From Halomonas alkaliantarctica (GTDB taxonomy: Bacteria; Pseudomonadota; Gammaproteobacteria; Pseudomonadales; Halomonadaceae): DNA of 64,000 nt. The notes beneath the pieces were generated by a model. That model was given only the letters and a program-made list of their open reading frames with translations, did no database searches and was not told where the DNA came from. The position numbers and the translations under genes are program-made. The stretch is from positions 2,046,001-2,110,000 of the forward strand of contig NZ_CP122961.1 of NCBI RefSeq assembly GCF_029854215.1, read 5' to 3'. Within the stretch, counting starts at the first letter, position 1. The number at the start of each line of letters is the position of its first letter. Shown here piece after piece: positions 1-64,000 of this stretch.

Positions 1-329
1 TCAACCTCAACGCCGCGTTCTTCGGCGTGCAGCCTAGCGACCGCTAGTGGTGCTTCACCCAGATCAATGCCGGTTACTTTAGCCCCGCGATTGGCCATCG
101 ATTCGCTCAAAATACCGCCGCCACAGCCCACATCCAGCACTTTTTTCCCCGCCAGCCCTGCACGCGCATCGATAAAATCAAGGCGCAAAGGGTTAATCTC
201 GTGGAGCGGTTTAAATTCACCCTGCGGATCCCACCAGCGGCTAGCGAGCGCTTCAAATTTAGCGACTTCGGCGGCATCGACGTTGCCTTGATAGTGACCA
301 GCAGTGCTATCCTGTGGTGTCGCTTGCAT
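1..329 (-). CDS. ubiG: Ubiquinone biosynthesis O-methyltransferase UbiG (partial, N-terminal part)
   Basis: SAM-dependent O-methyltransferase that carries out both O-methylation steps of ubiquinone synthesis. About 109 N-terminal codons are visible; the rest lies beyond the left edge. The protein begins [20 protein letters not shown] and continues with a [19 protein letters not shown] block typical of UbiG. The methyltransferase motif [13 protein letters not shown] is near residue 65 and is followed by [12 protein letters not shown], the acidic-residue loop that binds the SAM ribose. I chose the ATG at 327-329; an in-frame upstream extension is possible but lacks the family N-terminus. The identification rests on motif order seen directly; the enzymatic role is from family knowledge. 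It diverges from galU. Confidence 0.9.
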
Positions 330-480
330 GTTTTGACTCCCATCGTCATTGAGCATTAAGCGAAAAGTTGACGCTTAATCACTGGTTATCGTCCATTGGC
401 GAGGTGGCATCCATCCGCGCCTTCAGTATTATGGACATTCTAACCACTCCTGTGTCGGAACGCATGAAAAGGACCTCTCT

Positions 481-1371
481 ATGATTCGCAAGGCCGTACT
501 TCCTGTTGCTGGGTTTGGCACCCGCTGCTTGCCGGCTTCGAAGGCTATTCCCAAGGAGATGATTACGATTGTTGATAGGCCAGTCATTCAATATGTGGTC
601 GAAGAGGCGATTGCCGCGGGTATTCGCGAGATAGTGCTGGTCACCAGTAGCAATAAAAGCGCTATAGAAAACCACTTCGACACACACGCCGAGCTGGAAG
701 CGAGCCTGGAAGCGAAGGGTAAGCACGAGCTTTTGGCGATGTTACGCAACTTAGTGCCTGATGACGTTAGCATTATCAGTATTCGTCAGGGTGTTCCGTT
801 AGGGCTGGGGCACGCGGTGCTATGCGCTCGCCCGATCATTGGCGACGATGAGCCCTTCGCTGTCCTGCTTCCCGATGTACTCGTCGATAATAGCGCCAAC
901 GAATCGACCGATTTGGCCGGCATGTTGGCGGCGTATGATCAGCAGCAAACAGCGCAGCTGATGGTAGAAGAGGTAGCCTGGGAGCAAGTTGAGAAATATG
1001 GCATCGTGGCGCCAGCCGGTGACGTGCCTGCCCCCAATCAATCGGCAGATCTAGTGGGTATGGTAGAAAAGCCGAAGCGTGATGCGGCGCCCTCAAATCT
1101 AGCAGTGATTGGCCGTTATGCGTTGCCAGGCCATATTTTCCCTATTTTAGAAGCAACGCCGCCCGGTGCGGGCGGTGAAATTCAACTGACCGATGCGCTG
1201 GAGACCCTGCGCGAACAGTCGGGCGTTCAAGCATACCGTATGCAGGGCACTACCTACGATTGTGGTCAGCCGCTGGGTTACCTTGAAGCCACGCTCGCCT
1301 ATGGGCGTCGTCACCCCGAGTTTGGTGAGGGTTTCCAGGCCTTGCTATCACGTTACCAACAGGGAGAGTAA
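481..1371 (+). CDS. galU: UTP--glucose-1-phosphate uridylyltransferase
   Basis: Makes UDP-glucose from UTP and glucose-1-phosphate for envelope polysaccharides and trehalose or glucan synthesis; cytoplasmic. The 296-residue product has the usual bacterial GalU length. The N-terminal nucleotide-binding loop GFGTRCLPASKAIPKEM is at about residues 11-27, and later blocks VGMVEKPKRD and GGEIQLTDAL (sugar-phosphate site) are in family order. The ATG at 481 is preceded by AAGGA at a good distance. The gene ends 3 nt before the next start, so it is cotranscribed with the UDP-glucose-dehydrogenase-like gene, a common pairing for UDP-glucuronate supply. The first residues (GFGTR rather than GLGTR) are a minor variation. 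Confidence 0.95.
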   Translation: MIRKAVLPVAGFGTRCLPASKAIPKEMITIVDRPVIQYVVEEAIAAGIREIVLVTSSNKSAIENHFDTHAELEASLEAKGKHELLAMLRNLVPDDVSIISIRQGVPLGLGHAVLCARPIIGDDEPFAVLLPDVLVDNSANESTDLAGMLAAYDQQQTAQLMVEEVAWEQVEKYGIVAPAGDVPAPNQSADLVGMVEKPKRDAAPSNLAVIGRYALPGHIFPILEATPPGAGGEIQLTDALETLREQSGVQAYRMQGTTYDCGQPLGYLEATLAYGRRHPEFGEGFQALLSRYQQGE

Positions 1372-1374
1372 CCC

Positions 1375-2667
1375 ATGCGGGTGTTACTTTACGGTAGCGA
1401 ATTGAGCGCGGCGACAGCCGCCGCTGCGTTGGCCTGGGTGGGGCATCAGGTGCAGTGGTTACCGCATGCCGATGCCCCCTGGTCAGCACTTTCCCAAGTA
1501 GATTGGCTGCGCAGCGAACCTCAACTGATGGCGCATTTGGATCAGGGCCTTGCGGAAGGGACGCTTCAGGTTATTGAGCAGCTCAAAGAGGCCCAAACGC
1601 CTGAAGTGATCTGGCTGGGGTTATCTCCTGCGCAGCGTAGCTCAGCCAGTGCGCTGGTTGAAGACCCGCTGCTGGTCGATCAGAAGGGCATAGTGCTTAT
1701 TAATAATTCAACGTTTCCGGTCGGCGAGACAGAGCGCCTGAATGTGTTGATGGGCATGCAGCACACCAGCGTGGCGCTCCCTGATACGTTGGAAGAGGGA
1801 CGTGCGTGGGACTCGTTTACCCGCCCCACTCGGCGGCTATTGGGCTGCGACGATGCCACCGGTGAGCAGATGACCAGGGAGCTATTACGCGCCTTTAATC
1901 GCCGCAGTGAGGTATTTCAGTGCATGCCGCGCCGCGCTGCGGAGCTCACCAAGCTGGCTATTAATGGCATGCTCGCTACGCGCATCAGTTACATGAATGA
2001 AATTGCTGGCTTGGCTGATACCCTGGGGGTGGATGTTGAGCATGTCCGCCAGGGAATGGGCGCTGATTCCCGGATCGGGTTTGAATATCTCTACCCCGGG
2101 TGTGGGTTTGGGGGGCCGAATTTCTCCCGGGATTTGATGCGTCTGGCCGATGTTCAGCTGCAAAGCGGTCGTTATTCAGCCCTGCTTGAGCAGGTCATGG
2201 ATATTAACGAGCAGAAGAAAGAGACCCTGTTCCGTAAGCTCTGGGCTCACTTTGCGGGCGAGTTGGCAGGTAAAACAGTGGCAATATGGGGCGCGGCGTT
2301 CAAACCCGGCACCGCGCGTATTGACCATGCCCCGGTCTTAACGCTGCTCGAGGCACTTTGGGCCCAGGGGGTTCATGTTCAACTCCATGACCCGGCGGCA
2401 GTGCCTGCGCTTCACGCCTTGGTAGGCGAGCGTGACGACCTGCGCACCTATACTCATGACCCTTACCAAGCCTGTGAGGGAGCCGATGTGCTGATGCTGG
2501 TGACCGAATGGAAAACGTATTGGAACCCGGACTGGCACCGACTCGGCTCGCTTTTAAACGCTAAGCTCGTACTAGATGGACGCAATATTTACGACCCTGA
2601 GTTCGTTGCCAGCTGTGGATTAATGTACCGAGGTATTGGCCGTCGTGCCGACCCGAAGACTCTTTGA
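1375..2667 (+). CDS. UDP-glucose/GDP-mannose dehydrogenase family protein, catalytic Cys replaced
   Basis: A 430-residue member of the nucleotide-sugar dehydrogenase family, probably translationally coupled to galU (3 nt gap). Family blocks visible are NNSTFPVGETERL (about 110-122), ELTKLAINGMLATRISYMNE (190-209, with the conserved Lys193 and Asn197) and the C-terminal UDP-binding domain with VAIWGAAFKPGTARID and LDGRNIYDP. Two key features are lost. The N-terminal nucleotide-binding loop reads LLYGSELSAATA instead of GxGYVGL, and the active-site block reads PGCGFGGPNFSRD, so the nucleophilic Cys of the usual GGSCFPKD is Asn249 (codon 2119-2121). A Cys is present six residues earlier (Cys243) but out of register. 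It may be a catalytically altered or regulatory paralogue, so I do not assign ugd. Confidence 0.75.
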   Translation: MRVLLYGSELSAATAAAALAWVGHQVQWLPHADAPWSALSQVDWLRSEPQLMAHLDQGLAEGTLQVIEQLKEAQTPEVIWLGLSPAQRSSASALVEDPLLVDQKGIVLINNSTFPVGETERLNVLMGMQHTSVALPDTLEEGRAWDSFTRPTRRLLGCDDATGEQMTRELLRAFNRRSEVFQCMPRRAAELTKLAINGMLATRISYMNEIAGLADTLGVDVEHVRQGMGADSRIGFEYLYPGCGFGGPNFSRDLMRLADVQLQSGRYSALLEQVMDINEQKKETLFRKLWAHFAGELAGKTVAIWGAAFKPGTARIDHAPVLTLLEALWAQGVHVQLHDPAAVPALHALVGERDDLRTYTHDPYQACEGADVLMLVTEWKTYWNPDWHRLGSLLNAKLVLDGRNIYDPEFVASCGLMYRGIGRRADPKTL

Positions 2668-2676
2668 GGAAATGTC

Positions 2677-3501
2677 ATGCCAGACGCCACCGCATCCTCT
2701 CGTATTGTGCCCGATGTGGATCAAAGCTTGGCGGCGCAACACTTGCGTCACCGAAAGGGCCCCACGCTATGGCCACTATGGCTATGTTTGCTACTGATCA
2801 TTGCGCTTATGGGCGCCGCGGCGGCTGGTCTTTGGTACGAACGTGAACGACTGTTAGATGAGCTTCACCGGGTGAGTGGGGAAGTCTCCAATGTGCATGC
2901 CCGGTTGGATTCGGATGACACTGACGTACAAGATACGTTAACATTTGTACAAGCTCAGATGTCGACGCTTTTCCAAGAGCAGGAGCAACTCTCAAAATCG
3001 TTAGCCGCAACCCGTGAAGAGTTATACGGCTTTCTCACTTCTAGCGAGGATACGGTCTCTAGTGATTCCATCAACACACTGTTGCAGCAGTTGTCTCAAC
3101 TTAAAGAGCAAGCTGAACTGCGCGACAGTCAATTAATGGCGGTGCGGGAATCTCTTGACGCCTTGGAACAAACGGGCGCCTCGGGTCGTCAAAATCTTGT
3201 TGAGGAAGTCTCCCATCTGGAGCAATTAACCCAACGGCGCATCGATGGCTTAGCTAGTCAGCTCAACAGTGTCAGTAGTGTATGGGAAGAACAGCTGTCG
3301 GCGCAAAGAGCGGCGTTCGAGGCGCGCTTTGATGAGCTGGAAACATCCGTTGCAGAGATAGAAGCGCCCGCAGATCAAGCAGCCCTGGAAGCATTGGAGC
3401 AGGAGTGGTCTCAACGGCTGAATTCGCTGGAAAGCGATGTGCGTCAAGTACGTCAGGCGCAGCTTGCCTTCAGTGCTCAGTTAGAAATGCTTAGGCGATG
3501 A
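2677..3501 (+). CDS. Hypothetical single-pass membrane protein with long coiled coil
   Basis: I do not recognise a named family. The 274-residue product has a short cytoplasmic N-terminus, one transmembrane segment at about residues 31-54 (PLWLCLLLIIALMGAAAAGL) and a long Gln/Glu/Leu-rich region from about 57 to the end that looks like coiled coil outside the membrane. It starts 9 nt after the dehydrogenase-like gene with a GAGGA upstream, so it belongs to the galU transcription unit. An envelope scaffold or assembly partner role is only inferred from position and architecture. Confidence 0.7.
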   Translation: MPDATASSRIVPDVDQSLAAQHLRHRKGPTLWPLWLCLLLIIALMGAAAAGLWYERERLLDELHRVSGEVSNVHARLDSDDTDVQDTLTFVQAQMSTLFQEQEQLSKSLAATREELYGFLTSSEDTVSSDSINTLLQQLSQLKEQAELRDSQLMAVRESLDALEQTGASGRQNLVEEVSHLEQLTQRRIDGLASQLNSVSSVWEEQLSAQRAAFEARFDELETSVAEIEAPADQAALEALEQEWSQRLNSLESDVRQVRQAQLAFSAQLEMLRR

Positions 3502-3531
3502 AGCCGCTGATTTAGGTTGGGATAAAAATGT

Positions 3532-5385
3532 ATGGGAAGACAACGGCGATGGACATTAGCCACAAAGCGCACCTTTACTGTTGTGCTACCGCTGTTATGC
3601 GTATCACCTGGCGCATGGGCATTAGAAGCGACTATTGAGGGTGTTTCCAATGAGGTCGAAGGCAATATTCAAGCCTATTTACAGAATATCGATGCGGCAC
3701 AATATACCGAGGTGCGTCTAGAGGGCGAGATTCTCCGACGCACCGAGGAAGCAATGCGTGTTTATGGCTATTACGAACCCGAAATAACGCTTGAACGCGC
3801 CACTGATGAACGTGCCTGGATTGAAATCGAGCCCGGGCCTCAGGTTGAAATCGAAATTCTGTCAATCAATGTGGAAGGTGATGCGAGTGAAGATCCGCCT
3901 TTCCAACAGGCTGTTGAGGACTTTCCCCTTGCAGAGGGAGATGTGTTACGGCATGCGCCCTGGGATCGATTAAGCAGCCAATTTTCAGGATTGGCTATTG
4001 AGCGCGGTTACTTTGACTGGGGCTTTACTGATCGGCGCATGGAAGTGCGTCCGTACCTACAAAGTGCGCGTCTCTATATGGATTTTGATAGTGGCCCCCG
4101 CTACCAATTTGGTGAATCCTCTATTACAGGGAGCCATATTGAGCTTGATCGGTTGCGTCGCATGCAACCCTTTGAGCAGGGCGACCCCTATTTGGCAAAG
4201 ACCCTGGCAGACTACAATCAATCGCTTGCTGAAACCGGCTGGTTTAGCTCGGTGTCGGTGCGCCCGCGACTCGAAACAGCTCAAGAATTAACCATCGCTC
4301 CCTCTGGCGGTGGGGATCCTTGGTGGAGTGAAGCCACCGCCTCTCAGCCAGAGCGCCCACGAATCACCAGTGCCGCTTTGGTCAGCGCGCTTGGCCTTAA
4401 TACCCCCAGTGATAAACAGCTACCTATCGATGTCACTGTTGAACCCGCTGATCGCCACCAGTTTGAAGTGGGAGTGGGCTATGCCACCGATGTAGGGCCG
4501 CGGCTGCGTTTCGGCTGGGAACAGCCATGGATTAATCGCTATGGTCATAGCCTTAATCATGACCTCTATTTATCCGCGCCAGAGCAGCGTTTTACCGGCG
4601 TATATAATGTGCCGCTTGAGGATCCGCTTCGCGATAGCTATCGGCTTCAATATGGCATCCGTAATATCGACGATAGTGATACCCAGTCGCTAGAAGGTAC
4701 CGTAGAGCTTGCCCGGCGATGGGAGTTTGATAACGATTGGGTCCAAACGGTCTATTTCCGCACTACTTATGAGGACTTCGAACAGGGCGGTGAAGCGGAT
4801 CAAGTGTGGCTCTTCTATCCAGGTATCCAGTGGTCGCGTACGCGGACACGCCCTCAGCGCTTTCCATTATGGGGTGATCGTCAGCAGCTCTCGTTAGAGT
4901 ATTCCGATACCGTTTGGGGCTCAGATGCAACATTCGCCCGCATCACGGGGGATACGGAGTGGATCCGTATGATCGGCAACGACAACCGCTTCTTGGCGCG
5001 TATTAGTTTAGGCGCCATTGAAACCGATGACTTTGCCAAAATACCGCCATCGCTGCGTTTTTTCGCGGGTGGTGACCGCAGCGTGCGTGGTTACTCCTAT
5101 GAGAGCTTATCTCCCCGCAACGAAGAGGGACGGCTACGCGGTGGGCAGCAAATGCTCACCTCGACCCTGGAGTATCAGCGTCGAGTAACAGGGGATTGGT
5201 GGGGCGCCATCTTTATAGATAACGGCGATGCGTTTGATAATTGGGGGCCTAATGATTTGAAAACCGGCGCCGGAGCCGGGGTACGGTGGGTCTCGCCGGT
5301 AGGGCCTATTCGTTTTGACATCGCCCACCCTTTTGACCACGAAGACGATTGGCGTTTGCACTTTTCCATCGGACCGGAATTCTAG
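3532..5385 (+). CDS. tamA: Translocation and assembly module subunit TamA
   Basis: Outer-membrane Omp85-family protein that with TamB links inner and outer membranes, in autotransporter assembly and probably phospholipid transport. The 617-residue product starts with a signal peptide ending PGAWA|LE near residue 30, then POTRA-like repeats (about 31-250) and a C-terminal 16-strand-type barrel. The Omp85 signature FFAGGDRSVRGYSYESLSP lies near residue 510, and the protein ends with an aromatic residue (Phe), as expected for an outer-membrane barrel. The stop codon overlaps the Shine-Dalgarno sequence of tamB, so the two are coupled. Confidence 0.92.
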   Translation: MGRQRRWTLATKRTFTVVLPLLCVSPGAWALEATIEGVSNEVEGNIQAYLQNIDAAQYTEVRLEGEILRRTEEAMRVYGYYEPEITLERATDERAWIEIEPGPQVEIEILSINVEGDASEDPPFQQAVEDFPLAEGDVLRHAPWDRLSSQFSGLAIERGYFDWGFTDRRMEVRPYLQSARLYMDFDSGPRYQFGESSITGSHIELDRLRRMQPFEQGDPYLAKTLADYNQSLAETGWFSSVSVRPRLETAQELTIAPSGGGDPWWSEATASQPERPRITSAALVSALGLNTPSDKQLPIDVTVEPADRHQFEVGVGYATDVGPRLRFGWEQPWINRYGHSLNHDLYLSAPEQRFTGVYNVPLEDPLRDSYRLQYGIRNIDDSDTQSLEGTVELARRWEFDNDWVQTVYFRTTYEDFEQGGEADQVWLFYPGIQWSRTRTRPQRFPLWGDRQQLSLEYSDTVWGSDATFARITGDTEWIRMIGNDNRFLARISLGAIETDDFAKIPPSLRFFAGGDRSVRGYSYESLSPRNEEGRLRGGQQMLTSTLEYQRRVTGDWWGAIFIDNGDAFDNWGPNDLKTGAGAGVRWVSPVGPIRFDIAHPFDHEDDWRLHFSIGPEF

Positions 5386-5394
5386 GAGAAAGAC

Positions 5395-8300
5395 TTGTCG
5401 CAGGTTGCACCAGCTACAACTGATAAACGCCGTATGTTGTCTCCCAAATATCGCGCTTGGCTCCTGCTCTGGAGCCTCGTGCGACTCGTGATCGTGCTGC
5501 CTATTTGGCTGTTCGGCATTGTGGCGCTAATTGTGGGGGTAGCTTTATCACCCTGGGGCACTGGTGTGCTGCTCTCCCAGGGAGAACAGCGCGATTTTTT
5601 CTCCTACGCCCATCATGAAGGTGGCTTACTCGACCATTTTCAGCTCGAATATTTCCAGCTACAGCTGGGCGAAACCCGCATAAACGTGGATGAGTTCGAA
5701 CTTCAGTGGGCTGATGATTGTGTTTTGTCAGCGCGCCTATGCATCGATACGCTGCGTGTGGTGGGCGCCGACATCCGGCTAGGCTCATCGGGTGAGCAAG
5801 CACCGTCTCCCGAAGAAGAAGGGAGCCCGCTGGCTATTCGTTTCCCATTTCCCATCGAACTGCGTTCGCTACTACTTGACGATGTTAGCCTTAGGCTTGC
5901 CGATGGTACCAAAGTGGCGTGGCGCTCATTAAGTTCGGCGGCCACTGCGGAAGGAAACACCGTAAGACTTTCGCCAACGCACCTGGAGGAACCCCGGATA
6001 TACTTGCCACCATCGTCCGGCGTTCTGCTTACCCAAGGCATTGAAACGCCGCTTTATGCTGAAGCTATCGATGCCGCCATCTTGCTCAATCAACCACCTC
6101 AAGAGGCCCAGGCGACGGTGGAAACGCCAGAGCAGCAGCTCGAAGAACGCGGGCGCCTGGAACTACCGGATATCACACTGCCGGTAGATATCCAGATACC
6201 TGAATTCACGCTCACCGATTTTCGTGTGGAAGGGGCCACCGAGTACCGTGTTGAGCGACTGCGGCTTGGGTTGTTAACCGAAGGTGATAACGTCGAAGTA
6301 ACTGAGCTTTCCGTTGTTACCCCTGATGCTGCGGCTGAATTAACCGCGAATGCCACCTTAAGCGGCAATTACCCACTCGAAGCACGTTTAGCCGTCGAAC
6401 TGTTTTTACCCGAGATATACCCAGAATTGAGTGGTGAATCTTTAACCTTGACGCTGTCTGGCCCACTGGATGCACTTGAAGCCCAGCTGGATGCATCCGG
6501 TGCGGTCAATGCGTCACTAAGTGGTCAAGTCGACGCACTTGCCCCGACGCTACCGTTTCAACTGCAGCTGCAAAGTGACCAAGTACAGTGGCCTTTGCCT
6601 GTCAGCGAAGATGTCAGTAGAGATGAAAGTGTTGATGACAGCGCTGAAAACGAGACAGCCCAAGACGAAGCTGCCGCAGAGCCCTATATAGTCGATGGCT
6701 TGGATCTACAGCTAACCGGCAGCCTGGACGATTATAGTGCTCAGTTAGCTATGTCGGTTGAGGGCCCGAGACTGCCGCGGACTCAAATTAACGTCACCGG
6801 TGAAGGTGATCTTGAACAGTTCAACTGGCAACCGCTCACCCTCGCAGTCGACGAAAGTTCCCTGCGTAGCGAAGGCAACGTCAGTTGGGTAGCACCGCTG
6901 CAGGTCAACACGACTATTCGGCTGGATCAGTTCAACCCTGCCCACTTCGTGGATCAGCTCGAGGGTAATTTAAACGGTGATATTGAGCTTACGCTGCGTC
7001 AGCAAGAGGATGAGTGGGCGATTAGCGTACCCAATTTAGCAATTGAAGGTGAGCTACGCGACTACCCGCTGACCCTGCAAGCGGCTTTTGATGCTAACAG
7101 CAACCTGGAACTGGATATTGAGGAGTTGTTGTTTACCCAAGGGGATAATCGTTTAGAGGCGGCTGGACAAATCAGTGAGCAGGCCATGTCGTTAAATGCG
7201 GATATTTCGCTGCGCCAGTTGCAAACGCTCTCGCCGGACTTGGCGGGCACTATCGTGGGCACGCTAGAGGCCAGCGGTAGTTTTAATCAACCGCAATTAC
7301 TCGCCAATTTACAGGGTAATGGCGTGCGTTTTGGCCAGAATCGCATTGAACGGCTTGCCTTGGACGCCGATGTACAGGGTATCGATGACCCTACCCTCGA
7401 CGTACAACTGGCCCTACAAAACGTCAATGCCGGAGGGCAGGCCCTGACCAATATTGAGGCCAATCTTGGCGGACGGCTCTCTGAACATCAGCTTGAACTG
7501 ACCGCCCAAGGCGCCACCAACAGCGTACTCAGCCGTGCCCAGCTTGCTTTGGCTGGCCGTTTTGACCAACAGGGCCAGCTGTATCAAGCCCGTGTTACTC
7601 CTCTGGAAATCGATTCTGACGCGGGGAATATTCGCCTTGAAGCGCCTCTAGACCTGCGCTATGACCTGGCCAATGGTCAAGCGCGCCTGTCGCCGTTCTG
7701 CCTACGCCGTGAGCAGGGCGGGCTGGTCTGTTCCGAAGAGGAAGTCAATGCGTCTGCGCAACAGGGCAACGCTGTGTTTTCGGTTCGGGAAGTGCCGATG
7801 GAAATGCTGGAGCCTTTTCTGCCAGAAGAGTGGCAGTTAGCGGGTGACACAACGGCAGATCTCGTCGCCACCTGGGGCCAGGGCGGTGCCCAATGGCAGG
7901 CAGATCTGCAAATTGTTAGCGAAATCGCGATTACTGCCGTGAACGATTATGGTCAGCCTGTGCAACTGCCGGAAATCAGTTTAGACGCTCAAATTGAAGC
8001 CAACCAAGCCCAGGCGGATGCCAATGTATCGCTGTCGCTTGCCGAGGCCGGCGACCTTAACTTAGATTTGTCGGTCAACGACCCATTAGGGGCCGGCGCT
8101 TTATCGGGAGAGCTGCGCGCCAACAATGTGTCGTTACAGCCCTATCGGCCCATGCTAGTGGGGATGGAACGATTGGAAGGTGATCTTAGCGGCAGTGTCC
8201 AAATTACCGGTTCGACTGCTGCACCTGACTTACAGGGCCAGCTTGGACTACGCAGCATCGGGGTAAGTGGCCCGGAGATACCTGTCGATGTGCAAGATGG

Positions 8301-9474
8301 TGAACTGGTGGTCTCTTTTGACGGTGAGCAGGGAGATATTGACGGTTATCTGTCCGCTGAGCGCGGGCGTATGGAAATCACCGGTGATGCTTATTGGCCA
8401 AGCGGTGACAGTTGGCGGATTGGCGTTGACCTGAATGCAGTCCAAGAGCCTATTTTGGTCGTATTGCCCCAGTTTGGCCAGCTTGAAGTAGCCCCTGATA
8501 TACGTATCCGTGTCACCCCAAAAAGGCTTCAGGTGAGAGGAGATGTCAATTTGCCCTGGGCACGGCTTGAAATTGGCGATATGCCTTCATCAGCCGTCAC
8601 GCCGAGTAGCGATGAAGTCATTATTACTGAGCGCGATGATCGCCAGGCAGAAATTGAGGCTCAGCGAGCGGCTGCCAATGGGGATGGCCCCAGCGCCGCG
8701 GATGAGCTTGCCGCTACCGGCATGGCTATTGATGTGCTGGTGACGTTAACGCTGGGCAGTGATATGCAACTTTCCGCCTACGGCCTTGAATCTGGATTGG
8801 GAGGCTCACTGGAAATACGCCAAAGCAGCGGGGCGTTGCAGCTGTTTGGCGATGTTAATTTGGTCAATGGTCATTTCCAAGCGTTCGGTCAAGATCTGCT
8901 TATTCGCCGTGGCGAGCTGCTGTTTAGTGGCCCGCCAGGTCAACCTACACTGGACTTCGAAGCCATTCGCAACCCTGACGTTACCGAAGATGATGTCATC
9001 GCAGGCTTGCGGGTAACAGGCAGCGCCGACTCACCGAACGTCCTGATCTTTTCTGAACCGCCGATGGATGAATCTCGTGCGCTTTCCTATCTGTTACGGG
9101 GTCGCGCGCCGGATTCCTCAGGTGGCGGTGTGGATAGCGCACTGACTACCGCTTTGATTGGTATGTCATTAGGTCGTACCGGTGGTGCGGTGGGCTCCAT
9201 TGGCGAAGCCTTCGGTATTGACGATTTAACTTTAGATACCGCTGGAGCCGGTGACGACAGCCAAGTTGCTGTCAGTGGTCAGCTCACCGACGATTTAAGG
9301 ATTAGCTACGGCGTGGGAATTTTCTCGCCGATTGCCGAACTAACACTACGCTACACGCTGTGGCGTAACCTTTATGTAGAGGCCGTATCGGGTACCAGCC
9401 AAGCGGTAGATTTAATCTACACTTTTACCCGTTCCGGCGATCCTGAAATCATACAGCAGCAAAGCAATAAGTGA
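5395..9474 (+). CDS. tamB: Translocation and assembly module subunit TamB
   Basis: Very large inner-membrane-anchored AsmA-like protein that spans the periplasm and contacts TamA. The 1359-residue product has a single N-terminal transmembrane helix (about 22-48), a long beta-rich low-complexity body and the conserved C-terminal TamB (former DUF490) domain, including [18 protein letters not shown] at about residue 1220. The start is TTG, supported by AGGAG nine bases upstream overlapping the tamA stop; no better ATG is near. The body carries an acidic Asp/Glu-rich insert near residues 405-425, in keeping with a halophile proteome. msrA begins 7 nt downstream. Confidence 0.92.
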
Positions 9475-9481
9475 GGGCGAA

Positions 9482-10114
9482 ATGTCATTGTTTTCAAAAC
9501 CGTTTTCAAATGCTAGTCGTATACTACCTGGGCGCGATACGCCCATAGAGACAAGCGACGTACATACCATTAATGGTCATTCGCTACATCCGCCATTTCC
9601 CGAAGGCCACGAGGAGATCGTGCTAGGTATGGGCTGCTTCTGGGGCGTTGAGCGTCTGTTTTGGCAGTTGCCCGGTGTATATGTCACTGCAGCGGGTTAT
9701 GCTGGCGGCGAAACACCTAACCCCACCTATGAAGAGACGTGCACAGGGCGTACTGGCCACACCGAAGTGGTGCGGGTAGTTTATGACCCACAGCAAGTCC
9801 AGCTTGAAACGCTGCTGCAGGTTTTCTGGGAACAGCACGATCCGACCCAGGGCAATCGCCAGGGTAACGACATTGGCTCGCAGTATCGCTCCGCCATTTT
9901 CACCACCAGCCAGGCGCAGCAAACTGCAGCCGAACAGAGCGCAGCAGCCTATCAACAAGCGCTCGACAAAGCGGGCAGAGGGCCGATTACCACCGAGATA
10001 AAGCCGCTAGAAACGTTTTATTACGCGGAGGCCTACCATCAGCAGTACTTGGATAAAAACCCCAATGGCTACTGTGGGTTAAAAGGCACAGGCGTTACCT
10101 GCCCAATCGGTTAA
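9482..10114 (+). CDS. msrA: Peptide-methionine (S)-S-oxide reductase MsrA
   Basis: Repairs oxidised methionine in proteins using thioredoxin. The 210-residue length matches long-form enterobacterial MsrA. The catalytic GCFWGVE motif puts the nucleophile at Cys52, and the resolving cysteines are visible in the C-terminal [11 protein letters not shown] stretch at Cys198 and Cys207, the three-Cys relay layout of the E. coli enzyme. The gene follows tamB by 7 nt and may be cotranscribed with it. No signal peptide is seen, so it is cytoplasmic. Confidence 0.95.
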
Positions 10115-10164
10115 AAAGCGCATTTCAAACGATTTAAACAACGATTCACCGACAGGAAGCCATT

Positions 10165-10692
10165 ATGCAGCAACGTTATCACCTTAAGTGGGCTTCCCCG
10201 CGCGGCGCACTGGCTAGCGCTTTCGCTCTAATGCTGTGCACGCCGCTGGCTTGGGCAGATGAGGAGGCGAGTGCGCTAGCTATGCCCCAAGCCGTCAGCG
10301 ACACACCATTTGCAAGCGAACGCGAAGCCGTGATTTGGCGCCGCGAAGAGCTTAAAGATATTGAGAGTCTGGTGCGACAGCTACGCTTTGATCTGATTAA
10401 CAATCAAGATATAGAGGCCGCCATGCCGCGACTTCTCGAGCTGCAAGAGCGCGCAAGTGCGGAACGTTTGCTGCCTGCGTTTATAGCGGGCACCCACGGT
10501 AGTGGTTCCGAGGCACGAGCCGCAATTTGGGAGGAGTGGGAGGACTTTGGCGCTGGTTTTACCGACCTTGAAAGTAAAATCGCTAATTTGATAGAGGTGG
10601 CCGAACAAGAGGATCCCCGTGACACTGCACGCGCGCTTTCAGAGGTGGGTGCCAGCTGTAAGAGCTGTCACCGCACCTACCGCTACGACTAG
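10165..10692 (+). CDS. Periplasmic c-type cytochrome (class II, cytochrome c'-like)
   Basis: A 175-residue exported protein with a signal peptide ending LAWA|DE at about residue 31, a helical body and a single haem-binding motif CKSCH at residues 165-169, seven residues from the C-terminus. A C-terminal CXXCH is the hallmark of class II cytochromes c' and c556, which form four-helix bundles. The exact redox partner cannot be read from the sequence. A GGAAG upstream supports the ATG. It is probably a single gene between msrA and the convergent carbonic anhydrase. Confidence 0.8.
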   Translation: MQQRYHLKWASPRGALASAFALMLCTPLAWADEEASALAMPQAVSDTPFASEREAVIWRREELKDIESLVRQLRFDLINNQDIEAAMPRLLELQERASAERLLPAFIAGTHGSGSEARAAIWEEWEDFGAGFTDLESKIANLIEVAEQEDPRDTARALSEVGASCKSCHRTYRYD

Positions 10693-10733
10693 CGGAGCGG
10701 TAGGTGCTCGAAAATGGGTGCAGAGGAGGGCGT

Positions 10734-11381
10734 TTAGTCGCCTTGCTGAACGCGGTCAATACGATAAAGCGTTTCTACTTGTTCCAAGCCACTTATGGTG
10801 CAATTAAGGTCTTTAACGCGGCCATCACTTAACCCATAGACCCAGCCATGCACTGAGATCTGCTGTCCACGCTGCCAGGCGCGCTGCAAAATCTTGGTGC
10901 GGCATAAACTATTAACTTGGGCTTTAACGTTGAGCTCACACATGCGATCGATTTGATCTTCAAGCGGGAGATGGTCCAGCGATTTCCTGTGGTGGTTGTA
11001 CTGTTCGCGCACTGAGTGCAGCCAGTAATCCACCACGCCACATTCGCCTCCCATCATGGCAGCCTTGATGCCCCCGCAACCATAGTGACCGACGATCATA
11101 ATATGGCTGACTTTAAGTACGTCCACCGCGAACTGGACCACCGATAGGGCGTTCATATCGGTGTGGTGAAGCAAGTTGGCCACGTTACGATGTACAAAAA
11201 CTTCCCCAGGCGGGAGTGCAATAATTTGATTTGCTGGCACGCGGCTGTCGGAGCAGCCAATCCATAAATAATCGGGGTTCTGCTGGTTCGATAAGCGTTT
11301 AAAGTAGTCGGGGTCTTCTTCGCACATACGCTCAGCCCAGGCGCGATTATTATCGAGTAGCGTTGAAATAGGGTCAGACAT
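10734..11381 (-). CDS. can: Beta-class carbonic anhydrase
   Basis: Zinc enzyme interconverting CO2 and bicarbonate in the cytoplasm. In the 215-residue product the metal and active-site residues are visible: CSDSRVPA (Cys43, Asp45, Arg47) and HYGCGG (His99, Cys102). The N-terminus and length match the E. coli Can group. GGAG lies eight bases before the ATG. It is convergent with the cytochrome gene and divergent from gor. Confidence 0.95.
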   Translation of the reverse strand: MSDPISTLLDNNRAWAERMCEEDPDYFKRLSNQQNPDYLWIGCSDSRVPANQIIALPPGEVFVHRNVANLLHHTDMNALSVVQFAVDVLKVSHIMIVGHYGCGGIKAAMMGGECGVVDYWLHSVREQYNHHRKSLDHLPLEDQIDRMCELNVKAQVNSLCRTKILQRAWQRGQQISVHGWVYGLSDGRVKDLNCTISGLEQVETLYRIDRVQQGD

Positions 11382-11584
11382 AGCGTCTCCAGAAAGGTTA
11401 GCGGGCGTTAAAGCGAATTATCAAAGCCCTACTCTGGGTGAAAATAGGCCTCGTATAGCGTAGGCCAGTACAGAATGGCAGCAGAAGGTTTTAACCTTCC
11501 CGGGTAGTCAGGTCAACCGCTGCACTTGGCCGATGGGTAACACGATATTGATTCATATGAATTCTAACTCCCCAGGAGCAAACC

Positions 11585-12967
11585 ATGGCAGACGTTTCTG
11601 AATACGAGTATGACCTTCTGGTTATTGGCGCAGGCTCTGGTGGTGTACGCGCGGCGCGTATGGCCGCGGCTACCGGCGCGAAAGTGGCCATTGCCGAGGA
11701 TCGCTACCTGGGCGGAACCTGCGTCAACGTGGGCTGTGTGCCCAAGAAGCTCTACTCATACGCTGCCCATTTCCATGACAGCTTTGATGATGCGGCGGGT
11801 TTTGGCTGGCAGCTGCCGGGACCCGCCAGCTTCGATTGGGCCACACTGCGTGACAACAAAATAAGTGAAATCAAACGTCTAAATGGCATCTATCAGCGCA
11901 TGTTGGAAGGCGCTGGAGTGACGCTCTTCAACGCCAGAGCACGCCTGGTCGATGCGCACACAGTGACGTTAAGCGGCGAACATGGCGATACATCGGTCAC
12001 TGCTCAAAAAATCGTCCTCGCTACCGGTGGATGGCCCTGGGTGCCCGACTTTCCTGGCAGTGAACACGCGCTGGATTCCAATCAGATTTTTGATCTGGAT
12101 ACTTTTCCTAAGCGCTTTTTAGTGCTGGGCGGTGGTTATATTGCGGTGGAGTTTTCGAGCATCTTTAATGGTCTGGGCAGCGAGACGCACCTTATCTACC
12201 GCGGCGAGCTGTTTTTGAAAGGCTTTGATCAACAGGTTCGCGAGTTCACCTGCGCTGAAATGGCAAAAAAGGGGGTCAACCTCCACTTCAACACTAACAT
12301 CGAACGTATTGAACCCAGCCACGACGGCTACAATGTGCACCTTACCAACGGCGATGTGCTTGAAGTCGACGTGGTGCTTGCGGCCACTGGGCGGAAAGCC
12401 AATATTCGTGACCTAGGACTTGAAGCGTTGGGAGTAAACTTGGATGAAGCGGGAAAAATCCCCATCAATGAGCGGTTTGAAACGGCGCTGCCTTCAGTTT
12501 TAGCGCTAGGCGACCTAATTACTGGGCCTGAATTAACGCCGGTCGCGCTGGCTGAAGCGATGCAGCTGGTCGATATTCATTTTGCCGATACGGTTCCCCA
12601 GCCGCTGGATTACAGTACGATTCCCACCGCCGTTTTTTGCCATCCCAATATCGGAACAGTGGGGCTTTCCGAACAGGCCGCACGGGATAAATTTACCAAT
12701 ATACGTGTATATAGCACCGATTTTAGGGCCATGAAACACACGCTGTCAGGTAGCCAGGAACGCACCTTAATGAAGCTGATCGTTGACGATGCCACCGATG
12801 TAGTCGTAGGGGCTCATATGGTTGGTGATGATGCGGGGGAAATCATTCAGGGAATTGCTATCGCGGTAAGGGCGGGTCTTACCAAGCAGGACTTTGACCG
12901 CACCGTGGGCATTCATCCTACGGGGGCGGAGGAGTTCGTCACGCTACGTACGCTCACGCGTACTTAA
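11585..12967 (+). CDS. gor: Glutathione-disulfide reductase
   Basis: FAD enzyme that reduces oxidised glutathione with NADPH. In the 460-residue product the FAD-binding VIGAGSGGVRAARMAA is near residue 13, the redox-active GGTCVNVGCVPKK has Cys46 and Cys51, the NAD(P)-binding GGGYIAVEFSSIFNGLG is near residue 180, and the C-terminal HPTGAEEF carries the catalytic His. CAGGAG is eight bases before the ATG. The gene is followed at once by a strong intrinsic terminator, so it is probably monocistronic. GSH recycling and MsrA nearby both concern oxidative stress. Confidence 0.95.
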   Translation: MADVSEYEYDLLVIGAGSGGVRAARMAAATGAKVAIAEDRYLGGTCVNVGCVPKKLYSYAAHFHDSFDDAAGFGWQLPGPASFDWATLRDNKISEIKRLNGIYQRMLEGAGVTLFNARARLVDAHTVTLSGEHGDTSVTAQKIVLATGGWPWVPDFPGSEHALDSNQIFDLDTFPKRFLVLGGGYIAVEFSSIFNGLGSETHLIYRGELFLKGFDQQVREFTCAEMAKKGVNLHFNTNIERIEPSHDGYNVHLTNGDVLEVDVVLAATGRKANIRDLGLEALGVNLDEAGKIPINERFETALPSVLALGDLITGPELTPVALAEAMQLVDIHFADTVPQPLDYSTIPTAVFCHPNIGTVGLSEQAARDKFTNIRVYSTDFRAMKHTLSGSQERTLMKLIVDDATDVVVGAHMVGDDAGEIIQGIAIAVRAGLTKQDFDRTVGIHPTGAEEFVTLRTLTRT

Positions 12968-12981
12968 CAACACTCAAGCCT

Positions 12982-13008
12982 AGGCGTGCCAGTGGCACGC
13001 CTTTTTTT
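12982..13008 (+). terminator. Rho-independent terminator of gor
   Basis: Arms AGGCGTGCC (12982-12990) and GGCACGCCT (12994-13002) form a 9-bp stem with an AGT loop and are followed by a run of seven T residues. It isolates gor from the ectoine promoter region. Confidence 0.9.
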
Positions 13009-13111
13009 GTCAGCTGTTTGCGCTATCCTGAAGGTGACAGCGATAAGCGATGACTGCACCACCTCTCATAACAGAAAATTATGGAAAGCGAGACGAAGAA
13101 TAATATGGCTT

Positions 13112-13140
13112 TTGAATTGCTCATAATCAGCTGTTATAAT
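13112..13140 (+). promoter_or_regulatory. Sigma70-type promoter of ectABC
   Basis: A -35-like TTGAAT (13112-13117) and a perfect -10 TATAAT (13135-13140) are separated by 17 bp and lie 32 bp before the ectA ATG. In Halomonas elongata ectA is known to have sigma70 and sigma38 promoters; a separate sigma38 element cannot be told apart by eye here. The ectA start has only a weak Shine-Dalgarno (GCGAAG). Confidence 0.7.
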
Positions 13141-13172
13141 GATGGTCAAATTCGCTACAGCGAAGCATAACT

Positions 13173-13751
13173 ATGAGCACGCCGACACAACCTTTTACCC
13201 CCTCTGCAGACCTTGCTAGGCCAACGGTGGCCGATGCTGTGGTTGGCCATGCAGAGACACCTCTGTTTATTCGCAAACCCAATGCGGATGATGGATGGGG
13301 AGTTTACGAGCTTATTAAAGCCTGCCCACCGCTGGATGTGAATTCCGCCTATGCCTACCTACTGCTTGCGACCCAATTTCGTGATACCTGTGCAGTGGCG
13401 ACCAATGAAGAGGGCGAAATTGTTGGCTTTGTGTCTGGTTACGTCAAGGACAACGCCCCCGATACCTACTTTTTATGGCAAGTGGCTGTCGGTGAAAAAG
13501 CGCGTGGTACCGGGCTAGCTCGGCGCTTGGTCGAGGCGATTATGTCACGCCCCGAACTTGACGACGTGCATCACCTGGAAACCACCATAACCCCCGACAA
13601 TCTAGCCTCTTGGGGCTTGTTCCGTCGCTTGGCTGCGCGTTGGCATGCGCCACTTAATAGCCGCGAATACTTCTCTACCGAACAGCTCGGAGGAGAGCAT
13701 GATCCGGAAAACCTGGTTCGTATTGGCCCGTTCCAAACAGACCGTATCTAA
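13173..13751 (+). CDS. ectA: L-2,4-diaminobutyrate N-gamma-acetyltransferase
   Basis: Second step of ectoine synthesis: acetylates diaminobutyrate (made by EctB) using acetyl-CoA. The 192-residue GNAT protein carries FIRKPNADDGWGVYELIKAC near residue 31 and the acetyl-CoA loop VGEKARGTGLARRLVEAIM near residue 108, both typical of EctA. The N-terminal 30 residues are variable, as usual in this family. It is first in ectABC, 110 nt before ectB. The promoter upstream is good but the ribosome binding site is weak. Confidence 0.97.
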   Translation: MSTPTQPFTPSADLARPTVADAVVGHAETPLFIRKPNADDGWGVYELIKACPPLDVNSAYAYLLLATQFRDTCAVATNEEGEIVGFVSGYVKDNAPDTYFLWQVAVGEKARGTGLARRLVEAIMSRPELDDVHHLETTITPDNLASWGLFRRLAARWHAPLNSREYFSTEQLGGEHDPENLVRIGPFQTDRI

Positions 13752-13831
13752 TACACCGCTTTCCAAACGGTAAACACGTATTGGACTTACTGTTTTTCCC
13801 GCTCATGTTGCTCCGGGCAAGCAACGCCTAA

Positions 13832-15130
<1,299 letters not shown>

Positions 15131-15179
15131 TTAAGCGTTACGCTGAAGCAGTAAGTTCAACAGTTTTAGTCAAGGATAT

Positions 15180-15203
15180 AGCGGCTGGTAGTCGCCAGCC
15201 GCT
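15180..15203 (+). promoter_or_regulatory. Hairpin in the ectB-ectC spacer just before the ectC ribosome binding site
   Basis: Arms AGCGGCTGG (15180-15188) and CCAGCCGCT (15195-15203) are perfectly complementary over 9 bp with a 6-nt loop. Only three T residues follow, so it is not a normal terminator. The GGAG of ectC begins eight bases after the stem. It could adjust ectC translation, stabilise a processed mRNA or attenuate transcription; the sequence does not decide. Confidence 0.6.
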
Positions 15204-15221
15204 TTGCAACGGAGTACTCCT

Positions 15222-15611
15222 ATGATCGTTCGTAATATTGAAGAAGCGCGTAAAACAGAGCGTCTAGTGACTGCCGAAAATGGCAACTGGGATAGCACGC
15301 GCCTAGTGTTGGCCAACGACGGTGGGAACTTTTCTTTTCATATCACGCGAATTTTCGAGGGCACTGAAACACATATTCACTACAAACATCACTATGAGTC
15401 AGTGTATTGCATCGAAGGTGAAGGCGAGGTGGAAACACTCGCGGATGGCAAAATCTGGCCTATCAAGCCGGGCGATATCTACATCCTGGACCAGCATGAT
15501 GAACATTTGCTTCGGGCACATAAAACCATGCACCTAGCATGTGTCTTTACACCGCCCATTACCGGCAACGAAGTTCACCAGGAAGACGGCTCGTACGCGC
15601 CTTCTGAATAA
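15222..15611 (+). CDS. ectC: L-ectoine synthase
   Basis: Cupin-fold metalloenzyme that cyclises N-gamma-acetyl-diaminobutyrate to ectoine. The 129-residue product starts [20 protein letters not shown], the expected EctC N-terminus, from the ATG at 15222 with GGAG at 15211-15214; a TTG 18 nt upstream is inside the preceding hairpin and less likely. Cupin residues are visible in [20 protein letters not shown] and [12 protein letters not shown] strong bidirectional terminator follows. No ectD hydroxylase or ask_ect aspartokinase is adjacent. Confidence 0.97.
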
Positions 15612-15622
15612 ATTGAATAGCT

Positions 15623-15646
15623 ACAGCGCTTTCGTTTAAGCGCTGT
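15623..15646 (+). repeat. Stem-loop just after ectC
   Basis: Arms ACAGCGCTT (15623-15631) and AAGCGCTGT (15638-15646) form a perfect 9-bp stem with a 6-nt loop, 11 nt after the ectC stop. The T-tract is weak (TGTC), so this is more likely an mRNA 3'-end stabiliser ahead of the real terminator downstream. Confidence 0.5.
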
Positions 15647-15668
15647 TGTCTCAAGTGGTCAAGCAACG

Positions 15669-15701
15669 AAAAAGCAGCCTGCTATAGCAGGCTGCTTTTT
15701 T
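15669..15701. terminator. Strong bidirectional terminator between ectC and the DUF3833 gene
   Basis: A 14-bp stem (15669-15682 with 15687-15700) has a TATA loop. It is A-rich on the left and T-rich on the right (six T residues ending at 15701), so it can stop transcription from ectABC on the plus strand and from the convergent lipoprotein gene on the minus strand. Confidence 0.9.
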
Positions 15702-15747
15702 GCTAAGCATTCGCTTTTCTGTGATTAAATCATTTTTTAACAAAGAC

Positions 15748-16278
15748 TTATGATTTATCAAATACTAGCGTAATTTCACCAAGTGTGAAGCCGAATTTGC
15801 GCATGGCAGTTCGATTAATCAAGCGGCCATCCGGCTGAAGGTACATCCAGTCATCCATGGAGAATGAGATCATTCGGCCATTGATTTCGATCTCCAGCGG
15901 GTAGCGCATGTGGAAAGCATGACCGTATTGACGTGCTTCTACTTGGCCCTCCACGTCATTGGCAGTGCCAATCCAGTGGTGTTCATCAATTCGCTCAAAT
16001 GTCCAAACGCGTCGATCGGTTTCACCGTCTGAAAACACGAAAGACTCGTCCAGCGTCAGGGTGCCATCTTCGTAACTGCCTTGGATCTCCACAGTAAAAC
16101 GTCGCTGTACCTCGCCGGAGTAATCCTGCACCATGCCCCAGGCTCGGGTGGTGCCCGCAAAGTAGTCAGCGATATCCAAACGAGGTTCAGAGTCAGCGTA
16201 GTCTTCAATATCAACGCCAGCACAACCAGCCAACAAGAAAAGTAGTGCGAAAAAGCTAGTACGCAGGGAGCGGATCAT
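15748..16278 (-). CDS. DUF3833 family lipoprotein
   Basis: The 176-residue protein has a lipoprotein signal: a hydrophobic stretch ending LLAGC, with the lipidated Cys at about residue 19. The body has the features I associate with DUF3833: DYFAGTTRAWGMVQDYSGEV, then a beta-rich region with DESFVFSDGETDRRVW and a C-terminal MDDWMYLQPDGRLINRTAM. Its biochemical function is unknown to me. AGGAAA precedes the ATG. It is convergent with ectC and divergent from the envelope operon that begins at 16516. Confidence 0.8.
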   Translation of the reverse strand: MIRSLRTSFFALLFLLAGCAGVDIEDYADSEPRLDIADYFAGTTRAWGMVQDYSGEVQRRFTVEIQGSYEDGTLTLDESFVFSDGETDRRVWTFERIDEHHWIGTANDVEGQVEARQYGHAFHMRYPLEIEINGRMISFSMDDWMYLQPDGRLINRTAMRKFGFTLGEITLVFDKS

Positions 16279-16515
16279 GGGTCATTTCCTATATGAAAAC
16301 GGATATCGGTACAATTGTGGTAAAATATTCTAATAGCATAGAACACCCCAGAGGCTATGACTACTGGCATTGCCCGGGTTCGCTTAATATATATTATGTT
16401 AAATCAAGTAAACTAAGCGTCTGTAAATAGGTGTCCAAAAGCTGTGATGCCGTTGGACACTAGTCTCCCATCTCCTTATCATTCCCCCACCTATTGTCCA
16501 AGGATATCTCTTGAT

Positions 16516-17352
16516 ATGCGCCCAGGTGTTTTGTGGCTTATAGCTGGCTTGTCACTTTCGATCGCAGGTTGTGCAGCAACCAAGCCGGAAACGAATCAAC
16601 CGCTTCCTTTAAGCGAAGCCTCGTTCAACTCTCGTATCCTGGAATTAGAAAGCCAGTTAGCGCAGCAATGTGACACAGGCACTGAGCTGCAGGAACGCCA
16701 GCTTGATCAGCAGCAAACACTGACTGCCGATATGCGTGAAGTAGGCAGTTTACTGCGCTACCTTCGCCAAGATGTGCAGCAGTTGGAAGCTAAACGTGAA
16801 GAGCCTGTCATCATTCGTGAAGAGTGTGAAATTGACGAAAGTTTGACCACTAAGACCCTGTTGGGTCGCAACGAGTGGGTAGGTTTTCCGAGCCTAGGGA
16901 CCTATTTAAAAGCGCGTGTCGATTCCGGTGCCAATACATCTTCCCTGTCAGCAGCCGAAATCACTCCTTTTGAGCGCGATGGAGAAGATTGGGTGCGCTT
17001 CAAATTGGCGCTTGACGAAGAAGATGTAGCCGTAGAGTCGCAGCGAGATGAGTGGATTGAAGCACCAATCGTTCGCCGAGTACGCATTATTCAAGCTTCC
17101 GGTGAAGAGTCTCGCCCGGTCATTTCCCTGTTAATGACCCTGGGGCCAATTCGCGAAAATGTCGAATTCACGCTCAATAACCGCGCTCATCTCGATTACC
17201 CGGTGCTGCTTGGACGGCGCTTTATAATGGATATAGCGTTGATTGACGTCGCCAGCACCTATTTACATGACCGGCCCGAGTTTCCTGGTGGCGAGCCAGC
17301 GGACCAAGCTGGTGAAGACGAAGCAGTTGATGAAGACGATAGCGAAGAGTAA
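16516..17352 (+). CDS. Retropepsin-like aspartic protease lipoprotein (RimB / 'ATP-dependent zinc protease' family, COG4067)
   Basis: I set the start at 16516 because the protein then begins MRPGVLWLIAGLSLSIAGC, a clean lipoprotein signal with the Cys at residue 19; an ATG 72 nt upstream would bury it. A coiled-coil-like segment follows, then the C-terminal domain with LGRNEWVGFPSL, the retropepsin-type active-site motif VDSGANTSSLSA, and PVLLGRRFI. The 'ATP-dependent zinc protease' name in databases is historical; the D-S-G-A motif indicates an aspartic protease fold. The acidic tail suits a halophile. It is first in a three-gene unit with a 7TM-transglutaminase-like protein and an ATP-grasp ligase. 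Confidence 0.82.
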   Translation: MRPGVLWLIAGLSLSIAGCAATKPETNQPLPLSEASFNSRILELESQLAQQCDTGTELQERQLDQQQTLTADMREVGSLLRYLRQDVQQLEAKREEPVIIREECEIDESLTTKTLLGRNEWVGFPSLGTYLKARVDSGANTSSLSAAEITPFERDGEDWVRFKLALDEEDVAVESQRDEWIEAPIVRRVRIIQASGEESRPVISLLMTLGPIRENVEFTLNNRAHLDYPVLLGRRFIMDIALIDVASTYLHDRPEFPGGEPADQAGEDEAVDEDDSEE

Positions 17353-17385
17353 CTGCTCTAACGCTTCACGAGGAAAGGAATCTCC

Positions 17386-18909
17386 ATGTCACGGTTAATG
17401 TTTTATATTATTGTCGGCTTACTGTTAGCCGTAGGTATTGCCACCAGCGTGCATCGCCATGTGCAGTTTGAAATCCCGTGGCTGCCCGGTGAACAGCGCC
17501 AAGTGTGGGAAATTGAGGCTGGCATTACTTTTAATGCTCAGGATGGCCCCGTTCAGGTTGACTTGGCGCTGCCTTCTCACCAGGCAGGCTACCGTGTATT
17601 GACCGAGAACACGGCTTCATCTGGGTACGGGCTTGCTTACCAGGCAGACGAATTAGGCCGCACCGCCCGCTGGACTATTCGCGAAGCCGTGGGCAGCCAA
17701 ACGCTATATTACTCGGTGCAGATGCTGGTATCCCAGGATGCACGCTCACCGATACAGGCACCTCCCGAAGTGCTCACTACTACACCCTGGGAAAGTCCCT
17801 ATGACACGGCGGCCAGTCAGCTCATTGAGCAAGCCTGGGCACGCAGTGCCAATAACGCCACCTTTGCTCGCGAGCTAATCCTCGATATCAATGGAGAACG
17901 TCAGAGTGAAAATGCGCGGCTGCTGCTTTCACAAGAAAATCCTGCGGCGCTAGTGGTTCGGTTACTCAACCAAGCGGGCGTTCGAGCTCGTGAAGTAAGT
18001 GGTCTGCTGCTGGAAGATGGCCGTCGTCGCCAAACGCTAAGCAGTTGGATTCAGGTGTTTGATGAATCTGGCGAAGAGTGGTCAATTTTTCACCCTCTGA
18101 CCGGTGAGCAAGGCAAACCGGATAATTTGCTGCTGTGGGAAACCGGTGGCAGAGCCGTGTTGGAAGTTCAGGGCGGCACCAATTCGCGGGTTACTTTCTC
18201 CATGATGACCCACGATCAGCCCGCTTCGGCCGCGGTGCGTAATCACTACTCTGAAGACACGCTGCTGAATTTCTCCATCCACAGCCTGCCGCTGGAAGAG
18301 CAAGCGCTGTTCCAAACTATCTTGCTCATTCCCATCGGTGCGTTAATGGTGGTGTTTTTGCGTGTGCTGGTGGGCGTTAAAACGTCCGGTACCTTTATGC
18401 CGGTGTTGATCGCCCTCGCCTTCATTCAAACCACCCTTCCCACGGGCTTGATTGGTTTCCTACTTATCGTTGCCGTTGGTCTGATTATTCGTAACTACCT
18501 TTCCTACTTAAATTTATTGCTGGTAGCCAGGGTCTCGGCGGTAATAATAACGGTGATTGCGATTATCTCGATCTTCACCGTGCTGGCCTACCGTATGGGG
18601 CTTAGTGCAGGCTTAACGATTACCTTCTTCCCAATGATCATTTTGGCCTGGACCATTGAGCGGATGTCGATACTTTGGGAAGAGGAAGGTCCTAAGCAGG
18701 TGTTAATTCAAGGCGGCGGGAGTTTGATTACGGCTATCCTTGCCTACCTGGCGATGAACAACCCCTGGGTACGCCACATAACTTTCAACTTCCTGGGCGT
18801 TCAACTGATATTGATGGCGTTTATCTTGCTGCTGGGCAATTACACCGGTTACCGTTTACTCGAGCTGCGCCGCTTCAAGCCAATCACTGACGATGAGAAA
18901 CCGTCATGA
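17386..18909 (+). CDS. Inactive transglutaminase-like domain fused to seven transmembrane helices
   Basis: The 507-residue protein has an N-terminal TM helix (about 4-20), a periplasmic part with a transglutaminase-like fold in which I see no Cys-His-Asp triad, and about seven hydrophobic helices from residue 305 to the end (for example TILLIPIGALMVVFLRVLVG). This matches the architecture known as inactive transglutaminase fused to 7 TM helices, described by comparative genomics as linked to ATP-grasp amidoligases and retropepsin-like proteases. Both partners flank it here. Its stop overlaps the next start (ATGA), indicating coupling. Substrate unknown. Confidence 0.85.
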   Translation: MSRLMFYIIVGLLLAVGIATSVHRHVQFEIPWLPGEQRQVWEIEAGITFNAQDGPVQVDLALPSHQAGYRVLTENTASSGYGLAYQADELGRTARWTIREAVGSQTLYYSVQMLVSQDARSPIQAPPEVLTTTPWESPYDTAASQLIEQAWARSANNATFARELILDINGERQSENARLLLSQENPAALVVRLLNQAGVRAREVSGLLLEDGRRRQTLSSWIQVFDESGEEWSIFHPLTGEQGKPDNLLLWETGGRAVLEVQGGTNSRVTFSMMTHDQPASAAVRNHYSEDTLLNFSIHSLPLEEQALFQTILLIPIGALMVVFLRVLVGVKTSGTFMPVLIALAFIQTTLPTGLIGFLLIVAVGLIIRNYLSYLNLLLVARVSAVIITVIAIISIFTVLAYRMGLSAGLTITFFPMIILAWTIERMSILWEEEGPKQVLIQGGGSLITAILAYLAMNNPWVRHITFNFLGVQLILMAFILLLGNYTGYRLLELRRFKPITDDEKPS

Positions 18910-19919
18910 GTTGGCTGAAAAACTGGACGTGGCCCACGCGCTTGCGGGATAAAGGCATTATCGGCATGAACCGGCGCAATATTCGCTACATCGGGCGATA
19001 TAATAGCCGCCGTCTCTATCCCCTGGTCGATGACAAGCTTAAAACCAAGTTACTGGCTCAGCAGTATGGGATTACTTCGCCCGAACTAATTGGCACTGTA
19101 ACGACACAGTTTGGCGTTAAGCACATTGGCGCGATGCTCACGGGTCACGCAGGCTTTGTCATCAAGCCTGCAAAGGGAAGCGGTGGTAAAGGTATACTGG
19201 TGATTGAAAAGGTTGAGGATAATAACTTTATCAAACCCAGTGGTGTGAAACAGACGCTTGTTGATATTGAACGTCACGTGTCGAATATTTTGTCCGGGCT
19301 TTACTCATTGGGCGGCTCACCCGATGTGGCGGTGATTGAAACGCTGATTAATTTCGATGAAAGCCTGATGGATTACACCTATGAAGGGGTTCCTGATATC
19401 CGGGTTATCGTCTTCAAGGGCTATCCCGTTATGGCCATGATGCGTCTCTCCACCGCGGCATCCGATGGCAAGGCTAATTTGCACCAAGGGGCGGTAGGCG
19501 TTGGCTTAAACATTGCGACAGGAGCTGCCCTGCGCGCCGTTCAGTTTGACCGGCCCTGCTTCAGTCATCCGGACACGGGCCACGATCTGGCAAGCTTGGT
19601 CGTTCCCCAGTGGGATACGCTGCTTAACTTGGCGGCGGGATGTTATGAAATGACCGGGCTAGGCTATCTGGGTACTGATATGGTGCTGGATCGCAAGTAT
19701 GGTCCCATGCTGCTTGAGCTGAACGCACGGCCCGGCTTGGCTATTCAAATGACCAATGGTGAAGGTTTGCGTCGCCGCCTTGATCTCATTGAGCGTCAAC
19801 CCGATAACGTGCCCCCGAAACAACGAGTGGCCTTTGCCCAACACCATTTTGCGCGGCAAAGTGAGCTGGTAGATAGCGAATCGGCAGTAAGCTCTGACAC
19901 CTCTTCCTCCGGCGCGTAG
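18906..19919 (+). CDS. RimK-like ATP-grasp alpha-L-glutamate ligase family protein
   Basis: The 337-residue ATP-grasp enzyme probably forms amide bonds between amino acids. It has the N-terminal GMNRRNIRYIGRYNSRR, the glycine-rich ATP loop FVIKPAKGSGGKGILVI near residue 84 and the metal-binding LELNARPGLAIQ near residue 278. The family is annotated 'alpha-L-glutamate ligase-like'; the true substrate is not known to me. It overlaps the 7TM-transglutaminase gene by 4 nt, so product and membrane partner are probably made together. A small amide-linked product processed at the membrane is inference. The C-terminus is a Ser/Asp-rich tail. Confidence 0.85.
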   Translation: MSWLKNWTWPTRLRDKGIIGMNRRNIRYIGRYNSRRLYPLVDDKLKTKLLAQQYGITSPELIGTVTTQFGVKHIGAMLTGHAGFVIKPAKGSGGKGILVIEKVEDNNFIKPSGVKQTLVDIERHVSNILSGLYSLGGSPDVAVIETLINFDESLMDYTYEGVPDIRVIVFKGYPVMAMMRLSTAASDGKANLHQGAVGVGLNIATGAALRAVQFDRPCFSHPDTGHDLASLVVPQWDTLLNLAAGCYEMTGLGYLGTDMVLDRKYGPMLLELNARPGLAIQMTNGEGLRRRLDLIERQPDNVPPKQRVAFAQHHFARQSELVDSESAVSSDTSSSGA

Positions 19920-19962
19920 ACTACTAACAAAAGCTAGGCTAACAACGTTCAACGAGTTGCCC

Positions 19963-20409
19963 ATGACCCAAGCGAGTACACTACTACAGCAGGCGGAGTC
20001 GCAGTGCCATATCCGCGGCGTTCGCTTCACCCCTATTCGCCGACGCGTGCTGGAAATGATTGCCGAAAATGGCGGTGGGTTAAAAGCCTATGACCTGCTG
20101 GATAAGCTCTCTACTGAGCATGCGGCTGCCCGCCCACCGACAGTTTATCGAGCGCTGGAGTTCTTGATTGATCAAGGTTTGGTCCATCGCATCGAGTCTC
20201 AGAACTCTTATGTGGCCTGTGCCTGCCCAGAGCATGCCCACGGCTTTCAGCTACTCATTTGCCGTCACTGCGGTTATGTTGAAGAGCTGCACCTTGACGA
20301 GATCAGCGATCAACTGGCAGCACTGGCAAAACGCCAAGGCTTTAACGTTGAGCGCCAAACCATTGAGCTCCAAGGGCTCTGTCAGGATTGTCGAACAGCT
20401 AGCGAGTAA
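19963..20409 (+). CDS. zur: Fur-family zinc uptake regulator Zur
   Basis: DNA-binding repressor of zinc uptake. The ATG at 19963 is favoured over a TTG six bases upstream; neither has a strong Shine-Dalgarno. The 148-residue protein has a winged-helix N-terminus (RRRVLEMIAE, PTVYRALEFLIDQGLVHRIE) and the Zur-type metal motifs CACPEHAHGFQLLICRHCG and CQDC near the C-terminus, which build the structural zinc site. It is followed after 5 nt by a zinc enzyme gene (hisI), a link typical of Zur regulons. I could not find a convincing Zur box upstream. Confidence 0.87.
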   Translation: MTQASTLLQQAESQCHIRGVRFTPIRRRVLEMIAENGGGLKAYDLLDKLSTEHAAARPPTVYRALEFLIDQGLVHRIESQNSYVACACPEHAHGFQLLICRHCGYVEELHLDEISDQLAALAKRQGFNVERQTIELQGLCQDCRTASE

Positions 20410-20414
20410 ATTGT

Positions 20415-20885
20415 ATGTCCCGTTTTGATCACGTCGCGCCGGATGCGCTGTTTAAGCAACTCGAGCGTGCCACCCCCGAAGATAGTCTACCCGCGGTGTC
20501 CACCCTGCTAGCCGCGGTTCGTTTTAACGCTGACGGTTTGATCCCCGCCATTGCCCAGCAGCACGATACTAACGAAGTGTTGATGATGGCATGGATGAAC
20601 CTTGAGGCGCTGGAAGAGACGCTAACTACTCGGCGCGTTTGCTACTATTCGCGCTCGCGCGAAAAGCTATGGCGCAAGGGGGAGTCGTCGGGCCAGCAGC
20701 AGCAGCTTATCTCTGCTGCGTTGGATTGCGATGGTGATACGCTGTTGTTGCAAGTTGAACAAACGGGGCCTTCTTGCCACACCGGGCGGCGCAGCTGTTT
20801 CTATATTGCCGTGGATGGAGAGCAGGCCTCAATTACCAGCAATCCGCTGATTGATCCTGACGACCTGTACGGCAAAAAAACCTAG
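20415..20885 (+). CDS. hisI: Phosphoribosyl-AMP cyclohydrolase (HisI), zur-linked copy
   Basis: Zinc enzyme of histidine biosynthesis. The 156-residue protein carries [37 protein letters not shown] and the three zinc cysteines in LDCDGD and SCHTGRRSC. It starts 5 nt after zur and not within a his operon. The longer N-terminus (about 35 residues before the core) differs from minimal HisI. Zur-regulated HisI paralogues are known in other proteobacteria, but the usual Zn ligands are all retained here, so it may be the only copy or a zinc-responsive spare. The rest of the genome would decide. Confidence 0.88.
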
Positions 20886-20893
20886 TTCTGCCT

Positions 20894-21235
20894 ATGCAAT
20901 CCATGACTCGTTTAATATCAGCCCTGTGTTCAGGTTCGCGCTGGGTATTGATGAAGGTGATGATTGGCTGCGTTAGAGTCTATCAATACACGCTCAGCCC
21001 CCTTTTAGGCCCGCGCTGCCGCTTCTGGCCGAGCTGTTCGTCCTACACGATTGAAGCGATTCAGGTGCATGGGCCATTGAAAGGCGGTTGGATGGCAGTC
21101 AAACGGATCGTTAAGTGCCACCCGGGTAATCCAGGGGGCATGGATCCAGTGCCCGGAGGCCGCAGCGAGCAGCTTTGCCGCGAGGATGATGAAAAGGAAT
21201 CATCGCCCTCCTGCTGTGATCATCATCCTCGTTAG
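20894..21235 (+). CDS. yidD: Membrane protein insertion efficiency factor YidD
   Basis: Small membrane-associated protein that helps YidC-dependent insertion. The 113-residue product has the diagnostic block [20 protein letters not shown] (about 34-53), then [14 protein letters not shown] and [13 protein letters not shown]. YidD normally lies between rnpA and yidC; here it follows hisI by 8 nt. The C-terminal tail ([17 protein letters not shown]) is unusual and encoded within an inverted repeat that ends just before the stop, so it may be incidental rather than a metal site. It is convergent with sufE, 9 nt away. Confidence 0.88.
21181..21231. repeat. Inverted repeat at the yidD 3' end, between convergent yidD and sufE
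   Basis: Arms CGAGGATGATG (21181-21191) and CATCATCCTCG (21221-21231) are perfectly complementary over 11 bp with a 29-nt loop. It overlaps the last codons of yidD and lies just past the sufE stop, so it could act as a shared 3'-end structure. Confidence 0.5.
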
Positions 21236-21244
21236 CTTGCTCTG

Positions 21245-21661
21245 CTACTTCTGCTGCGCTACCGCGTAGATCTTCTCCAGCATGGCGTGCAGGCCGTTGC
21301 TACGTGTGGGGGACAAGTGCTTGTCTAACCCTAAATCAGTCATAAAGTGCGGTTCGGTAGCTCGTATTTCAGCGGCTGTGCGTTCGCTATAAATACGCAG
21401 CAAGACGGCAATTAGGCCGGATACGATGGCTGCATCGGAGGTTGCTTTAAAAACCAGCTTATCGCCCTCCTCTTCATGGCGCATCCACACATTTGACTGA
21501 CAGCCCTGAATTTTAAACTCCTCGATCTTCCATTCTTCGGGAAAGTCGGGCAGTTGATTACCCATATCGATAATGTACTGGTAACGATCCATCCAGTTAT
21601 CAAATATCTCGAAATCTTCGATTAGCTCTTGCTGGGCCTGCTCGGCGCCGGAAGTGCTCAT
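21245..21661 (-). CDS. sufE: SufE family cysteine desulfuration protein
   Basis: Sulfur acceptor that takes persulfide sulfur from a SufS/CsdA cysteine desulfurase for Fe-S cluster assembly. The 138-residue product shows the family core: DNWMDRYQYIIDMGNQLPDF near residue 21 and the active-site FKIQGCQSNVWM (acceptor Cys near residue 54). AAGGAAAT precedes the ATG. It is convergent with yidD, and the recombinase gene lies upstream on the same strand. NfuA, another Fe-S protein, is 2.5 kb away. Confidence 0.9.
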   Translation of the reverse strand: MSTSGAEQAQQELIEDFEIFDNWMDRYQYIIDMGNQLPDFPEEWKIEEFKIQGCQSNVWMRHEEEGDKLVFKATSDAAIVSGLIAVLLRIYSERTAAEIRATEPHFMTDLGLDKHLSPTRSNGLHAMLEKIYAVAQQK

Positions 21662-21713
21662 GCTATTTCCTTCTCTCTTGGTATTGGCGACTGAAGCCGT
21701 TAAGACAGGCTCT

Positions 21714-22892
21714 TTACGTATCTTCCCTATTATAACGGTTCAAAGGCGGCTTGAGGGGTGTTGTATCTGAAATCGCCAATCGATGACGCTGCTGCTCGCG
21801 ATGCCACTCGTTGTCTTCGGTGTGAAGATAACGTGAGGTGGTATCAAGCCGCGCGTGACGGGCGCTTTCGGCCAGATGGCGCAAGCTAATGCCCGATTGA
21901 GCTTGGTGGGTAATCGATGTATGCCTTAACCAGTGCGGCGTTGCCTGGTTAAGTGCGGCAATATGTTCAGGTGTGCCGCCCTTATTTTCAAGTGCTTGCG
22001 CAGCCTTATGAAATGTAGTCCGAATAAGCCGATAAAGCTGGTTATGCCCCAGGCCGCGCTGGCCATCCAGGGCGCGCAGCAACGGTGTCTCTGCGTCCAG
22101 CTGGCTGGGAATGTCAGACAGGCCCAGTGCTTGGCGCCACTGCTGCAGGCAGTTCAGCATATCCTCGGGCAGCGGAATTCTTGCCATTTTGCTGCCCTTG
22201 CCCACCACATGCCACCACCAGCGCCCTTCGCTGCGCTGGAAATCGCCCATACGCGCATCCGCCATCTCGCTAATACGTGGCGCAAGCAGATAGGCAAAGC
22301 CAAAGATAAAGCGTCGCCGGGCATGCTCAAAATGAGCGCGATTGCCCTCCCCAGCCTCTAGCGGTCTATTCAACCACTTCCACAGCCATGCCCATAGATC
22401 GCCCTCAAGATAGCGTTCAATTCGCGGCGTTTGATTATTCAGGCGGCGGGATTTATCGCGCATTAAGCGAAACGGATTGTGGTTAACCCACCCCGCTTCT
22501 ACCAGCCACGCGAACAGGCCTTGCAGTATTACCAAGCTTTGACGCCGGCTGGCGGGCGATAATACGCCGCGAAATGGCCGCCACGCCGGGTGCGTGCGGG
22601 GCTTGGAGGGCCCCACCCACTGCCCGCTAGGCTGTGGATCAGCAAGAAAGGCTTCAAAGCGGCGCAGCGTTTCGCGATTTATATCGGCAAGCGTGAGGCC
22701 TTGGCTAGCCAGCCAGAGCAGAAGCCGCTCCGCCTCTCGACGGTACGCTTTCCAGGTTTGCGGGCTGTCCACGTACTCATCCAACCATGCGGATACTGCC
22801 TGGGCATCGTTTTGGGCGCTAATACGCCCACCATTGGGCGTCTCTTTTAGCGTCAATAGTTGGCTAGTGGGTGTAATAACGTCATTCGCCAT
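21714..22892 (-). CDS. Tyrosine site-specific recombinase (XerC/D-like integrase)
   Basis: The 392-residue DNA recombinase has an N-terminal SAM-like core-binding domain (about 27-135) and a C-terminal catalytic domain with all expected residues: Arg206 in LAPRISEM, Lys235 in GKGSK, HWLRH (His320 and Arg323), His346 in ESARHARL and Tyr355 in TTSRYLH. It is therefore likely active. No phage or transposon genes lie near; instead it is divergent from a KfrA-like DNA-binding gene across a spacer with two inverted repeats. It is too different from XerC or XerD to be called either. The target site is unknown. Confidence 0.85.
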   Translation of the reverse strand: MANDVITPTSQLLTLKETPNGGRISAQNDAQAVSAWLDEYVDSPQTWKAYRREAERLLLWLASQGLTLADINRETLRRFEAFLADPQPSGQWVGPSKPRTHPAWRPFRGVLSPASRRQSLVILQGLFAWLVEAGWVNHNPFRLMRDKSRRLNNQTPRIERYLEGDLWAWLWKWLNRPLEAGEGNRAHFEHARRRFIFGFAYLLAPRISEMADARMGDFQRSEGRWWWHVVGKGSKMARIPLPEDMLNCLQQWRQALGLSDIPSQLDAETPLLRALDGQRGLGHNQLYRLIRTTFHKAAQALENKGGTPEHIAALNQATPHWLRHTSITHQAQSGISLRHLAESARHARLDTTSRYLHTEDNEWHREQQRHRLAISDTTPLKPPLNRYNREDT

Positions 22893-22958
22893 GCCCGTCG
22901 CTACTCTCTTTTAAAGGCCTTTTATATTCAGTGGTCTGAAGTGTGCCTCTGTAGGCAA

Positions 22959-22994
22959 ATAAATTCAAGATAATAAGGGTAATCTTGAATTTAT
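22959..22994. repeat. Inverted repeat 1 between recombinase and KfrA-like gene
   Basis: Arms ATAAATTCAAGAT (22959-22971) and ATCTTGAATTTAT (22982-22994) are 13-bp perfect complements with a 10-nt spacer, in an AT-rich gap. Arm and spacer sizes resemble tyrosine-recombinase core sites (such as 13 bp arms with 8 bp spacer in loxP) as well as dimeric repressor operators. Confidence 0.75.
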
Positions 22995-23012
22995 ATCTAT
23001 TGCTGTAAATAA

Positions 23013-23038
23013 AATTACGTTTTACATAATACGTAATT
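23013..23038. repeat. Inverted repeat 2 between recombinase and KfrA-like gene
   Basis: Arms AATTACGT (23013-23020) and ACGTAATT (23031-23038) are 8-bp perfect complements, again with a 10-nt spacer. It is 66 bp before the KfrA-like start codon, a likely place for an autoregulatory operator. Confidence 0.65.
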
Positions 23039-23104
23039 ATTGCCTTTTGCCTTATGAAAACCGACAATGGCAGTCACGAAAAGCTCTCAAGGAAGGATCA
23101 TTTC

Positions 23105-24145
23105 ATGGCCCGCAACGGCATTCAGTACAGCGATGTTCAACAAGCCATTGATGCCCTGCTGGCCCGGGGCGACACGCCCAGCGTGCAGCGTATTCGCGAT
23201 GTGCTGGGTACCGGCAGCTTCACGACAATTAGTGACCACTTTCGCTTGTGGCGCAGTGAGCGAGAGCAGAATCGCGATGTGCCGCCGCCTAAAGGGGTGC
23301 CGGAAGTCGTAGTGACAATGGCCAGCGAACTTTGGCGCGAGGCCCAGGAAGTGGCAAATCAAGCGCTGCTCCACTATCGCGAGGATGCCAATCGCCAGGT
23401 TGCCGACGCCCAGCAGCTCGCAGAGGACGCTCAACAGCAGGCCGCTAACGCCGAGCAGCGCGAGAGCGCCCTCGCCGAGCACTTGCGTCATATGGAGCAG
23501 CGCATGGAGGCGTTGAACCGGGAATTGGCCGCTAGCCAAACCAGCGAACATCACTGGCATCAACAAGCCGAAGCGGCGCAGGAGGAAGTTACTCAACTGA
23601 AGCAGGCGCAACAGCAGCTAGAGAACCAGGTAGGCGCGCAGCGCGATGCGCATAGCCAAGCCCTTAACGAGCAGCAGGTAGCGTGGGAGCAGCGGTTAAC
23701 ACAAGAGGAGCAGCGTCATGAGGCAGCTGAAGGAAGGCTGATGGCGATGCTGGATAACGCACAGCAGGCGCGCGCCCAGGAAGAGAAGAGTTACCAAAAA
23801 CGTTTGCAGCAGTCTGAGCAGCGTATTGAGACATTGAGTCAGGAGCTAAAGGCAAAGCAGCAGGCCCTGCATCAACTTCAGTTGGAAGCCAGCGACCGCG
23901 AGCAACAGATTAGCGAGCAAAAGCAGACAATGGCGGCACTGCACAAGCAGGAGAAAGCGCTGACCCAGCAGCTTGACGAGGCCAAAGCCGCGATCACCAG
24001 CCAAGCTCAGCAGCATGCCGAGCGCGAAGCTGCGCTACAGCAAGCGTGGCAAGAGAAGCTTTGGAGCCGTATGGAAGCGCTGCAAAAACAGCTTACGGCA
24101 CTCCCCGACGCGCTATCAAAACAAAGCAGTGAGCCCGGCCAGTAA
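23105..24145 (+). CDS. KfrA-like DNA-binding coiled-coil protein
   Basis: The 346-residue protein starts at the ATG at 23105, which has AAGGAAGGA upstream; an ATG 51 nt earlier lacks a site. The N-terminal part (YSDVQQAIDALLARGDTPSV, then IRDVLGTGSFTTISDHFRLW) matches the KfrA N-terminal helix-turn-helix region found in plasmid KfrA repressors. From about residue 95 to the end it is an uninterrupted Gln/Glu/Ala-rich coiled coil, as in KfrA. KfrA is a plasmid partition or stability factor and autorepressor; a chromosomal copy divergent from a recombinase suggests control of that gene or of DNA architecture. Role inferred. Confidence 0.75.
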   Translation: MARNGIQYSDVQQAIDALLARGDTPSVQRIRDVLGTGSFTTISDHFRLWRSEREQNRDVPPPKGVPEVVVTMASELWREAQEVANQALLHYREDANRQVADAQQLAEDAQQQAANAEQRESALAEHLRHMEQRMEALNRELAASQTSEHHWHQQAEAAQEEVTQLKQAQQQLENQVGAQRDAHSQALNEQQVAWEQRLTQEEQRHEAAEGRLMAMLDNAQQARAQEEKSYQKRLQQSEQRIETLSQELKAKQQALHQLQLEASDREQQISEQKQTMAALHKQEKALTQQLDEAKAAITSQAQQHAEREAALQQAWQEKLWSRMEALQKQLTALPDALSKQSSEPGQ

Positions 24146-24160
24146 TCAACCTAGAGACGT

Positions 24161-24192
24161 AAAAAAGCCCAGCGTTTCAAGGCTGGGCTTTT
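24161..24192. terminator. Bidirectional terminator between KfrA-like gene and nfuA
   Basis: An 11-bp stem (24163-24173 AAAAGCCCAGC with 24182-24192 GCTGGGCTTTT) has an 8-nt loop, flanked by A residues on the left and T residues on the right. It serves both convergent genes. Confidence 0.88.
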
Positions 24193-24209
24193 GACCGTGT
24201 ACCGTTAAT

Positions 24210-24833
24210 TTAACGGTAGTAGGCGTTAGTGGTATCACTATGATCAGTAACGTCGCGAATACCGGCAAGCTCCGGAATGCGCTCCATCAGCGTCTTCTCA
24301 ACACCATCTTTAAGCGTTAAATCGACCGCCGCACAGCCCTGACAACCACCGCCAAAGGCGAGGACGGCGTACTGCTGCTCGGTCAGTTCAACCAACTTGA
24401 TTTCCCCACCGTGAGCGGCAAGGCCAGGATTAATCTCACTGTAAAGCACGTAATTGATACGGTCTTCCAGCGGGCTATCCGCATTGACCTTGGGCATCTT
24501 GGCGTTGGGCGCTTTGATGGTTAGCTGACCGCCCATGCGGTCGGCGTTGAAATCCACCACTGCCTCTTCCAAAAAGGCCAAGCTGTTTTTATCGAGAAAA
24601 ACGTTAATTTTCTCGAGCTCCAGCGTGACATCGGTAGGTTCTTCTTCGCCGGGACGGCAGTAAGCCAAGCAAGTTTCCGCGTAGGGTGTGCCCGGCTGAG
24701 TAATAAAAATGCGTACCGCAATACCTTCGACGTTCTGCTTTTCCAGCAGTTCTGCCAAGTATTCTTGCGCACTGGGTGTAATATCAATACCTTGGGTATC
24801 GATTTTAGTATCTACTTCGCTAGTCGTGGTCAT
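24210..24833 (-). CDS. nfuA: Fe/S biogenesis protein NfuA
   Basis: Carrier of [4Fe-4S] clusters to target proteins. From the ATG at 24833 the product is 207 residues; an upstream GTG would add 14 residues unlike the family. The A-type-like N-terminal domain contains [17 protein letters not shown] and [17 protein letters not shown], and the C-terminal Nfu domain carries the cluster CXXC in [25 protein letters not shown] is about 12 bases upstream, rather far. It is convergent with the KfrA-like gene and divergent from metH. Confidence 0.93.
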
Positions 24834-25125
24834 GAGGGCTGTCTTCCTCCCGTGGTAGTGGCGGCGCCACTTCACATGTCATTTGTGTCTATGGTAAGCA
24901 AAACAGCGCGCTGACACAATCCCGACTGTTTTAGTCAGCTATTTTAAACAGCTCTTTTTAAGAGCGACTATTAATTATCATTCCTTATCTTGCGTATAGC
25001 CTACGTAGGGGCGCCTTTTGCCATCCCTTTTGTTATCATTATGCGCCTAATAACGACAGATGCTGCTTTTCCGACGATAACAACATCCCCTTTGACGACT
25101 GTGACGCTGGAGAACTCCCCCTGCC

Positions 25126-28100
25126 ATGGCTGATAGTGCTTTGATCGCAACCCTCACCCAACGCCTTGCCCAACGTATCCTGATTCTGGATGGCGGCATG
25201 GGCACCATGCTGCAGAATGCCCAGTTGAGTGAGGAAGATTTTCGCGGCGAACGGTTTAGCGACTGGCCCTCGGATCTCAAAGGCAATAATGATCTGCTCG
25301 CGCTCACCTGCCCTGATGTCGTCACGCGGATTCATCGTGACTACCTGGAAGCCGGTGCCGACATTATTGAGACCAACACCTTTAATAGCACTCAGCTGTC
25401 ACAGTCTGATTACGGCATGGAATCGCTGGTGGTTGAACTCAACCGTGAATCAGCGCGCCTAGCCCGTGAGGTCTGCGACGCCGTGGCCGCCGAAACCGGC
25501 GTGCCCCGCTACGTGGCCGGTGTGTTAGGCCCCACCTCGCGCACCGCGTCGCTATCGCCGGATGTGAATGACCCCGCCAAGCGTAACGTTACCTTTGATG
25601 AGCTGCGCGAGAACTACTACGAAGCCGCCGAAGCGCTGATCGCAGGCGGTGCCGATCTGATCATGATCGAAACCATCTTCGATACACTTAACGCCAAGGC
25701 CGCGATCTATGCCCTGGAAGAGTTGTTCGATGACCGCGGCGAGCGCCTGCCGGTCATGATCTCCGGCACCATCACCGATGCCTCAGGACGTACGCTCTCG
25801 GGTCAAACCACCGAAGCCTTCTGGAACTCAGTACGCCACGCCCAGCCGTTGTCGGTGGGTTTGAACTGCGCCCTGGGCGCCGAAGAGCTGCGCCCTTACC
25901 TGGAAGAGCTTTCCACCAAGGCCGATACCTTTGTCTCCGCCCACCCCAATGCGGGTCTTCCCAACGAGTTTGGTGAGTACGACCAAACGCCGGAGGAGAT
26001 GTCGGAGATTGTCAGCGAGTTTGCCGCCAGTGGGCTGGTCAATATCATCGGCGGCTGCTGTGGCTCAACGCCCGAGCATATTCGCGCTATTGCTGATTCT
26101 GTTCGCGATATGGCGCCCCGGGTTATTCCCGAGCGCAGCCGCGCCTGCCGTCTATCCGGTCTAGAGCCATTTAACATTGAAGCTGACTCGTTGTTCGTCA
26201 ACGTTGGTGAACGTACCAACGTCACCGGCTCGGCGCGTTTTAAGCGCTTGATAGTAGAAGAAGACTTCACCACTGCCTTGGAAGTTGCCCTTGAGCAAGT
26301 CGAAAGCGGCGCTCAGGTCATCGACATCAATATGGACGAGGGCATGCTCGAGTCCAAGGAAGCCATGGAGCGCTTTCTTAACTTGATCGCCGGTGAGCCG
26401 GATATTGCACGCGTGCCAATTATGATCGACTCCTCCAAGTGGGAGATCATCGAAGCGGGTCTGAAGTGCGTCCAGGGCAAGGCGGTGGTGAACTCCATTT
26501 CCCTTAAGGAGGGCGAAGCCGCCTTCCGCGAACAGGCGACCAAATGCCGTCGCTTTGGCGCTGCCATCGTGGTAATGGCCTTTGATGAAGAGGGCCAGGC
26601 CGATACCTTCGCCCGCAAAACCGAAATTTGTCAGCGCGCCTACCGCCTGCTGGTGGATGAAATAGGCTTTCCGGCTGAAGATATCATTTTTGACCCGAAT
26701 ATCTTTGCCATCGCCACGGGTATTGAAGAGCACAACAACTACGCGGTCGACTTTATCGAAGCGACCCAGTGGATTCGCGATAACCTGCCTCACGCGATGA
26801 TTTCCGGCGGTGTCTCTAACGTTTCGTTCTCGTTTCGCGGCAACAACCCGGTTCGCGAAGCGATTCACTCAGCGTTTCTGTATCACGCGATCCGTGCGGG
26901 CCTGACCATGGGCATCGTCAATGCGGGCCAGCTCGCGGTTTATGATGACCTTCCCGCTGAGCTGCGCGATGCGGTTGAAGACGTGGTGCTTAATCGGCGC
27001 AGCGACGGCACCGAGCGACTGCTGGATATTGCCGATAAGTATAAAGGCGACGGTAGCGGTGCGGCCAAGAAAGAGGATCTCGAGTGGCGCAGCTGGCCGG
27101 TCAATAAGCGTATTGAACATGCGCTGGTCAAAGGCATTACAGTTTATATCGAGGATGACACCGAGCAGGCCCGCGCCGAAGCCGAGCGCCCTATTGAGGT
27201 CATCGAAGGCCCGCTGATGGACGGTATGAACGTGGTCGGCGACCTGTTTGGCGACGGCAAGATGTTCCTGCCCCAGGTCGTTAAGTCCGCCCGGGTCATG
27301 AAACAGGCCGTGGCCTACTTGATTCCCTACATCGAGGCCGAGAAGAGCGAAGAGACCAAAGCCAAAGGCAAGATCGTCATGGCCACGGTCAAAGGCGATG
27401 TTCACGATATCGGTAAAAATATCGTTGGCGTGGTCTTGCAGTGTAATAACTACGAGGTGATCGATCTCGGTGTCATGGTCGCCGCAGACAAGATCTTGCA
27501 GGCCGCCAAAGAGCACAACGCCGATATTATCGGCCTATCTGGTTTGATTACCCCGTCGCTGGATGAAATGGTGCATGTTGCCAAAGAGATGCAGCGCCGC
27601 GGGATGGATCTGCCGCTGCTGATTGGCGGTGCCACCACGTCTAAAGCGCATACCGCGGTAAAGATCGAGCCCCAGTATGAGCATCCGGTGATTTATGTTA
27701 CCGACGCGTCCCGCGCCGTTGGCGTAGCGGGCAAATTATTGACGCCTGCCTTGAAAACACCTTACGTCGCCGAGATTCGTGAAGAGTACGAAAAAGTTCG
27801 CGAGCGTAATGCCAAGCGTCGTCCCAAAGCGGCGGACCTGGATTACACCCAGGCACGCAAGCGGCGCTTCCGTACCGACTGGAGCGTCCACACCCCCGCC
27901 GAGCCCAATATGCTGGGGCTAAAAACCTTCGACGACTACGACCTCGAAGAATTGATCGAGCGCATCGACTGGACGCCCTTCTTCATGAGTTGGCAGCTAG
28001 CGGGTAAATACCCCAAGATTCTCGACGACAAGGTCGTCGGCGAAGCCGCCCGTAACCTGTTTGAAGACGCCAAAGTCATGCTGCGTAAGCTGGTCGAAGA

Positions 28101-28821
28101 GAAGCGCGTTCAGGCCCGTGGTGTTATCGGCCTGTGGCCCGCCAACAGCGTGGATGATGACGTGATTGAGGTGTACGCCGATGAATCACGTAGTGAAGTC
28201 GTCGAACGTCTCTTTCATATCCGTCAACAGACTACCAAAGGCCGTGACGGTATCTGCTATAGCCTGGCTGATTTTATTGCCCCCAAAGAGAGCGGCAAAG
28301 CCGACTGGATTGGCGGCTTTGCGGTCACCACCGGGCACGGTGTTGATGAGCTCTCCAAAGCGTATGAGGCGGCAGGCGACGACTACAATGCGATTATGGT
28401 GCAGGCGTTGACGGATCGCCTGGCAGAAGCCTTTGCCGAGCGTATGCATGAACGGGTGCGTAAAGAGTTTTGGGGCTATGTACCGGAGGAAACGCTGGAC
28501 AACGATGCCTTGATCGCCGAGAAGTATCAGGGTATCCGCCCTGCCCCTGGCTACCCCGCCTGCCCGGATCACACCGAGAAAGCCACGCTATTCCGGCTGC
28601 TCAATGCCACCGAAAATACCGGTCTGGCGTTGACCGAAAACTTCGCCATGTGGCCAGCGGCGGCGGTTTCCGGTTGGTACTTTGCGCACCCGCAGTCGAA
28701 GTACTTCTCCACCGGTAAGATCACCCGGGATCAGGTCGAGGCCATCGCCGCACGTAAGCAGATGCCCCTTGAGGAAATGGAGCGCTGGCTCTCACCGGTG
28801 CTCTCTTACGACCCGAGCTGA
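25126..28821 (+). CDS. metH: Cobalamin-dependent methionine synthase
   Basis: Transfers a methyl group from methyltetrahydrofolate to homocysteine. The 1231-residue protein has all four modules: the homocysteine domain with zinc Cys in [11 protein letters not shown] and [10 protein letters not shown] (residues 1-340), the pterin-binding domain starting near [13 protein letters not shown], the B12 domain with [19 protein letters not shown] (base-off His in DxHxxG), and the C-terminal reactivation domain with AdoMet-binding [15 protein letters not shown]. The length equals that of the E. coli enzyme. The 290-nt upstream region shows no cobalamin riboswitch box that I can recognise. A MATE transporter gene follows after 3 nt. 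Confidence 0.97.
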
Positions 28822-28824
28822 TCA

Positions 28825-30150
28825 ATGCTGTTTGTCGCTCGCCGTCACGGCAAGGTAATTCGCCTTGCCTTACCCATCATGCTGGGCATGCTGTCGCAGA
28901 GCATGCTCAACCTGATCGATGCCGCGCTGGTGGGGCATTTGGGCGAGGTAGCGCTGGCGGGTGTAGGCGTGGGCGGTTACGCGATGTTTATGCTCAGCGC
29001 TGTTGTTTTTGGACTCTCCTCCAGCGTGCAATCACAAACCGCCCAGCGTTTGGGCGCCGCCCACACGGATATCGCCCATCCGCTTAACTCAGGGCTGGTG
29101 ATTGGGCTTGCGGTTGCCCTGCCACTGTCACTCTGGGCTTGGTGGCAAGCGCCGCTGCTGATTGGTTTGATTAGTCAAGCCGACGACGTTCAAAGCGTCG
29201 CCGTCGACTATTTCCGTTGGCGGGTGGTGTCACTGATCGCCATTGCGCTAACGCTCTGCTTTCGTGGCTACTGGAACGGTCGCCAGCAAACGCATCTCTA
29301 CTTGCGTATCATCGTGGCAGTTCATTTGATTAATGTGGCAGTCAGCGCGGGGTTAATCTATGGATTTGCCGGACTACCCAAAATGGGCGCGAGCGGCGCG
29401 GGGGCTGGCACTACACTATCGCTGTTTATTGGCTTGATTGTATGGTGCTGGGTGAGCACAAAAAGCGCTTCTATCGAGCATTTTTTGAAACATCTGCCAC
29501 GCATAGCAACTCTGCGCACTACCCTAGTACTCGCCGCCCCCCACTCTTTGCAGCAGTTTTTATTTGCAGCAGGTTATGCGGTACTCATTTGGCTGCTTAG
29601 CCAACTAGGCACCGCCAGTGTCGCAGTTGGCCATGTGCTGATTAATCTGTCACTGCTGCTGATTTTGCCTGGGGTGGGCATCGGCGTCGCTGCGATGAGT
29701 TTAGTGGGTGAAGCATTAGGTCGGGATGCTCAGAACGAAGCCCACCGCTGGGGGTTGGATGCGCTGCGGGTCGCGTGGCTACTGTTGATTGTGCTGGCGC
29801 TGCCTATGCTAGTGATGCCTGAACAGGTGCTCGGGATTTTTTTCAGCAGCAGAGAGCTAGTCGAGCTGGGAAAACTCCCGCTACAGCTAACCGGCGTGAT
29901 GATTGTGTTGGATGCTGCCGCTTTAGTGCTGGCCCAGGCCTTAATGGGTGCGGGTGCCCAGCGCACGGTGATGATACTAACCCTGGGGATGCAGTGGCTG
30001 CTTTTTTTACCCTTGGCTTGGTGGGTAGGAATCGGTTTAGACCAGGGCTTATTAGGCATCTGGCTTATGCAATTGCTCTACCGATTGATAAACTCGGCCG
30101 GATTTTTATGGGTATGGCAGCGCCGCCAGTGGCTGGCCCCGGCTTTCTAA
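28825..30150 (+). CDS. MATE family efflux transporter (DinF-like)
   Basis: The 441-residue protein has about 12 hydrophobic segments and is a Na+- or H+-driven multidrug exporter of the MATE superfamily, DinF/NorM branch. Family features are the N-terminal IRLALPIMLGMLSQSMLNLI and SQSMLNLIDAALVGHLG, and a second half repeating the pattern after about residue 230. It begins 3 nt after the metH stop, so it is probably coupled; no functional link to methionine synthesis is obvious. The substrate is not predictable. Confidence 0.85.
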   Translation: MLFVARRHGKVIRLALPIMLGMLSQSMLNLIDAALVGHLGEVALAGVGVGGYAMFMLSAVVFGLSSSVQSQTAQRLGAAHTDIAHPLNSGLVIGLAVALPLSLWAWWQAPLLIGLISQADDVQSVAVDYFRWRVVSLIAIALTLCFRGYWNGRQQTHLYLRIIVAVHLINVAVSAGLIYGFAGLPKMGASGAGAGTTLSLFIGLIVWCWVSTKSASIEHFLKHLPRIATLRTTLVLAAPHSLQQFLFAAGYAVLIWLLSQLGTASVAVGHVLINLSLLLILPGVGIGVAAMSLVGEALGRDAQNEAHRWGLDALRVAWLLLIVLALPMLVMPEQVLGIFFSSRELVELGKLPLQLTGVMIVLDAAALVLAQALMGAGAQRTVMILTLGMQWLLFLPLAWWVGIGLDQGLLGIWLMQLLYRLINSAGFLWVWQRRQWLAPAF

Positions 30151-30305
30151 CCAACTGCTTAGCCCATAGCTGTGTTCTAAATAGCTTTTAGAGATAAAAA
30201 GATAATTATATATTCTTTTGTAGAATATGACGCCCGCGTTAAGGTGACGCTACATTAACGTCCGTCTCAACGTGACCATTTCGCTTTTTAGCAGGATCGT
30301 GCCAC

Positions 30306-31958
30306 ATGTACCGTTATGATATTCACGACCAAACCCTGGTTGATGAGCGTGTCGCTCAGTTTCGCGACCAAATGGAACGCTACCGTGCCGGGCGTTTGGG
30401 AGAAGAAGAGTTCCGCCCCTTACGTTTGCAGAACGGCCTCTATATTCAACGCCATGCGCCGATGCTGCGTATTGCGATTCCTTACGGCATGCTGGCGGGT
30501 AACCAGTTGCGTGCCCTGGCTGAGATTACCCGGCGCTATGACCGCGGCTACGGCCACTTTACCACCCGGCAAAATTTGCAGCTGAACTGGCCTGCCCTTG
30601 AAGATGTGCCGGATATCTTGGCAGATCTCGCCAAAGTGCAAATGCACGCGATTCAAACCAGTGGTAACTGCATTCGTAACACCACCAGCGACCAGTTTGC
30701 CGGCATCGCTAACGATGAAGTGGAAGATCCACGCCCATGGTGTGAATTAATCCGCCAATGGTCGACTCTGCACCCAGAATTTGCCTATTTACCGCGCAAA
30801 TTTAAAATCGCGGTCAGCGGTGCTGCCCAAGACCGTGCGGCGATTCAAGTGCACGATATTGGCCTGCGCCTATGGCACAACGCCGACGGCGAGCTGCGTG
30901 TTAAAGTGCTAGCCGGTGGCGGCCTTGGCCGTACGCCGATGATTGCCGACGTAGTACGTGAAGACCTGCCCTGGCAGCATCTGCTTACCTACCTGGAAGC
31001 CTGTGTAAGGGTTTACAACCAGTTTGGTCGGCGGGATAACAAGTTCAAGGCGCGGATTAAAATCCTTGTTAAAGCCCTGGGCATTGAGGAATTCCGTCGC
31101 CGGGTGGATGAAGAGTGGGCGCACTTGAAAGACGGCCCACAAACGCTTAACCAAGCCGCCGTCGATGCAGCCAAAGTCCACTTCCCCGAGCCTGATCGTC
31201 GTCCGGTAGCAGATAGCGCTAACGATGATTTTGATCGTTTACGCACTGAAAACCGCAGTTTTGCGCGTTTTGTTACCAACAATGTGACCGATCACAGAGT
31301 GCCCGGCTACAAGGCCGTAACGCTGTCACTGAAACGCCGTGAGCATGCCCCTGGTGATGTCACCGCTGACCAAATGGAAGCCGTCGCGGATTTAGCCGAC
31401 CGCTACAGCTTTGGTGAAGTGCGCGTCACCCACGAGCAGAACCTGGTGCTTTCAGACGTGCCGGTCGATGAGCTGGAAGCGCTGTGGAAAGAGCTTGAAG
31501 CTTTGGGTATGGCGAACCCCACCGTGGGCACGCTCAATGACATTATCTGCTGCCCTGGCGGCGACTACTGCAGCCTAGCCAATGCGGTCTCTATTCCCAT
31601 TGCCCAGGCGCTGCAGGAACGCTTTGAAGATCTAGATTTCTTGTATGACCTTGGCCCACTGGATCTGAATATCTCCGGCTGCATGAATGCCTGTGGCCAC
31701 CACCACGTAGGGCATATCGGCATCTTGGGCGTAGATAAAAAAGGCGAAGAGTACTACCAGATATCGATTGGCGGTAACTCAACCGACGACGCCTCTCTGG
31801 GCAAGATTCTGGGCCCGTCGTTTTTCCGCGAAGACGTACCCAACGTGGTCGAAAAAGTACTTGAGGTTTACGTGTCACAGCGTCACGAAGACGAGCGTTT
31901 CTTAGACACTTACCGCCGTATTGGTCTAAAACCCTTTAAGGAGCGTGTCTATGCCTAA
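30306..31958 (+). CDS. cysI: Siroheme-containing sulfite/nitrite reductase (CysI-type)
   Basis: Reduces sulfite to sulfide (or nitrite to ammonia) with six electrons at a coupled siroheme and [4Fe-4S] centre. In the 550-residue product the cluster and siroheme ligands are visible: CPGGDYC (Cys416 and Cys422) and SGCMNACGHH (Cys459 and Cys463). N-terminal ferredoxin-like half-domains include FTTRQNLQLNW near residue 82. The next gene is DUF934, which typically accompanies CysI in Pseudomonas-like bacteria. No flavoprotein CysJ is adjacent, so an alternative electron donor is inferred. Confidence 0.9.
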   Translation: MYRYDIHDQTLVDERVAQFRDQMERYRAGRLGEEEFRPLRLQNGLYIQRHAPMLRIAIPYGMLAGNQLRALAEITRRYDRGYGHFTTRQNLQLNWPALEDVPDILADLAKVQMHAIQTSGNCIRNTTSDQFAGIANDEVEDPRPWCELIRQWSTLHPEFAYLPRKFKIAVSGAAQDRAAIQVHDIGLRLWHNADGELRVKVLAGGGLGRTPMIADVVREDLPWQHLLTYLEACVRVYNQFGRRDNKFKARIKILVKALGIEEFRRRVDEEWAHLKDGPQTLNQAAVDAAKVHFPEPDRRPVADSANDDFDRLRTENRSFARFVTNNVTDHRVPGYKAVTLSLKRREHAPGDVTADQMEAVADLADRYSFGEVRVTHEQNLVLSDVPVDELEALWKELEALGMANPTVGTLNDIICCPGGDYCSLANAVSIPIAQALQERFEDLDFLYDLGPLDLNISGCMNACGHHHVGHIGILGVDKKGEEYYQISIGGNSTDDASLGKILGPSFFREDVPNVVEKVLEVYVSQRHEDERFLDTYRRIGLKPFKERVYA

Positions 31959-32496
31959 TAAAGCCATGCCTAATGAGACGCCGGTTGAACAGGTGCCTGT
32001 CCATGTCGATCATTTGATTGTCAATGGCGAGCTTGCGGCAGAGAACGCTTGGTGCGTCTCCTACGATGAAGAGACGCTACCGGAACAGCGCCCGGCGTTT
32101 GTACCGCTGGCGCTGTGGCAGGCCAATCAGGAAGACGCTGAGCTGGCGCCGCTTCTGACCAGCGATACTGCGCTTAATACAGAGCTTGCGGCGGAAGTAA
32201 GCAAAGCGACGGCGATTGCCGTCGACTTCCCCGCCTTTACCGATGGCCGTGGCTACACCATCGCCCGTCTGCTACGCGAGCGCTACGGCTATAGCGGCGA
32301 AGTCCGCGCGGTGGGTGATGTGCTTGTAGATCAGTTGGAGTATATGCGCCGCTGTGGTTTTACCGCCATGGCCTTGCGAGATGACCAGCATCCTGAGGAT
32401 GCCCTACGCGCATTAAGCTTTATCAGCGTTCGCTATCAACCCGACGTTGAAGAGCGTCAGGCGCTGTTTGAACGACGCTTAAGTGCAGATAAGTAG
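31951..32496 (+). CDS. DUF934 domain protein linked to sulfite reductase
   Basis: I chose the ATG at 31951, seven bases after AAGGAG; a GTG two codons upstream is too close to that site. The 181-residue protein overlaps the end of the sulfite reductase gene by 8 nt. It contains the DUF934 core with VDFPAFTDGRGYTIARLLRE near residue 90, DVLVDQLEYMRRCGF and a C-terminal SFISVRYQPDVEE. The family is known from its location beside cysI and cysH; its molecular role is unclear, perhaps an accessory of the reductase. Confidence 0.85.
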   Translation: MPNKAMPNETPVEQVPVHVDHLIVNGELAAENAWCVSYDEETLPEQRPAFVPLALWQANQEDAELAPLLTSDTALNTELAAEVSKATAIAVDFPAFTDGRGYTIARLLRERYGYSGEVRAVGDVLVDQLEYMRRCGFTAMALRDDQHPEDALRALSFISVRYQPDVEERQALFERRLSADK

Positions 32497-32526
32497 CCAC
32501 AGAGCGTGAGTCTTAAAAGCACAAAG

Positions 32527-32550
32527 GGGCAGCTTCGGCTGCCCTATTTA
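32527..32550 (+). terminator. Probable terminator after the CysI/DUF934 unit
   Basis: GGGCAGC (32527-32533) and GCTGCCC (32538-32544) form a 7-bp stem with a TTCG tetraloop, followed by a modest T-containing tail. It also faces the convergent Smr gene. Confidence 0.65.
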
Positions 32551-32577
32551 TTGGTGAACAGCTTAAGTTTTAAACCG

Positions 32578-33168
32578 TTAACCCCGCCGCTTTTGCTGAC
32601 GCTCGCGGTTATTGGCTTTGGCGCGATCGCTTTTGCGTAGCATCACCCATGTCGCGCCCAAGCCTCCTTCAGAAGGCTGTGCGGAGACGTATGCCTGCAC
32701 TTCCTCAAACTGGCTGAGCCACTTGGCAAGGTACGAACGCAGTACGTTGGCGGGGCTATCAATCTCACGCCCGCGGCCATGCACGATCATTACCGAGCGT
32801 AAATCTTGAGCATAGGCTTCTTGAATAAAAGGGAACAACATGCGACGGCACTCAGTTAATGGACGCCTAAGCAAGTGGAGCTGCGCCTGTACGCTATAGC
32901 CACCGTGCTTTAATTTATCGACAACGCCCTGCTGAATGCCCTCGCGGCGATACTCCATGGGATCAAAAGGGGGAAGCAGATCGACAAAGTCGTCGGATAG
33001 AAAGTTGCGCGCGCCCATCTCTTCCTCTGCCCACTCCCGCCGAGCCAATTGGGATTCAGAGGGTTTTTTGCGATTAGCGCCTGGGTCAGCACGATTTCTC
33101 GGTGGCAGCGGTTTCACATCACCTACGAGAGCACGAAAATCCATCTCATCACGAAGTGGCTGATTCAT
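32578..33168 (-). CDS. Smr domain protein
   Basis: The 196-residue Smr-family protein is probably a small nuclease-like protein. The Smr core lies at about residues 85-175, with LHLLRRPLTECRRMLFPFIQ and MIVHGRGREIDSPANVLRS (HGxG motif), followed by LAKWLSQFEEVQAYVSAQP and GGLGATWVML. The N-terminal 80 residues resemble YdaL/SmrA-type proteins. The C-terminus is Arg/Lys-rich. GTAGGAG precedes the ATG. Its cellular role is not established. Confidence 0.85.
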   Translation of the reverse strand: MNQPLRDEMDFRALVGDVKPLPPRNRADPGANRKKPSESQLARREWAEEEMGARNFLSDDFVDLLPPFDPMEYRREGIQQGVVDKLKHGGYSVQAQLHLLRRPLTECRRMLFPFIQEAYAQDLRSVMIVHGRGREIDSPANVLRSYLAKWLSQFEEVQAYVSAQPSEGGLGATWVMLRKSDRAKANNRERQQKRRG

Positions 33169-33376
33169 TGCTGGCTCCTACGGCAGGGTCTAATGGGCAC
33201 CTATTTTATATATATGCTTTACACACATAGCCTAGCAAACACGTGTAGTTTGCTTAAGCTGATTCTGTAAGTCGATAACATAGAACTTGTCATCGCCTAG
33301 CTGGCGCGACAAGCTGAGCATCAGTTTTATTATCGCCCCTGTTCACTTTTTTCCGTAGATTGCGAGGCGCCCTGGT

Positions 33377-33856
33377 GTGATTAAAACGGTCTGGCTAAAA
33401 CGCTTTTTGATGTTAATCGGTGTGGGGCTACTCAGCCTAACCGGGTGGCTCTGGTTAACCATGCTCAGCCCGTGGTTTTATGACCGCCCCGATGACCTTC
33501 CCACTATCGAACAGCGCACTCATCAGGTCTTTGTGTATGGCACGTTACGCTATGCCCCTATTCGCTTGGCCGTCATGGGTAGCTTCGGTGCCCCACAGGA
33601 AGCCGTGCTAGAGGGGTATCAGCGCAACGGTCTCGACCTTTCACCCCAGCCAGGAAGTAACGTAGAAGGCTTATTGTTACGCGTGGATGCCAAAGAGTTG
33701 GCTCGCCTTGATCGCTACGAGCGACTGGGGGTTCGCTACGAACGGATGGCAATAACCCTCGGCGATGGCACTCGCGCTTGGGTCTATCTACGCCTCCCAG
33801 AGCAACAAAATGCGTTTGTACCGCACACGGACTTCACGATAGCTCTGGTACCATAG
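33377..33856 (+). CDS. Gamma-glutamylcyclotransferase (AIG2-like) family membrane-anchored protein
   Basis: The 159-residue protein with a GTG start has an N-terminal hydrophobic helix (about 8-31, LMLIGVGLLSLTGWLWLTML) followed by a GGCT/AIG2 fold: FVYGTLRYAPIRLAVM (about 52-67), VEGLLLRVD and LARLDRYERLGVRYERM. The family cyclises gamma-glutamyl-containing small molecules; the helix suggests membrane tethering, unlike the usual soluble forms. No Shine-Dalgarno is clear upstream. Substrate unknown. Confidence 0.7.
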   Translation: MIKTVWLKRFLMLIGVGLLSLTGWLWLTMLSPWFYDRPDDLPTIEQRTHQVFVYGTLRYAPIRLAVMGSFGAPQEAVLEGYQRNGLDLSPQPGSNVEGLLLRVDAKELARLDRYERLGVRYERMAITLGDGTRAWVYLRLPEQQNAFVPHTDFTIALVP

Positions 33857-33895
33857 GCACCTATGTTAAGACGCATTTTCGTAACAGTTCCATGA

Positions 33896-34923
<1,028 letters not shown>

Positions 34924-34961
34924 TAGCCGGGTCAATAAAAACTATGCCAGTAAAAACTAGG

Positions 34962-35651
34962 TCAATAAAACCATAGCCATAAGACGACGCCAGCGGCGAT
35001 AAGTAACGTACCCAGCGCGCGTATACGTAGCGTGGCTGTATTAAGCGGCTCATTACGCCCATCGACAGGCTGCTGGCGAAAACGTTTGGCACCCACAAAC
35101 ATCGCCGCTAAAAGCGATTCACCCAGCAGCCGATGTACGATAAGACCAGCGAGATGCAGCCCGATCAGGATGATGAGAAGATCACTATTGAGCTGATGCA
35201 AGGCTCTAAGTTGGCTGCCCACCCCATCACCAAACAAGCCATAGAGCGGCGCCTGAAAAAAGATATCGTCACTTAAGAACAAGCCACTCACTGCTTGAAA
35301 ACTCAGCGAGAGCAGCATCAATACCACCATCCAGCCACCTAGCGGATTGTGGCTGGCATAAGCGCTGGGTTGGCGCTTGAGGAGCGTATTGGAATAGGCG
35401 ACTGTTTTACCGAGTGGATATAAAAACGTTTTAAATCTCGCATACACACTGCCTAGTGCACCCCACAACCAGCGGAATATGAGCAGCCCTATTACCAAGT
35501 AGCCTGCTTGTGCGTGCACTTCAACCGGGAATAGGAAGGGCGCACCGCTGGTCTTGGTGGTATAAAAAGAGACCAACACCGCCGCCACTAAGCCCCAGTG
35601 AAACAGGCGAATCCAACCATCCCATACCTCAATCGCTACCTTATCGCGCAT
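34962..35651 (-). CDS. Cytochrome b561 family protein
   Basis: The 229-residue protein has four to five transmembrane helices and His residues placed to bind two b hemes: RLFHWGLV (His18), EVHAQAGY (His46), LHQLNSDLLI and IGLHLAGLIVHRL. It belongs to the cytochrome b561/hydrogenase-type b subunit group and probably passes electrons between quinol and a periplasmic partner. No c-type cytochrome partner is adjacent. GGGAGAG is about 11 bases upstream of the ATG. Confidence 0.83.
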   Translation of the reverse strand: MRDKVAIEVWDGWIRLFHWGLVAAVLVSFYTTKTSGAPFLFPVEVHAQAGYLVIGLLIFRWLWGALGSVYARFKTFLYPLGKTVAYSNTLLKRQPSAYASHNPLGGWMVVLMLLSLSFQAVSGLFLSDDIFFQAPLYGLFGDGVGSQLRALHQLNSDLLIILIGLHLAGLIVHRLLGESLLAAMFVGAKRFRQQPVDGRNEPLNTATLRIRALGTLLIAAGVVLWLWFY

Positions 35652-35857
35652 GGCCTGTTCTCTCCCAGTAGTGATGAGCCCAAAATGATGAGATAGCTTC
35701 GCATTAATTTTGGCTTTCTCCTAGAATGCGAGACAGTTAGCCGCAATCGATAGTCACAACCATGAGCCACAACGCGTTTAACATCCATTGATGTCGGTCA
35801 CTTGAGCTTTACAGGCAGACCAGCGAACATGGATGAAATTCCAGGGAGAAGCATTCG

Positions 35858-36502
35858 ATGACACGTAACATAGCCGATATCAGGCGTGATTATGAAGGCG
35901 GCAAGTTAGATGAGTCCCAGGCACCCGACGATCCACTCGTGTTATTCGATGAGTGGTTCACCCTTGCGTTGGAAAAAGAGGGTCAAGATGGCAACGCCAT
36001 GACGCTAGCTACCGTTGATAGCCAGGGCCGCCCCCACGCTCGAGTGGTGCTTTTAAAGGGATTTGATGAGCGCGGCATGGTGTTTTTCACCAATTACCAC
36101 AGCCATAAGGGCAGTGAATTGAGCAATGTGCCCTTCGCGGCCATGACGTTCTGGTGGCCTTCACTCTCCCGTCAGGTGCGCATCGAAGGCCCTGTTGAAC
36201 AGATTTCAGCCGATGAGTCTGATGAGTACTTTGCCAGCCGCCCCCGTGGCAGCCAATTGGGCGCTTGGATTGCGACTCAAAGCGTGGTGATTCCTGGCCG
36301 CAAATGGATCGAAGAACGTCAAAAGCGCTTTGAACAAGCCTACGATGGCCAGGACATCCCTCGCCCGATCCACTGGGGGGGCTATCGTATCACTCCAGAA
36401 ATGATCGAGTTTTGGCAGGGCCAGCCTAGCCGCTTACACGATCGTCTACGCTTTGAGCGTCGCGACGGCGGTGAATGGAGCCGTTTCCGCATGGCGCCAT
36501 AA
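35858..36502 (+). CDS. pdxH: Pyridoxamine 5'-phosphate oxidase
   Basis: FMN enzyme that makes pyridoxal 5'-phosphate from pyridoxine or pyridoxamine phosphate. The 214-residue protein contains ARVVLLKGFDERGMVFFTNY near residue 58, SRQVRIEGPVEQIS near 104, SRPRGSQLGAWIATQSVVIP near 127 and a C-terminal WQGQPSRLHDRLRF, all typical. AGGGAGAAG supports the ATG. It is convergent with the Pat-like gene across a hairpin. Confidence 0.95.
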   Translation: MTRNIADIRRDYEGGKLDESQAPDDPLVLFDEWFTLALEKEGQDGNAMTLATVDSQGRPHARVVLLKGFDERGMVFFTNYHSHKGSELSNVPFAAMTFWWPSLSRQVRIEGPVEQISADESDEYFASRPRGSQLGAWIATQSVVIPGRKWIEERQKRFEQAYDGQDIPRPIHWGGYRITPEMIEFWQGQPSRLHDRLRFERRDGGEWSRFRMAP

Positions 36503-36528
36503 CGTCAGTTCAGCAGCAAGCTTACGAT

Positions 36529-36557
36529 TAAGGCCTGCGTTTTATGCACAGGCCTTA
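36529..36557. terminator. Hairpin between convergent pdxH and Pat-like gene
   Basis: Arms TAAGGCCTG (36529-36537) and CAGGCCTTA (36549-36557) are 9-bp perfect complements with an 11-nt loop, 27 nt after the pdxH stop. No long T-tract follows in either direction, so termination may be partial. Confidence 0.55.
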
Positions 36558-36584
36558 TAGCTGTTGTTGAAGCTGTTCAAAGGC

Positions 36585-39332
36585 CTAATCCGGCAGGCTC
36601 TCAAGACGGTGGCGCTGCCACTCACTTTCGGGCTCATTGAGGCGCAGCACAGCATCAATCACCTGCTCCTCCATGTTGTAGCGACATTTAAAGCCTAAGT
36701 GCTTCATTAGCGCCCGCATCGGATGGTTATCGACCATAATTTTGCCGATCATCTCCAGAGTGCCAATATTAGTGCAGTAATCGATCATCTTCTTCATCAG
36801 CAGGCTGCCAATACCCAGCCCCTGCAGGTCATCGCGAATAATGACCGAGAACTCGGTACGAATATTGTCCGGGTCATTCCATACTCGTACCACCCCAAGC
36901 ATCTCTTTGCTGCCATCGTCGCCTAAATATTCAGCAATGAACGCCATCTGTCGGTCATAATTGATATGCGAAAGGATCGATAAGTCACGCTGGGTTAAGT
37001 TGGACTTGTTATGGAAATAGCGGAAACGAATGCTCTCTTCCGAGAGCTGGCGATGGAAGGTGGTAATTAGATGGGCGTCTTCGGCACGAATAGGCCTTAC
37101 CTCGACCTGCCAGCCATTTTTCAGCGTCACCCACTCACGCAGCTCTTCAGGGTAAGGCATGATAGCAAAGCGCGACGGCGTCCCCAGATCCATGGCGAAA
37201 TCGACGGCGACCATACCGTCACGATTCAGCAGCAGTGGATTCACCTCCAACCCCCGCAGATCGCTTAAATCGGAGGCCATTTGCGATAGCTTGACCAGCA
37301 TTTGGCACAAGTGCTGGATGTCACGCTCTGGGTCGGCGGAGTGTTCCCGAATTAATGAGGCAGCGTGGGTTCTACCCACGACATCGGCAGCTAGGCTCAT
37401 ATTGAGCGGCGGCAGCGCCACTTGGCGGTCAGCCAGCACGTTGACCTTATAGCCACCGATGCCAAAGACGATAAGTGGGCCGAAAACCGGGTCCCGGGTA
37501 ATGCCAGCACAAATCTGCATTGAGTGTTTGCCACGCTGCATGGGCTGCAAGCAGTACTCGCGGATCGCGTACTCGGGAAATTTCTCTGCGACCTTCTCGC
37601 CTAGCTGACGAACGCCTTCCGCTACCTGTTCGGGCGTCTCTAAATCCTGTAACAAGCCCGCTGAAATTTTATGCGGGTGCTTGCGGTAGCGATAAGGACG
37701 GCAGTTGCCTTCATGAACGACTTTAAGTGCTTTGGTGCCTGGAATCTCCGCAGCGCGGGCAAGCGCGTCATCGGGGTTGGCCAAATACACGCTGGGTGCC
37801 GTGGGAATACCATAAGCCTCAAGCACTTGCGCGGTTTCAGAGTGAGTTAAGGTTTGCCTGCCTCGCTCTTTTGCCTGCTTAATCAACGTACGGCACTGAG
37901 CGCGTATTTCTGGACTGGTGGAGAACGGCAGGCTGGGGGGTATCTCCTGGAGCAGCGCTTGAACACGCTGATAAATCACCATATGCATAAACGCCTTAAC
38001 GGCTTTTTCTGGTGAAATATAGGTCGGAATCCCGGCTAAATTGCAGATATGCCGAGCATTAAGCGCCTCTTTTAAGCCCATCCAGCTGGTGAGCAGGTTG
38101 CGGCGAAACTTCTTGCGGTTATCGATCAGCGCCTGGGCAGTCACCAGCGATGGCGCCATCCGGGTGGGCGCGTGTACCACCAGCACCGCATCCACGTTGG
38201 CATCAGCGGCCACAATCTCCAGCGCTTGGACAAATCGTTCAGGCGAGGCGTTGCCACCCAAATCCACCGGGTTTTCGCCCGGCTTGCTCATATCGACCTC
38301 GCTACGGTGCAGCGATGCTTGGGTTTCAGCGCTAAATTCGGCTAATTTTCCGCCCGCGCTAATCAGCTTATCGATGGCCAGCATGGCAGGCCCTAAACCG
38401 TTTGACACAATGGCCAGACGATCGCCCTTGAGGGGTTTCATACGCGACAGCGTTTCCAGCGCATCGAGTAGCTCGTCGGAGTCATCAACCCGCACAACCC
38501 CTGCCCGGGCGAAAGCGGCATCAAACACCACGTCGCGGTTAGCAATCCCAGGTGTGGGTGCCATGCCGGAAATATCCGATTCTGGGGTGCGGCCGCTTTT
38601 TATCGCCAGCACCAGGCGATTACGTGACGCGTCCCGCACGGCGGTCATAAAGTGCTGGGCGTCGCTGATTCTCTCAAGGTGCAGCATAATGGCCTGGGCG
38701 GGAGAGAATTGATTAACGTAGTCGATCAGGTCAGGCAACAGTACATCAACGCTGTCGCCGACCGTAATCAGGTGTGAAAAGCCGACATCTCGACCGGCGG
38801 CCCAATCGATCATGGCGTTGGCGAGCATTCCCGACTGGCCCAGATAAGCGACGCGGCCCGCTTTCACCGGTTGACTGGCATACGAGGCGTTAAGCTTTTT
38901 GCCTGGGACAATCAGTCCCATACACTCGGGGCCCAGTACACGAATGCCCGAGACGCGCGCTGCACTCAACATGCGTTCGCGAACCGAGCCCTTATTACCT
39001 TTATCCCGGTCCAGGTAAGCGCCGCCTGAGAGTACCAAGGCCGCTTTGACACCGTACTGGCCAAGCTTTTTAATTAGGCTAGGCACGCCTTCAATAGGCG
39101 AGCAGACGACGGCTAAGTCGGGGACTTCAGATAGCTCGCTTACGCGGCTAACGCACGGCACGCCGAAGACCTGGGAGTAGCCTTTAAGATTGACCGCCCA
39201 GAGCGGCCCTTTAAAGCCACCCTCCTGAATATTTCTTAGCACTAAACCGCCCAAAGACCCAGGCTTTTCAGAGGCGCCAAACACCGCTAGTGAGCGAGGT
39301 TCGAAAAAATGGTGTAAAAAGCGCGTACTCAA
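36585..39332 (-). CDS. Pat-type protein lysine acetyltransferase (acyl-CoA synthetase-like plus GNAT)
   Basis: The 915-residue fusion has an NDP-forming acyl-CoA synthetase-like N-terminal part (CoA-binding, ligase and ATP-grasp domains, about 1-730) and a C-terminal GNAT domain with the acetyl-CoA loop RDDLQGLGIGSLLM near residue 850. The phosphohistidine motif of active synthetases (SHTGA) is missing; the equivalent stretch reads SGMAPTPGIANRD, as expected of a regulatory, non-catalytic synthetase domain in Pat/YfiQ enzymes. These acetylate acetyl-CoA synthetase and other proteins. The start is TTG with GGGGAG seven bases upstream. It is divergent from a deacetylase-family gene. Confidence 0.85.
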   Translation of the reverse strand: MSTRFLHHFFEPRSLAVFGASEKPGSLGGLVLRNIQEGGFKGPLWAVNLKGYSQVFGVPCVSRVSELSEVPDLAVVCSPIEGVPSLIKKLGQYGVKAALVLSGGAYLDRDKGNKGSVRERMLSAARVSGIRVLGPECMGLIVPGKKLNASYASQPVKAGRVAYLGQSGMLANAMIDWAAGRDVGFSHLITVGDSVDVLLPDLIDYVNQFSPAQAIMLHLERISDAQHFMTAVRDASRNRLVLAIKSGRTPESDISGMAPTPGIANRDVVFDAAFARAGVVRVDDSDELLDALETLSRMKPLKGDRLAIVSNGLGPAMLAIDKLISAGGKLAEFSAETQASLHRSEVDMSKPGENPVDLGGNASPERFVQALEIVAADANVDAVLVVHAPTRMAPSLVTAQALIDNRKKFRRNLLTSWMGLKEALNARHICNLAGIPTYISPEKAVKAFMHMVIYQRVQALLQEIPPSLPFSTSPEIRAQCRTLIKQAKERGRQTLTHSETAQVLEAYGIPTAPSVYLANPDDALARAAEIPGTKALKVVHEGNCRPYRYRKHPHKISAGLLQDLETPEQVAEGVRQLGEKVAEKFPEYAIREYCLQPMQRGKHSMQICAGITRDPVFGPLIVFGIGGYKVNVLADRQVALPPLNMSLAADVVGRTHAASLIREHSADPERDIQHLCQMLVKLSQMASDLSDLRGLEVNPLLLNRDGMVAVDFAMDLGTPSRFAIMPYPEELREWVTLKNGWQVEVRPIRAEDAHLITTFHRQLSEESIRFRYFHNKSNLTQRDLSILSHINYDRQMAFIAEYLGDDGSKEMLGVVRVWNDPDNIRTEFSVIIRDDLQGLGIGSLLMKKMIDYCTNIGTLEMIGKIMVDNHPMRALMKHLGFKCRYNMEEQVIDAVLRLNEPESEWQRHRLESLPD

Positions 39333-39435
39333 AATGCGTCTCCCCTGAAATGAATCGCGGCTGTACGACTTATTGACACTGTCGCCCAGGCCCTGAAGGC
39401 GATTAAGGTGGCATCAATAATAATGGAGCGTTGGA

Positions 39436-40377
39436 ATGATTACCGCCTACCTTACCCACCCAGACTGCTCATTGCACCATATGGGGCCGGAGCATCCTGA
39501 AAGCCCCCAGCGTCTGGAGGCCATTCGCGCTCGCCTATCGCTTGCTGGGTTATTACAGCAAACCATGCAGGCCGATGCCAAGGAAGCCTGCGAGGAGGCT
39601 CTTACCAGGGTACACCCCTTGCGCCACCTGCGCTCTCTGGATAAGTGTTTGCCTACCGAAGGTATCGTTACGTTAGATAGCGATACCATGATGAATCCTG
39701 ACAGCCTGCAAGCCGCGCGGGTGGCAGCAGGAGCGGTGATTCGTGGGGTGGATCAAGTATTTAAGCGCCAGGCGGATAATGTCTTTTGTGCGGTAAGGCC
39801 GCCAGGCCACCATGCGGAAGCCAGCGATGCGATGGGGTTCTGTTTTTACAATAATATTGCCGTCGGTGCGGCCCATGCGCGAGCCAAATACGGTGCCAAA
39901 CGTATCGCCATTTTGGATTTCGACGTGCATCAGTGCAATGGCACTATCGATATCTTTAAAAATGATCCCGAGGTTCTTATCTGCACCAGCTTCCAGTATC
40001 CATTTTACCCGTGGCGCTATTTGCGCAGCGAGTGGCAAAACGTGGTGAATACCCCGCTGGAAGTGGGTACCGATGGCCCAGAGTTCCGGCGTATTATCGA
40101 AAATCACTGGCTACCTGCCCTGCACGCTTTCAAACCTGACTTGGTGATGCTATCCGCAGGTTTCGACGCTCACCGTGATGACCCCATGGGTGATATCTGC
40201 CTAGAGGATGAAGACTTTTACTGGATTACCCACCTAGCCATGGAGATCGCCACCCTATACGCCGATAACCGCATTGTGTCGGTGCTTGAAGGCGGCTATA
40301 ACCCAAAGTCGCTGGCGAGTGGCGTTGAAGCGCATCTGAAAGCGCTTTTGGGACTGCCTTTCGCTGAAGTTCCATAG
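39436..40377 (+). CDS. Histone deacetylase family protein
   Basis: The 313-residue zinc-dependent deacylase has the arginase-like fold. Key motifs are RPPGHHAEASDAMGFCFYNN near residue 121 (catalytic His pair), ILDFDVHQCNGT near 157 (zinc ligands Asp and His), LSAGFDAHRDDPMGD near 235 (zinc Asp) and LEGGYN. The length suits bacterial AcuC/HDAC-like proteins. It could remove acyl groups from proteins or polyamines. Its divergent position to the Pat-like acetyltransferase, 103 bp apart, suggests opposing enzymes under shared control; this is inference. Confidence 0.9.
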   Translation: MITAYLTHPDCSLHHMGPEHPESPQRLEAIRARLSLAGLLQQTMQADAKEACEEALTRVHPLRHLRSLDKCLPTEGIVTLDSDTMMNPDSLQAARVAAGAVIRGVDQVFKRQADNVFCAVRPPGHHAEASDAMGFCFYNNIAVGAAHARAKYGAKRIAILDFDVHQCNGTIDIFKNDPEVLICTSFQYPFYPWRYLRSEWQNVVNTPLEVGTDGPEFRRIIENHWLPALHAFKPDLVMLSAGFDAHRDDPMGDICLEDEDFYWITHLAMEIATLYADNRIVSVLEGGYNPKSLASGVEAHLKALLGLPFAEVP

Positions 40378-40500
40378 GATAGGCATCAGGGCTCTTGCTT
40401 CTGTCGGCCGTTCTTAGCCACTTCTTTGCTGTGATATCATGGCTGTTTACGCGCGCCTGTAGACACGCACCATTAGACAACGCAGCCAATGTGACGCCCT

Positions 40501-41133
40501 ATGACCGCTACGACTGAAGAGCATGCCGCGCTGCGTATTGCATCGGGAAGCAAACCCTTTGTGGAACCGTTGCGTTTAGGCGAGCGGCTCAAACAAATTC
40601 GCTTGGCTAATCAGTGGACGTTGGAAGAGGTTAGCCAGCGCACCGGGCTTGCCCGCTCCACGCTCTCTAAAATTGAGAACGACCAAGTCTCCCCCACCTT
40701 TAGCGTGGTGCAAAAACTCACCACTGGGCTCAACATCGATCTGCCACAATTGCTCACGCCCCCTAAACGGGAGCGTTACACAATGGGGCGGCGTGATTTG
40801 ACCCGCAAAGGCAAAGGGCAGCTGCATCCCACGCCCACGTACGAACACGAATTACTGGGCCATCAGCTCGCCCAAAAACGTATGATTCCCTTTAAAACCA
40901 TCGTAAGGGCACGCAGCTTTGACGAATATCACCAGTGGGTACGCCACGATGGTGAAGAGTTTTTGATGGTGCTGCACGGCGATATTCTGTTGTATACCGA
41001 ATTTTACGCCCCGCTCGTGCTAGCCGAAGGCGACAGCATCTATTTTGATAGTGATATGGGCCACGCATTGGTATCCACCAGCACAGACGATGCCGTTGTT
41101 TTGTCAGTCTGTACGCGCGGTGATGTGGACTAA
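40501..41133 (+). CDS. XRE family transcriptional regulator with C-terminal cupin domain
   Basis: The 210-residue regulator has an HTH_3 domain at about residues 27-82 (LKQIRLANQWTLEEVSQRTG, then LARSTLSKIENDQVSPTFSV) and a cupin fold at about 120-208 (EEFLMVLHGDILLYTEFYAP, GDSIYFDSDMGHALVS). This architecture is common for regulators of amino acid or polyamine catabolism, such as PuuR-like proteins. The ligand is unknown. The Shine-Dalgarno is weak. It is convergent with tusE. Confidence 0.85.
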   Translation: MTATTEEHAALRIASGSKPFVEPLRLGERLKQIRLANQWTLEEVSQRTGLARSTLSKIENDQVSPTFSVVQKLTTGLNIDLPQLLTPPKRERYTMGRRDLTRKGKGQLHPTPTYEHELLGHQLAQKRMIPFKTIVRARSFDEYHQWVRHDGEEFLMVLHGDILLYTEFYAPLVLAEGDSIYFDSDMGHALVSTSTDDAVVLSVCTRGDVD

Positions 41134-41167
41134 GGTTGTTTCAAAACCAGCGAGTCATTCACATGGG

Positions 41168-41518
41168 CTATAGGCAGTTGGTAGGCTTCGGCAGGCCGGC
41201 CAGACGAGCAATTCGTTTTGCCGGGCTGCCTGGGAAGAGCTGCATCAGGTAAATCGAGCGCCCTTTCTCTTCACCCAGCGCGTTTTTGGTTGCTTTCACA
41301 AGCGGCCGCATCGCCGGTGCCATTTCATAGCGATGGTAAAATGCTCGCACGACTTCGATGACCTCCCAGTGCTCAGCGGTAAGCGTTAAGCCCTCTTCTT
41401 CAGCCATTAAACGAGCAACGGACTCGTCCCATTCCGACTGATGAACAAGATAACCCTCCGGGTCTAGCGGATACTTATTTGAAGGATCAAGATAACGGTA
41501 TATTTTTGGTTCGGACAT
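41168..41518 (-). CDS. tusE: Sulfurtransferase TusE (DsrC family)
   Basis: Final relay in the Tus pathway for 2-thiouridine in tRNA, handing sulfur to MnmA. The 116-residue product has the DsrC/TusE fold (DPEGYLVHQSEWDESVARLM near residue 19, HWEVIEVVRAFYHRYEMAP near 49) and the C-terminal active Cys in PKPTNCL at position 115. The second DsrC cysteine is absent, which fits TusE rather than a dissimilatory DsrC. It is last in tusDCBE, 2 nt after tusB. Confidence 0.9.
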   Translation of the reverse strand: MSEPKIYRYLDPSNKYPLDPEGYLVHQSEWDESVARLMAEEEGLTLTAEHWEVIEVVRAFYHRYEMAPAMRPLVKATKNALGEEKGRSIYLMQLFPGSPAKRIARLAGLPKPTNCL

Positions 41519-41520
41519 AC

Positions 41521-41811
41521 TTAGTACCAGGTGACTGTCTTTTCATACTGCTCGGTGAGCATCACAAAGCCGTCGATCTCCAGCGTGGGCAGCTCATTAT
41601 CCTCGGCGATGCTGGCAAGCCCTCGGGCAATGAGGTCTTCTGATAGCAGGAATATTCGCGTCTGATACTGCTGCCATGCTGCCCAGGAAGGATCAAGGGC
41701 AGCGGTTACCGCTTCTTCGATCAGCAGCACGGCATCCTGATCGCCTACCGCCTGCTGCATTTGAGAGGATGCACTGCTATCAGGCGCTTTGGTGAGGATG
41801 TGTAGAATCAT
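41521..41811 (-). CDS. tusB: Sulfurtransferase complex subunit TusB
   Basis: The 96-residue DsrH-family subunit is part of the TusBCD hexamer that takes sulfur from TusA. It begins MILHILTKAPDSSASSQMQQ and has the expected length and small alpha/beta fold. It is placed between tusC and tusE. A conserved active Cys is not expected in TusB. Confidence 0.85.
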   Translation of the reverse strand: MILHILTKAPDSSASSQMQQAVGDQDAVLLIEEAVTAALDPSWAAWQQYQTRIFLLSEDLIARGLASIAEDNELPTLEIDGFVMLTEQYEKTVTWY

Positions 41812-41828
41812 AATGCGCTCACTAGGCC

Positions 41829-42194
41829 CTAAAAGTTAAAAATCTTAGCGTGTTGCTGCAAAAGCCCGGGTATTTCCTGATCAGCTATTGGAGTGACGCC
41901 CTCTACCAGAGAATCAGCGGATAGATGCATCCCTTCCAGTGCCCCTTCGGCTACCCAAAGCTTGTCAATATCGTACATTTCCAACATATCGATGGTAGGT
42001 AGCGTGGCTTTTTGGCCCGGCGCGCCACTGCCCTGCTCTTTCAGCAGTGCCATTATACCCTGCCCCATAAACAGCAAATGCACGGGCTGGCCAAAGGCAG
42101 CCGCCACCAAGGCAGCATCTAATCCTTCACGTAACCAGTTTGAGCTGTGAGGCGCGTGGCGAATTATCACTAATAGCGCATCAGGTGTTGCCAT
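41829..42194 (-). CDS. tusC: Sulfurtransferase complex subunit TusC
   Basis: The 121-residue DsrF-family subunit starts at the ATG at 42194, supported by AAAGGAG; an upstream in-frame codon would add six residues without a ribosome site. It contains IIRHAPHSSNWLREGLDAAL and FGQPVHLLFMGQGIMALL, typical of TusC. It is 10 nt after tusD and forms the TusBCD complex. Confidence 0.87.
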   Translation of the reverse strand: MATPDALLVIIRHAPHSSNWLREGLDAALVAAAFGQPVHLLFMGQGIMALLKEQGSGAPGQKATLPTIDMLEMYDIDKLWVAEGALEGMHLSADSLVEGVTPIADQEIPGLLQQHAKIFNF

Positions 42195-42204
42195 TGGCAC
42201 TCCT

Positions 42205-42600
42205 TTAAGCAAACGTGATCAGACGATCAGTGCGGTGCTGTAGCTCAAGCAGTTGGCCTAGTCCGGTCAACTCGAAAGGAGAGGCCACATTAGAGGCCTG
42301 CTTGCCGTGTCGCTGAGCTTCTGATTCGCTCATCAATCCGCGCCGCAACGCGGCGGCGATACAGACATCCAACTGAACCCCATGCTGCTGGTTCAGTTCA
42401 GCCCAGGCCTCTCTTAGATTGAGCTCATCCTGGGGGGGCGCCATCAACGAAGAGGCATTATGAACGCCGTCGTGATAGAAAAAAACACCCTCAATCTGAT
42501 GCCCACGCGCTAGAACGGCATGGGAAAAACGCAATGCAGAGTGAGGCGCAGGGCTGCTATACGGCGCCCCCATCACCAATAAGCCGTACTGCATGATCAT
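42205..42600 (-). CDS. tusD: Sulfurtransferase complex subunit TusD
   Basis: The 131-residue DsrE-family subunit that carries the sulfur-accepting Cys. It begins with YGLLVMGAPYSSPAPHSALR and has GVFFYHDGVHNAS followed by QLDVCIAAALRRGLMSESEA, where the Cys (near residue 79) is the expected active residue. It is first of tusDCBE, downstream of a terminator that ends the Bax-inhibitor gene. Confidence 0.9.
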   Translation of the reverse strand: MIMQYGLLVMGAPYSSPAPHSALRFSHAVLARGHQIEGVFFYHDGVHNASSLMAPPQDELNLREAWAELNQQHGVQLDVCIAAALRRGLMSESEAQRHGKQASNVASPFELTGLGQLLELQHRTDRLITFA

Positions 42601-42622
42601 AATACCTGGTAACGGTTACCCT

Positions 42623-42656
42623 AAAAAAAGACAGGCCCTATCAAATAGGGCCTGTC
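42623..42656 (-). terminator. Intrinsic terminator after the Bax-inhibitor-1 gene (minus strand)
   Basis: A 12-bp perfect stem (42630-42641 with 42645-42656) has a three-base loop. Read on the minus strand it is followed by a run of seven T residues. It separates the BI-1 gene from tusDCBE. Confidence 0.9.
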
Positions 42657-42679
42657 ATATCGTCTATCGCTTGCTTAGA

Positions 42680-43360
42680 TCAATCGTTGCTCATAATACC
42701 CAAGATCGACAACAGGCTAACAAACAGGTTGTAGATGGATACGTAGAGCGTCACCGTGGCGAGGATGTAGTTCGTTTCGCCAGCGCGGTGAATGATCTCA
42801 CTGGTTTGGTACAAGATTACCGCAGAAGAAAACAGCACAAAGCCAGCTGACACCATCAATGAAAGTGCCGGGATGTTAAAGAAGAACCCAGCCAGCATGG
42901 CCAGAACCAGCACGATGGCCCCCGCCATAATAAAGTTACTTAAGAAGCCAAAGTCTTTCTTAGTGGTTAGCGCTATTGCAGAAAGGCCAACGAATGTAAG
43001 CCCCGTCATGGCCAGCGCGTTCATAATCAAGGCACCGCCGTTAGGCAAGGCTAGGTAGGCAGAGAGAATCGGCCCAAGCGTAAAGCCCATAAAGCCGGTA
43101 AAGGCGAACGTTGAAAACAGGCCGGCCGCGGAGTTCGCCGTTTTGTGAACCAGGAACATTAAGCCGTAGGCACCAATCAAGAACACAAAGATGTTCATTT
43201 GTTGGATACCGAGGGCCACAGCAGCACCCGCTGTGACTGCTGAGAACAGCAGCGTCATTGACAGTAGCGCGTAGGTGTTACGCAACACCTTGTTAGTGCT
43301 AACACTGTTGGCAACGCCGCTCGACTGAGGACGCGCCGTACGTAAATCGTTGTAAGCCAT
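42680..43360 (-). CDS. Bax inhibitor-1 / YccA family membrane protein
   Basis: The 226-residue protein has seven hydrophobic helices, starting at the ATG at 43360 (GGGAG upstream; a further upstream in-frame start gives a non-family extension). Features include LRNTYALLSMTLLFSAVTAG near residue 29 and a C-terminal TLYVSIYNLFVSLLSILGI, with conserved acidic residues in the last helices. In E. coli YccA modulates the membrane protease FtsH. It is monocistronic with a strong terminator. Confidence 0.9.
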   Translation of the reverse strand: MAYNDLRTARPQSSGVANSVSTNKVLRNTYALLSMTLLFSAVTAGAAVALGIQQMNIFVFLIGAYGLMFLVHKTANSAAGLFSTFAFTGFMGFTLGPILSAYLALPNGGALIMNALAMTGLTFVGLSAIALTTKKDFGFLSNFIMAGAIVLVLAMLAGFFFNIPALSLMVSAGFVLFSSAVILYQTSEIIHRAGETNYILATVTLYVSIYNLFVSLLSILGIMSND

Positions 43361-43535
43361 GTATTCATGCTCCCTAAATGGTATTTCCAACAACTGACAA
43401 GCATGACGTTACCGAGTTCCAGACGCAAGCCTTTGTCAGTTTCATAAAGACCTCTTCATAAATGGTTATTCAACGTTGAGCCAGTCTAACCAGCATTGTC
43501 TATGCCTGTTGAACACTCCTTTGGACACCACAACG

Positions 43536-43629
43536 ATGAAAAAAATTCTACTCCCCCAGTGCATTAGCCCTTTTAGCGTTAGCAATGCCCGCCATGGCTT
43601 TCTCACCTGCCCGAGAGGATATTCCCTAG
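43536..43629 (+). pseudogene. Remnant of a small exported-protein gene
   Basis: An ATG at 43536 opens MKKILLP, then a one-base frameshift restores a signal-peptide-like SALALLALAMPAMAFSPARE before a TAG at 43627-43629. More in-frame fragments with stops follow to about 43720. This looks like a decayed periplasmic protein gene. I cannot name the family. Confidence 0.45.
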
Positions 43630-43771
43630 AGGGTGAATGAAGAGGATTTTTAGGGCTATTTTGTCTCAGCGGGTGACGATGCCAAGGCAGAGAGGAGATG
43701 TGCGCCTTAACCCTAGGTGGTTTAGCCCAGGCAAAAGAGCAAGGCGCTGCTAGGGTTATTGACTATGCAAT

Positions 43772-43942
43772 TTAGCTTTGCGCTTTACCTGCGTCTTCAT
43801 TTTCATCTTTATGCGGTGTAACGGTGGTCAGCGCCGTTTGACGGGCATTTTGAGGGGAATTATAGAGACGCGTATCGACCAAATGCAGTACCGCCAATTG
43901 CGCAAACAACACCGCAAAACACACGATCAAACCTTTCAACAT
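43772..43942 (-). CDS. Small hypothetical membrane protein (56 residues)
   Basis: On the minus strand a 56-codon frame encodes MLKGLIVCFAVLFAQLAVLH followed by a polar, charged tail ending KDENEDAGKAQS. The N-terminal hydrophobic helix (about 4-22) and acidic C-terminus look more protein-like than the overlapping plus-strand frame (43778-43969), which is Arg/His/Gln-rich. No strong ribosome site is seen. Function unknown. Confidence 0.45.
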   Translation of the reverse strand: MLKGLIVCFAVLFAQLAVLHLVDTRLYNSPQNARQTALTTVTPHKDENEDAGKAQS

Positions 43943-44040
43943 GGCGGCATATCCAGAGATGAGGGCTAATTATCCGGATATTAGCCCATCGCTCCCCAAA
44001 CACAATCTATTTTATGGTTTGGTTCAAAACGTATCTAGAT

Positions 44041-44238
44041 CTACTGTAAAATTGGAAGTAAACGTTGAGCAGACGAAACTTCAGGCAAGGTGAAACCAGT
44101 GACCGCTGCCATCATTTTTTCCGACGTTAAAGAGAGCTGATTGGACATATGATGAGCTTCTTCTACTGCTTGGCGTGCCAGCTCAAGCGCACTGTGAATT
44201 TCATTCACGCTTCCCCACCCCGAGCTAAGTTGACTCAA
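44041..44238 (-). CDS. Hypothetical small helical protein
   Basis: The 65-residue protein is not recognised. It is largely helical by composition (EIHSALELARQAVEEAHHMS, SLTSEKMMAAVTG) with a C-terminal Leu-rich end. It sits on the same strand as the next upstream small gene at 44279-44461, 40 nt apart, so the two may be cotranscribed. Confidence 0.5.
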   Translation of the reverse strand: MSQLSSGWGSVNEIHSALELARQAVEEAHHMSNQLSLTSEKMMAAVTGFTLPEVSSAQRLLPILQ

Positions 44239-44278
44239 GCCACCTCCTCAACAATTTAAAAGTAAGGCAGCATGTTCG

Positions 44279-44461
44279 CTACTCCTTAACAGATACCTTG
44301 CGCAGATCTTCAACCGTCACCCCCTCTGGTAAATCTGATTCCTCCGCAGGCAGCCATACGGGAGAGAGGTCGCTATCTTCTCTACCATCGTCATGCTTAT
44401 GACCTGGAATGCGATAAACCACCTCACTGTGGTGGTGATCCCATGCAAATATACGATCCAT
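44279..44461 (-). CDS. Hypothetical small His/Asp-rich protein
   Basis: The 60-residue protein is not recognised. It begins MDRIFAWDHHHSEVVYRIPG and continues with an acidic stretch (HKHDDGREDSDLSP) and VWLPAEESDLPEGVTVEDLR. The clustered His residues could bind metal, but no known motif fits. The next gene on the same strand lies 40 nt downstream. Confidence 0.5.
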   Translation of the reverse strand: MDRIFAWDHHHSEVVYRIPGHKHDDGREDSDLSPVWLPAEESDLPEGVTVEDLRKVSVKE

Positions 44462-44673
44462 TAGCTTAGCCTATAAAAAAGAGAATTCTATCTATGACAT
44501 GCGTGTCTAGCATGATGTTCCACCGCATCTCATCAATGCTAATATATGCAGCCTTTATTAACCCCGTTGAGGTTTGAGGCAACTAAATCAAGAAGCCATT
44601 TAGCACCAGCAGCAAATCATCAACTCCATGCCGAACAAACTAGGCTGTCACACCATCATCATAAGAGACCGCT

Positions 44674-45735
44674 ATGCCTGTTATTCAGCGACTGCTCCGC
44701 GCATTTAAAGCGGCTACGCTACAAATTTCGTGGACATTTCTACTTCTGATTGTGCTCGCCCATATGGGCACCACCTGGGTGCTTTTTTCACTGGTCGGCG
44801 AAGCGGTGGCCGACTCACCTACCAATTGGGTTTATTTTTATATTGTCGTCTCCAGCACAGTGGGGTTCGGTGATTTCAGCCCGACAACCGGGGCGGGAAA
44901 ATGGATAGCCACGCTCTATCTCATTCCAGGCGGTATATCACTGTTTGCTGCCTTAATCGGTAAAGCAACCGTCACACTTTCAAATTTTTGGAGACTGCAG
45001 ATGCAAGGTAAAGGCGATTTCAGCCACTTATCCGGCCATACCCTCGTCCTTGGCTGGCACGGCGAAACCACAGAGCGCATTTTGGACATTCTCAAAGCTG
45101 ATAAAAGCTTGCCAGATGAAATAGTGCTCTGCGTTATCAAAGAGATGAGCAACCCACGTCCGGCGGATTTAAAATTTATTAAAGGGGAGAGTTTCTCAAA
45201 TGCTGAGCTTCTCAAGCGGGCTGGGGTTGAGAGCGCCAGCCGCATCATCATTTACGACACCAGCGATGACCGGGTTGCCACCGTCGCGCTGAGTGCCTAC
45301 AGCCTTAAAGCTAAAAACGCCCATATCGTCGCTCACTGCGCCAATCCCGATACTGCAACCATGTTGCGGCGTACCTTGCCAGGCATAGAATGTACCCAAG
45401 CACTAGCGCTGGAAATGCTGGTACGCTCTGCGTCTGATGCAGGCATATCTCGGGTCGTCAACGAACTCCTTGCTGTTGATCGGGGCGCTACTCAATACCA
45501 AACCAGGTTAAGTCAGCCACCTGCCGGTGCCACCTTTGGCGACTTATTTATGCAAGCCAAAAAGGTCTTCAACGCCACCGTGCTCGGGCTTACCAATAGC
45601 CGCGATGACAGCGAAGGCAACATGCTCAACCCCGCCACTGATCGCCCACTGCAGGATGGCGACATTGTCTACTACATGGCCAATACGCGGCTTTCACCGC
45701 AGCAGCTGAGTGAGCTACTCACTGTGGAACATTAA
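44674..45735 (+). CDS. Potassium channel protein, 2TM pore plus RCK/TrkA-N domain
   Basis: The 353-residue ion channel has helix 1 at about 18-42, a pore loop with selectivity filter TVGFGD (residues 62-67), helix 2 at about 77-100, then a cytosolic Rossmann RCK domain starting near HTLVLGWHGETTERILDIL (about 122) and a C-terminal region. The filter has Phe in place of the more usual Tyr (GFG instead of GYG), seen in some prokaryotic channels. It probably mediates K+ flux, relevant to osmotic balance in a halophile. It is convergent with cbpM. Confidence 0.88.
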   Translation: MPVIQRLLRAFKAATLQISWTFLLLIVLAHMGTTWVLFSLVGEAVADSPTNWVYFYIVVSSTVGFGDFSPTTGAGKWIATLYLIPGGISLFAALIGKATVTLSNFWRLQMQGKGDFSHLSGHTLVLGWHGETTERILDILKADKSLPDEIVLCVIKEMSNPRPADLKFIKGESFSNAELLKRAGVESASRIIIYDTSDDRVATVALSAYSLKAKNAHIVAHCANPDTATMLRRTLPGIECTQALALEMLVRSASDAGISRVVNELLAVDRGATQYQTRLSQPPAGATFGDLFMQAKKVFNATVLGLTNSRDDSEGNMLNPATDRPLQDGDIVYYMANTRLSPQQLSELLTVEH

Positions 45736-45747
45736 TGTTAAACAGCG

Positions 45748-46062
45748 CTACTCATCCAGCAGACCCGCTGCCCGCAACCGGTTCTTTAAGCGCTGGTTCT
45801 CCTCAATAATGTCAGCTGCCAGGGCTGCAAGCTCGGGAACTGCCTCAAAGTCACGTTCCAGCCGACACATCCGCCGGGCGCGAGTCAGGTCATGGCTTGT
45901 AAAGCGCCAGCTCGCCACATAAGGCGAGCTATCCGCCAATAGGCCGCTTTCGATTCGCTCAACGATCCAGTCGGTTTCTACCGAGCAGGCGCGAGCCAAA
46001 TCTTCGAGGGTTAAGTTCGCCTCGTCTATAAGTTCGCCGCTAACAACACGGTGCTGAGCCAT
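45748..46062 (-). CDS. cbpM: Chaperone modulatory protein CbpM
   Basis: The 104-residue inhibitor of CbpA contains LTLEDLARACSVETDWIVER near residue 16 (MerR-like helix), then LARRMCRLERDFEAVPELAA-type helices. AGGGGAGG supports the ATG. It starts 3 nt after the cbpA stop, the standard cbpAM order. Confidence 0.88.
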   Translation of the reverse strand: MAQHRVVSGELIDEANLTLEDLARACSVETDWIVERIESGLLADSSPYVASWRFTSHDLTRARRMCRLERDFEAVPELAALAADIIEENQRLKNRLRAAGLLDE

Positions 46063-46065
46063 GTC

Positions 46066-47007
46066 CTAGCCTCCCCTTGATTGGCGCGGATTGAAAGCTA
46101 GTTCATCCGCCATGGTTTTATACAGTTCTCGCGCCTTATCGGTATTAGCCGGGGGTAATACCACCTCTAGTTCTATATAAAGATCGCCCGGCTCTTGCCC
46201 AGGGATGCCACGCCCTTTCAACCGCAATCGACGACCCGACTGTGAACCTGCGGGCACCTTTAGTTTCACCAAGCCAGAAGGAGTCGGGGTTTCGATACTG
46301 GCTCCCAGCGCAGCCTCCCACGGTGTCACCGGCACCTTTTGATACACATCGCGGTCCTCGACCCGATAACGCGAATCGGATGCAAAGTGAATTTCTAAAT
46401 AGAGATCACCCGATGGGCCACCACCAATACCGGGGCTGCCCTGTCCCGACAGCCGAATATGTTGGCCCGCCTTGACGCCCTTCGGTATGCGGACATTGAG
46501 GGTGTGTTCCAGAGAGGATACACGTCCTTGGGCATCCATCTGCGGTACTTGCAAGGTGATTGTTCGACTAGCACCGTGGAAAGCATCTTCCAAGCCAATA
46601 GTGATCTTGGCATGGCGATCCTCCCCACGCATTTGATAGCGGCGGCTCCCTCGCCCGGGCCTGCTGCCTTGACCAAACAGATTGGCAAAGAAGTCGCTGA
46701 ACTCACCGAGATCGGCCTCTTCGAAACCGCGTCCACTGTATTCGAACCCTGAATCCCAATCAGGGGGCGGCTGGAAATCCTGTCCTGACCGATACTGTTG
46801 GGCAAGCTGGTCATAGGCGAGGCGCTTCTCTGGATCTAACAGCACCGCCTTGGCCTCATTCACCTCTTGCATGCGCTGTTCAGCATCGGGCTCCTTGCTG
46901 ACATCAGGATGAAGCTTACGCGCCAGCTTGCGGTAGGACTTCTTGATTTCCTCGGTCGTTGCCGTTTTCGCCACCCCGAGCACTTGATAGTAATCTTTGA
47001 ATTCCAC
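46066..47007 (-). CDS. cbpA: Curved DNA-binding protein CbpA (DnaJ-class co-chaperone)
   Basis: The 313-residue DnaJ paralogue has a J-domain at residues 5-70 with HPD (YRKLARKLHPDVSKEPDAEQ), a Gly/Phe-containing linker and the two C-terminal substrate-binding domains (GVKAGQHIRLSGQGSPGIGG near 180). No zinc-finger CXXCXGXG repeats, so CbpA rather than DnaJ. The start codon is GTG with GGAG nine bases upstream. It is regulated by the adjacent CbpM. Confidence 0.92.
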   Translation of the reverse strand: MEFKDYYQVLGVAKTATTEEIKKSYRKLARKLHPDVSKEPDAEQRMQEVNEAKAVLLDPEKRLAYDQLAQQYRSGQDFQPPPDWDSGFEYSGRGFEEADLGEFSDFFANLFGQGSRPGRGSRRYQMRGEDRHAKITIGLEDAFHGASRTITLQVPQMDAQGRVSSLEHTLNVRIPKGVKAGQHIRLSGQGSPGIGGGPSGDLYLEIHFASDSRYRVEDRDVYQKVPVTPWEAALGASIETPTPSGLVKLKVPAGSQSGRRLRLKGRGIPGQEPGDLYIELEVVLPPANTDKARELYKTMADELAFNPRQSRGG

Positions 47008-47356
47008 TGATGAGAGCTCCGGCAGAGGTCGTTAATATCCAAAAGCGCGATGTAAAAGGTAATACTCGCGGAAGGAATTAAAAGCTAGGTTCAGTCTAGT
47101 CGAATTTTGCCGATTTCATCGGTCCAAGGAAGCAGTTCCTCTTCTCGGCCAAAAACGAAAACGCTTTACGTTTTTTATTCCTAAGTACTGCATTTTGTTC
47201 ATATTAGAAAGCAAACTTCTTCACTGCCCCAGCCAACCTGCCCGCCGCGGAAGCTGACAAATAGCAGCGTTGCGTTGCGCCGTGCCATACGCTGCACGCT
47301 TATAGCCAGCGTGATGGTAATAACGGTGAGCGGACCTTCGAGGACATACACTGCTG
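47008..47356. other. Gene-poor stretch upstream of cbpA with a decayed ATPase fragment
   Basis: This 349-nt gap holds the cbpA promoter region on its left, an AT-rich hairpin-like piece near 47150-47176, and the P-type ATPase remnant on its right. No intact ORF is credible. Confidence 0.6.
47215..47345 (-). pseudogene. Remnant of a cation-transporting P-type ATPase gene
   Basis: On the minus strand a frame without start encodes EGPLTVITITLAISVQRMAR followed by RNATLLF. This resembles the M4 region of P2-type ATPases, usually PEGLPAVVTITLAIGVQRMA then RRNA. About 25 residues match the pattern, then similarity ends. The remnant lies immediately past the 3' end of the acyl-CoA synthetase/GNAT gene on the same strand. 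Confidence 0.45.
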
Positions 47357-50023
47357 TTACAGATTGAGCACCACCGTCACGGTGTCGGTATCTTCTTTGA
47401 CTGGCTGGGTGACGAAGCCAAACTCGTCCGCCATTTGCCGCATGGCATGATTTTCTCGCAGAATATCGGCGTAGAGCTGCAGAATGCCACTATCCCGAGC
47501 ATAGTCGAGTAGTTGCTGCATAAGACGATAGCCAAGTCCCGTTCCCTTCATATCGCTACGTACCATAATCGCAAACTCAGCTTTTTCCTTGTCAGGATCA
47601 GCAGACAGTCGAACCACCCCGACGATTTCCTGCTTGTCAGGAGCCATCGCGACGAAAGCCATTTCTCGGTCATAGTCGATCTGGGTGAGCCGAGCCGCGA
47701 AAGCATGATCAACACTCTGTATGGCGGCAAAGAAGCGAAGTCTCACATCGGCGGGCGAAGAGGAACGAAGCATGTCGAGCAGCGCGCCTTCGTCTTCAGG
47801 GCGTATGGGACGCAAGGCATAACGCTGGCCATTACGGGTTTCGATAACGTGTTCGAGCTGCTGCGGGTAAGGGCGAATAGCAAGCGGACGACGCTGGTCG
47901 TGGGCGTCCCTGACCACAATACGCGCATCCAGGGCGACCACGCCGGAGGCGTCGGCCAATAAAGGATTAATGTCGAGCTCGGCGACACGATCCAGATCGC
48001 AGACCAATTGCGACAGTTTGATCAGCGTAAGCGTAATGGCTTCCAAGTCGGCCGCAGGACGATCTCGATAGCCCTTCAACAAGCGTGAGATACGTGTCGT
48101 ACGGATCATCTCCTTCGCCAGCAGAGGATTGAGCGGCGGGAGGCCGATGACCCGGTCGCCGATGATTTCCGCCGCCGTGCCCCCCTGGCCAAACAGAATG
48201 ATCGGCCCAAAAACGCTGTCTTCAGCGACGCCCAGAATTAGCTCATACGCACCAGAACGGCGAATCATCGGCTGCACATTGAAGCCATCGACCCGCGCCT
48301 CCGGCACGACGCGTCGAACGGCAGCGAGCATATCCGTAGCCGCCTGAGTCACCGCCGCGGGTGAGGCAAGATTCAGTTGCACTCCCCCCACATCCGACTT
48401 GTGCGAGATATCCCGCGACAATATCTTCACCACCACGGGAAAACCCAACTGCTCTGCCGCCTCGCTGGCTTCCTCAGGCGTCTTCACCGCAATCGCCGCT
48501 ACGGTTGGAATACCATAAGCCGACAGTATTGCCGCTGCTTCCGGCTCGGTCAGTACGCTACGGCCATCCTCGAGCACACTATCGATGATGGCTTCCGCGT
48601 TGGCTTTTTCGATGATGATATCGTCAGAAACAGCTGGCGGCGTCTCCATCAACGCTTGCTGATTACGCCAGTAGTCCGACAAGTGTGAAAAGGCCCCGAT
48701 GGCCTGCTCCGGCGTTTGATACGTGGGGATGCACTTCGCGGCAAACAGCTGGCGGGCATCGGCAGGCGCCCTTTCACCTAGCCAGCAAGTCAACACCGCT
48801 GGTCGTCGCTCGCCCAACGCCTCGACCACGGACTGGGCAGCGTCAAGGCTATCGGCAACCGCCGCGGGGCAGTTCATCACCAAAATCGCATCTGCTCCAC
48901 GCTCATCGAGTAACGCTTCAAGTGCGCCTGCGTAACGATGGCCGGGTGCATCGCCGAGGATATCGACCGGATTGGCATGGGACCAGGCTTTGGGCAGCAA
49001 AGCATCCAGCCGCTTAATCGTCGTGTCAGAAAGCTCTGCCAGGTGACCCCGCCGTTCAGCTAGCTCATCGACCGCTAGCACACCGGCTCCTCCACCGTTG
49101 GTAAGGATGGCCAGCCGGTCCCCTTTTACACGAATGCCGGTCGCCAGTGTGCCTGCGGCTTGGAACAGTTCATCGAGGGTATTGACCCGTAGCATCCCCG
49201 CACGCCGGAACGCAGCCTCGTAAACAGCATCAGAGCCGGCTAGCGCCCCAGTGTGTGAAAGCGCGGCCTTGGCGCCCGCATCGCTGCGCCCTGCCTTGAC
49301 CACCACCACGGGCTTGTTACGCGAGGCCATACGGGCAGCCGATAGGAACTTGCGTGCCTCGGTCACGGCCTCCATATAGATCAGGATGGAGCGCGTTTCC
49401 GGGTCAAGCGCCAGGTAGTCGAGCATGTCTCCAAAATCGACATCGCTCATCGAGCCAAGGGAGACTACGTGCGAAAAGCCGATGCCCCGCGCCGACGCCC
49501 AGTCAAGAATTGAGGTCGCTACTGCGCCGGACTGGGTCACGAAGGCAATGTCTCCTTTTTGCGGCATGATATGCGCAAAACTAGCGTTGATCCCTCTGTG
49601 CGGCAGCAGAATACCCAGGCAATTAGGCCCGACAATACGCATCAAATAGGGCTTTGCTGCCTCCAGCATTGCTTGCTTGAGCGCCTTTCCATCGGCGCGC
49701 TCGCCTTCACCGAAGCCAGCGGTGATCACCACGGCTGCTCGACACCCTCGCTCCCCAAGTTCACGGATAAGTTCCGGCACACTGTCAGGCGGCGTGGCGA
49801 TAATGGCCAGATCAGGAACCAGCGGCAATTCACTTACGGTGTGGTAGTTAAGCGACGAGCGAATGGCCCGCTCGTTTGGATTCACGGTCAGAATAGGTCC
49901 TGCAAAACCGGCCTCGAAGAGGTTTCGCGCCAGCACCGCCCCCACTGAACCAGGGCGATTGCTTGCACCGATCAGCGCTATCGTGTCAGGAGAAAACAGC
50001 GCATCAAGATTGCGTATCGACAT
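47357..50023 (-). CDS. Bifunctional NDP-forming acyl-CoA synthetase / GNAT acetyltransferase
   Basis: The 888-residue paralogue of the Pat-like protein at 36585-39332 has the same domain order: CoA-binding (MSIRNLDALFSPDTIALIGA), ligase, ATP-grasp (YGIPTVAAIAVKTPEEASEA, then FPVVVKILSRDISHKSDVGG) and C-terminal GNAT (about 725-885, loop RSDMKGTGLGYRLMQQ). Unlike that protein it keeps the phosphohistidine motif ALSHTGALAG with His257, so the synthetase half may be catalytically active, making acetyl-CoA or acetate. It lies 480 nt from the divergent phasin/PHA synthase genes. Acetylation targets unknown. Confidence 0.82.
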   Translation of the reverse strand: MSIRNLDALFSPDTIALIGASNRPGSVGAVLARNLFEAGFAGPILTVNPNERAIRSSLNYHTVSELPLVPDLAIIATPPDSVPELIRELGERGCRAAVVITAGFGEGERADGKALKQAMLEAAKPYLMRIVGPNCLGILLPHRGINASFAHIMPQKGDIAFVTQSGAVATSILDWASARGIGFSHVVSLGSMSDVDFGDMLDYLALDPETRSILIYMEAVTEARKFLSAARMASRNKPVVVVKAGRSDAGAKAALSHTGALAGSDAVYEAAFRRAGMLRVNTLDELFQAAGTLATGIRVKGDRLAILTNGGGAGVLAVDELAERRGHLAELSDTTIKRLDALLPKAWSHANPVDILGDAPGHRYAGALEALLDERGADAILVMNCPAAVADSLDAAQSVVEALGERRPAVLTCWLGERAPADARQLFAAKCIPTYQTPEQAIGAFSHLSDYWRNQQALMETPPAVSDDIIIEKANAEAIIDSVLEDGRSVLTEPEAAAILSAYGIPTVAAIAVKTPEEASEAAEQLGFPVVVKILSRDISHKSDVGGVQLNLASPAAVTQAATDMLAAVRRVVPEARVDGFNVQPMIRRSGAYELILGVAEDSVFGPIILFGQGGTAAEIIGDRVIGLPPLNPLLAKEMIRTTRISRLLKGYRDRPAADLEAITLTLIKLSQLVCDLDRVAELDINPLLADASGVVALDARIVVRDAHDQRRPLAIRPYPQQLEHVIETRNGQRYALRPIRPEDEGALLDMLRSSSPADVRLRFFAAIQSVDHAFAARLTQIDYDREMAFVAMAPDKQEIVGVVRLSADPDKEKAEFAIMVRSDMKGTGLGYRLMQQLLDYARDSGILQLYADILRENHAMRQMADEFGFVTQPVKEDTDTVTVVLNL

Positions 50024-50175
50024 GGTAGCGGTACCTATTGAGTGAATTTACTAAAGCTGCCCACGCTTGCCTCGCCGTCAGTGACACCCGCTTCACGTTA
50101 TGAACGTGTTATAGCGTGAGCTCACTTTCCTGGGAGCTTTGCCATATAAATAACATGGTTTTATTTTTCAAATCA

Positions 50176-50189
50176 TTGATCTAAAGCAA
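50176..50189. promoter_or_regulatory. Candidate Anr/FNR box
   Basis: TTGATCTAAAGCAA matches the TTGAT-N4-ATCAA consensus except for one base in the right half. It is 153 bp upstream of the acyl-CoA synthetase/GNAT start and about 310 bp upstream of the phasin-like start. It is a weak single-site match. Confidence 0.35.
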
Positions 50190-50209
50190 CTATTTTAGAT
50201 CATAGTTGC
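50177..50209. repeat. Two interleaved inverted repeats
   Basis: TGATCTAAA (50177-50185) pairs with TTTAGATCA (50194-50202), and GCAACTA (50186-50192) pairs with TAGTTGC (50203-50209). The two hairpins share sequence and cannot form at once. They lie in a non-coding divergent promoter region. Confidence 0.6.
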
Positions 50210-50501
50210 TGGCACACTTATTAAATAAATAGCCACTAGGTCTTTCAATTTAATGTTTTTATTACTAAATAAGATAGAACACTTGCGAACACAATAACTG
50301 CATACCTAGCGAGGAAAGTGTCCGCTAATCCCAAGTGGGTAGAAAAGCGCACTACGGCACACATACCATTATACCAACCGAATAATTAGCAATTATTTTT
50401 CGTACTCAATCAATGATGCCAGTCAAAAAACAAGCTATTAAATCCTTCAGTAAAAGCGATGAGTACTATACTTTTTCGATATCACTGGAGGAGCCAAGAC
50501 A

Positions 50502-50936
50502 ATGACAAAATCAGCGTTTCAAAAAGCTTCCACTAAAACAGCCAATGCTAGTTCAACCGATACTAATGCAGCCAATGATAACGTAGGTCATAACAATTTA
50601 GTTAATTCCTATGTGGTTGATAACAATGAATTTTTCGCTATGTGGTATCAGCCTTGGGCTGATACGTCCAACTCAGCGGCCAAGCTACAATGCATTTGGC
50701 TAGAAACACTTAACGACGCATTTCGCTACGAAATGGATTTCCTTGCGACTATAGCCCCTGCCTATAGCAAGCTTTCACACTGCATGCTGGGCTTGAACGG
50801 ACCGTTGACACCCGAGTTGATGGCGTCCTGCTATCACCAAATCGCTGGCGACATGACAGAGGCTACGTTTAATCGTATGCGCAATGTATCGGAACTCAGC
50901 GAAGACTTTAAAGAGCGTATTTGGTGCGAACTATAG
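50502..50936 (+). CDS. Phasin-like protein upstream of PHA synthase
   Basis: The 144-residue protein has no signal peptide or TM helix. The Ser/Thr/Asn-rich N-terminus (about 1-40) is followed by helical segments (LQCIWLETLNDAFRYEMDFL, LMASCYHQIAGDMTEATFNR). Length, helical composition and position 62 nt before a PHA synthase fit a phasin or granule-associated protein, but no signature motif is certain. GGAGGAG supports the ATG. It is lower in GC than its neighbours by eye. Confidence 0.55.
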   Translation: MTKSAFQKASTKTANASSTDTNAANDNVGHNNLVNSYVVDNNEFFAMWYQPWADTSNSAAKLQCIWLETLNDAFRYEMDFLATIAPAYSKLSHCMLGLNGPLTPELMASCYHQIAGDMTEATFNRMRNVSELSEDFKERIWCEL

Positions 50937-50998
50937 GAGGCTGGAATAAAAATAGGGACTGAAATAAAAACCGACATGATTAGAGGAACATAGGGCTT

Positions 50999-52726
50999 AT
51001 GCTGTTAGACGATAAACTGCACGACAGTCTGGACAAGTTGATGCGGGCTTCACTGGCGAAACTAACGCTGGGTATCTCTCCCGCCTCGGTTGTTCTGACA
51101 TATCTGGACTGGTTGTCGAGCCTGGCTCTATCTCCTGGATCCCAAGCCCATCTAGTACAGAAAGCCCTAAAGAAGCAACTGCGCTTAGTGCACTGGGCTA
51201 GCCATTCAGCATTCGATTCTAATGCGGCTCCCTGTATAGCCCCTTTGCCTCAAGACCGCCGTTTTAAAGACCCGGCCTGGCGCCACTTCCCCTTTAACGT
51301 TCTTTATCAAAGTTTTCTGCTCCAACAACAGTGGTGGCATAACGCCACCACTGGCTTACGGGGGCTGTCACCTCACCACGAACAGGCGTTGGAGTTCGGC
51401 GCCCGACAGTGGCTTGACGTGCTGTCTCCATCCAATTATGTGCTGACCAATCCCAGCGTTCTTGAGAAAACGTTAGCCAGCGGAGGCACTAATCTACTTC
51501 AGGGAATGGGGCACTGGTGGGAAGACGCTCAAAACCAATGGCTAGGTAGAAAGCCAGCCGGATGCGAAGACTATGTATTGGGGCGTGATGTGGCAATTAC
51601 GCCCGGTAAAGTCGTGTATCGAAACCACTTGATAGAGCTGATCCAGTACGCGCCGACCACTAAAGATGTTCACGCAATGCCCATATTGATAGTGCCCGCC
51701 TGGATCATGAAGTACTACATCCTCGACTTGTCGCCCCATAACTCACTGGTCAAGTATCTGGTTGACCAAGGGCACACTGTCTTTATGATCTCTTGGCGCA
51801 ACCCTACGGAAGAGGATCGCAACCTAGCGATGGACGACTACCGCCGACAAGGCATTCTCGCCAGTCTGAATGTCATTACTCGAGTGATACCCGGCCAGAA
51901 GATCCATACCGTAGGCTACTGTTTGGGGGGAACGCTACTCGCGATTGCCGCCTCAGCGCTGGCGCGTGACAAAGACGACCGTTTGGCATCGATGACGTTG
52001 TTGGCCGCGCAAACCGATTTCCGCGAGGCTGGCGAACTGATGCTTTTCATTGATGAAAAGCAGCTCACTTTTCTTGAAGACCTGATGTGGGCGCAAGGAA
52101 TTCTCGATACCAAACAGATGGCGGGTGCCTTCCAGATCCTGCGCTCCAATGACCTGATTTGGTCACGTATGGTTAATGAATACTTGCTGGCCACGCGCCA
52201 ACCTATGAACGATTTGATGGCCTGGAATGCTGACGCAACCCGCATGCCCTACCGCATGCACTCCGAGTATCTGCGCCAGCTCTTTCTGAACAATGACTTT
52301 GCCGAAGGCCGTTACCGGGTGGATCATCGCCCGGTCACTTTTAACGACATACAAATTCCCGTCTTCTGTGTTGGCACCGAGTGGGATCATGTCGCTCCCT
52401 GGCGATCCACCTATAAGCTACACCTGATGTCCGACGCGCCCGAAGTGACCTTTCTGCTCACCAACGGTGGCCACAACGCCGGCATCATCAGCCCACCCGA
52501 GCATCCACGTCGCCATTACCGAATGGCCACTACTCTCGATGGCGACCCGTATATGGATCCAGATAGCTGGTTTGAACGCACAGAATGTCAAGCAGGATCC
52601 TGGTGGCCTGCTTGGCAAGGGTGGCTGATGGAGCGTTCAGGACCGCTTGTGCCGGCGCCAGACATCGGCTCACATAACTACCCGCCGCTCGAGGACGCCC
52701 CAGGCAGTTACGTAAGGCAAATGTGA
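50999..52726 (+). CDS. Polyhydroxyalkanoate synthase (PhaC family)
   Basis: Polymerises 3-hydroxyacyl-CoA into storage polyester. The 575-residue protein contains the lipase-like box GYCLGG with Cys308, the Asp of TEWDHVAPW (Asp463) and the His of NGGHNAGI (His492): the complete Cys-Asp-His triad. The conserved PALPHA/beta core VPAWIMKYYILDLSPHNSLV and the Trp-rich HWWEDAQNQWLGRKP are typical of class I-like PhaC. It is cotranscribed with the phasin-like gene; no phaA or phaB nearby. A main PhaC elsewhere in the genome is likely. Confidence 0.85.
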   Translation: MLLDDKLHDSLDKLMRASLAKLTLGISPASVVLTYLDWLSSLALSPGSQAHLVQKALKKQLRLVHWASHSAFDSNAAPCIAPLPQDRRFKDPAWRHFPFNVLYQSFLLQQQWWHNATTGLRGLSPHHEQALEFGARQWLDVLSPSNYVLTNPSVLEKTLASGGTNLLQGMGHWWEDAQNQWLGRKPAGCEDYVLGRDVAITPGKVVYRNHLIELIQYAPTTKDVHAMPILIVPAWIMKYYILDLSPHNSLVKYLVDQGHTVFMISWRNPTEEDRNLAMDDYRRQGILASLNVITRVIPGQKIHTVGYCLGGTLLAIAASALARDKDDRLASMTLLAAQTDFREAGELMLFIDEKQLTFLEDLMWAQGILDTKQMAGAFQILRSNDLIWSRMVNEYLLATRQPMNDLMAWNADATRMPYRMHSEYLRQLFLNNDFAEGRYRVDHRPVTFNDIQIPVFCVGTEWDHVAPWRSTYKLHLMSDAPEVTFLLTNGGHNAGIISPPEHPRRHYRMATTLDGDPYMDPDSWFERTECQAGSWWPAWQGWLMERSGPLVPAPDIGSHNYPPLEDAPGSYVRQM

Positions 52727-52934
52727 CTGAGGCGGCCCCAAAATGCGCTAGATGACGGGGAAGCTAGACTTAAACCAGTTAGCGTCAGGCATAGAGCCCC
52801 CGATGCCAAGGACTCGTTCAGGCATATCCCTTGCCTCGCTCACCCTTAGGATGGCTCTTAAAGTACGCAATCACCGTGCGCTGTCGAACATAGCGTGGTG
52901 GAATTTTCAAAAATGCAGACTAGAAGCTGTAAGC

Positions 52935-54557
52935 TTAGTCATCCGGGGCTAACTCCTCCTGCTTAGGTGGGGTGCCCACCTTCACCTCGCTGAGATCCTC
53001 ATGGGAAAGGCCGCGGTACAACGCGAACATCATCGCAAAGACCAAAATAAACATCGGCAGACCAACAACAGTGATCACCTCTTGCAGTGCGGTAAGCCCC
53101 GCATCCCCAGCAAGCACGATGAGCATCGCAGCCAGCATGCCTTCAGAGACGCCCCAAAAGACGCGCTGATGCCATGGGCCAGGATCCGCGCTGCCGGTAC
53201 ACAGCATATCGACTACCAATGACGCAGAGTCCGATGAAGTGGCAAAGAAGATGGCGACGATAACAACGGCAAGGCCCTGTATTAATGTGGCGCCAGGGAA
53301 ATTATCGAAAAAGGTGAACATGGCAAGTGGGATGCTTTCGCCTACCGCAGCGGACAAGATACCGGCCTGAGTCCCCATTGCTTCTCGGGCATCGGGCCCA
53401 ATCCCATCAATCTCCATTGCTGACCAGCCGAAGATCGCAAACCAGACCAAGGTAAAGATAGACGGGGCGAACAGCACACCAAGGACGAACTCGCGGATGG
53501 TTCGTCCTCGAGAAATCCGTGCTACGAAGATCCCGATGAAAGGTGACCAGGTGACTGTCCAGGCCCAGTAGAACACTGTCCAACTGCCTTGCCACCCCCA
53601 GGTACCGCCATCACTTGAATAACTTGCCAGCGTGTCATTCCAGAATGCCATTGGCAGCAGGTTCGTTATGTAGAGGCCAAATGTCTCGACAACGGCTCGC
53701 AAAAGGAAAACGGTCGACCCAGTAAAGAGCACAAACAGCATCAGGCCCACGGCCATGGCAATATTTATATTCGACAACCGTTTAACACCAGAGTCCAGGC
53801 CCGCCACGATAGATCCTACAGCAACGGACGTCAGTACGGCGATGATGATGACCTTAGTTATGACGGCATCTGGAATATCAAACAATTCCGTTAACCCCGC
53901 GTTAATCTGCTGAGTGCCCAAGCCGATAGAAACCGCCACGCCAAAAAGAGTGCCGAGTATCGCGAAGATATCCAGGGCTTTGCCTAAGGGACCGAAAATG
54001 CGGTCGCCTAACAGCGGATAAAATACGGAACTGAAACGCATCGGCAGGTTGTAACGGTAGATAAAGTACGCAAAAGCTAGCCCTGGCATAGAGAAAATCG
54101 CCCAGGTATGCAGCCCCAGATGGTAGATCGAAAAACTCATGGCATCGTCGGCGGCTTCCACAGAAAAAGGTACAACATCCGGCCTAGGTGGGTTGGAAAA
54201 GTGGGAAATAGGCTCAGCCACCCCCCAAAACATCAATACCGTACCGATACCGCCTGCGAACAGCATGGTGAACCAGGATATGTTGCCATAGGCTGGCTTC
54301 GCATCATTGCCACCCAGGCGAATCGCCCCATAACGACTGAGCGCCACCCACAGCAAAAACGCCACCCAGCTCGTCACCCCTAAAATAAAGAACCAGCCAA
54401 GATTGGTAACGATCCACTCCCGACCCGCACCAAAGGCTGCCCCGATTGGGCCCGGTGCAATCAGAAGCACCACCAAAAAAACGATCATGATCACTGCCGA
54501 TGTAAAAAATATGACGGGATCAGTCTTGAGGCCCAGCTTTCTCGCGAGTGCATCCAT
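52935..54557 (-). CDS. BCCT family betaine/carnitine/choline transporter
   Basis: The 540-residue secondary transporter has about 12 TM helices that import compatible solutes with Na+ or H+. The family signature is clear: FYWAWTVTWSPFIGIFVARI near residue 328 and MLFAGGIGTVLMFWGVAEPI near 94. The short polar C-terminal tail (about 25 residues) lacks the long osmosensory extension of BetP. Substrate cannot be assigned. GGGAG precedes the ATG. It belongs functionally with the ectoine genes in osmoprotection. Confidence 0.9.
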   Translation of the reverse strand: MDALARKLGLKTDPVIFFTSAVIMIVFLVVLLIAPGPIGAAFGAGREWIVTNLGWFFILGVTSWVAFLLWVALSRYGAIRLGGNDAKPAYGNISWFTMLFAGGIGTVLMFWGVAEPISHFSNPPRPDVVPFSVEAADDAMSFSIYHLGLHTWAIFSMPGLAFAYFIYRYNLPMRFSSVFYPLLGDRIFGPLGKALDIFAILGTLFGVAVSIGLGTQQINAGLTELFDIPDAVITKVIIIAVLTSVAVGSIVAGLDSGVKRLSNINIAMAVGLMLFVLFTGSTVFLLRAVVETFGLYITNLLPMAFWNDTLASYSSDGGTWGWQGSWTVFYWAWTVTWSPFIGIFVARISRGRTIREFVLGVLFAPSIFTLVWFAIFGWSAMEIDGIGPDAREAMGTQAGILSAAVGESIPLAMFTFFDNFPGATLIQGLAVVIVAIFFATSSDSASLVVDMLCTGSADPGPWHQRVFWGVSEGMLAAMLIVLAGDAGLTALQEVITVVGLPMFILVFAMMFALYRGLSHEDLSEVKVGTPPKQEELAPDD

Positions 54558-55009
54558 CGTTACGTCTCCCAGTGTCTTTACAATCTGTTGCTATACTCAG
54601 CCTTTATAACCAGTTTTATATCCGGTCTTCATAACCAGACATTACAACTCGTCTTTAAAGCAAGCCTCTAAAACAACGTAGGAGCTATAGGCCAATCACG
54701 CCAAGCATGTGAAGACATTGGCGACTAGCGGTTATGCAGACCAAACTATCTCCCTGCGGCGGACGGAGAGTAACGAAGACGTGCACATTACTATTGAATA
54801 ATTGCCTAATCCTACGACCAGAGGAAAAAGCTAAAAAAAACCAATATTAGAAATTGTCCTTAAAATTAACCATTAGCGAGAAAATTGTTCATACATGGAG
54901 ATGATTTGTGCGATTTTTTGCAGCTTATCATCTCATTATCTGCATTTTTGTTAGCGGGCTATGATTTACCTGATCCTGTATACTAACTTAACGTATTTAG
55001 AGGTCAGTC
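54558..55009. other. Divergent regulatory region between BCCT transporter and AraC regulator
   Basis: This 452-nt AT-rich region contains ATAACCAG repeats near 54606-54640 and one copy of the 13-bp motif shared with the region at 56648. No convincing ORF was found. Confidence 0.55.
54801..54813 (+). promoter_or_regulatory. 13-bp motif copy 1 (candidate AraC-type operator)
   Basis: ATTGCCTAATCCT occurs here, 197 bp before the araC-like start and 244 bp before the BCCT start, and again at 56648. Two identical copies flanking a regulator gene suggest a binding site; inferred from the repeat alone. Confidence 0.4.
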
Positions 55010-55981
55010 ATGAACAATACAGCCTATCCTAATGATACATCCGCTTCAGCGCAGTTAAGTGCCGCCCCCATGTGCCGACAACTCGCCGATCTCGTCTCGG
55101 CCAGATTGAGCGAAGAAGGCCTGTATGAAACAGAAATTCCGGGATTAAATCTGTTTCGCGCGGATGCACCTACCAGCTGCATGTCAACCGTCTACGAGCC
55201 GTCACTTTGCGTTATTGCCCAGGGGCGCGAAACTGTACAGTTGGGGGATCGAGAGATCGTCTACGGTGCGCTCAGTTATATGGTTTCCAGCGTCGACCTT
55301 CCGGTTAACAAGCTGGTGATAGATGCTTCGCCGGAAAATCCCTTCCTAGCCGTTAAAATCAATATTGACCCTGCCGAAGTCGCCGAATTAGTGCTTCAGT
55401 TGGGCGACACCGCTCACGTCAGCGAATCCATTGACTCCCCTAATTCAGCCTGTGGCATGTGTGTCGCCCCCGTTGACTTGGGGATTCTCGATGCAATGAC
55501 CCGCCTAGTTCGATTGCTTGACTCACCCGCCGACGCCCGCGTGCTGGCGCCGTTGATTCAGCGCGAGATCGTTTACCGAGCATTGGTTGGTGAGATGGGT
55601 TCACGCATGCGTGATTTCGCTTCCGTCGATAGCCAATCACACCGTATTTTCCAGGTAATTTCGATACTCAAGGAACGCTTCGATGAACCATTGCGGGTGG
55701 GGCAATTGGCGGAAGATGTGAACATGAGCGAATCTGCGCTATACCACAGTTTCAAGCAGGTGACGTGTATGTCGCCGCTACAGTTCCAGAAGAAGCTGAG
55801 GCTGCACGAAGCGCGCTTATTAATGCTTAAAGAGGGTCTTGAGGCCTCCACGGCCAGCTACCGAGTCGGTTATGAAAGCCCGTCTCAATTCAGCCGCGAA
55901 TATAGCCGCATGTTTGGTGCACCACCACGCACCGATATGATCAAGTTACGTGGAGAACCCCGCATAAGCATGCCCGCTTAG
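55010..55981 (+). CDS. AraC family transcriptional regulator (AraC_N type)
   Basis: The 323-residue regulator has an N-terminal effector domain of the PF06719 type (YEPSLCVIAQGRETVQLGDR near 57) and a C-terminal double helix-turn-helix at about 215-315 (LRVGQLAEDVNMSESALYHS, then SYRVGYESPSQFSREYSRMF). GAGGTCAGTC precedes the ATG. Such regulators often control oxidoreductases near their gene; here the neighbours are a BCCT transporter (divergent) and a secreted repeat protein (convergent). Ligand unknown. Confidence 0.9.
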   Translation: MNNTAYPNDTSASAQLSAAPMCRQLADLVSARLSEEGLYETEIPGLNLFRADAPTSCMSTVYEPSLCVIAQGRETVQLGDREIVYGALSYMVSSVDLPVNKLVIDASPENPFLAVKINIDPAEVAELVLQLGDTAHVSESIDSPNSACGMCVAPVDLGILDAMTRLVRLLDSPADARVLAPLIQREIVYRALVGEMGSRMRDFASVDSQSHRIFQVISILKERFDEPLRVGQLAEDVNMSESALYHSFKQVTCMSPLQFQKKLRLHEARLLMLKEGLEASTASYRVGYESPSQFSREYSRMFGAPPRTDMIKLRGEPRISMPA

Positions 55982-56030
55982 GAGGCTGCTTTTTCAGCGG
56001 CGTCGTATCTATCGTCACCCAGACACGCGA

Positions 56031-56056
56031 ACGGGCCACCCAATCGGGTGGCCCGT
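56031..56056 (+). terminator. Stem-loop after the AraC-type gene
   Basis: Arms ACGGGCCACC (56031-56040) and GGTGGCCCGT (56047-56056) form a 10-bp perfect stem with a 6-nt loop, about 50 nt past the stop. The T-tract is poor, but the GC-rich stem could end transcription from both sides (the next gene converges). Confidence 0.6.
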
Positions 56057-56108
56057 GATATGTGCGCCGCTTTAGTAGCTGGGAAGGCGCAATAGGTTGA
56101 CGCTGGGT

Positions 56109-56468
56109 TTAGCCGCGGGTGCCGCGTGTCAAGTTGTCAGCATGATCGTAATGCGCAATTTGTTGAGACACGGTTTGATCACTCTCGACCTCAACGCGGT
56201 CACGGTACATTCCTTCACGTGTGCCGCCCAGTGCAGGACCGCCAGCCTCGAACGTAGTGCGATAGGAGTGATTCGCTTGATACTCAACTGCTTGGCCATC
56301 TTCCGCCTCAACGCGGTACTGAGGGCCACCTTCCCGTGTACCACCGTGGGTGGACGGGCCAGTGTCGAAGCCAGTTTGAATTGACTCTGCGGCGGTGGCT
56401 TGAGCGGCCATGCCCAGGACTAAAGCGCTCGCGGTGATGGTCTGCATAATGATAGTAGCGTATTTCAT
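56109..56468 (-). CDS. Secreted protein with two internal repeats (119 residues)
   Basis: From the ATG at 56468 (AGGAAG upstream) the protein has a signal peptide ending QATAA|ES near residue 27. The mature part holds two imperfect copies of about 38 residues, each with Gly-Gly-Thr-Arg-Glu-Gly followed by a Tyr-Arg-x-Arg-Val-Glu-like stretch (STHGGTREGGPQYRVEAEDG and ALGGTREGMYRDRVEVESD), and it ends TRGTRG. I do not recognise the family. Periplasmic or secreted location inferred. A copy of the 13-bp motif is 180 bp upstream. Confidence 0.65.
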   Translation of the reverse strand: MKYATIIMQTITASALVLGMAAQATAAESIQTGFDTGPSTHGGTREGGPQYRVEAEDGQAVEYQANHSYRTTFEAGGPALGGTREGMYRDRVEVESDQTVSQQIAHYDHADNLTRGTRG

Positions 56469-56647
56469 GGTTTTACTTCCTCTCGTTAAATGGCACATCC
56501 GCATAACCTGGGAATTTGCTCTGTAAGCCCGTTCGCTTGAATCCAGTGCGATGGGCGCCCAGGTGGCGGTATGTTTTGGTCGTTACGACCGTGAGAGAAA
56601 TGATAGAGGGGGATGGCCAAGAGCAATAGGCGTATTTCTCGCTGAAG

Positions 56648-56660
56648 ATTGCCTAATCCT
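56648..56660 (+). promoter_or_regulatory. 13-bp motif copy 2 (candidate AraC-type operator)
   Basis: Exact second copy of ATTGCCTAATCCT, in the same orientation as copy 1, 180 bp upstream of the secreted repeat protein start. See copy 1 at 54801. Confidence 0.4.
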
Positions 56661-56872
56661 GTTAATTTTGCGCGTCTAGGTAATTACTCGATATATAACG
56701 CCATTTTTCATAGTTAATACAGATGATCGTGATAGTAATGCTTTATAAGAGCTGTGCATATTAGCGAATCCAAGTTGCCGGATAAGGTGTTCTTAGCCTG
56801 GGCTAGCAGTACCTGGGTCAGCAGCGCCAATGAAAGAACCAAGCCTAAAAGCTGAAACAGAACGCGCAGGCA

Positions 56873-56926
56873 AAAAATAGGGCGAGGCTATCAGCACCTA
56901 ATATGGATGCTGATAGGCCTCGCCCA
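56873..56926 (-). terminator. Strong intrinsic terminator of the ATP-grasp gene (minus strand)
   Basis: A stem of about 16-17 bp with one bulge pairs 56881-56897 (begins GGGCGAGG) with 56909-56926 (ends CCTCGCCC). On the minus strand it is followed by a run of six T residues. Confidence 0.85.
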
Positions 56927-56954
56927 GAGATAAGCGTATTGCGTTGGTGAATGT

Positions 56955-58262
56955 CTAGACGTAGAAATCCAGATCTTCTTGCGCTTTCAGTAGATCACGC
57001 ATCTTGATGGGATCGTCACCAAAGAAGAAGATTAGGCCCCAGTGAGTCCCGTAGGCTGACCGGTCAGGCACTGTCTCTTCTGCCGGTGCGACCAGTTCGT
57101 GTGACTCAAAGTACGGGTGATTAATCGTTTCTTCGGGCATTTCCAGCTTGCTGACAACCCGACGGCGTGGATAAACACCGAAACAGCCTGCGTAGCCCTT
57201 CGCATCAACCACTTCGCGCGGGAAGAATGCTGCCACTTCCTCTTTCGTGCTTTTTGGGTCGAACACCAGCATCGACGCTTGATAGGCGTTGAAACCGTAG
57301 GCTCTTTCGATCAGTTCGAAAGCTTTGAAACCGGGCGGGCGATAAGCAACTTCGCCAAAGTACATCTCACCGTCGCCCGTAACGAAGTACTCTGGGTGAA
57401 TCAAGCCAAACTGGATGTCGAAGGTCTTGATCAACAGCTCGATCTGCTTGGTAATCGCATTGCGCCAGCTCTCAAGCTCCTGGGTAGCAGGCACGAACAC
57501 CGAGTAGCCTAGCGTGACGTATTCTGAAATATTCAGGAACTGAATTTTGCCATCGTGGATCCAGGCTTCAACGGCAAACTCCCAACCGCTCAAGTGGCTT
57601 TCCATCAGCAGCGGATATTCTTCATCAGGAATATTATCTATTTCTTCAATTGAGCGAATCATCCGGTGGCCGAGACAGCCTGCTTTGTCGAAGGCCTTAA
57701 CGTGAATCGGGTCATCCGGATCACCGTCCAGCTTGAGCAACGTCTGGTTGACGCGCTTCATAAAGCGAACGATGTCTTCTTTCTCATGCGCCTCTTCAAA
57801 GATTCCGACGCGGATACCGCCAAGCTGGGCACGGCGCTTCATCAAGGCTTTGTCACGGAACAAAATTGACTGACCGTACATGCGCGGGCTGTCGAGAAGC
57901 ACGGAGTTGATCGCACCAGACCACTCAACGGTTTCTTCAAACAGAGGGATGGCGACGTCTACGCCTTCCTCCTTCAGCCTTACAGCGATCTCCATGGAAC
58001 GATCATTCAAGCGAATAAAATCCCATGGGATGAAAGGTATGTTGTTTGCAGCACAGAAATCTGCAGCCCATTCGGGGGCAACGACAATATAACGACGGTC
58101 AAACTTTTGCGCCGCCTTAATCGCGTTAACACTCCATCCAAGTAAGGCAATGTAACCTTTGTTGGGATCTTTAGGCGTTTCGGTTCCTTTCACCGAGTCC
58201 ATTTCTGGATCACGCCAAGCCATTACTGCTTCGGGTAATTGCTTTTCAGATGTTATCGACAT
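56955..58262 (-). CDS. Orphan ATP-grasp domain protein (carboxylate-amine ligase-like)
   Basis: The 435-residue protein shows a preATP-grasp Rossmann part (about 35-130, IALLGWSVNAIKAAQKF) and an ATP-grasp core with HVKAFDKAGCLGHRMI near residue 188, YPLLMESHLSGWEFAVEAWI near 218 and metal-site-like YFGEVAYRPPGFKAFELIER near 305. It resembles PurK/L-amino-acid-ligase-like enzymes that activate a carboxylate and join it to an amine, but the substrate is unknown. The usual E-x-N-x-R-P of ATP-grasp metal sites reads E-V-A-Y-R-P. It is monocistronic with its own promoter region and terminator. AAGGAGT precedes the ATG. Confidence 0.7.
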   Translation of the reverse strand: MSITSEKQLPEAVMAWRDPEMDSVKGTETPKDPNKGYIALLGWSVNAIKAAQKFDRRYIVVAPEWAADFCAANNIPFIPWDFIRLNDRSMEIAVRLKEEGVDVAIPLFEETVEWSGAINSVLLDSPRMYGQSILFRDKALMKRRAQLGGIRVGIFEEAHEKEDIVRFMKRVNQTLLKLDGDPDDPIHVKAFDKAGCLGHRMIRSIEEIDNIPDEEYPLLMESHLSGWEFAVEAWIHDGKIQFLNISEYVTLGYSVFVPATQELESWRNAITKQIELLIKTFDIQFGLIHPEYFVTGDGEMYFGEVAYRPPGFKAFELIERAYGFNAYQASMLVFDPKSTKEEVAAFFPREVVDAKGYAGCFGVYPRRRVVSKLEMPEETINHPYFESHELVAPAEETVPDRSAYGTHWGLIFFFGDDPIKMRDLLKAQEDLDFYV

Positions 58263-58433
58263 TTGATGTACTCCTTGCTGATTAACCCAAATTGACTAGG
58301 CTGAGATTTGAGCGCACCAAGTGAGCTAAGCCGCAGTCGGTGATGTTCAGAAAGATTGAGTCAGCCAGCATTAGGGAATTTTTTAGCGCACCCGTCGTAA
58401 CTAAGCTAGTCGATACGGTTACAAATGGCAATT

Positions 58434-58465
58434 AAACTGTAGAGTTTCTGTTAAATTACTGTAGA
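58434..58465. repeat. Direct repeat ACTGTAGA, two copies 22 bp apart
   Basis: ACTGTAGA at 58436-58443 and 58458-58465, spaced by about two helical turns; the first is also within a small palindrome (AAACT 58434-58438, AGTTT 58443-58447). It could be a regulator site about 175 bp upstream of the ATP-grasp start. Weak evidence. Confidence 0.35.
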
Positions 58466-58530
58466 AGTTATCTCTCTGAAAGATGGGGATAAATTCTACC
58501 GTCTGTTGATTAACACGAGGTCTATACATT

Positions 58531-58572
58531 GAAAAAAATTCAGGGGATCGAGCCTATGCTTGCGAATCCCCC
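58531..58572 (-). terminator. Terminator of the EEP phosphodiesterase gene (minus strand)
   Basis: GGGGAT and ATCCCC arms (58543-58548 and 58566-58571) with additional weak pairing, followed on the minus strand by seven T residues (58532-58538 on the plus strand are A). It lies just after the stop of the minus-strand gene. Confidence 0.6.
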
Positions 58573-58585
58573 TCTGGACTTTTAA

Positions 58586-59707
58586 TTAACGTCCATCATG
58601 CTCAGCGGCGTCTTCGGCACCCTCTTCGACCATCTCCTGGGCTTCCTGCTCCTCCTCTGCTGAAGCCTCAGGCTTTCCGTGATCTTTACGCCCAATGGTG
58701 AGCGTTGTGGAGAGGCCAAAGTGATCCGAGCCTTCTACCTCCACCCTGTCGATATCAATCAGGTGGAAGCCGTCAGAAACGAATAGGTGATCAATCGGGT
58801 AGCGCCACCAGGGGTATTCCGCGTGGTAGGTGCTAAGCAACCGCCGACCACGACGAGGGTCTTTCAGATCGCTTAAGTCGGCAAAAAGATTGGTAGTGTC
58901 GGACCAAGCAACATCATTAAAATCCCCGGTAACAATCCAACGGTTGTCCGGGTCTTTTTCAACATGGCGAGCAATAAGCATAAGCTCTGCATCGCGCTCA
59001 CGGCTGTCCCGCCGCTCTTCCTCACTGCTAACTTTCCTCTCTTCCAGCCCTGGCGGAACCGGGTGGGCACCCACAAAGCGCACTGGCCCAATGCCTGGCG
59101 CGTCAAGCGTTGCGAAAACCGACGGCCGACGCTCAGAAACCAAGTACTTAACCTCCTGCTCCAGCAACGGAATCCGGGACCACAGCATTATCCCTAGACC
59201 CTCGCCACGAATCTCCCCGACCCCGTGAGAGTACTCCTCATCAAGCGCTGACAGCCCGTCTTCCCAGGCACTATCGACTTCGATTAGTAGCACTAGATCG
59301 GGATCCTCACGCCGAATCATCGACAGCACTTCTTCGAAATGATCATTCGAGTAGGTAACATTCGCGGTCAGCACTTTTATCGTCGTCTGATTTTCGCCGG
59401 GTTCTACCTCGGCAGTGGGTACTTCGGTCGCCCAAACGGAGGTAAATGGCAGGATGTGCATTAAGTGCCAACCTGCTATGGCAAGGATCACCACGCCCCA
59501 CATGGCGTGCTCTTTGTGTGGGCGTTGAAGCCAAGCATGCAGGCCAAGAAGCAACACAGGTACGGCCAATAATCCCGTCAACTGAAGCCGTGGAAAATCC
59601 CACAGCCTGATCCACCACTGACCGCTGGGTATGAGCGGCAGCAAGGCCACCACAACCATCAAGAGCACTAACAACCGGATGACCCAGAGAAGGAGCTTTA
59701 ACAACAT
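58586..59707 (-). CDS. Membrane-anchored endonuclease/exonuclease/phosphatase (EEP) family protein
   Basis: Starting at the ATG at 59707 (GAGAGG upstream) the product is 373 residues: three hydrophobic helices (about 1-95), then an EEP domain with VLTANVTYSN near residue 128, LVLLIEVDSAW near 155, GDFNDVAWSDTT near 268 and the C-terminal SDHFGLSTTL with the catalytic His. The C-terminal tail is very acidic (EEEQEAQEMVEEGAEDAAEH). A phosphodiesterase acting outside the membrane is inferred. The long acidic end suits a halophile. Confidence 0.82.
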   Translation of the reverse strand: MLLKLLLWVIRLLVLLMVVVALLPLIPSGQWWIRLWDFPRLQLTGLLAVPVLLLGLHAWLQRPHKEHAMWGVVILAIAGWHLMHILPFTSVWATEVPTAEVEPGENQTTIKVLTANVTYSNDHFEEVLSMIRREDPDLVLLIEVDSAWEDGLSALDEEYSHGVGEIRGEGLGIMLWSRIPLLEQEVKYLVSERRPSVFATLDAPGIGPVRFVGAHPVPPGLEERKVSSEEERRDSRERDAELMLIARHVEKDPDNRWIVTGDFNDVAWSDTTNLFADLSDLKDPRRGRRLLSTYHAEYPWWRYPIDHLFVSDGFHLIDIDRVEVEGSDHFGLSTTLTIGRKDHGKPEASAEEEQEAQEMVEEGAEDAAEHDGR

Positions 59708-59782
59708 GAAACCTCTCAAATGCGGCAACGGTAACCAGGAGAGTCCCAGTTATACCGGCCTAGATTGCCGCAAGCATTGTGA

Positions 59783-59914
59783 CAATTTAAGCATACCCTC
59801 CGCTGGATAGCTGTATTACGCATCCTGGTAGGGCTTGTAATAATCGTGCTGTTCCTAACAGGCACCATTGGGGTCTGGAGTGGGATCGGCGTGCTGCTGT
59901 TAGCCAAGTGTTGA
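59783..59914 (+). pseudogene. Truncated DUF2892-like membrane protein remnant
   Basis: An open frame without ATG encodes HTLRWIAVLRILVGLVIIVL and then FLTGTIGVWSGIGVLLLAKC before TGA. The LRIxVGL...LTGTIG...W...IG pattern is that of DUF2892 inner-membrane proteins, but the start and the C-terminal part (normally ATGLFGxCPLY) are missing. Probably a decayed gene. Confidence 0.45.
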
Positions 59915-59992
59915 CCAACTGGTGCTTAGCGACCTATCTCAGTTATTCTACACGCGGTGCTTGCGTTTCATGACTGAAGGATAGACGTATCT

Positions 59993-60934
59993 ATGTTGGG
60001 ATTCCTGCAGGGATTTTCCTATGGCCTGTTTATGACCTGCCTGCCCTGGCTACTGGTCGGCCTCTTCAATCCTGGTCTGGCGCTTGCAGTCACGGCTCCC
60101 AATCGTCTCCAGGTGATCGCCCGCTATTGCCTGGTGGTCCCCTTTATCAGCATGCTGCTGTGGCTGACCTCCCTGTGGGGTGGTTTCAGCCCCAGCTTGT
60201 TTGGCTGGCTTGCGGGCATCGTCGCCATTCCTGTAGCGCTCCCCATAGAGCGAACACTGCGCGGCTGGCTGGCCCGCCGCCGTGAGCGTCGCCGTGAGGC
60301 TCAACGGCAGGCCGAAGCAAATCAACGCCGTGCTCAGGAAGAGCGTAACGCCTATGAAACGGGCGTGTCGGTGCTCGACCCTGCCAGACCACCGGTGGGG
60401 GCCAACGATCTAGTCTTGGCCATGTGTCGAGCCAAGCAGAGCCTGCTCGACGTGCACCGCCCGGATCTGGCGATCCTGACAGACCGCCTTTATAGCCGCT
60501 ACCGGCATGTGATGGACGTACTGGGCGAGCGATTCCACACTGGCGAGCTGGCCTTCGAGCGCTCACAAGGCCTCGTCACTCAAGTCTGTTTTGGCGCGGT
60601 AGATACGCTGACGACCATGGCCTCCCAGGCGCGAGGGGTGGTTAGCGTGGACGGTAATTACGTGCGAGGTCGACTGGAGCGGGACGGCAAACGGCTAAGC
60701 GATGAAGAGCGAGCAGCCCTTGTGCGGCGCCTTGATCTGCTAGTTGAGACCGAACATCGGCTGAATAAGCTCTCTGCCCGCATCGAATCAGCCCTAACCG
60801 TGCTCGACGATACCGCCGTTTCCATGGCGCGCATTGAAACGGCTCGCCCACAGGCATCGGTCACCACGGATAAAGCGCTGGAGGATCTGCGCCGCTTCGT
60901 CGAAGGCGCGGACCGTTATGCGCGCAAAGATTAA
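59993..60934 (+). CDS. Hypothetical membrane protein upstream of telA
   Basis: The 313-residue protein has two or three N-terminal hydrophobic segments (about 5-32 and 42-85) followed by an Arg/Glu/Gln-rich basic helical region (about 87-125) and a cytoplasmic helical domain. I see no named family; position directly upstream of a TelA family gene recalls XpaC/TelA pairs of other bacteria, but sequence features do not prove this. GAAGGATAG precedes the ATG. Confidence 0.6.
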   Translation: MLGFLQGFSYGLFMTCLPWLLVGLFNPGLALAVTAPNRLQVIARYCLVVPFISMLLWLTSLWGGFSPSLFGWLAGIVAIPVALPIERTLRGWLARRRERRREAQRQAEANQRRAQEERNAYETGVSVLDPARPPVGANDLVLAMCRAKQSLLDVHRPDLAILTDRLYSRYRHVMDVLGERFHTGELAFERSQGLVTQVCFGAVDTLTTMASQARGVVSVDGNYVRGRLERDGKRLSDEERAALVRRLDLLVETEHRLNKLSARIESALTVLDDTAVSMARIETARPQASVTTDKALEDLRRFVEGADRYARKD

Positions 60935-60997
60935 TCCGATGACCGATGGTACTGTGCTCTTTTCACAACGGTTATTTTAATAGCTCAGGAGATGTCC

Positions 60998-62176
60998 ATG
61001 GCTCAGCAATCCGATGACAAACGTCGCCTCTCCCTGCCGCCGGTGGACGAGATCGCTGACCAGTTGGGAGCTAACCCCGATGAGCGCGACATCGACCCTG
61101 AGCTTGAGGCGATGGCCGACCGCTTTGTCGAAGATATTCTCGCCGAGGGAGACGAAGCATCGGTGGTTCGCCAGCGGCATGCCGTGGATGAAATGGGGCT
61201 TGAATTGCAGCAACAGGCCGCCCATCGCAGTGCCATGCTGCAGACGCCGCTGCGCAAGTTGGCCCACCAGGGCGACGAAGGCGGGCCGGTCGCCAAAGCA
61301 CTAACCGATCTGCGCGGACGCATGGAGGGGCTCGACCCCGCTCGCCATCGCTTGGCGCCGACTACGCTGGATCGCGTGCTGGCGGTCATTCCCGGCCTTG
61401 ATAGCCGTCTACAGCGGTATTTTCGTAAGTTCGAGAATACCCAGCAGGCCCTAGACGCGATCATCGCGGATCTCGAAGGCGGTCGCGACATGCTGCATCG
61501 CGACAACCTCACCCTCAACGATGACCAGCAAGCGTTAACTAAAATTCTTGGCGAGTTGAACCGTCAAATCGCACTGGGCCGCATGATCGATCGCCGCCTG
61601 CAGGACGAGATCGCCGCTCGCGATAGCGATGATCCAAGGCGCCACTTCCTTGAGGAAGAGCTGCTCTTTCCCCTGCGCCAACGCATTGTTGACCTTCAGC
61701 AGCAACTCGCGGTAAGTCAGCAAGGCGTGCTGGCGCTGGAGGTTATCATCCGCAACAACCGGGAATTGATGCGCGGCGTAGACAGAGCGATTAACGTCAC
61801 CGTCTCGGCGCTTACCGTCGCGGTGACGGTGGCCATGGCGATGGCTAATCAGCGCCTGGTGCTGGACCGCATCGAAGCCATCAACACCACCACGTCGCAG
61901 ATGATTGGCGGAACGGCCAAGGCCCTCCGTCAGCAAGGCGTGGACATCCAGAAGCGCGCCTCCTCCGCGATGCTCGACATGCAAGTACTTGAGGAGGCCT
62001 TCAGCGAAGTGATGGGCGCCATCGATGACCTATCGAGCTATCGGCAGGAAGCCCTGCCCCGGCTGGATGAGCAGATCGACCGCCTAGCGACCTTGGCGAA
62101 GCAGGGAAATACGTCCATCGAGCGTCTTCAAGAAGGCAGCGAGTCGCAACCAAAAGATGGTCGCGACCCCAGCTAA
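60998..62176 (+). CDS. Toxic anion resistance protein, TelA family
   Basis: The 392-residue protein is started at the second ATG (60998) because AGGAG is seven bases away; the first ATG (60992) is too close. Core motifs include FRKFENTQQALDAIIADLEG near residue 145, DLQQQLAVSQQGVLALEVII near 230 and VDRAINVTVSALTVAVTVAM near 263. TelA proteins are linked with tellurite and other stress resistance, though mechanism is unclear. It follows the membrane protein gene by 63 nt and is probably cotranscribed. Confidence 0.85.
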   Translation: MAQQSDDKRRLSLPPVDEIADQLGANPDERDIDPELEAMADRFVEDILAEGDEASVVRQRHAVDEMGLELQQQAAHRSAMLQTPLRKLAHQGDEGGPVAKALTDLRGRMEGLDPARHRLAPTTLDRVLAVIPGLDSRLQRYFRKFENTQQALDAIIADLEGGRDMLHRDNLTLNDDQQALTKILGELNRQIALGRMIDRRLQDEIAARDSDDPRRHFLEEELLFPLRQRIVDLQQQLAVSQQGVLALEVIIRNNRELMRGVDRAINVTVSALTVAVTVAMAMANQRLVLDRIEAINTTTSQMIGGTAKALRQQGVDIQKRASSAMLDMQVLEEAFSEVMGAIDDLSSYRQEALPRLDEQIDRLATLAKQGNTSIERLQEGSESQPKDGRDPS

Positions 62177-62213
62177 CGGTTCAGGCTTTTCCAAGTGAAG
62201 CGCATGGGTAGTT

Positions 62214-62262
62214 TATGAGCTAGTTGTATGAGCTAGTTGTATGAGCTAGTTGTATGAGCTAG
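62214..62262 (+). repeat. 13-bp tandem repeat after telA
   Basis: Unit TATGAGCTAGTTG repeats 3.8 times (62214-62226, 62227-62239, 62240-62252, partial 62253-62262). Contains stop codons and no ORF. It lies between convergent telA and the coiled-coil gene. Confidence 0.85.
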
Positions 62263-62271
62263 CCGAATAAG

Positions 62272-62559
62272 CTACTTGAAACGAGAAGAGGCATCCTGGA
62301 AGGCTTTACGCATCAACTCCCATGAGTCTTCCATACCTTGACGGACAGACTCCCAGGCCGCTTCGCTGGCATGCTGAAGCTCGTCAAGCCTTTGCTGGGT
62401 CTCCGCCTGGCGCTTCTTGAGCCGTTCGATATCCTCCTGGTACTTCACCCTCGCCTCGTCACTCGCCTGACGAGCCTTGGCGGTCAGCCTATCGATATCA
62501 GCATTCCACTCATCGAGCCTGGCTTTCATTTCCTCAACGAATTCATCACGTTGTTTCAT
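62272..62559 (-). CDS. sll1863-like coiled-coil stress protein
   Basis: The 95-residue protein begins MKQRDEFVEEMKARLDEWNA at the ATG at 62559 (GGGGAGGT upstream) and consists almost entirely of a helical coiled coil ending FQDASSRFK. This closely matches the pattern of the sll1863 stress-response family (MKxRDxYVEKMKAxLDEWNA, C-terminal FEDAxxKFK). Function unknown; often associated with stress islands. It is convergent with telA. Confidence 0.8.
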   Translation of the reverse strand: MKQRDEFVEEMKARLDEWNADIDRLTAKARQASDEARVKYQEDIERLKKRQAETQQRLDELQHASEAAWESVRQGMEDSWELMRKAFQDASSRFK

Positions 62560-62724
62560 GGTGATACCTCCCCTTGCGGTGACGGGCATGACGGGTCTTG
62601 CTGTGAATCTCTGTCGTCTACGAAGACCCTTCGGCCCCTATCGAGTATTGACCGAATCAATTTTGGTTATGTTACTCCGAATTCTCGGAGAGGCGTAACG
62701 CCTTGGCTCCTATCATGCATCGAA

Positions 62725-63630
62725 TTACGAAGGCTCCATCGCTTCACGATAGGCACGCACGTGTGCGATCAACGCCCGTAATTTAGGCGGTTGGTTACGG
62801 CGATTTGGAAAGTACAGATAAAAACCGGGGAAAGGCGGCAAGTATGGCTGCAACAACGACACGAGTTCACCGCTTTCAATCCAGGGGAGGAATGTCTCCT
62901 CCATGCCAATGGTAATACCACCCCCAGCAAGCGCCGTCCTTATCATGAGCAACATATCGTTGGTCGTGATTTTTGAGTTAACACCCACATCGAACTCTCG
63001 CCCATCTTCTGCGAACTCCCAGCGGTAAGGTGCCACGCTCGGTGCGGGCCGCCAGCCAATGCAAAGATGGTTCAATAGTTCGAAAGGCGCTTCGGGCGTG
63101 CCATGGCGTTGCAAATAACGGGGAGAGGCCACGACCACTTGGCGTTGTAGCCCAGAAAGCGGCACTGCCACCATGTCTTGCTCGATCACTTCTCCCAAAC
63201 GCACCCCGGCGTCGAACCCGGCGCCCACAATATCGAATTCTTCATCGGTGACGGTCACGTCCAACGTAATGTTGGGGTAAGCAGCGGCAAAAGTGGCAAC
63301 CAGTGGGCCTGAAAGAAATCGCTCGGCGATTGAAGTAACCGCCACCCTTAATAAACCCCGGGGTGGGCCATCATCCACAACTTCTTCCACTGCAGACGCA
63401 ATCGCCGTGAACGGCTCGGTTATCTGTGCCCTTAGCCGAACGCCCGCTTCGGTTAGGCTCACGCTGCGGGTAGAACGCTGAACCAATGCGATACCAAGAT
63501 CATCTTCCAGCCGTCGCATGCTCTGGCTAACAGCCGAGCGAGTGACGCCTAACTGGTCAGCAGCAGCACTAAAGTTTCCGGCCTGTGCGACCGCTAAAAA
63601 CACCTTCAAAAGATTGAAATCAGCACTCAT
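62725..63630 (-). CDS. LysR family transcriptional regulator
   Basis: The 301-residue regulator has an N-terminal winged helix (FLAVAQAGNFSAAADQLGVT near residue 11, RSAVSQSMRRLEDDLG near 31) and a periplasmic-binding-like effector domain from about residue 90 (PRGLLRVAVTSIAERFLSGP). It is divergent from an SDR gene, the classic LysR target arrangement. The effector is unknown. Confidence 0.92.
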   Translation of the reverse strand: MSADFNLLKVFLAVAQAGNFSAAADQLGVTRSAVSQSMRRLEDDLGIALVQRSTRSVSLTEAGVRLRAQITEPFTAIASAVEEVVDDGPPRGLLRVAVTSIAERFLSGPLVATFAAAYPNITLDVTVTDEEFDIVGAGFDAGVRLGEVIEQDMVAVPLSGLQRQVVVASPRYLQRHGTPEAPFELLNHLCIGWRPAPSVAPYRWEFAEDGREFDVGVNSKITTNDMLLMIRTALAGGGITIGMEETFLPWIESGELVSLLQPYLPPFPGFYLYFPNRRNQPPKLRALIAHVRAYREAMEPS

Positions 63631-63805
63631 TGGAAAGCATTCCTAACCAACGTGGTTAGCTTTGGGTAGCTTCTCACCATAACGATGTGTCTCTAAAGTT
63701 CTACCTAGCGTTCAGCCCGAGCGCTCAACGTTTCATTACGGGGACTATCCATAGCCCCCCCCAGAGCCCCACTTTATACCGTGACTATCTTCTAAGGAGA
63801 TTAAC

Positions 63806-64000
63806 ATGAGCAATATCCAGGGCAAGGTAATCCTCATCACCGGTGCTAGCAGCGGCATCGGTGAAGCAACCGCCCGCACGCTTGCCAGCCAGGGCGCCAG
63901 CGTCGTCCTCGGTGCACGACGCATCGATAGGCTCGAAAAGCTGGTTGCCGAAATTACCAACGACGGCGGCAAGGCAATCGCATGCGCTGTGGACGTAACT
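63806..64000 (+). CDS. SDR family oxidoreductase (partial, 5' end)
   Basis: Short-chain dehydrogenase beginning [20 protein letters not shown]; 65 codons are visible before the right edge. The TGASSGIG cofactor loop and [14 protein letters not shown] (NADP-type basic residue after beta-2) are clear. AAGGAG is seven bases before the ATG. It is probably regulated by the divergent LysR protein. Substrate unknown. Confidence 0.9.

Follow-up and report, generated by a model that had tools for sequence, protein, structure and literature searches.

The transposon Tn4651 carries a site, rst, which two accounts describe as a core with an accessory palindrome (PMC4619425, PMC7157771). KfrA proteins of plasmids are autorepressors with iterated operators (PMC7783346), and a description of XerL gives its dif arms as long uninterrupted repeats and includes a dif mimic on a mobile element (PMC9765430). 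The window that we analysed, a 64,000-nucleotide stretch of the Halomonas alkaliantarctica chromosome, contains a locus in which a tyrosine recombinase gene, here given the working name rec, is divergent from a gene for a KfrA-like protein across two palindromes, IR1 and IR2 (Table 1). This arrangement had been described in a first-pass annotation, and PF00589, PF11740 and the two inverted repeats confirm it. The catalytic residues that the annotation listed are all present at the positions given (R206, K235, H320, R323, H346 and Y355), with K232 as a second lysine candidate.

Table 1. Features of the rec/kfrA locus and its surroundings, by position in the window
Feature	Position	Strand	Basis and remarks
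XerCD dif	16381..16404	+	CGCTTAATATATATTATGTTAAAT, with 2 mismatches against the 24-nt search pattern; 0 in 100 shuffles
sufE	21245..21661	-	PF02657, 157 bits; conserved flank downstream of rec
rec, tyrosine recombinase, 392 aa	21714..22892	-	PF00589, 55.3 bits; catalytic residues; family orthologs
IR1, putative recombinase core site	22959..22994	.	half-sites of 13 bp around a variable 6-bp centre; polarity conserved
IR2, putative KfrA operator / accessory site	23015..23036	.	50 bp from the TCA start of IR1; adjoins kfrA
kfrA, KfrA_N wHTH/coiled-coil protein, 346 aa, TnpT-like helper	23105..24145	+	PF11740, 90.8 bits
nfuA	24210..24875	-	PF01106 and PF01521; conserved flank downstream of kfrA

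The gene pair and its intergenic palindromes

Against the NCBIfam models, rec scores 71 bits for XerC, 53.8 for XerD and 18.2 for XerS, where the cut-offs are 335, 330 and 267; its matches to solved structures are weak and XerD- and XerC-like, and a PADLOC search gave no match. The KfrA_N domain of the partner was found in an open reading frame at 23054-24145 (+), of which the likely start is 23105 (MARNGIQ..., kept in relatives) rather than 23054. The coiled-coil tail of this protein has weak SMC-like coiled-coil matches, its two PADLOC matches also lie over the coiled-coil part, and no solved structure matched it. As judged from these sequences, purifying selection acts on both genes: dN/dS is 0.08-0.13 for rec (eight pairs, several with dS >1) and 0.06-0.13 for kfrA. 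The module is chromosomal, on a single 4.23-Mb contig, and is surrounded by housekeeping genes (Fur-like, HisI, YidD, SufE, NfuA, MetH and MatE); no transposase was found at the locus.

The arms of IR1 (22959-22971 and 22982-22994) are 13 bp each with a 10-nt spacer, and it is one of six perfect inverted repeats in the window with arms of at least 11 and a spacer of at most 20. In 2000 single-base (not dinucleotide) shuffles of the intergenic sequence, an arm of at least 13 never appeared, and an arm of at least 8 with exactly a 10-nt spacer appeared nine times. Across 69 distinct sites the half-sites are kept, the centre varies and the polarity is fixed; IR1 thus behaves like a putative recombinase core site. 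With one mismatch allowed, 35 genomes have about 31 further matches to IR1, against 1 for a reversed-pattern control, and shortening the pattern to 9 nt (not 10) between GAT and ATC gave 13 places in 43 genomes, which is chance background. An extra exact match in one genome (G079, L214) sits within an ORF and is probably due to chance. IR1 is not dif, as the two coexist and are not alike in sequence.

The genome from which the window comes carries one IR1 only, even when three mismatches are allowed. Phase variation, one of the roles first suggested for the locus, is therefore unsupported, because a single IR1 leaves no partner for inversion; nor did rec qualify as the integrase of an integrated element with two att copies, again with a single IR1. 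We saw no recombination product: no element flanked by two IR1 copies was found in the loci scanned, each of which has one IR1, and the four rec-kfrA islands that we read (L087, L088, L089 with L090, and L091, leaving out G105) also have one each, so that islands between IR1 and rec are unsupported as IR1-mediated insertions.

IR2 had been taken for a twin of IR1. Both inverted repeats are real, but the 8-bp arms and 10-nt spacer seen here are, on comparison with relatives, incidental: in those relatives IR2 consists of TTACGTA-like units that extend over 22 bp, TTACGTNNTAYRTANNACGTAA. The operator units remain in all six readable loci without rec, and IR2 behaves like a putative KfrA operator that persists when rec is lost. 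The first-pass annotation had offered core sites or operators as alternatives covering both palindromes; instead, IR1 is core-like and IR2 operator-like. Of 78 distinct sites, 70 have a spacing of 49-50 bp from IR1 to the operator and 8 do not fit. The operator pattern has one match in the 64-kb window; of 19 genomes, 14 had the pattern, with one match per genome, solely at its own locus; a role for KfrA as a terminus-wide nucleoid protein is thus unsupported.

Distribution in the family and position near dif

Among 151 genomes of the GTDB family to which the window belongs, rec has an ortholog in 126 and kfrA in 148. As had been suggested, the module is conserved, with the two genes divergent and no more than 1 kb apart in 119 of the 126 rec-bearing genomes, and the check on co-occurrence that the first-pass annotation proposed links genes and palindromes: rec never occurs without kfrA (0/126), and IR1 is present in 104 of the 105 loci taken from family genomes that have rec. 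The sole miss (L028) is at a contig edge, and the IR1 of that genome lies on another contig (L106). None of the seven loci without intact rec has IR1. The reverse situation, kfrA without rec, occurs in 22 of 148 genomes, and KfrA must therefore have another job besides helping rec. The module is orthologous and largely syntenic throughout the family, its loci descending from one position beside sufE; rec has been reduced to a remnant in one genome (G091), and a small three-protein tree, which is itself unsupported, puts its losses at about four or five points.

A XerCD dif site, overlooked in the first-pass annotation, lies 5.3 kb from the module in the window. In all 35 genomes compared, dif is 2.2-32.7 kb from the module (two of these via a looser dif pattern); 33 of the 35 have exactly one dif match, and in 34 the module is 0.43-0.50 genome lengths from dnaA. 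Synteny indicates that this near-dif position was inherited from one ancestral locus, and the 35 genomes are therefore not independent. Two dif-like matches in genome G182 were too divergent and were dropped.

Possible roles of the locus

We propose, with a probability of roughly 0.6, that the locus is a domesticated Tn3-family resolution module which may provide, next to dif, a second means of monomerisation. What is read from sequence is rec, the divergent KfrA_N/TnpT-like helper, the composite site of IR1 and IR2, and their more or less fixed spacing of 49-50 bp. The recombinase would bind both 13-bp half-sites of IR1, with strand exchange over the 6-bp centre. The KfrA-like protein would bind IR2, repress its own promoter and shape the complex such that recombination favours the resolution of directly repeated sites. 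Since the chromosome has a single IR1, a dimer (or sister pair) is the only intrachromosomal substrate, which makes a second monomerisation role likely. Against this, the family also has XerCD dif, beside which a second system would be redundant.

IR1-like sites also occur outside the chromosomes: two plasmids and one phage-plasmid from the family have them, as does one viral contig. None of the four encodes rec or KfrA, and these replicons would use the recombinase in trans, much as ColE1 cer uses XerCD. The site on the 5.06-kb plasmid of Zymobacter palmae is identical to that of the host chromosome at 24/24 nt, and the one on viral contig L234 agrees with family sites in all 32 columns; two Halomonas replicons have weaker copies, without the G that is invariant at column 19 elsewhere. 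Reading by eye, no KfrA operator at the native spacing was evident near the four sites. Six viral contigs match the IR1 pattern, of which solely L232 and L234 have realistic sites, the others being without extended arms. The carriers, together with the derivation of the family loci from a single position beside sufE, would suit a recombination system whose selected role is to resolve or exploit resident replicons, plasmids and phages, and not to serve the chromosome, with the vicinity of dif an accident of descent. We consider this rather unlikely, as four carriers in all were found, two of them imperfect. In 8 of 12 non-family genomes where dif is clear, moreover, recombinases that are related but belong to a separate clade are no more than 20 kb away from it, a hint that the terminus is of importance.

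Both palindromes lie within the promoter gap, and plasmid KfrA proteins autorepress via iterated operators (PMC7783346); IR1 and IR2 might then be mere transcriptional operators at which KfrA and rec autoregulate divergent promoters, with no recombination. That appears improbable to us: IR1 disappears with rec, yet kfrA and the operator units remain; IR1 is conserved like a core site, with its variable centre and fixed polarity; copies of IR1 occur on replicons that have neither gene; and rec retains its catalytic residues. The 22 genomes with kfrA but not rec, the absence of the converse, the G091 remnant and the losses at some four or five places (on that small, unsupported three-protein tree) could also mean that KfrA is the functional element, as a terminus scaffold or regulator, and rec a fading passenger. 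We give this very little credence, given the dN/dS of rec in the eight pairs and its retention in 126/151 genomes; the confinement of the operator pattern to its own locus in the 14 genomes, out of 19, that had it speaks against a genome-wide scaffold.

Returning to the domesticated resolution module, a broader picture can be put forward tentatively, as a possibility somewhat short of even odds. The terminus may have two independent monomerisation systems within a few kb of each other, XerCD with dif and a KfrA-controlled, Tn3-type recombinase with IR1; local plasmids and phages may have copied IR1 as others copied dif; and where related families have no recognisable XerCD dif, sister recombinases that act at palindromes of their own may be the sole such system. 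If this is true, a transposon resolvase has become a fixed chromosomal function in the greater part of a bacterial family, where it works alongside standard XerCD/dif, and one must ask why a chromosome needs two systems; the KfrA proteins of plasmids and the TnpT helpers of transposons would become linked with chromosome maintenance. The sites are precise enough for testing: the core has 32 bp, the operator has 22 bp, and the distance between them hardly varies.

Comparison with known systems

The XerCD/dif, XerS, XerH and XerL systems share with this locus a tyrosine recombinase and a palindromic site of about 30 bp near the terminus. They differ in that IR1 is unrelated to dif and coexists with it, and in that rec has a KfrA partner; rec is also far below the NCBIfam cut-offs for XerC, XerD and XerS, and no entry named XerL stood among the best 120 of 674 listed. 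KfrA of IncP and IncU plasmids resembles the KfrA-like protein in its KfrA_N domain, its coiled-coil tail and the iterated operator beside its own promoter; here, however, the gene is chromosomal and paired with a recombinase, and the operator consists of TTACGTA units and not the 9-bp TGTATTGTA of RA3. The first-pass suggestion of a domesticated plasmid system or chromosome maintenance came close, but the nearest relatives found are Tn3-family resolution modules and not KfrA plasmid partition regions.

Among 46 non-family rec loci examined, the same gene pair adjoins a Tn3 TnpA in six: L128 (Halioglobus plasmid pRR3-57), L137, L141, L149, L152 and L191, with a core-like site that is readable in the first five and doubtful in L191. 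Tn3-family elements of this type thus have a homologous recombinase and a divergent KfrA_N-like gene, and differ by the adjoining TnpA and their mobility. The TnpR-annotated tyrosine recombinase of Tn4401 is 33% identical over 89% of the query, as taken from the search rows alone. BLASTP did not recover Tn4651 TnpS as a homologue of rec (E 0.21), and PF00589 alone is common to both. Its helper TnpT, in contrast, has a KfrA_N domain at 93 bits and is homologous to the KfrA-like protein (35% identity over 127 aa, E 1e-13). The Tn4651 system also resembles the present locus in its divergent recombinase and helper genes (a layout that we read in pWW0), in the core and accessory palindromes between them and in the ability of passengers to sit between the two genes; it differs from our locus, which has no linked tnpA and is a vertically inherited chromosomal module near dif.

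The divergent gene pair and its conservation

The tyrosine recombinase gene (rec) and the divergent gene for a coiled-coil protein with a KfrA_N domain (PF11740; kfrA) lie among housekeeping genes (for SufE, NfuA, YidD, HisI, a Fur-like protein, MetH and MatE). The first-pass annotation had described this pair as divergent across two palindromes, here IR1 (the putative core site of the recombinase) and IR2 (the putative KfrA operator), and that description was borne out, as were the arm and spacer lengths that it gave for IR1; the catalytic residues that it named are all present in the recombinase.

Coordinates of the module and dif in the window, and of palindromes near recombinase genes in two other families
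Feature	Position	Strand	Remark
rec, recombinase gene	21714-22892	-	faces away from kfrA across the gap with two palindromes
kfrA, KfrA_N gene	ORF 23054-24145	+	start most likely 23105
IR1	22959-22994		13-bp arms, 10-nt spacer
IR2	23015-23036		best described as a 22-bp element
XerCD dif	16381-16404		5.3 kb from rec
TTCCGATAA-N-TTATCGGAA palindrome	L073 3126		
TTCCGATAA-N-TTATCGGAA palindrome	L077 3613		
TTCCGATAA-N-TTATCGGAA palindrome	L079 3324		
TTCCGATAA-N-TTATCGGAA palindrome	L081 2777		
TTCCGATAA-N-TTATCGGAA palindrome	L086 3894		

Each of the two proteins was used as a query against a sample of 151 genomes of the same GTDB family, and counts were taken from those matches: orthologous rec was found in 126 and the KfrA gene in 148. 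Co-occurrence and a shared neighbourhood in relatives, which the first-pass annotation had proposed to look for, are both seen, as rec was never found without KfrA among the 151 genomes and the two genes diverge, 162-973 bp apart from match to match, in 119 of the 126; the seven exceptions comprise a contig break (G052) and larger gaps (G051, G105, G018, G037, G016, G143). KfrA is present without an intact rec in 22 genomes, 18 of them belonging to a single genus (g4). The order sufE-rec-kfrA-nfuA is retained in many genera and locally altered in some.

By NG86 (with several dS values above 1, close to saturation), dN/dS is 0.08-0.13 for rec (eight pairs), 0.06-0.13 for KfrA (seven pairs) and 0-0.06 for sufE and nfuA. 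Judged by these ratios the module is under clear constraint, yet faster-evolving than its neighbours sufE and nfuA. In a FastTree phylogeny of 136 homologues, the 64 family rec sequences form one clade (support 1.0) with one extra member, from a short Pseudomonadaceae MAG contig (L153).

The two palindromes and their distribution

In 69 distinct family sites, IR1 shows no variation at positions 6, 7, 9, 11 and 13 or at their partners, while the centre is variable (0.2-1.2 bits at columns 15-18; T or G at column 14). The site has polarity, since two asymmetries are conserved: A/A at 12/21 (58/69 sites) and G at 19 (69/69). By analogy with the enzyme family, a core site for a tyrosine recombinase would be built in this way.

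With a weight matrix derived from the same set that was scanned, IR1 was recognised in 104 of the 105 loci taken from rec-bearing family genomes, some genomes being represented more than once; the sole miss is at a contig edge (L028), and that genome has its IR1 on another contig (L106). IR1 is absent from all seven loci without an intact rec (L092-L096, L102, L103), and in six of these TTACGTA-type units were seen by eye upstream of kfrA; L096 was not readable because its ORF start was over-extended and the stretch viewed lay too far upstream. As judged by co-occurrence, IR1 goes with rec and IR2 goes with kfrA. In several genera IR1 and rec are separated by islands of 3-19 kb (L087, L088, L089, L091), and in these loci IR1 remains 100-210 bp from the kfrA ORF; some transposons are described as having passengers between tnpS and tnpT.

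A strict IR1 expression was matched in 94 of the 162 loci scanned, and 78 of the sites so found are distinct. Measured start to start, to the best operator match with at most 5 mismatches, the IR1-operator distance is 50 bp in 61 of these, 49 bp in 9, and 36, 36, 44 and 56 bp in four; at the other four (L087, L088, L089, L200) there was no operator match within 5 mismatches. All but two of the 74 sites with an operator come from the family.

With up to one mismatch, IR1 is at the module in all 32 rec-intact genomes among 35 mostly complete genomes, and not in the other three (G101, G137, G091). Exact matches away from the module in this set number two, one inside an ORF in G079 and the other on a Zymobacter palmae plasmid (G018 C2). 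About 31 off-module places with one mismatch are taken as probable background, because a pattern off by one base itself gave 13 exact places in 43 genomes (the reversed-pattern control gave 1). In the window's own genome IR1 is unique even allowing three mismatches. The operator pattern (up to 2 mismatches) matched once each in 14 of 19 genomes, and every time at the module; it was unmatched in four rec-bearing genomes and in the one rec-less genome tested (G101), so that in these five any operator can be made out by eye at best.

The Z. palmae plasmid (NZ_AP018934.1; 5,060 bp) shares 24 identical nt with its host's chromosomal IR1, and the outer arms differ. Among its other products (L213 1-5060) are Hcp (T6SS), a GH19-type enzyme and a toxin of RelE type that has an HTH partner. 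The common form of IR1, searched against 72,556 plasmids, matched three records. One is Halomonas pIGAnt2 (E 2e-3), another a phage-plasmid of Halomonas qaidamensis (E 1) that carries genes for a portal protein, terminase and ParA, and the third, a candidate, is a plasmid of Piscirickettsia (E 1). Neither Halomonas site has the column-19 G common to all 69 family sites, and that of pIGAnt2 has one more arm mismatch. The IR1-like palindrome of the phage-plasmid (L240 21627-21658) lies about 0.9 kb from the ParA gene. Of six pattern matches on viral contigs two look real, L232 and L234, the latter agreeing with family IR1 sites in all 32 columns. On L232, which by eye has a portal-like reading frame, the IR1-like site (4684-4709) is followed by TTATATGTATTATGTAATAA, similar to the KfrA operator; tblastn found neither rec nor kfrA in the 11 kb searched. 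Nor were rec and KfrA found by tblastn on L213, L234, L240 and L241, where no KfrA operator was seen by eye 50 bp from the IR1-like site; the H. qaidamensis integrase matches the profile of the recombinase at 7.4 bits.

Position relative to dif, and a separate clade

In 35 of 35 genomes dif lies 2.2-32.7 kb from rec (or from kfrA where rec is missing); it was found once per genome in 33 (up to 2 mismatches) and by a looser pattern in G068 and G022, the G022 match being the least typical. The module lies 0.43-0.50 genome lengths from dnaA in 34 of the 35 (11 genome lengths were rounded); in the exception, G023, it lies at 0.20 and dif has moved along with it. As the family loci have one ancestral position in common, this placement counts as one event kept, and not as 35.

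More distant homologues form their own clade (25/25 tested, support 0.988), mostly without a KfrA neighbour. We sought dif in partly overlapping sets of 28 and 48 genomes. Outside the family, 12 genomes had both a recombinase homologue and a clear dif, and in 8 of them the homologue with the best score is within 20 kb of it (G311, G204, G246, G297, G398, G349, G196, G186). G414 has only recombinase fragments near dif, its best copy being 65 kb off; the others are 94 kb away (G280, of the KfrA-paired group), more than 1 Mb away (G184) and on another contig (G338). The remaining genomes of the two sets had no recognisable dif, and XerCD dif was not recognisable in any of 20 genomes tested of two other families (f38 and f44). 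In these families the tabulated palindrome type occurs near the recombinase in 5 of 14 loci, against 6 matches in 1.18 Mb of other loci, for a pattern written after some of these sites had been seen. The f38/f44 recombinases are possibly unrecognised single-recombinase chromosome resolution systems, and the distribution as a whole hints, but does not show, that some members of the superfamily are chromosome resolvases. Homologous recombinase genes lie about 20-40 bp from dif in L215, L216 and L219, and up to about 3 kb from it across L215, L219, L216, L218, L221 and L217. In L221 dif has a KfrA_N gene on one side and the recombinase on the other, within 4.5 kb; in L217 the recombinase gene and a KfrA_N gene share a strand and overlap.

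A proposed resolution module and its Tn3-type counterparts

We propose that this is a domesticated Tn3-type resolution module. Most likely, the recombinase would act at IR1 to resolve directly repeated sites, and KfrA, bound to IR2, would serve both as an autorepressor and as an architectural helper; for a chromosome with one IR1 the substrate would be dimers or sisters, and for the IR1-carrying replicons multimers. Binding, strand exchange and a role on the chromosome are what we infer from the genes and sites. Against this proposal, dif is present too, KfrA is kept in genomes without the recombinase, and no recombination junction was observed. The open-access literature searched (subscription papers mostly missing) yielded no description of such a module and nothing on Halomonas chromosome dimer/dif or plasmid multimer resolution by a tyrosine recombinase; on KfrA with a tyrosine recombinase or TnpT, it gave only plasmid papers (one on a Xanthomonas plasmid), none with such a module.

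Among 85 further loci (L128-L212), 83 have a recombinase of the rec type, with a KfrA_N-like gene divergent upstream in 68, on the same strand in two (L184, L207) and undetected in 13, some of them contig edges; for the 46 loci outside the family these numbers are 31, 2 and 13. A Tn3 transposase adjoins the pair in six loci (L128, L137 and L141, all Pfam-checked, and L149, L152 and L191), and in five of these six a core-like site is found in the gap, that of L137 being TTCAAGATAAGTGGCCTAATCATGAA. In G280 and G367, of other families, the pair and site are present in unrelated gene neighbourhoods. Plasmid matches to rec (1750 records) have about 42% identity or less among the matches listed, bar one short match, and include a recombinase annotated as TnpR of Tn4401. 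In L101 (3909-6659; G368) a recombinase homologue is split in two, and the 514-aa reading frame between the pieces has no Pfam match.

The gene layout of the window's module equals that of TnpS/TnpT/rst in Tn4651. In pWW0, where we take two genes to be tnpS and tnpT from the layout in the literature, the product at the TnpT place matches KfrA_N (93 bits) and has 35% identity to the window's KfrA over 127 aa. We did not class rec as a TnpS, since the pWW0 product at the TnpS place has no BLASTP similarity to it. In published accounts rst consists of two palindromes, the core one for TnpS and the accessory one for TnpT (PMC4619425, PMC7157771); TnpT is said to have no apparent homology to other proteins (PMC7157771), and a TnpS/TnpT system is placed within a transposon of Halomonas sp. 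ZM3 (PMC3606827). By analogy, the module would work like TnpS/TnpT/rst, and its helper is of the same family.
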